NCBI GenBank assembly: GCA_021161465.1
Contig: JAGHAM010000005.1
Location: forward strand, 1-25,362
Origin: Candidatus Iainarchaeum sp.
Lineage (GTDB): Archaea; B1Sed10-29; WALL01; JAGHAM01
Reading direction: 5' to 3'
Length of the DNA stretch: 25,362 nucleotides
Under the pieces are notes generated by a model. It worked only from the letters and a program-made list of their open reading frames with translations. It was not told the DNA's origin and ran no database searches. Numbering within the stretch: position 1 is the stretch's first letter; each line of letters starts with the position of its first letter. This document shows, one piece after another, positions 1 to 25,362 of the stretch. A program made the translations under genes and the position numbers.

Positions 1-106
1 GTGCAACCCTTCTGGTGCAACCAATCTTCCTACAATCGGGATACGGATGATATTCCATCCCCTGCAGGTTTAGAAAGGGTGCAACCCTTCTGGTGCAACC
101 AATCTT
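1..106 (-). repeat. 28-nt direct repeat inside the putative T-loop intron of tRNA-Ser
   Basis: Bases 1-28 and 79-106 are identical on the plus strand, starting gtgcaacccttctggtgcaa, with a 78-base period. Each copy contains two shorter copies of GTGCAACC. The second copy ends at the inferred exon/intron junction. Two copies with one spacer do not make a CRISPR array. Confidence 0.8.
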
Positions 107-258
107 TTTGAACCCACGCGGGCTTGCGCCCACCGGCTTTCAGGAACCTATGCTCCCAGTCCCTCAGGGCACCTATGCCTTCAGGTCTATACCTTTAGGC
201 ATACACCTTTGGCATCAGTTCCTCAGGTTACTGGTGCATTTGGAACTTTGAAACCTCT

Positions 259-356
259 GGGGCTTGCCGTAGGCAACCCCTAAAGCGTGAACCGATTTGC
301 GGCCACACCTGGTGCTCTTACGCTGAGCGTAAGACACCTAAAGCGTGAACCGATTT
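259..356 (-). repeat. Duplicated module inside the anticodon-loop intron of tRNA-Ser
   Basis: On the minus strand, AAATCGGTTCACGCTTTAG occurs at 356-338 and again at 298-280, with a 58-base period. Each copy is followed by a strong hairpin. The first is GGTG..CTTACGC/GCGTAAG..CACC (338-311); the second is GGGG.TTGCC/GGCAA.CCCC (280-259). The hairpins differ in sequence but sit in the same place, so an old tandem duplication with compensatory drift is the simplest reading. Confidence 0.75.
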
Positions 357-431
357 CGCGGTTCGGTTACTCAAGGCCGGCGCGTTGAACCGAGCTTTGC
401 TACCTCCGCAGGCTATATATTCTATTCCAAA

Positions 432-441
432 TCTTAAAAAG
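432..441 (-). promoter_or_regulatory. TATA-like box of tRNA-Ser
   Basis: On the minus strand this reads CTTTTTAAGA, centred about 27 bases upstream of the proposed tRNA 5' end at 409, the normal archaeal TATA spacing. A second AT-rich stretch (TATATAG near 413-419) lies too close to the tRNA to act as its TATA box. Confidence 0.5.
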
Positions 442-462
442 GTTGTAGAAAATCATTGAGTT

Positions 463-945
463 TTAACGGTGGGGTTGGTACCATTCATCCTTGTCTTCCT
501 TCTTTTTTATTTGTATCATTTCTCCAATGTTTACCCATTTCCTTCCCACTTTGGACCAGCCTCGTTTGTTGAGTAGCCCCTGTATCTTATCATCCTTGAA
601 AGCTTCCCTTATTTTAGTGTTCTCGTGGCCGTGTATCTTCATTACTTTCTCGATATGGTCCGGCCTGATAGTACTCTTCCGAAGCAGTAACTTTATAATA
701 GTCACCAGTTCGTTGTGCCCTACTTTGGATTTATGTTTGCCCAGCACCCTAAACTGCTCGTGGAGCGTATTCGAATCTACCATAGTCATCCAGAGAGACC
801 CTAACCCCTTCTCCTTTTCAACTTTGTCTATTGTCTTGTTTGGGATAGCTTTGATACGCTCCTTTCCAATGAGCCTTTTCCCAACATTCACAATTCCCTT
901 TTCGAACCGCTCTGTGCGAGTTCTCTTAACCCTTCTCCCTGCCAT
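463..945 (-). CDS. Small basic protein of unknown function
   Basis: A 160-residue, Lys/Arg-rich soluble protein that I do not recognise. It has no signal peptide, membrane segment or cysteine motif. The N-terminus (AGRRVKRTRTERF) is strongly basic, the middle is predicted helical, and the C-terminus has GWSKVGRKW and then a charged tail. That composition would suit nucleic-acid or ribosome binding, but this is inference. A GTG at 954 opens the same frame. I prefer ATG at 945 because GGTG (955-952) is then a ribosome binding site six bases upstream. The gene stands alone between the tRNA-Ser promoter and the end of the translation operon, with its own TATA box. Confidence 0.65.
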   Translation of the reverse strand: MAGRRVKRTRTERFEKGIVNVGKRLIGKERIKAIPNKTIDKVEKEKGLGSLWMTMVDSNTLHEQFRVLGKHKSKVGHNELVTIIKLLLRKSTIRPDHIEKVMKIHGHENTKIREAFKDDKIQGLLNKRGWSKVGRKWVNIGEMIQIKKKEDKDEWYQPHR

Positions 946-978
946 CCTATCCACCTAATTAAATTTGCACTACGGGAC

Positions 979-986
979 TTAAATAT
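979..986 (-). promoter_or_regulatory. TATA-like box of the unknown basic protein gene
   Basis: The minus strand reads ATATTTAA within aaaatatttaag. Transcription would be expected to start near 957, giving a short leader of about 12 bases that holds the GGTG ribosome binding site of the ATG at 945. Confidence 0.45.
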
Positions 987-1041
987 TTTCCGTTTTGTAG
1001 GTCTTTTCGGTTAGAAATGAGCATAGCTGTGGAAACATGAA

Positions 1042-1055
1042 CAAAAAAGAAAAAA
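1042..1055 (-). terminator. T-rich terminator after rpsJ
   Basis: On the minus strand, about 18 bases after the rpsJ stop codon, there is a run reading TTTTTTCTTTTTTG. Archaeal RNA polymerase commonly terminates at such T-tracts without a hairpin. It marks the end of the fusA-tuf-rpsJ transcript. Confidence 0.6.
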
Positions 1056-1072
1056 CGAGTTAGGATATTGTT

Positions 1073-1381
1073 CTATTCTTTGAGTTCAATCTCAATCATG
1101 ACTTGGTCGGGGACTTTGACGCGCATTACTTGCCTTAGTGTGCGCTCGTTGGTTTCTACATTGATAAGTCTTTTGTGTATTCGCATCTCCCAGTGTTCAA
1201 AGGTTTCAGAGCCATCGCCACATGGGCTTTTCCTAATTGGCACTTTAAGTCTTTTTGTAGGGAGTGGAACAGGCCCGCTAACTTTAGCGCCTGTTTTTTT
1301 GCATATCTCTTTTATCTCATGGCAAACACTATCTAATCTCTTAAAATCTGGTCCAGTGAGCTTTATTGTAGCTACTTGCAT
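1073..1381 (-). CDS. rpsJ: 30S ribosomal protein uS10
   Basis: A 102-residue protein matching archaeal uS10 (S10p/S20e) throughout: N-terminal [14 protein letters not shown], the loop motif [23 protein letters not shown], and the C-terminal [14 protein letters not shown] strand. uS10 sits in the 30S head. The ATG at 1381 is preceded by GGTGA at a good distance. It is the last gene of the elongation-factor transcript, 56 bases after tuf. This tuf-rpsJ linkage is the standard archaeal arrangement. Confidence 0.97.
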
Positions 1382-1437
1382 CTACTTTCACCAATAATCC
1401 AACTAATACTGAGGTGGGGGGATACCCCCCCATGGTT

Positions 1438-2706
1438 TTACTTCGGTGTTACTGATTGCACCATTCCGGCAGCTACAGTCATTCCCATGTCCCTAACTGC
1501 AAACCTTCCAAGTTGTGGGAAGTCTTTAGCTGTTTCTATGCACATAGGTTTGGTTGGAACAACCTTAACTATAGCTACATCACCGGTCTTCAGGAACTTT
1601 GGATTCTCTTCCTTTACTGAACCGGTTTTTGGATCTAGTTTCTTCAATAGTTCAGTTATTGTGCATGCAACCTGTGCTGTGTGGCAGTGGAATACTGGGG
1701 TGTATCCAGCTGCTATTGCACTTGGGTGTTGCAATACCACTATCTGTGCTGTGAATTCCTTAGCAACTGTTGGTGGATGTGCATCGTCGCCGACGACATC
1801 TCCTCTTTTTACATCTTCTCTGCCTATACCCCTAATATTGAATCCTATATTGTCACCGGGTTCTGCTTTTTCCATTTGTTGGTGGTGCATCTCTATGGTC
1901 TTGATTTCACCTTTAGCTCCTGATGGCATCACAACAATCTTTTGCCCAATTTTCATGACACCTGTTTCTACTCTCCCAACAGGGACAGTTCCAACACCCT
2001 TTATGGTGTAAACATCCTGTACAGGCACCCTTAATGGCTTGCCCACTGGTTTCTCAGGCGGGTTAAGCTCATCCAATCCCTCCAATAGGCTTGGACCGTT
2101 GTACCAAGGTGTCTTGTCCGTGCTCTTCTTGACAATGTTAGCTCCCTCATATGCTGAGGTTGGGATATATTTTACATCTGTATCCTTGTACCCTATTGTC
2201 TTCAGGAGCTTCTCAACGTCATCTTTTGCCTTTTTGAATGACTCTTCAGAGTAGTTGGTGGTGTCCATCTTGTTTATGGCTACTATAAGTTGCTTTATAC
2301 CGAGTGTCCTTGCAAGGAATGCGTGTTCCTTGGTTTGTGGCTGGACTCCTTCCTGGACAGCAACCACCAAGACAGCAGCATCTGCCTGTGATGCCCCTGT
2401 AATCATATTTTTAACAAAATCTCTGTGCCCTGGTGCGTCTATAATCGTGAAGTAATACTTATTCGTCTTAAAGTCCTTGTGTGCTAAGTCTATAGTTAGA
2501 CCTCTTTGTCGTTCCTCTTTCAGTCTATCCATGACGAATGCATACTCGAAAGTAGCCTTTCCAAGCTTATCTGCTTCTTCCTTCAGCTTCCTCATAGTAT
2601 TTTCGTCTATGGAACCACTATCATACAAAATTCTACCTACTAGTGTTGACTTTCCATGATCAACGTGTCCGATGAACACTAAGTTCATATGCGGTTTGTC
2701 AGCCAT
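1438..2706 (-). CDS. tuf: Translation elongation factor EF-1A (aEF1A)
   Basis: The 422-residue GTPase that delivers aminoacyl-tRNA to the ribosome. G1 is GHVDHGKS (residues 13-20), G3 DAPGH (90-94) and G4 NKMD (145-148). Domains 2 and 3 follow, ending [17 protein letters not shown]. The frame stays open upstream to 2775, but the conserved [20 protein letters not shown] start at 2706 has GGAGGA seven bases before it. The longer version would also overlap the end of fusA and match no family member. The 58-base gap to fusA is AT-rich (TTAAATACTTAAAAAA on the minus strand), so an internal promoter is possible. The length is normal for archaea. Confidence 0.98.
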
Positions 2707-2764
2707 TGTTGATTCCTCCTTTTCTCTCTTGTTTTGATTTTTTAAGTATTTAATATTTCCTCTA

Positions 2765-4957
2765 TTAGGAAGCATAATCCTCTGGTTTTGGAAGCTCTTT
2801 TTTCAAGCCTTTGCGCTCCCTTATTTGAAGGATTATTTTCTGCTGAAGTTCTCTTGGCAAGCGTTCATATCCAAGGTATTCCGTGCTCCATAAGGCTTTG
2901 CCCTGGGTTGCTGAGCGGATGTCACTGGAGAATCCAAACATCTCCGCTATTGGTGTTTTACCTTCAACAGTTATGTGGTCCTCGTCCTGCTCTATGTTGA
3001 TTATCTGACCACGCCTACCTTGCAAGTCCTTTGTAACCGAGCCAAGAAGCTCCTGCGGCACTGTTATGAATACCTTTTGGATTGGTTCAAGCAGTACAGC
3101 ATTGGCAAGCAACATAGCTTGGTGTATCGGGCTTCTAATTGCAGGCAGAACCTGGCTTGGCCCTCTGTGGACAGCATCTTCGTGTAGTTTTGCATCGTGG
3201 AGTATAACCTTGACTTTAGTGGTTTTCTCGTGAGCCAGTGGCCCCTTGTCCATGGCTTCTTCAAACCCTTGGACTATGAGTTCCTTGGTTTCATTGAGAT
3301 ACTGTATACCTTTGGTCATATCGAGTAACAGGCTGTTGTTGTAAATGTCCCAAGGCTTCTTGCACTCGTCAGCATTCATACCAAGTTCCCTAAGTTTAGC
3401 CGCCAGGGCTTTCTGGTCCTTTAGGTCCTTTTTAGTTATCCCACCTTCAACAAGGGCTTTGTAAACACTGTCTTCAAGTGGCTCCACTGTGAAATAAAAC
3501 TTGTTGTGCCTGTTTGGACTCTTGCCCTCAACCTCTGGAGATTTCTTCGTGACTGTCTCCCTATATACTATTATAGGCGGGCTTGTGATGACATCTAGTT
3601 TTCTCTCGCTTCTAATTCTATTCTCAATGACCTCTAGGTGCAGTTCACCCATGCCAGATATAAGGTGTTCTCCAGTTTCCTCATTTATCTCAATTTTTAT
3701 CTGTGGGTCTTCTTTGGCAACCTGTCTTAAAATCTGGATTAGCTTTGGCAGGTCGCTTGGACTTTTGGCTTCTATACTTTTGGTTATAACCTGCTCTGAG
3801 AAGTGTTTCATTTCTTCGAACGGCTCTATCTTTTGGTCTGAAACAGTTTCTCCAGCATAAGCATCCCTCAATCCCCCAACTGCGATTATATTGCCTGCGG
3901 AGATATGGTCAACTGGAATTCTCTCTGGACCCATATACACAGCAACCTGCTGAACTGTGTTTTGCCTTATGGCATTTACAAGGTTCAACGTCATGCCCTT
4001 CTTTAAGGTCCCTGAGAACAGCCTGCCTGTGATTATATCTCCTGCATGTGGGTCAATTGTTACATTAGTTACCATGAAAGCAACTGGACCATTGGCATTG
4101 CACTCTAACATAGACTTTCCTACTTCACTATCGATATCACCATGCCAGATTGTTGGTATCCTGTACTTCTGGGCTTCTTTTGGGTTCGGCAAGTGTTTGA
4201 TTATGCCCTCCAACAATACTTTGTTCAGTGGAAGTTCTTTTGCAAGTTCTTTTTGTTTACCCTCTTTCATATAGTCATAAATGTATTTGAAGTTGTGTCC
4301 TGTTCTTTTCATGTATGGAACGCTTATCGCCCAATTGTGGTAAGCGCTACCGAAAATCACACTACCATCATCTGGCTTTACCTGCCATGCTTCCTTGAAT
4401 TCCTTTGAGGCCATTCTCTTTATGAATTTGTTTACACGGGCGATTACCTTAACAAACCTTTCTTGCATTTGTTCTGGGGTAAGTTGGAGCTCATTTATCA
4501 GTCTGTCGACCTTATTGATGAATAGTATTGGCTTTACTTTCTCACGCAATGCCTGCCTGAGAACAGTTTCGGTTTGGGGCATTGCACCTTCTACAGCGCA
4601 TACTACAACCACAGCACCATCAACAGCTCTGCAAGCGCGAGTTACGTCTCCAGAGAAGTCGACGTGGCCAGGTGTGTCTATGATATTAACCAGATAGTGT
4701 TGTTCGTTGTAATCTTCAACTAGTGATATGTTAGCAGCGTTTATGGTTATACCTCTCTCTTGCTCATCTTCGTGAAAGTCCATAACGAGTTGCTTCCCGG
4801 CAAGCTCTTCACTCATCATTCCTGCCCCTGCGATGAGATTATCTGTTAGAGTGGTTTTACCATGGTCTATGTGGGCAACTATACCTATGTTCCTGATGTG
4901 CTCTCGGTCTTCCATGAGCGTCTTTATCCGCTCTACCATCTCTTCTCGTCTTCCCAT
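2765..4957 (-). CDS. fusA: Translation elongation factor EF-2 (aEF2)
   Basis: The 730-residue GTPase that drives ribosomal translocation. G1 is AHIDHGKTT (residues 28-36), followed by [12 protein letters not shown] and FINKVDRL. Domains II-V follow in the usual order. The domain IV tip contains VHRGPSQ, with His at about residue 597, which is the residue converted to diphthamide in archaea and eukaryotes. Its retention is compatible with a working diphthamide pathway, although those genes are not in this window. The length is the normal archaeal value. The gene is separated from rpsG by 90 bases that contain a good TATA box, so it probably starts a transcript with tuf and rpsJ. Confidence 0.98.
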
Positions 4958-5029
4958 TTAAATCCCTCTTTTAGTCTTAAAACCGCTAACATAAAGGCTT
5001 ACAGCGAGTGAAGATTATTTCCCTACTGG

Positions 5030-5037
5030 TATAAATA
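5030..5037 (-). promoter_or_regulatory. TATA-like box upstream of fusA
   Basis: The minus strand reads TATTTATA in the rpsG-fusA gap. A start about 25 bases downstream (near 5008) would leave a leader of about 50 bases before the fusA ATG at 4957. This would let EF-2, EF-1A and uS10 be expressed separately from the polymerase operon. Confidence 0.55.
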
Positions 5038-5047
5038 GGTAATGGAC

Positions 5048-5854
5048 TTACCTTGCTCCTCTTGCTACCCGCTCTACCTCATTCTTTCTTGCTATAGCCA
5101 GGCTTGTTGTCTCACTGTTTGCTGCAGCTATCAATTCCTCTGCCAGGGCTTGGCCTCTACTTTTTTTACTTTTGTAGGCCCTCACAAGCGCGCCTAGGGC
5201 TAGGTTCCTTAGGGCAAAGTTTATCCTTCTCTGTGGGCTTATATCAACGGCAATGTGCTTGGTTATGCCGCCAAACTTAACCCTGGTTGTTTCTTCTCTT
5301 GGAGCTGAATTTTCGATGGCTCTAACCAAAACCTGGATTGGGTTATCCTTAGTTTTCTTATGAATTTCATCAAATGCTTCTTTTGTAGCTTTATAAGCCT
5401 GGTCTTTCTTTCCACAACCCTTCCTTGCAGTTATTCTCTTCCCACCAATCTTTTTCCTGGTTCCAGAGCGCATTATTGCGTTTATAACTCTTTCAATTAT
5501 TGAGATTCTGTTTCTGTCAATTGTTGAAGAGGCATGCCTGCCGAAAGTGTGGAATGTGAGAAGTGGCTTTAAATTTATGTATCCTTTGAGTCCAGGATCA
5601 GTCACTACAATGTCTCCTAACTCCCATTTGCCGAATACTTTATACCCATGAATAGCAGGTGCTTTCTTTTGGGAAGTCTTTTTGTCTTCAGGTGACTTTT
5701 CTTTCTTGGTTGCGTCACCAGTTGCTGCGGGTTTTTTCTCTGGCTTTTTTGGTGTGCCTTTTTCAATTTTTGCACTCTTGTTTTTTTTCTTCTCAACTTT
5801 CTCGTGAGCTGTTTTCTTACTGCTCTTTTCCTTTGTAGTCTTCTTTTTAGGCAT
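5048..5854 (-). CDS. rpsG: 30S ribosomal protein uS7 with a long Lys-rich N-terminal extension
   Basis: A 268-residue protein. The core from about residue 70 is archaeal uS7: LLTFHTFGRHASSTIDRNRISIIERVINAIMRSG, an insert ITARKGCGKKDQAY, then ISPQRRINFALRNLALGA, ending in VERVARGAR. uS7 nucleates assembly of the 30S head. The first 70 residues are low-complexity Lys/Glu/Pro/Ala, with no equivalent in most archaeal uS7 proteins (about 190-220 residues). No other in-frame ATG lies between the extension and the core, and the ATG at 5854 has a GGAG site, so the extension is probably translated. The gap to rpsL is two bases. Confidence 0.95.
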   Translation of the reverse strand: MPKKKTTKEKSSKKTAHEKVEKKKNKSAKIEKGTPKKPEKKPAATGDATKKEKSPEDKKTSQKKAPAIHGYKVFGKWELGDIVVTDPGLKGYINLKPLLTFHTFGRHASSTIDRNRISIIERVINAIMRSGTRKKIGGKRITARKGCGKKDQAYKATKEAFDEIHKKTKDNPIQVLVRAIENSAPREETTRVKFGGITKHIAVDISPQRRINFALRNLALGALVRAYKSKKSRGQALAEELIAAANSETTSLAIARKNEVERVARGAR

Positions 5855-5856
5855 TT

Positions 5857-6282
5857 CTATCTCCTTGGTTTCTCTTTCTTCCCTCTTCTTATTTCTTCAA
5901 GTGACATACCCGCCACTTTTATGACCTTCCACCTGACTGCTGGGAGGTCACCTAAAGTACCACGCGCAGATGACCTGAGTTTCTCAACAACAACTTCATC
6001 GTGTTCATCTATGAAGTTTATAGCGCCATCACCAGGTGCAAAGGCAGTTATCTGCTTGCCATTCTTTATGAGCTGAACCCGAACGCACTTCCTTAAACCT
6101 GAGTTTGGCTGTTTTGCTTCCAGGGCAACTTTCTGCAGAACGATTCCTCTGGCTTGAGGGGAGCCGCTTAGGGGGTCATGCTTTTGCCTCATCTTCAGCT
6201 TTTTCCTCTCATAATTATAATCTGACCACTTCTGTTTTTTCCTCTTCTTGAGAAGGTTCCTTCCGCTAAATTTTCCAGACAT
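5857..6282 (-). CDS. rpsL: 30S ribosomal protein uS12
   Basis: A 141-residue protein of the decoding centre. It contains the family signature [15 protein letters not shown], where most relatives have NSA, followed by the [24 protein letters not shown] segment. The basic N-terminus ([18 protein letters not shown]) is typical of archaeal S12p/S23e. It lies four bases after nusA and two before rpsG, within one transcript. Confidence 0.97.
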
Positions 6283-6286
6283 TTCT

Positions 6287-6681
6287 TCACCTTATCTCTA
6301 TATCTTTTATCCCAAAGTATCTTTCCATTAGCACTCTTGCCCTTTTTATTCTATTACCTTTCTGGCCTATCAGTCGGTTCTTTTCTTTGCTCGATACAAT
6401 CATTTTGGTTTCTGATAGTTCTATACTATCGAGTTTAGCCGGAGCAAATAGGTTTTGGATGAATTTTTTTGGGTCGCTTGAATACTCGACAATTGATATA
6501 TCCTTCTTAGTTTTATTTTTTATTTTTTTAACGTTTTCGCCCCTTTTTCCAATGGCTGCCCCCATGCTACCTGGCTCGACAATTATAAAGGCAGTATCCG
6601 TGTTCATCACACAATCCTTTACTCTGGCTCCGGTCGTGTCCTCAAAGTACTGGATGTATTCAATTTCTTCCTTGCTGAGCT

Positions 6682-6685
<4 letters not shown>
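6287..6685 (-). CDS. nusA: Archaeal NusA-like KH-domain transcription factor
   Basis: A 132-residue protein with two KH RNA-binding domains: the first has [14 protein letters not shown] (GKRG loop) and the second has [14 protein letters not shown] (GQKG loop). Archaeal NusA lacks the N-terminal polymerase-binding and S1 domains of bacterial NusA; it is thought to contact nascent RNA during elongation or termination. Its start overlaps the eL30 stop by four bases (ATGA), which suggests translational coupling. The position between eL30 and uS12 is the conserved archaeal one. Confidence 0.95.
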
Positions 6686-10743
<4,058 letters not shown>

Positions 10744-10751
10744 ATGACCAC

Positions 10752-12563
10752 CTACGCTTTATCCTTCAACACTAACTTTGGTTTTATGCAGCTGGCTTTC
10801 ATCTCATCCAACAATAGCTTGAATGCATACGACATCTCGACTGGTGTTACTCTCGTTGACCCACAGACAGGGCAGTACTTCTTTTTCCTTATCTGGTCGT
10901 CTATGGCTACTTCACCACAATCTTCACATATAAGTTGTTCTATGACATCTGATTCTTTCAAAAGCCTTTCTACCAGCACCATTGAGGCCCCATGACCAAT
11001 AAGTGTATCTCTTTCCATCTCTCCAAACCTTAGGCCACCTTCCCTTGCTCTTCCTTCTGTTGGCTGCCTGGTTAGTATCTGGACAGGACCGCGGGACCTG
11101 GCATGGATTTTGTTTGAAACTAAGTGCTTTAGCTTCTGGTAGTATATGACACCTGTGAAAATTTCAGCTTCTATTCTTTCACCGGTTTTTCCATTATACA
11201 GCACTTCTTTACCATCTGCTCTGAACCCCCTTTTTAGGAGCATTTCTTTTATGCCCCCATAGTCGATTGGTTCAAAAGCAGTAGCATCCATCTCAGTTCC
11301 CTTGAATGAGTGCGCTTTACCACATATCACTTCAAGTATATGCCCAATAGTCATTCTTGATGGAACGGCATGTGGGTTCATTATCAAATCAGGGGTTATG
11401 CCATCTTCATTGAATGGCATATCATGCTGTGGAACAATCATTCCAACTACTCCCTTTTGTCCATGCCTTGAGGCGAATTTGTCGCCTATCTCTGGTATCT
11501 TTTGTGACCTGACACGAACTTTTATGAGTTTGTTTCCAGTAGGAGCTTCGGTTATCATAACAGAATCAACCACGCCTTCTTCCCTATGCCGCATGATTAT
11601 AGAGTTCTCTCTTCGCTTTTCCTCCATCATGCTTAGCTCGGTTACCTCTTCAAGGAACCTGGGTGGTGAGGTTCTCCCAATTAGAACATCTCCACCTTCC
11701 ACATAGGTTTCTGGAATCGCAATTCCGTCCTCGCCTATGCACCGATAAGCTTCGTCCCCACGGTAACCTTGGATTTCTGGGTTTGGTAGTTCAAGCCTGT
11801 CCTTCTGACCGCCGGGGTATCTTATTTCCTCTGCGGAGTAAGTTCTGTAGAATTCTGAACGCATTAAGCCCCTCTCAATGGAGGCTTTGTTAAGTACAAT
11901 AGCATCTTCCATGTTGTAGCCCTCAAATGGCATTATGGCGATTACTACATTTTGTCCAGCAGGCCTTCTTGGGAGCCCTACCACTCTTGATTGCATAGTT
12001 GAAACCATTGGTTTTTGTGGATAATGGAGTATGTGACTTTGTGTATCCATCCTTTGCATAAAGTTCGACTGGTAGATACCCAGTGCTTGCTTAAGCATGG
12101 CTGATGCCATGGTGACTCTTGGGGATGAATTATGGTGTGGCATCGGTGCCACAGATGCAACAGAACCAAGTATCAAAGAAGGGTGGATTTCTATGTGGGT
12201 GTGTTCCGGGGTAAGCTCTTCCTCTGTTATTGCTATATACGACATCTCTTCTTCTTCTGCGTCTAAGTACTCAACGATGCCTTGCTCAACTAGGTCGTTC
12301 CAACCAATCTCACCTTTCTTAATCTTTTCTATGTGCTCTTCAGTTAGTTTGGGTTTCCCATTTTCAACGACTATTACAGGTCTTCTGGCTCTCCCCGCAT
12401 CAGTATTTATATAAACTTCATCCATGTCAGAATAGTAACATACATTTAGTTCCTGCGGGAGTTCTCCTTTCCTCCTTTTGGTCTTAAGGGCTTCAACTAG
12501 TTCTCCAGGTTTCTGGTGGAAGCCTATCAGCTTACCATTTAAGTAGACACTTGAACCTTTCAT
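10752..12563 (-). CDS. rpoB1: DNA-directed RNA polymerase subunit B' (RpoB1, C-terminal half of B)
   Basis: A 603-residue protein with the hybrid-binding and wall/anchor motifs of the second-largest subunit: GYNMEDAIVLNKASIERGL, GDKFASRHGQKGVVG, and EGRAREGGLRFGEMERD. A C-terminal zinc site is formed by CEDCG and CPVCG. Its ATG overlaps the rpoB2 stop by four bases (ATGA). The split of subunit B into B'' and B' is the normal state in methanogens, haloarchaea and relatives; both halves here are intact. Confidence 0.98.
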   Translation of the reverse strand: MKGSSVYLNGKLIGFHQKPGELVEALKTKRRKGELPQELNVCYYSDMDEVYINTDAGRARRPVIVVENGKPKLTEEHIEKIKKGEIGWNDLVEQGIVEYLDAEEEEMSYIAITEEELTPEHTHIEIHPSLILGSVASVAPMPHHNSSPRVTMASAMLKQALGIYQSNFMQRMDTQSHILHYPQKPMVSTMQSRVVGLPRRPAGQNVVIAIMPFEGYNMEDAIVLNKASIERGLMRSEFYRTYSAEEIRYPGGQKDRLELPNPEIQGYRGDEAYRCIGEDGIAIPETYVEGGDVLIGRTSPPRFLEEVTELSMMEEKRRENSIIMRHREEGVVDSVMITEAPTGNKLIKVRVRSQKIPEIGDKFASRHGQKGVVGMIVPQHDMPFNEDGITPDLIMNPHAVPSRMTIGHILEVICGKAHSFKGTEMDATAFEPIDYGGIKEMLLKRGFRADGKEVLYNGKTGERIEAEIFTGVIYYQKLKHLVSNKIHARSRGPVQILTRQPTEGRAREGGLRFGEMERDTLIGHGASMVLVERLLKESDVIEQLICEDCGEVAIDDQIRKKKYCPVCGSTRVTPVEMSYAFKLLLDEMKASCIKPKLVLKDKA

Positions 12564-14035
12564 CTAGAATCACCCTTTAGAACTACTCCTAATTTCTTCA
12601 GAACAGTTTCTAGTTTTTCCTCTGGGCAACCGGATGAAACTATCGCACCCATAGCAAAATTCTTAACTAAACCACAGCTTTGCCCTTCTGGAGTTTCGTT
12701 TGGGCATATCTTGCCCCAGTGGGTCGGGTGGAGATCCCTAGCTTCGAAGTGTGGGTGAACTTTGCTTAGTGGTGATATAACGCGCTTCAGATGTGAGATA
12801 GTTGACATGAATGTTGTCCTGTCTAATAATTGGGATACACCAGTCCTCCCACCAACCCAGTTACCAGTTGCCATTGCATACTCTATCCTGCTTGTCATTG
12901 CATCGGGCCTGACTAGGGTTTTAAGCTGTATCTTCTTTCCTCTTGCTACCGCCCTATCAACCTGATAATTAACATCCTTGACGAAATATCCAAAACCATA
13001 CCTGAACAGCTCTTCCATTAGCATTCCAGAAAGTTTTATTCTCTTGTTTATGTAGTGGTCCTTATCATCTTCCTCTTCTACGCCGTTTGCAACGTCCGTT
13101 GCCTTCTCTATCATCCTGCACAGGAAATATGCTTTTCTTATCCTGTCATCTTTAGTTGTGCCTAGGTGTGGCAGAAGATAGTTGTCCAGTATTTGTTCAG
13201 CTCTTGATTTTCTGTATTCCTCGGGCTGTCCTGCTGCAACACGTTTTCCAAGGTAATCTAGAGCCTCATCCCTATTTTTAACCTTCACAGCCTCGACGTT
13301 GAGCAGCGTGTCATTCTTGAATTCCTTTTTGCTCCTGAAAGCACCAAACAGTTCTTCATCTGTTGAGAGCCCTAAAGCCCTCAATACAGGGATGATGTTT
13401 AGGTTCCTTGGTGATGCAGGGAATGATATGTAGAATATGCCGTTCTCTCTCCGCTCGACACCTATCTTTGCTCTGAAACCCCCTTTAACAGAAAATATCC
13501 TAACAGTGATAGCTTCCTTGTCACCGCGCATCTTCTTTGAAACTATCATCCTGTTTTGGGCTAAATCTTCTATCGCAACCAGAACCCTTTCAGAGCCATT
13601 TATTATGAAATAGCCTCCAGGGTCGAGTGGGTCCTCTCCAAGCTTTATAAGTTCATCCTTGGATAAGCCGTTTAGGTAACATAACTTTGATTTAATCATT
13701 ACAGGGAGCATCCCTATGAATACTTCCTGCGTCTCTTTCTCCACACCATTCTCAAGTAATGTGTGCTCTAGGAACACTTTCGCTTCGTATGATTGGTTTC
13801 TAAGCCGGGCTTCCATTGGGGTTATCTTCCTGTGGGAGCCATCTGCTTCAAGTATTTTAGGTTGTTCAAGTCTTATCTTACCCAATTTTATAGTTACACC
13901 ATGCGAAGAGTCTATGACTCCCTGTTCATCGACTATGCTTTGCAGGTGATTCTCGATGAACTGATTGTAAGAATCCAAGTGTTGTTTTACGAGAGAATTA
14001 TCCCTTAAGAATGTTTCAGCTACTTCTAAATACAA
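12560..14035 (-). CDS. rpoB2: DNA-directed RNA polymerase subunit B'' (RpoB2, N-terminal half of B)
   Basis: A 491-residue protein carrying the protrusion, lobe and fork regions of subunit B. It includes GYFIINGSERVLVAIEDLAQNRMIV, GGRTGVSQLLDRTTFMSTISHLKRV and the C-terminal ARDLHPTHWGKICPNETPEGQSCGLVKNFA. The start is a rare TTG at 14035, supported by the strong ribosome binding site GGGGGAGTGA four bases upstream and by a full-length N-terminus (YLEVAETFLRDNSLVKQHL). The gap to rpoH is 15 bases. Confidence 0.97.
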   Translation of the reverse strand: MYLEVAETFLRDNSLVKQHLDSYNQFIENHLQSIVDEQGVIDSSHGVTIKLGKIRLEQPKILEADGSHRKITPMEARLRNQSYEAKVFLEHTLLENGVEKETQEVFIGMLPVMIKSKLCYLNGLSKDELIKLGEDPLDPGGYFIINGSERVLVAIEDLAQNRMIVSKKMRGDKEAITVRIFSVKGGFRAKIGVERRENGIFYISFPASPRNLNIIPVLRALGLSTDEELFGAFRSKKEFKNDTLLNVEAVKVKNRDEALDYLGKRVAAGQPEEYRKSRAEQILDNYLLPHLGTTKDDRIRKAYFLCRMIEKATDVANGVEEEDDKDHYINKRIKLSGMLMEELFRYGFGYFVKDVNYQVDRAVARGKKIQLKTLVRPDAMTSRIEYAMATGNWVGGRTGVSQLLDRTTFMSTISHLKRVISPLSKVHPHFEARDLHPTHWGKICPNETPEGQSCGLVKNFAMGAIVSSGCPEEKLETVLKKLGVVLKGDSR

Positions 14036-14050
14036 GTGCTCACTCCCCCT

Positions 14051-14287
14051 TCAGTAAACCATCCTATAGTAGACAGCCTTTCCAGCAGTTGGCGAATTTC
14101 GTGTTATTTTTATGATATCGCCCTTCTTTGCCTTTATTGCCTTTACTACTGGGTCTTCCCTCAGGATTCTAGGTAGTTGGTCTTTTTTGAGTCCGTTAGA
14201 TTCTAGAAATGCTTTAGATTCTTTTTTAGACATTATCTCATGCTTTGGTACGAGAATATGATTTACAATCACCTTCGAGTCGAGCAT
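14051..14287 (-). CDS. rpoH: DNA-directed RNA polymerase subunit H (RpoH)
   Basis: A 78-residue homologue of the C-terminal domain of eukaryotic RPB5. It contains HILVPKHEIMSKKE, the LPRILREDPVVKAI motif and GDIIKITRNSPTAGKAVYYRMV. A TTG at 14317 would add ten residues (MRGLLFGGEY), but that stretch includes the ribosome binding site GGAGGAG for the ATG at 14287, and the predicted transcription start lies near 14312. I therefore use ATG 14287. It is the promoter-proximal gene of the polymerase operon. Confidence 0.95.
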   Translation of the reverse strand: MLDSKVIVNHILVPKHEIMSKKESKAFLESNGLKKDQLPRILREDPVVKAIKAKKGDIIKITRNSPTAGKAVYYRMVY

Positions 14288-14332
14288 ATATTCTCCTCCA
14301 AAAAGAAGACCTCTCAATATTTTATTGATATA

Positions 14333-14342
14333 CCTATAAAAG
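14333..14342 (-). promoter_or_regulatory. TATA-like box of the polymerase operon
   Basis: The minus strand reads CTTTTATAGG, followed about 25 bases later by the expected start near 14312. The genes from rpoH to rpsG downstream are separated by 15 bases or less, so this promoter probably serves all nine. Confidence 0.6.
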
Positions 14343-14353
14343 CTTTTTGGTTT

Positions 14354-14626
14354 TCACATAGTCTGTATAAGTGCGATGAGGCTCATTCCAAACACGAATA
14401 TCATAAATGAGAAGAGCACAGCAGCGAATTTTATTTTTTTGAGCTTGTCCTGTTTGTCCTTGATGAGTTCCACGGCTTCATTGAAGATTGCCTTTATTTG
14501 GTCGTCCGAATATCTCATCTTTCTTAGTTTCTCTTCAATCTCTTCCTCATACCGTCCCTTCTCTATCAGTTCCTTTGTTGCCAGTATGATGCTTTCCTCA
14601 ATTTCATCGGTGTCCTCATCAATCAT
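14354..14626 (-). CDS. Small tail-anchored membrane protein of unknown function
   Basis: A 90-residue protein. Residues 1-66 are highly charged and helical (acidic start MIDEDTDEIEESI, then alternating Glu/Lys). Residues 67-88 form one hydrophobic helix (FAAVLFSFMIFVFGMSLIALI) at the extreme C-terminus, the layout of a tail-anchored protein with a cytoplasmic head. The segment MRYSDDQIKAIFNEAVELI may be a short helical-hairpin module. There is no ribosome binding site; the ATG lies 26 bases from a TATA box, so the mRNA is probably leaderless. It is transcribed separately from rpoH. I do not recognise the family. Confidence 0.75.
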   Translation of the reverse strand: MIDEDTDEIEESIILATKELIEKGRYEEEIEEKLRKMRYSDDQIKAIFNEAVELIKDKQDKLKKIKFAAVLFSFMIFVFGMSLIALIQTM

Positions 14627-14647
14627 AGTTTAGCTTATTCCTGCTTG

Positions 14648-14656
14648 ATATTTAAA
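14648..14656 (-). promoter_or_regulatory. TATA-like box of the tail-anchored protein gene
   Basis: The minus strand reads TTTAAATAT, centred 26 bases upstream of the ATG at 14626, which predicts a leaderless transcript. Confidence 0.55.
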
Positions 14657-14744
14657 GTTTTGTGCTCTTTTGGTAGTCTAACCCCTACTCTTATTGGCTG
14701 GAGATATACCACCACCTATTGAGTATATAAGCTAGTAGAAACAG

Positions 14745-14932
14745 CGCCCCGGCCGGGATTGTTCATGCTCTTCCAAAGGGGAAGGGCTTATAAGGGAAGG
14801 GGGAATGTGTCTCCCTTCCTTATTTTGAACCCGGGTCCTAGGATTTCGGCTCGAACCATGTCATGATGGTATGTATCAAAACCTTGGTTCTGATCGACAG
14901 TCCCAGATGATGGGCCGCTACACTACCGGGGC
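14745..14932 (-). tRNA. tRNA-Asp (GTC) with an anticodon-loop intron and a T-loop intron
   Basis: Acceptor GCCCCGG (14932-14926) pairs perfectly with CCGGGGC (14752-14746); discriminator G is 14745 and CCA is not encoded. Anticodon stem TGGGA (14905-14901) pairs with TCCTA (14843-14839), with one G-T pair. The loop CTGTCG-A gives anticodon GTC at 14898-14896. Intron 1 (37/38) is about 14894-14845 (50 nt), with an internal helix GAACCA/TGGTTC. T-stem CCGGG (14834-14830) pairs with CCCGG (14757-14753). The T-loop TTCAAA-T is interrupted by intron 2, about 14823-14759 (65 nt). Exon bases GTTCA pair with intron TGAAC at that junction, forming a splice-site helix. Removing both introns leaves 73 nt closely resembling archaeal tRNA-Asp. 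Only nine bases separate it from tRNA-Tyr, so the two are probably cotranscribed. Confidence 0.88.
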
Positions 14933-14941
14933 ATATGTTAG

Positions 14942-15079
14942 TCCCGCCTCCCGGATTTGAACCGGGGATCTATACCGGAAAGTTTATTCGCTTTCTGTCG
15001 GTGACAGCAAACGCGGCTAATAACGCCCATGGCGTTGATCTTTCTACAGCCGACCGCGTTACCCCTACGCTAAGGCGGG
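14942..15079 (-). tRNA. tRNA-Tyr (GTA) with one or two introns
   Basis: Acceptor CCCGCCT (15079-15073) pairs with AGGCGGG (14949-14943), with A73 at 14942. The D-arm GCGT/ACGC, T-stem CCCGG/CCGGG and an intact TTCAAAT loop are clear. The C1-G72 pair and anticodon GTA (15047-15045) both indicate Tyr. The preferred model has two introns: 15043-15003 (41 nt, at 37/38) and 14995-14973 (23 nt, variable region). This gives a perfect anticodon stem GTCGG/CCGAC and A38. The short intron has exon-intron helix CCGA/CCGG and inner helix AAAG/CTTT. A single 64-nt intron (15043-14980) gives the same 74-nt length but a stem with two G-T pairs (GTCGG/CCGGT) and T38. The variable region is seven bases in both models, slightly long. 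Confidence 0.85.
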
Positions 15080-15103
15080 TCTTGTAATTATTGCCATTCT
15101 CTT

Positions 15104-15113
15104 CTTTTTAAGC
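15104..15113 (-). promoter_or_regulatory. TATA-like box of tRNA-Tyr/tRNA-Asp
   Basis: The minus strand reads GCTTAAAAAG, centred about 29 bases upstream of the tRNA-Tyr 5' end at 15079. Confidence 0.45.
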
Positions 15114-15122
15114 TTTTCCAAA

Positions 15123-15191
15123 CTTTTCTTGATTAAACTTCTTCCTAAGAAGTTTCCCCTTTTCTTGATTAAACTTCTTCCTAAGAAGTTT
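15123..15191 (-). repeat. Two tandem copies of a 33-nt hairpin-forming repeat
   Basis: Bases 15123-15155 and 15159-15191 are identical, with a 36-base period and a three-base spacer. Each copy contains a perfect nine-pair inverted repeat, AAACTTCTT-CCT-AAGAAGTTT, preceded by CTTTTCTTGATT. They lie between the 3' end of tRNA-Arg and the promoter of tRNA-Tyr. They could act as terminators or RNA-processing signals for the tRNA-Arg transcript, or be protein binding sites; the sequence does not decide. Confidence 0.85.
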
Positions 15192-15209
15192 ATTGTGAGG
15201 AAATTTAAG

Positions 15210-15460
15210 TGGGACCGTCGAGAGTTTCCACCTAAGCAGATTGCGTAGCAACCTCTATGGGGGTGATAGGGGATGTATCCTATCTCACACGAGCGGATTG
15301 CGGGGTTGTTCCCAATCCCCCGCGGGGGTGATAGGGGGTGCATCCCCCATTTTGAACTCGAGTCACGGGCTGTTCAGGCCTTTCCTGTTATCAGAGATAT
15401 TCGCGTGTTCAGGAAAGGCACCCGAAGCCCGTAGGATGGTCCAGGCTACCCTACGGTCCC
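15210..15460 (-). tRNA. tRNA-Arg (TCG) with an anticodon-loop intron and a long T-loop intron
   Basis: Acceptor GGGACCG (15460-15454) pairs perfectly with CGGTCCC (15217-15211); A73 is 15210 and CCA is not encoded. D-stem GGGT/ATCC. Anticodon stem ACGGG (15432-15428) pairs with CCCGT (15369-15365); the loop CTTCGG-G gives anticodon TCG at 15425-15423. Intron 1 (37/38) is about 15421-15371 (51 nt), with a perfect ten-pair helix GCCTTTCCTG/CAGGAAAGGC. T-stem TCGAG (15361-15357) pairs with CTCGA (15222-15218). The T-loop TTCAAA-T is interrupted by intron 2, about 15350-15224 (127 nt). Exon UUCA pairs with intron UGGA in the same register as in tRNA-Asp. Splicing leaves 73 nt; the variable region is short (three bases). 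Confidence 0.87.
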
Positions 15461-15484
15461 TTGCTTTAACTATAGTTTTGAGTT

Positions 15485-15493
15485 AGATAAAAG
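15485..15493 (-). promoter_or_regulatory. TATA-like box of tRNA-Arg
   Basis: The minus strand reads CTTTTATCT, centred about 29 bases upstream of the tRNA-Arg 5' end at 15460. Its correct spacing supports 15460 as the gene start. Confidence 0.5.
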
Positions 15494-15591
15494 CCTTATA
15501 GGTATAATAGTCGAGCACCACCAGTTGTTCATTTAGAATAACAAACGAGTTAGCTAATCCTCATAACTGCCGATTAAACAGTTAGGGGAAA

Positions 15592-16368
15592 TCAATCATT
15601 CGTTTTTAGTTCTTGGATTATCATCTCTGAGGCTTTCTTCCCCGACATTAACATACCACCAAATATGGGGCCCATCCTTGGCGAGCCGAACACAGCATTA
15701 GCAGCCATACCCGTGACATAAAGCCCAGGGTAAACCTCTTTTGTGTTCTCGACCACAAGCTTTTCTGAGCGCTCAGCCCACATAGACTTTTCCCCCTCTA
15801 TTTTGCCAGATGGAGTTTTTAGTTTGCCAGTCTTTTTTTCAACTACTTTGCAGACTTCCAGTGGATGCCCAGTTGCATCTATACAATATTTTGCTTCTAT
15901 AGTTAGCGGGTCAACTGGCAAGCCAGCGATTTCGACGGTGCTCCAATTAAGGACAAAACCAGCTACTCGGTTTTCTCTCATCATAACATCCTCAATCATC
16001 ATACCATTAAACAGGCTAGCTCCCGCATCAGAAGCCCCCGACACCAACTTTGCTACTGCCTCGATTGAGCTGGCAACATACTGCCCCTCGGATTTTTCTG
16101 ATTTTATATCAAAGTCATCCAATATGGGTTTTGCCTCCTCTTGGACTACTATGGTTGGGTACATCATTCCACCACCCCACATGCCACCACCAAGGCTTAG
16201 TTTTTTCTCAAAAAGGGCGACTTTGATGCCGCTTTCAGCTAAGTATTTAGCAGCTACAAGACCGGATGGTCCACCCCCTGCTATTGCCACATCCACATGG
16301 AGATTATCGAGAAAATGCTTCACGGATGTTTCCACTATGGCTTTGGTTATACTGGTTTCATCAATCAT
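15592..16368 (-). CDS. thi4: Thi4-type thiamine thiazole synthase (ribulose-1,5-bisphosphate synthetase family)
   Basis: A 258-residue flavin-type protein of the Thi4 family, which makes the thiazole phosphate precursor of thiamine from NAD and glycine; archaeal members use free sulfide. The dinucleotide-binding loop GGGPSG is at residues 31-36, then [24 protein letters not shown] (166-169), and the C-terminal [21 protein letters not shown]. In yeast Thi4 a sulfur-donating Cys lies two residues before the DP of a conserved loop, and archaeal relatives usually have His there. This protein has GLPVDPLT (149-156), so the position is Pro151. The start at 16368 has GGGGGT four bases upstream. It lies 35 bases after the EamA gene, probably in one transcript. 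I see no TPP riboswitch. Confidence 0.93.
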
Positions 16369-16403
16369 TTCTACCCCCTCTCTCCTATTTTGGGTGAAGC
16401 TCT

Positions 16404-17255
16404 TTAAATAGCTACTAGGATTGCACCAGCAATCATGAAGACCGAGGCGATGGCCCTCTTTTTGATTTCTTTTCTCTCTCCAAGCCAGATGTACGCCAAG
16501 GCTACGGCAACTATGAGATTCAGCCTGCTTATTGGGTATATCACGCTTATGGGAGCATCTTTGAACGAATAGGCGAATAGGTATAGGTAATAAAGGATAC
16601 CATACAGCACTCCAGCAAGCAGTATGTACCAGCCCTGGTTTTTAATGATTTTCTTCAGCTGATGTTTTCTTCTTGTTACCCTTATCCCATGAAAGAGGCA
16701 TGGTACGAGATACATAGCTGCGCCGTAAAAGCTCTTGCTAAACCTGATTAACATATTGTACTTGTCTAGGAGGGTCACCACTGCAGTAAGAAAAGCCGTC
16801 ACTATGGCAAGCTGGACACCAATGTGCTTTAGTTTTTTAAGCGCGCCTTTCTCCCAGGTCAGCGCCAGCGCGCCTGAAAATATCAAAAAAGTTCCAATGA
16901 GTCTCCCTGCAGTTGCTTCCTCATGAAGGAAGACCACAGCAAGGGCAAACAGGAACAACACTTTCAGGTTGCCAAGTGGCGCTATAAGTGAGGCCTCTGT
17001 GTGCTTTGCTGCTGTGAACCCAACTATGTTTATGGAAAACCACAACAAAGCTGCAGCGAGGAATGGAATCCACTCCCAACCAATTGGCAATCTTGTCTTT
17101 TCCAGAAAGATTAACGGGATAAAGAAAAGGCCGGCAATAAGCGTGAACAAGAAGGAATAGCTTGGCACGTCTTCATCTTTGGTGATGCGGCGATGAAGCA
17201 CAGTTCCCAAACCACTTATGAAAGTGGCAATCAGCACAGCTACAAGCCAGAGCAT
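16404..17255 (-). CDS. EamA/DMT-family transporter
   Basis: A 283-residue membrane protein with about ten hydrophobic segments in two EamA-like halves (residues 1-133 and 140-283). Each half ends with the typical ERxxxxxxGxxLIxxG-type pattern: [22 protein letters not shown] and [23 protein letters not shown]. Members move small metabolites across the membrane, and the substrate cannot be read from sequence. The gene precedes thi4 by 35 bases on the same strand, which allows but does not prove a link to thiamine or a precursor. The ATG at 17255 has no clear ribosome binding site; AATTAAG lies 20-25 bases upstream, so the mRNA may be leaderless. Confidence 0.85.
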
Positions 17256-17544
17256 AAAGATAATTAGGCAGGCTTAATTAATATTCCATGCTGTGAAGAA
17301 ACTATCGCTAATTCACAATTTGAACAGTATGGGAGCAAGGATAAAATTGAGGAAGTATAAAATATTCTGGTGAAGATTGGCGACCTAAGGGAGAGAATAC
17401 CAGGTTGGGGCTATCCTCCATTTCCTAGATGGCCGTATGCGCGAGTTCGGTAATTGCCCCAGTTTATTTGAGGATGTTTGCTTCAATAAGTGGTTTGTCG
17501 CTTGGTGAGTTGATTTGTGGCGGGTGTAGTAAGGAAGTGCTTAA
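17256..17544. other. Intergenic region between divergent genes
   Basis: This 289-base gap separates the divergent EamA gene and the nth gene, so it should contain both promoters. It has AT-rich TATA-like stretches near 17275-17285 (minus) and 17355-17364 (plus, AGTATAAAAT). The only coding candidate I see is the 27-codon frame listed next. I find no tRNA or strong hairpin. Confidence 0.5.
17370..17453 (+). CDS. Possible 27-residue small protein
   Basis: A GTG-initiated frame encoding a peptide rich in Pro, Trp, Tyr and Arg, with GWGYPPFPRWPYARVR at its C-terminus. A TATA-like AGTATAAAAT lies immediately upstream (17355-17364), but too close for a leaderless GTG at 17370, and there is no ribosome binding site. 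The composition is too unusual to dismiss as noise, but the evidence is weak. It could also be the remnant of a longer gene. No function is proposed. Confidence 0.22.
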   Translation: MKIGDLRERIPGWGYPPFPRWPYARVR

Positions 17545-18153
17545 GTGGCCATTACTGTGGATGAGTTCATTGAAGACTTGAAGAAGCGTTATGGCGTGTT
17601 CACGCGCAGGGACCCGTTTGAGGTCCTCATATTTACTGTGCTCTCTCAGAGGACCAAAGATGCGAATAGCTACAAGGCCAGTGAGCAGTTATTTTCGAGA
17701 TATAATACTCCGGAAGAGATTGCAGACGCGCCTTTAAAGGAGATAGAAAAACTTATCAAACCGGCTGGCTTCTATAGGGTGAAAGCAAACCGAATTAAAG
17801 AAATCGCTAGAGTTATCTCTAAAACAGGTATGCCCACAGACTTAGGAGATTTGCTAAGGTTGCCTGGGGTTGGAAGGAAGACCGCTAACTGTGTTTTAGT
17901 CTATGGTTACGGGGAGCCAGCGATTCCAGTGGACATCCACGTACATAGGATTTCTAATCGCCTTGGATTTGTGCATACAAGAACTCCTGAGGAAACAGAG
18001 CGCGAGCTTATGAAGATTATCCCAAAAGATAAGTGGATTCTAGTCAACAGCCTGCTGGTACGCTTCGGCCAGGAGATATGTGGTGCAAGGCCTAAATGTT
18101 GGATGTGTCCTCTGATTGATAGATGCCCATATCCAGACAAGAAGCTCAAGTAA
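17545..18153 (+). CDS. nth: Endonuclease III (DNA glycosylase/AP lyase)
   Basis: A 202-residue base-excision repair enzyme that removes oxidised pyrimidines and cuts the abasic site. The helix-hairpin-helix LPGVGRKTA spans 106-114 with catalytic Lys112. Catalytic Asp130 lies in PVDIHVHRISNRLG; the Lys-Asp spacing of 18 equals that of E. coli Nth. The C-terminal 4Fe-4S motif is C179-x5-C185-x2-C188-x5-C194, so the first spacing is one residue shorter than the usual x6. The start is GTG at 17545, with AAGGAAGTG upstream. It is the first plus-strand gene after a divergent intergenic region. Confidence 0.95.
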   Translation: MAITVDEFIEDLKKRYGVFTRRDPFEVLIFTVLSQRTKDANSYKASEQLFSRYNTPEEIADAPLKEIEKLIKPAGFYRVKANRIKEIARVISKTGMPTDLGDLLRLPGVGRKTANCVLVYGYGEPAIPVDIHVHRISNRLGFVHTRTPEETERELMKIIPKDKWILVNSLLVRFGQEICGARPKCWMCPLIDRCPYPDKKLK

Positions 18154-18200
18154 GTCATTAAAGTCCTGTGGAAGAGATGTATCAATCAATGTTGTTGGGG

Positions 18201-18210
18201 TATATTTATA
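18201..18210 (+). promoter_or_regulatory. TATA-like box of the methyltransferase gene
   Basis: TATATTTATA, centred about 30 bases before the ATG at 18236. It predicts a start at or just before that codon and hence a leaderless mRNA for the methyltransferase-MFS pair. Confidence 0.6.
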
Positions 18211-18235
18211 ATGTTTTAATTTTACAAAGTTGCTG

Positions 18236-19021
18236 ATGGAGAAACCTAAGAGAACCTATGATTACATAGCTGAGAAATCTGTGGCACATTCATTGACTGG
18301 TAGGTACCCTCACATATACAAAGAGCACATAAACTCTTTTTTGGAGCGTAGGGGCATCATGGATAAATTTGGGGAACATTCAGTTACTCTCCTAGAAGTT
18401 GGAGTTGGTGTGCCTTACAGAGGTGAAACTCCTAGGGGTCTAGGCGTGAAGCATGTTTTGGAAAAATTCCATAGAAAGATAAAAGAAGCCTTCATAATGG
18501 AACCAAATCTAGATGCTTTCAGAGATGCTCGCGAGTCATTAAAGGATTTAAAAGGGTTCAAGCTCGTGCATTTCGGTGAGGGTTATAGAAAGCCAATATA
18601 TGAGGAGTCTAAGGCTGGCGCTCCAACGCTAAATCTTATACAGGCAAATTTGTTTTCTTCTCTTCCATCCAGAAAAGCAGACATAACTATTTGCTCCCGT
18701 GTGATGGAACATTTCTACGATAAAAAATATCGACATTCTTTCCTTTTCAATCTCCTTCTTGCTACAAAGCCAGGTGGATACCTGATACTGAGTGATACTG
18801 CCCTGAGTAGAGAAACCGATAGGAAACTCTTTGAAGAACACCTCAGGCCTGGTGGTCTCAAGTTGGTTCATCCAGACGAGTTCCCGACAAACAATGAGAT
18901 AAACGAGAAGTCCAACATCTTGGTTTTAAGAAAGCCAGCTGGCAAAAAAGGGCTTAAATTTGATAGGGAAATCTATGACCTAATAGACAAGTTAGGTAAG
19001 GGAAGGCCAGAGGAACCATAA
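18236..19021 (+). CDS. Class I SAM-dependent methyltransferase-like protein
   Basis: A 261-residue protein with a Rossmann-type methyltransferase core. Motif I is TLLEVGVGVPYRG (residues 51-63), the acidic ribose-binding position is in AFIMEPN, and motif IV is ADITICSRVMEHF, with KPGGYLILSDT after it. The substrate cannot be inferred. An in-frame TTG at 18230 exists, but ATG at 18236 fits the TATA distance for a leaderless start. The MFS gene begins four bases after its stop, so the two are probably cotranscribed, perhaps for modification and export of one compound. That link is inference. Confidence 0.75.
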   Translation: MEKPKRTYDYIAEKSVAHSLTGRYPHIYKEHINSFLERRGIMDKFGEHSVTLLEVGVGVPYRGETPRGLGVKHVLEKFHRKIKEAFIMEPNLDAFRDARESLKDLKGFKLVHFGEGYRKPIYEESKAGAPTLNLIQANLFSSLPSRKADITICSRVMEHFYDKKYRHSFLFNLLLATKPGGYLILSDTALSRETDRKLFEEHLRPGGLKLVHPDEFPTNNEINEKSNILVLRKPAGKKGLKFDREIYDLIDKLGKGRPEEP

Positions 19022-19025
19022 GTTG

Positions 19026-20219
19026 ATGGCTATGAAACGTAAACTTTACTCGCTGAATTTCCTGTATGGCTTTGGCTTCACAATGGTTTCCAAGCTGATG
19101 CCGGCCATACTTGCCTCTGCTAAGATTGCAACTAGTGCGTTCCAGATAAGCCTAGTCAGTGCAAGCTATCATCTAGCAAGAAGCATCAGCACCATTTATT
19201 CTGGCTACCTCTCCGATAGGTTCGGGCGGAGGAAGAGCATGCTGGTTGGCTTCCTTGTGACAGCTTTGGTGGCCTTCTTCATGCTTTTCGCAAACTCGAT
19301 AGAGTTATACGCTATAGCATTTTTCCTGATTGGTCTTGTGGCGTCATTATTTTATTTGTCTCTTGGTGCACTGGCATCGATAATCTTCAAGAAGAAGGCA
19401 GAGGCTTTTTCAAAATTAGAAGCTGCTTATCAGCTTGGGTTTATAGCTGGTCCGTTCGTTGGTGGTGCCCTGGCTGTCTACATGGGGAGTTTTGAGCTGT
19501 CACTCTTTGGTACACATCTACACCTCACCACTCCTTTGATATTTTTGGCATGGGTTATCATCTGCCTGATTGGCTTTTTCGTTTCCCTCTCAGTCCCCGT
19601 TACTACTGTAAAAAGAGCGACTGTACGGGGGACCATAAAGGACCTGTCCACTGTTTTCAGGAAAAATTTTATCGGCTTCTCCTTGTTCTTTGTTGTTGGG
19701 AGTTTTACAATTGGTTTCGTTGAAGGCGCCCGTGATATACTTGTTCCATTAAGGGCAGTGGACCTAGGAATGGGAGTGCTTGATGTTGGAGTGATTTTTT
19801 CCGTATCAGCGGTAATAACTATGATAGGCGTCATTCCCGGAAGCAGCATTTCTGATAGGTTTGGTAGGGGGATGGGTCTGGTGTTGGGGTTCTCTCTGGT
19901 AGCAGTGGCATTCGCGCTTATGGTATCCGCCACCTCACTGGTCGCGCTGGCAGTTCTTACAGGTTTGCTATCACTTGGCAGGTCAATAGCCCTGGCAACT
20001 AACAGGGCTTTTGCATCTGATATAATTCACGAGAAATTCCGGGCTACTGGGTTGTCTGCGGTGGATGCGTTGTTCCTTTTCGGGCGAGTTGTTGGTCCGC
20101 TTGCAGCTGGGCTTCTGAAGGATGCTATACACTTCCAGGATGCGGTTCTCTTCTTTGGTTCTGTGACGGCTGTGGTTGTAGTGCTGTCTGCTGCTTATTA
20201 TCTTATTGAAGAGAGGTAA
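19026..20219 (+). CDS. MFS-family transporter
   Basis: A 397-residue protein with about 12 hydrophobic segments. The MFS motif A is present in both halves: GYLSDRFGRRKSMLVG between helices 2 and 3, and a weaker GSSISDRFGRGMGLVLG between helices 8 and 9, as in drug/sugar antiporter-type MFS proteins. The substrate is unknown. Starts at TTG 19023, ATG 19026 or ATG 19032 are all possible; GAGGAA near 19010 best suits ATG 19026. It follows the methyltransferase directly. Confidence 0.88.
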   Translation: MAMKRKLYSLNFLYGFGFTMVSKLMPAILASAKIATSAFQISLVSASYHLARSISTIYSGYLSDRFGRRKSMLVGFLVTALVAFFMLFANSIELYAIAFFLIGLVASLFYLSLGALASIIFKKKAEAFSKLEAAYQLGFIAGPFVGGALAVYMGSFELSLFGTHLHLTTPLIFLAWVIICLIGFFVSLSVPVTTVKRATVRGTIKDLSTVFRKNFIGFSLFFVVGSFTIGFVEGARDILVPLRAVDLGMGVLDVGVIFSVSAVITMIGVIPGSSISDRFGRGMGLVLGFSLVAVAFALMVSATSLVALAVLTGLLSLGRSIALATNRAFASDIIHEKFRATGLSAVDALFLFGRVVGPLAAGLLKDAIHFQDAVLFFGSVTAVVVVLSAAYYLIEER

Positions 20220-20293
20220 TTACCTTAAAGAACATAAGAAGGTGGAGGCTTCGTTTTCCCCCACGGTTAAAATAAATCAGTCAAAGAACACAT

Positions 20294-20446
20294 CTAGTAA
20301 TTTCTCTGGGGTCTGTGTTTTTGATAACACTCTTTACAATATACTGGTCTACCCTCTGTTGGCTTGAAAGGAACTTCACATTCCGCGCCACAGTCAGAGC
20401 AAGTTGCCTTATACATCTTTCTAGGCTGACCATACGAGTAACTCAT
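20294..20446 (-). CDS. CxxC-x17-CxxC zinc-ribbon protein (50 residues)
   Basis: A 50-residue protein with C16-x2-C19-G and C37-x2-C40, giving the CxxC-x17-CxxC spacing of a small zinc-ribbon family common in archaea and candidate-phyla bacteria. The ends are basic (YSYGQPRKMYK and QKHRPQRNY), which suggests nucleic-acid binding. The ATG at 20446 is preceded by GAGGTGA, an excellent archaeal ribosome binding site, so the gene is convincing despite its size. It is convergent with the MFS gene and has its own upstream AT-rich region. Confidence 0.85.
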   Translation of the reverse strand: MSYSYGQPRKMYKATCSDCGAECEVPFKPTEGRPVYCKECYQKHRPQRNY

Positions 20447-20617
20447 TTTCTCACCTCTTCTAACTAGCACCATTACTTCAAATAAACTAAAGAGGCAAGA
20501 GCCTAACTAGAAAAATACTCGAAGGAACAGCACTTATAGTGTTATTGCATATGTTGGACTATTTAAACTAATGGGTGTGTTCATCCCTTTAGCTAGAAGA
20601 ATACTATGGTGTGCTTA

Positions 20618-21328
20618 TTACCTTACTGGAAAGTATTCCTTGTACTTCAACGGGTTTATTTCTTTGAAAAATTTTGGTGCGTCCTCTGTAAGCATCAGCT
20701 GCAAATAGTAGGAGAGCGCGCCGTGTAACCCATGTGACTCTAGTCTTCTGGCTGATGTCACAACCCTCGGCTCGGGTAGGAACACAATTCTCCCAAACTC
20801 ACTTGCCTTCTCACCGAATTTTCCATCCTCCACTGGGGAGTTAGGGAAACCACCAACTTTTCTGAAAATCCGTTTCGTTGTGCATAAGTTAAAACCACTG
20901 AGCACACCATGATTTGAGAGATACTTGAATACGAAGTATTGGTTCAGGAGCTTTGCTGCCATGGAAAGCTTTCTCGATTTCTTTGAGAAGGTGAACCCAC
21001 ATGTAAGTGCCGCAATGCTCTTGTCCTTCAACACAGAATGAACGACATCGATGTAGTTTGGGGGTATCACCGTGTCAGCATCTATAAACACCAAGGTTTT
21101 GCCTTTGCTGACTCTTACACCTTTGTTCCTTCCCCTCCATATACCTCTCCTTGCGAGCACAACTTTGTCTGCATACTTCTCAGCAATCTTAACAGTCCGG
21201 TCTTCACTGTATCCATCAGAAACTATTACTTCGTAGGACAGGCTGGTGTCTTGCTTGTTTATAGCCTTCAAGCAGGCTCTTATCTCCCCTTCTTCATTCA
21301 ATGTCGGAACGATGATAGAAACATCCAT
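20618..21328 (-). CDS. Family 2 glycosyltransferase
   Basis: A 236-residue GT-A fold enzyme. The N-terminal nucleotide-binding strand is SIIVPTLNEEGEI, then VIVSDGYSEDRT, and the metal-binding DxD-type motif FIDADT (DAD at 83-85). The acceptor side has SGFNLCTTKRIFRKVGGFPN and VEDGKFGEKASE. Such enzymes transfer a sugar from a nucleotide donor, usually to a lipid or glycan. There is no clear membrane anchor. The ATG at 21328 lies 28 bases after the NuoI stop with no ribosome binding site; ATTAAAAAC upstream may be its own TATA box. Confidence 0.9.
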   Translation of the reverse strand: MDVSIIVPTLNEEGEIRACLKAINKQDTSLSYEVIVSDGYSEDRTVKIAEKYADKVVLARRGIWRGRNKGVRVSKGKTLVFIDADTVIPPNYIDVVHSVLKDKSIAALTCGFTFSKKSRKLSMAAKLLNQYFVFKYLSNHGVLSGFNLCTTKRIFRKVGGFPNSPVEDGKFGEKASEFGRIVFLPEPRVVTSARRLESHGLHGALSYYLQLMLTEDAPKFFKEINPLKYKEYFPVR

Positions 21329-21356
21329 GCAATCTATAACGCAGGCTTGTTTTTAA

Positions 21357-21743
21357 TTATTTGTCCTTCGCCTTCTTGATAGGAGATTTAATCAGTGTCG
21401 TAGAGTCGAAAGTAGCTAAAAAGAAGTTTTTTGTTAGTTCTATTGCACTGGTTGGGCAAATATCCTGGCACAGACCGCAGAAGCAACACTTCCCCAAGTC
21501 CACCTGTGGATACCTCTTTGGATACTTATCTTTGTAACCCTCAGGTGCTTCAACCATTTCTATTGCTTTGTTTGGGCATATCCTAGCGCAGAGCCCGCAA
21601 CTTATACACTTGCTTATGTCATAGTTATGCTCACCCCGATAACCATCTGCTATAGGGATAGATTCATCTGGAAACTTGACAGTCATTGGCTTCTTGATAA
21701 GGTTTCCTAAAACTTTTTTTACAACGCCAACTTTCATTTTCAT
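21357..21743 (-). CDS. NuoI-like 2x[4Fe-4S] ferredoxin subunit
   Basis: A 128-residue protein with two classic four-cysteine sets, C46-x2-C49-x2-C52-x3-C56-P and C86-x2-C89-x2-C92-x3-C96-P, binding two 4Fe-4S clusters as in NuoI and the ferredoxin subunits of energy-converting hydrogenases. Its N-terminal basic helix (VLGNLIKKPMTVKFP) resembles the part of NuoI that contacts the membrane arm. The start overlaps the nuoD-like stop by one base (TAATG). It is the last gene of the four-gene operon and would pass electrons to the NuoB/NuoD-like core. Confidence 0.92.
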   Translation of the reverse strand: MKMKVGVVKKVLGNLIKKPMTVKFPDESIPIADGYRGEHNYDISKCISCGLCARICPNKAIEMVEAPEGYKDKYPKRYPQVDLGKCCFCGLCQDICPTSAIELTKNFFLATFDSTTLIKSPIKKAKDK

Positions 21744-22849
21744 TACCTATCCATATCCGCTGGGCATGAGTTCAGGCTCCAGTAAATAGCAGGGACATCT
21801 GAGATACTGTTTCCTGGCAGTATGTGCTCAAGTACTGGTATCAAGTGCAGGAAGGAAGGACCCCTGATTTTAACCCTGTATGGTGTGGTGCCACCATTGC
21901 CAACCATATACATAGCTGCCTCTCCTCTTGAAATTTCATTCCTGATATACACTTCTCCATTTGGGATTTCAACTGAGAGTTCTGGCTTTAACGAGGGCTC
22001 TCTCACTTTCCCGCTGGGCAGGCTATCTAAGACCTGCTCTATGATGTATATACTTTCTTTCATTTCATCTATCCCAACCATACATCTGGCGTATGCATCT
22101 CCCTCTTTGCGTGTTGGAACTTTAAAATCTAGCTGTCGGTATATTTCATAGGGGGCGTCTTTCCTTACGTCTGCCTCAACACCACTTCCTCTAAGCACTG
22201 GCCCTGTTGCTCCAAGTGCTATTGCATCCTTCGCGCTTAAGATGCCAACGCCCTTTGCCCTTGCTTCAAAGCTTGGATTTTCCAGTTCCTCAAGCTTTAG
22301 CATCTCCTCCACCTTATCCAGTGTTGCTTTTATCTTTTCCACAGCTCCTGATGGTAGGTCTCTCCTTACTCCCCCAGGGCAGATATAACCTGTAGGGTAT
22401 ACCCTCCCGCCAGTTATAAGCTCGAATAAGTCTAATATATAATCTCTGTATCCAAAAGCCATTTTGAAACCAGTGTTGAAGCCAGTTGCTAGTGACATTG
22501 CGCCATACCATATCATATGCGATTGTATCCGGGATAGTTCTACCATTAACACCCTTATGTATTTGGCCCGCTCAGGCACGTTAGTCCCAATAAGTGTGTC
22601 CACAGCTTCTGCGTGTACAAGATTCCAGTTAAGTGGTTCAAATACGCAAATCCTATCGGACAGCACAGCGTTTTGCATTGGACTTCTGTATTCCATGAGC
22701 TTCTCAAATCCCCTGTGCAGGTATCCAGGGTCAGAGCGTGCAGATACTACCTCTTCCCCACGAATTTTTAGTTTAATGGAGAAGTTACCTGGCCCCGGGT
22801 GTGCTGGTCCAAAGGGCAGGTCGTATATTAGCTCTTTATCAGTGGACAT
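21743..22849 (-). CDS. NuoD-like (49 kDa / hydrogenase large-subunit) protein without a NiFe site
   Basis: A 368-residue protein of the complex I 49-kDa / group 4 hydrogenase large-subunit superfamily, with PFGPAHPGPGNF, YLHRGFEKLMEYR and GGRVYPTGYICPGGVRRD. In true hydrogenases two CxxC motifs bind NiFe. Here the first is C68-V-F-E71 and the second C362-P-A-D365 before the terminal MDR, so each keeps one Cys and replaces the other with an acidic residue. This rules out a normal NiFe centre and resembles hydrogenase-related complexes. The frame is open to 22996, but ATG 22849 has GGAGTGA and the conserved N-terminus. Confidence 0.92.
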   Translation of the reverse strand: MSTDKELIYDLPFGPAHPGPGNFSIKLKIRGEEVVSARSDPGYLHRGFEKLMEYRSPMQNAVLSDRICVFEPLNWNLVHAEAVDTLIGTNVPERAKYIRVLMVELSRIQSHMIWYGAMSLATGFNTGFKMAFGYRDYILDLFELITGGRVYPTGYICPGGVRRDLPSGAVEKIKATLDKVEEMLKLEELENPSFEARAKGVGILSAKDAIALGATGPVLRGSGVEADVRKDAPYEIYRQLDFKVPTRKEGDAYARCMVGIDEMKESIYIIEQVLDSLPSGKVREPSLKPELSVEIPNGEVYIRNEISRGEAAMYMVGNGGTTPYRVKIRGPSFLHLIPVLEHILPGNSISDVPAIYWSLNSCPADMDR

Positions 22850-22853
22850 TTCT

Positions 22854-23351
22854 TCACTCCCAGTAGCCTTTCTCCCGTTTGTTGGATTTGTCAAGAAGTT
22901 CCTTCCTGACATAGTCGCGCCAGTTAAAGTCCTTTTTGAATGGAGGTGTTTTATCCCAACCCTCGAGGAATAACGGTGAGGGGTCAAGATTCCCACGGAA
23001 GTTCACACCAAAAAGCTCGTGCAACTCACGTTCGTGGATTTGAGCATTAGCACCCCACAGCGAAATCGCTGATAGTGTGACAGGGTCATCTCTGCTGATT
23101 TTTGTTTTCACGTTCAGAAGCAGCTTGTCGCTGTAGGACCAGAGATGGTAAGTTACTTCGTATTTACCCTCTTCTATCCAATCGGTCACTGAAATAGAGG
23201 ACAGGTGTCCAAATCCCTTTCTTTTTGCGAATTCTAAAAGAATCAGTGGGTCTTTTTTCACTTCCAACCAAATACTATTGTCTCCCCTGATTTCTGTTTC
23301 AACACCAAAATTTGAATTTAACTCCCTTGCAATGTCCTCAACTTTGCTCAT
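22854..23351 (-). CDS. NuoC-like (30 kDa) subunit
   Basis: A 165-residue protein with the 30-kDa subunit signature HERELHELFGVNF, followed by the expected PLFLEGWDKTPPFKKDF tail. The N-terminal domain (residues 1-85) has the usual alpha/beta pattern with FGHLSSISVTDWIEEGKYEVTYHLWS. It has no cofactor ligands and acts as a structural partner of the NuoD subunit. Its start overlaps the nuoB-like stop by four bases (ATGA). The ribosome binding site of the next gene overlaps its stop, so the genes are translationally coupled. Confidence 0.92.
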   Translation of the reverse strand: MSKVEDIARELNSNFGVETEIRGDNSIWLEVKKDPLILLEFAKRKGFGHLSSISVTDWIEEGKYEVTYHLWSYSDKLLLNVKTKISRDDPVTLSAISLWGANAQIHERELHELFGVNFRGNLDPSPLFLEGWDKTPPFKKDFNWRDYVRKELLDKSNKREKGYWE

Positions 23352-23788
23352 TTGGCCCTCTCCTTGGTTTTCATTTCCTGTATGTGCTCAACTATCTTGT
23401 GGACACCATAAAATATTGCCTCCGGACGCGGTGGGCAACCAGGGATATATAGGTCGACTGGCAGGTAGTCTGAAAGTCTCTTTATAGTGTTATAAGAGTC
23501 CCAGTACATCCCACCAGTCATCGTGCATGAGCCAAGCGCTATTACGACCCTGGGCTCGGGCATTTGCTTGTATATTTTTTGAACTCTCTTTATTGATTTG
23601 GCGGTTTGGTAACCAGCAACGAAAAGGCAGTCAGCATGTCTTGGAGAGCTAACCGGTATAAGCCCAAATCTTTCCATATCCCATCTTGAACCGACTACAG
23701 GCAGTAACTCTGTGAAACCACATGAGTTGAACCAGCTGAACACCCACACAGCTTTTATAAGCCTTCCCATCTCATCTGCTTTGCTCAT
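23348..23788 (-). CDS. NuoB-like (20 kDa / hydrogenase small-subunit) protein
   Basis: A 146-residue homologue of the subunit that holds the terminal 4Fe-4S cluster (N2 in complex I). Conserved landmarks are SPRHAD, MPEPRVVIALGSC (C88) and IPGCPPRPEA (C118). Family members start the cluster site with CCxxE (complex I) or CxGCxxE (hydrogenases). Here it reads NSCGFTE with only C23, and Gly24 at the second position. C54 (HADC) is an extra cysteine that could compensate. It is the first gene of the operon; the ATG at 23788 has GGAG, and TATTTAT near 23831-23838 is the likely TATA box. Confidence 0.92.
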   Translation of the reverse strand: MSKADEMGRLIKAVWVFSWFNSCGFTELLPVVGSRWDMERFGLIPVSSPRHADCLFVAGYQTAKSIKRVQKIYKQMPEPRVVIALGSCTMTGGMYWDSYNTIKRLSDYLPVDLYIPGCPPRPEAIFYGVHKIVEHIQEMKTKERAK

Positions 23789-24092
23789 CTTTACTCCCTC
23801 GCCAGCGCCACAGGCTCCCCTAAATGTTTGATAAATACTGAACTTATAAATCTATCCTTGGCATTAGAAAAATAGAAAGCCTCGGGAGTGACCAGAGGCC
23901 AAGACCCTAGAGCCCTATCTAACACAGTGCGTTTCCAGAGAAATGAAAAGGTCCGGACTGTTTTTTTACAGAATAGATTACAGAACAACTCCGTCCGGGG
24001 TTAAGTGCCATGAGTAATCACATGTACCAAAGAGTAAAAGAAAGGGAGATAACTTTTGTTATTGCTCTTGTGGTATTGTTCTTTTATCGCCA
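23789..24092. other. Structured intergenic region upstream of the redox operon
   Basis: These 304 bases hold the promoter of the nuoB-like gene and several inverted repeats. One is GCCTC/GAGGC at 23879-23899. Another is CCGGAC/GTCCGG at 23953-23998 with a 34-base loop that contains CTGT/ACAG and two copies of TTACAGAA. The region is richer in GC than the adjacent peptidase gene. A 65-codon frame crosses it but has no coding features. A small structured RNA is possible but not shown; I could not fold it into a tRNA. Confidence 0.4.
23868..23899 (-). terminator. Possible hairpin terminator downstream of the metallopeptidase gene
   Basis: On the minus strand, GCCTC (23899-23895) pairs with GAGGC (23883-23879) and is followed by TTTCTATTTTT. 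It lies about 195 bases past the peptidase stop and just before the redox-operon promoter, which suits a transcription boundary. It may instead be part of a small RNA. Confidence 0.35.
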
Positions 24093-25362
24093 TCAATCAA
24101 CCCAGCCTATCTCTTCCGCTGTTTTTGGACAAATAACTACTTTGTTTAGATTTCCAAAATTTTGTCCTTCACCTTCCTCGTTTAACATAATATAACCACA
24201 CATCAAACAAGCCTTCTCTTGAGGGTAAAGAGGAATTTTATTTGGCTCTGGGATGCCATCTGGGATTTTACAACATCCACAATAATCTCCATAAGGACAT
24301 GGAGATAAATATTTATCATGTGCGCCTAAAACATGAGCTAATTCATGAGCTATTGTTTCAACTCCATCGTCCTCTAAAACCCTAGAAGCATCTATACTTA
24401 CATAAATGGTATTATTTTTACCTGCACAAGGAGTAAACCCATAATACCCTCTATGAGATAAAATTTGGTCATTAAAGTAAACAAAAGCTATTATGTCATA
24501 ATGTGTTAAGTCTACAGAATTCTTTCTGGCTTCTTCTTCAAAAAATGGCCTAAGAGTAGAGTCACAAGCCATTGTGCTATTTCTTTTTGGTGGATTGCTA
24601 TCAAGGGAAAAAGGTCCTAGAACACTAATATTTAACGAAAAATTATCCGCTCCATACCTTTTTGCTTCATTTAAATAAAAGTCATCAATGTAAAATACTG
24701 AATGAGGATTATTCTCTTTTTCACGTTCTACTAAACCTTCAAACTTAAATTGCCCTTCAGGGTTGTTAAAAACCTCTAGAAAATTGTGGATTTCAATTAT
24801 GTTTGTACAGTATTCTTTTAAATTTTGGAGGTAATACCCGGTCCGTTTTTGGAGGTAATACCCTATCCGTTTATCATAGCAGTAATACAAATTACTGTAT
24901 AAAGCATCCTTTGGAGCAAATTCTATTATGCCTATTTTAAGATTACCCTTAGCTTGTAGTCTATGGACACACCTAGCAGCAGAGGAGCCATTATAGTAAA
25001 AGGTACCTTGGTTTTGACAAACATCAATGGTATTTGGATTTTTGTCATCACAGTCAGAGTCTGAAACGCATTCTGTAACTACACAATGACCTAGAGTGTT
25101 ACAAATTGAATTGGGAGAACATGAACATATAGAACAGTTATCAATCAATGTGCCGTTATCACAATACTTTGGTTTGTTGGTAGAGCATTGTCCATATGGT
25201 GTCCCATCAGAGCAAGTTCTCGTGACCCCACATTCAGGGTTGCTCTTAACACAATTTCCCCAAGTACTGTTGACACAGTTTTGAGTTCCGGGGCATTTGC
25301 CTACCATACAGTCTCTTGTTTCGCCTGAGTGGCATTGGGTAACGCACCCAACCAAGAAAAAA
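24093..25362 (-). CDS. Secreted cysteine-rich zinc metallopeptidase (5' end outside window)
   Basis: At least 420 residues; the frame is open to the window edge, so the true start is missing. The first visible residues, FFLVGC, look like the end of a signal peptide with a lipobox. About 115 residues with many cysteines follow, including TECVSDSDCDDKNPNTIDVC, a disulfide-rich calcium-loop-like repeat found in surface proteins. The catalytic domain has HELAHVLGAHD (about 24316-24346), a metzincin-like HExxHxxGxx site with Asp as the candidate third ligand, and a possible Met-turn CLMCGYIML. Several CxxC pairs surround it. The gene is visibly AT-rich compared with its neighbours, suggesting transfer or relaxed constraint. 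Confidence 0.75.
   Translation of the reverse strand, partial: FFLVGCVTQCHSGETRDCMVGKCPGTQNCVNSTWGNCVKSNPECGVTRTCSDGTPYGQCSTNKPKYCDNGTLIDNCSICSCSPNSICNTLGHCVVTECVSDSDCDDKNPNTIDVCQNQGTFYYNGSSAARCVHRLQAKGNLKIGIIEFAPKDALYSNLYYCYDKRIGYYLQKRTGYYLQNLKEYCTNIIEIHNFLEVFNNPEGQFKFEGLVEREKENNPHSVFYIDDFYLNEAKRYGADNFSLNISVLGPFSLDSNPPKRNSTMACDSTLRPFFEEEARKNSVDLTHYDIIAFVYFNDQILSHRGYYGFTPCAGKNNTIYVSIDASRVLEDDGVETIAHELAHVLGAHDKYLSPCPYGDYCGCCKIPDGIPEPNKIPLYPQEKACLMCGYIMLNEEGEGQNFGNLNKVVICPKTAEEIGWVD
24823..24870 (-). repeat. 24-bp in-frame tandem duplication in the metallopeptidase gene
   Basis: Bases 24823-24846 and 24847-24870 are near-identical copies (ttttggaggtaataccc and a few varied bases). They encode the adjacent octapeptides RIGYYLQK and RTGYYLQN. 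The frame is preserved. Confidence 0.85.

Follow-up and report, generated by a model that had tools for sequence, protein, structure and literature searches.

What gene lies between positions 15210 and 15460 on the minus strand of the window (the whole 25,362-nucleotide stretch of DNA analysed here), and what is the long insert that separates the two halves of its T-arm? The window belongs to a genome (G000) of 976 kb in 40 contigs, 93% complete, with an RpoB fragment 72–74% identical to those of named Ca. Diapherotrites MAGs. The evidence presented below makes it highly probable that this is a functional tRNA-Pro(CGG) gene whose T-loop holds one member of a family of bulge–helix–bulge (BHB) introns specific to that loop, and that this family has spread through most of the tRNA genes found in this Diapherotrites genome.

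Identity and structure of the tRNA-Pro(CGG) gene

The minus strand of the locus holds a full tRNA frame, with acceptor, T8, D-arm, anticodon arm and T-stem. The acceptor halves GGGACCG and CGGTCCC (15460–15454 and 15217–15211) are perfectly complementary, and the T-stem halves TCGAG (15361–15357) and CTCGA (15222–15218) pair with zero mismatches. Between TTCAAA and T of the T-loop lies an insert of 127 nt (15350–15224) at position 59/60, longer than the spliced 75-mer. A preliminary description of this DNA had reported this insert, its length relative to the mature tRNA and both sets of complementary halves, and its coordinates, lengths and stems were correct. The components of the gene are as follows.

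15210..15460, minus strand: two-intron tRNA-Pro(CGG) gene, 5' end 15460, discriminator base A at 15210; identified by ARAGORN on the spliced 75-mer and by its syntenic intronless G001 ortholog
15372..15420, minus strand: anticodon-loop intron, 49 nt, canonical position 37/38; the Pro(UGG) gene of the same genome has a similar intron
15351..15361, minus strand: 5' half of the T-arm, exon (T-stem TCGAG and loop TTCAAA)
15224..15350, minus strand: T-loop intron, 127 nt, position 59/60, two tandem SL1–SL2 modules
15227..15230, minus strand: intron UGGA, putative partner of exon UUCA in the central helix of a relaxed BHB motif (covariation with base 57 across the family)
15218..15223, minus strand: 3' half of the T-arm, exon (T60 and T-stem CTCGA)

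Splicing at T-loop position 59/60 is predicted from sequence, and the expected junction would be ...GAGTTCAAA joined to TCTCGACGG. ARAGORN reports zero tRNAs in the unspliced window, and reads the spliced 75-mer of 15460–15210 as tRNA-Pro(cgg). Chance pairing was ruled out as the origin of the frame: perfect 7+5 bp closure with T8 and a D-arm arises in 0 of 100 dinucleotide shuffles, compared with three times in the real 1.3-kb region (as tRNA-Pro, tRNA-Tyr and tRNA-Asp), in line with the earlier judgement that the geometry is not fortuitous.

The gene is tRNA-Pro(CGG), not tRNA-Arg. Its anticodon stem is CGGGC/GCCCG and its anticodon loop TTCGGGA. In the sister genome G001, the syntenic ortholog is an intronless 73-nt tRNA-Pro(CGG), 61/73 identical, with the T-loop TTCAAAT; the gene order Pro–Tyr–Asp is common to the window and G001. 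G010 has a nearly identical intronless Pro(CGG) with an empty T-loop. Within G000 itself, Pro(UGG) at C35:72575 matches Pro(CGG) at 65 of 75 exon positions; the 5' halves of the two genes, anticodon-loop intron included, are 79% identical. The preliminary description had instead called the gene tRNA-Arg(TCG) with a long T-loop intron, having only its register in common with tRNA-Asp. A one-base shift of the anticodon stem (ACGGG/CCCGT) does put UCG at the anticodon, but the shifted register leaves a variable loop of 3 nt, UCG was not found in a normal anticodon arm, and in place of Arg orthologs the relatives have intronless Pro(CGG), which already refutes that assignment. Given also the ARAGORN reading and the close relationship to Pro(UGG), we give the Arg identity practically no credence.

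Two further tRNA genes follow on the same strand, one of which has a second T-loop intron.

14942..15079, minus strand: tRNA-Tyr(GUA) with an anticodon-loop intron, an apparent second intron in the variable loop (read by comparison) and an uninterrupted T-loop; tRNA model match of 44.2 bits, G001 ortholog Tyr(gta)
14745..14932, minus strand: tRNA-Asp(GUC) with two introns; the spliced 73-mer is tRNA-Asp(gtc) by ARAGORN
14845..14894, minus strand: tRNA-Asp anticodon-loop intron, 50 nt, position 37/38
14759..14823, minus strand: tRNA-Asp T-loop intron, 65 nt, position 59/60, of the subfamily with SL1 UAAGGAAGGG..CCCUUCCCUUA

The Asp insert (14823–14759 within 14932–14745) has the same geometry as that of Pro, so the shared register proposed earlier holds; its 59/60 junction would be ...GGGTTCAAA joined to TCCCGGCC. 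A tandem direct repeat of 45–50 bp (AAACTTCTTAGGAAGAAGTTTAATCAAGAAAA) occupies window positions 15070–15200, between tRNA-Pro and tRNA-Tyr.

A family of T-loop introns across the genome

Pieces of the Pro intron and of the related Phe intron recur across G000. Sampling the stretches around search matches, which is not exhaustive and favours repeat-bearing genes, we found at least 24 loci whose T-loop is interrupted at this one position (7 of 24 delimited by hand), all of which would splice to TTCRA(A/G)T. They comprise Ala(CGC, GGC), Arg(GCG), Asp, Gly(CCC, GCC, UCC), His, Ile(GAU, UAU), Leu(GAG, UAG), Lys(CUU, UUU), Met, Phe, Pro(CGG, GGG), Val(GAC, UAC), Ser (two 3' halves at contig ends) and Thr (GGU and one 3' half). 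Automatic splicing was led astray by extra introns in Ala(GGC), Arg(GCG) and Pro(GGG), and the isotypes of these three were assigned by eye. An uninterrupted T-loop was seen in G000 only in Asn, Leu(UAA), Pro(UGG), Tyr and initiator Met. One type of spliced-out insert thus appears to have spread through nearly the whole tRNA set. The earlier view of two independent genes with the same junction was right as to register and too narrow in scope, the two being members of a genome-wide family. A tRNA on contig C10 that resembles Cys(GCA) has a T-loop starting with TGCGA, not TTCRA, and a short insert.

The Rfam tRNA model gives 8 matches in the whole of G000, compared with 27–44 in most relatives, and the interrupted genes must therefore serve translation. 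That they are decayed, unspliced pseudogenes is a reading we find very hard to credit: they are indeed invisible to standard tools, but their stems are intact and compensated across long inserts, and this 93%-complete genome yielded no Gly, Ala, Lys, Phe, His or Thr gene free of an interruption. Because T-loop introns hide tRNAs from ARAGORN and Rfam, such genomes look tRNA-poor, which distorts inferences about completeness and decoding.

A covariance model of the intron family, built from the subset alike in SL1 only (MAFFT applied to all introns mixed the subfamilies), yielded 24 matches in G000, 8 in G001 and 6 in G012, with little else convincing in 198 genomes. Where weak matches in distant genomes were checked, the loci mostly had no tRNA with a T-loop insert, G014 and G131 excepted. 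The curated Rfam covariance models gave no known RNA family or group I/II intron at gathering score, only chance-level matches below it, and the viral, plasmid and phage collections searched gave no match to the intron module.

Intron architecture and exon–intron pairing

Flanked by a 5' AAA and a 3' UGRA, a single intron unit of 45–67 nt consists of a pair of hairpins: SL1, as in AGAAGGGUUGCACCCUUUCU, and SL2, as in CCUGC..GUAGG, whose cap varies. Three sequence subfamilies follow the same two-hairpin plan; the T-loop introns of Ala and Lys are relatives of the window's Asp intron. T-loop introns range from 13 to 321 nt. Those of the Val genes (13 and 16 nt) are minimal, with no evident membership of the family, and the long ones (106–321 nt) are mostly tandem modules. 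Both modules of the Pro(CGG) intron are of the GGGGG..CCCCCUAUCACCCCC type, the motif CAYCCCCTATCACCCCC is present twice, and the fold z-score of the intron is −3.6. Two Ser arrays are identical save for one 83-nt module, and part of a tRNA-Ser gene with such an array lies at the edge of the window.

1..409, minus strand: 5' part of tRNA-Ser, ended by the contig edge inside an array of T-loop intron modules (the intron spans about 106 to 1); matching 3' halves lie at the start of C25 and the end of C34

Conservation across the aligned family reaches 100% for the T-stem pairs, four of the five showing changes on both sides, 100% for the UUC helix and 93% for SL1; the complete structure outscores its slid versions on all measures. 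In most introns, exon UUCR can pair with intron UGRA or CGRA, as in the central helix of a BHB motif. Exon base 57 and the intron base at the fixed facing position covary (A-U 19, A-C 0, G-U 2, G-C 7; Fisher p = 3e-5, with no correction for relatedness): an A at position 57 often faces U and never C, and a G mostly faces C. This covariation supports BHB pairing between exon and intron across the splice sites.

About a third of the introns have no fourth pair or have a four-base 3' bulge, a relaxed form of the motif. The pairings UUCA/UGGA in Pro and UUCA/UGAA in Asp agree with the preliminary description, which had given both genes three-base bulges; at the 3' side, the bulge in fact comprises four unpaired bases (AAC^U and CAA^U). 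The canonical three bases are found in most relatives and in several other G000 genes. SL1 occupies the place of the canonical inner helix and SL2 abuts the central helix, giving a three-way junction in predicted folds. Two features count against the explanation we favour: the UUCA/UGGA helix of the Pro intron, which includes one G-U pair, is absent from the minimum-energy fold, and ten G000 introns, the window's Pro and Asp introns among them, have a four-base 3' bulge, while SL1 takes the place of the canonical inner helix.

The modules might instead be kept and repeated for a role of their own after excision, as structured or circular non-coding RNA. The modular arrays, the conservation of the two-hairpin plan and core between families of the class, and a long conserved hairpin in the intron of a second genus (below) would suit such a role. 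We nevertheless hold it to be unlikely, as no Rfam family scores above threshold, lengths vary over the whole range given above and splicing geometry alone can explain the conserved fold.

Probable spread of introns between tRNA genes

The introns of different tRNAs are more alike than the genes that carry them: Phe and Gly are 89% identical in their introns and 61% in their exons, Phe and Ile 86% and 64%, and Ala and Asp 74% and 59%. Similar introns in dissimilar exons of different tRNAs are the pattern of transposing introns. Orthologous sites are also empty, in Pro(CGG) and Asp of G001 (both syntenic; the Asp exons are 69/73 identical, with no T-loop intron in G001) and in Pro(CGG) of G010, as expected of gain, although loss in G001 or G010 could in strict terms leave the same picture. 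These comparisons indicate that the T-loop introns of G000 have spread between genes rather than by descent. Common descent through tRNA gene duplication could account for some similar pairs, which are isoacceptors (Gly UCC/GCC, Pro CGG/UGG, Lys, Ala), but as a general account it is very unlikely, given how far intron likeness exceeds exon likeness in the Phe/Gly/Ile and Ala/Asp comparisons and given the empty G001 orthologs.

As to the route, we prefer, with less assurance, DNA-level copying between tRNA genes, which would proceed by recombination or gene conversion anchored in the T-arm. A less likely competitor is an RNA route, in which an intron, once excised, would be ligated into another tRNA, and reverse transcription and recombination would follow. 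The exact 59/60 position in every gene suits a reaction guided by the splice motif. However, no PF00078 reverse transcriptase was found in the incomplete assemblies of six genomes (G000, G001, G012, G131, G200 and G201), which leans against copying through RNA, though a host or virus enzyme is possible. Ever since transposition was reported in Thermoproteales, the gain and movement of archaeal tRNA introns have called for an explanation. With one site, one family, copies of varied age, empty orthologs and arrays differing by one module, donor, recipient and route could be read from sequence here.

The splicing endonuclease

G000 has one EndA gene, on contig C16, encoding 170 aa; this count holds for a 93%-complete genome, whose missing 7% could contain a second subunit. 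The protein aligns with M. jannaschii EndA (1a79) over its full length, broken by just one gap of one residue, and, as read from the alignment, keeps the three catalytic positions Tyr, His and Lys. By sequence it fits the alpha4 type, with a single alpha subunit of about 170–190 aa, a full-length match and the catalytic residues. No added specificity loop is evident in the alignment with M. jannaschii EndA. Most class relatives likewise have one endonuclease gene. The only other candidate for an endonuclease gene, a weak match (11.9 bits) to a 372-aa open reading frame on C38, was set aside as unrelated; by eye it resembles a TruD-type pseudouridine synthase.

Non-canonical introns have been linked to endonucleases with an added loop (PMC12397907, PMC4033280). 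On this current view, an alpha4-like enzyme without such a loop would not be expected to cut introns with a four-base bulge and SL1 at the inner helix (PMC4033280, PMC12397907). The introns of G000 would challenge the view that loop-less endonucleases handle canonical introns only.

T-loop inserts in a second archaeal genus

A second, unrelated archaeal genus (G131, G199–G202), with an RpoB fragment about 41% identical to the window's, has a T-loop insert of about 100 nt in its Lys, Leu, Arg, Glu, Ser and Asp tRNAs. Most of these tRNAs have similar inserts, and a genome gives as many as 15 matches. The insert, with the core GAGGGGACTCCCTCGAGGCGTGAGCGACATTCACAC, is unrelated in sequence to the G000 family, and colonisation of the T-loop thus appears to have had more than one origin. 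The endonuclease of this genus has two small insertions relative to that of G000.

The T-loop as a proposed landing site, and its precedents

In the explanation we favour, the intron unit would comprise SL1 and SL2, flanked by a 5' bulge (AAA) and by a 3' terminus of UGRA or CGRA, the latter pairing with the near-invariant host T-loop bases U54-U55-C56-R57. Because nearly every tRNA offers the same exon helix half (UUCRA), one intron would be excisable from any tRNA at 59/60, which would make the T-loop a general landing site. Units could stack in tandem, the Pro intron of the window being two. As in known archaeal biology, the single EndA would cut at both bulges and a ligase would join the exons to UUCAAAU. 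The geometry, the family, the empty sites in relatives, the exon–intron covariation and the array differing by one module are direct observations. A broader reading, which we find nearly as easy to accept as to doubt, is that the UUCRA exon half present in nearly all tRNAs makes the T-loop a universal landing site for selfish splice-out inserts, so that a portable intron may colonise a whole set, independently in at least two unrelated archaeal lineages and served by single alpha-type endonucleases thought too strict.

Position 59/60, tRNA intron transposition and intron-saturated tRNA sets in Asgard archaea were already known. Archaeal BHB tRNA introns occur at non-canonical positions including 59/60 (PMC4090602); as here, the exon supplies half of the central helix, motifs can be relaxed and a gene can have several introns, but those introns were not reported to form a repeat family present in most of a genome's tRNAs. 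Known archaeal introns are mostly below 100 nt (PMC4033280), in contrast to up to 321 nt in G000. The closest known case is the transposition of tRNA introns in Thermoproteales (PMC4090602, PMC4033280). There, similar introns likewise sit in different tRNA species of one archaeal group in a way that the tRNA bodies do not explain; they occupy several canonical and non-canonical positions and are served by a crenarchaeal (alpha-beta)2 enzyme, whereas G000 has one dominant T-loop site, tandem two-hairpin modules and one alpha-type enzyme, in a DPANN phylum. In Atabeyarchaeia and Freyarchaeia, 92–95% of tRNA genes have introns, often non-canonical and often several (PMC11291895). These tRNA sets are similarly saturated, but they belong to Asgard archaea, and the portion of that report cited here describes no T-loop family or module arrays. 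The epsilon2 endonuclease of ARMAN-2 is also found in ultrasmall archaea with non-canonical introns and relaxed motifs, and has a broad substrate range, but it is a three-unit fusion with a specificity loop, unlike the 170-aa EndA of G000 with no obvious loop (PMC12397907). Novel relative to these cases are the near-uniform use of one T-loop site, the arrays of modules, the lineage (Diapherotrites/Iainarchaeota) and the single alpha-type endonuclease without an obvious specificity loop.

Other intron sites and contig breaks

In tRNA-Asp of G001, the anticodon-loop intron contains GAAGGGCTCCGCCCTTTCTAAACCC, a core typical of T-loop introns, and the unit may therefore move between sites. The Thr, Ala and Ser anticodon-loop introns have another repeat (AACCGCGAAATCGGTTCACGCTTTAGGTG...) in common, found at the starts of C5, C2 and C32, in C28 and at window positions 470–110 (minus strand), with several contigs ending inside it; this is apparently a second spreading intron family, at 37/38. 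The tRNA-Pro(CGG) of G008 has a 139-nt anticodon-loop intron with two near-identical copies of GGGGAGACACCTACGGTTTCTCCCTCTATCCTCTTCC, a modular duplication at 37/38 too. D-arm introns seem present in Ala(GGC), Lys(UUU), Lys(CUU) and initiator Met, bringing the number to as many as three per gene. Finally, many contigs of the assembly break inside tRNA intron repeats, at window positions 1–409, at C25:1–260, at C34:6550–6844 and at the starts of C2, C5 and C32, and the repeat introns are thus the probable cause of these breaks.
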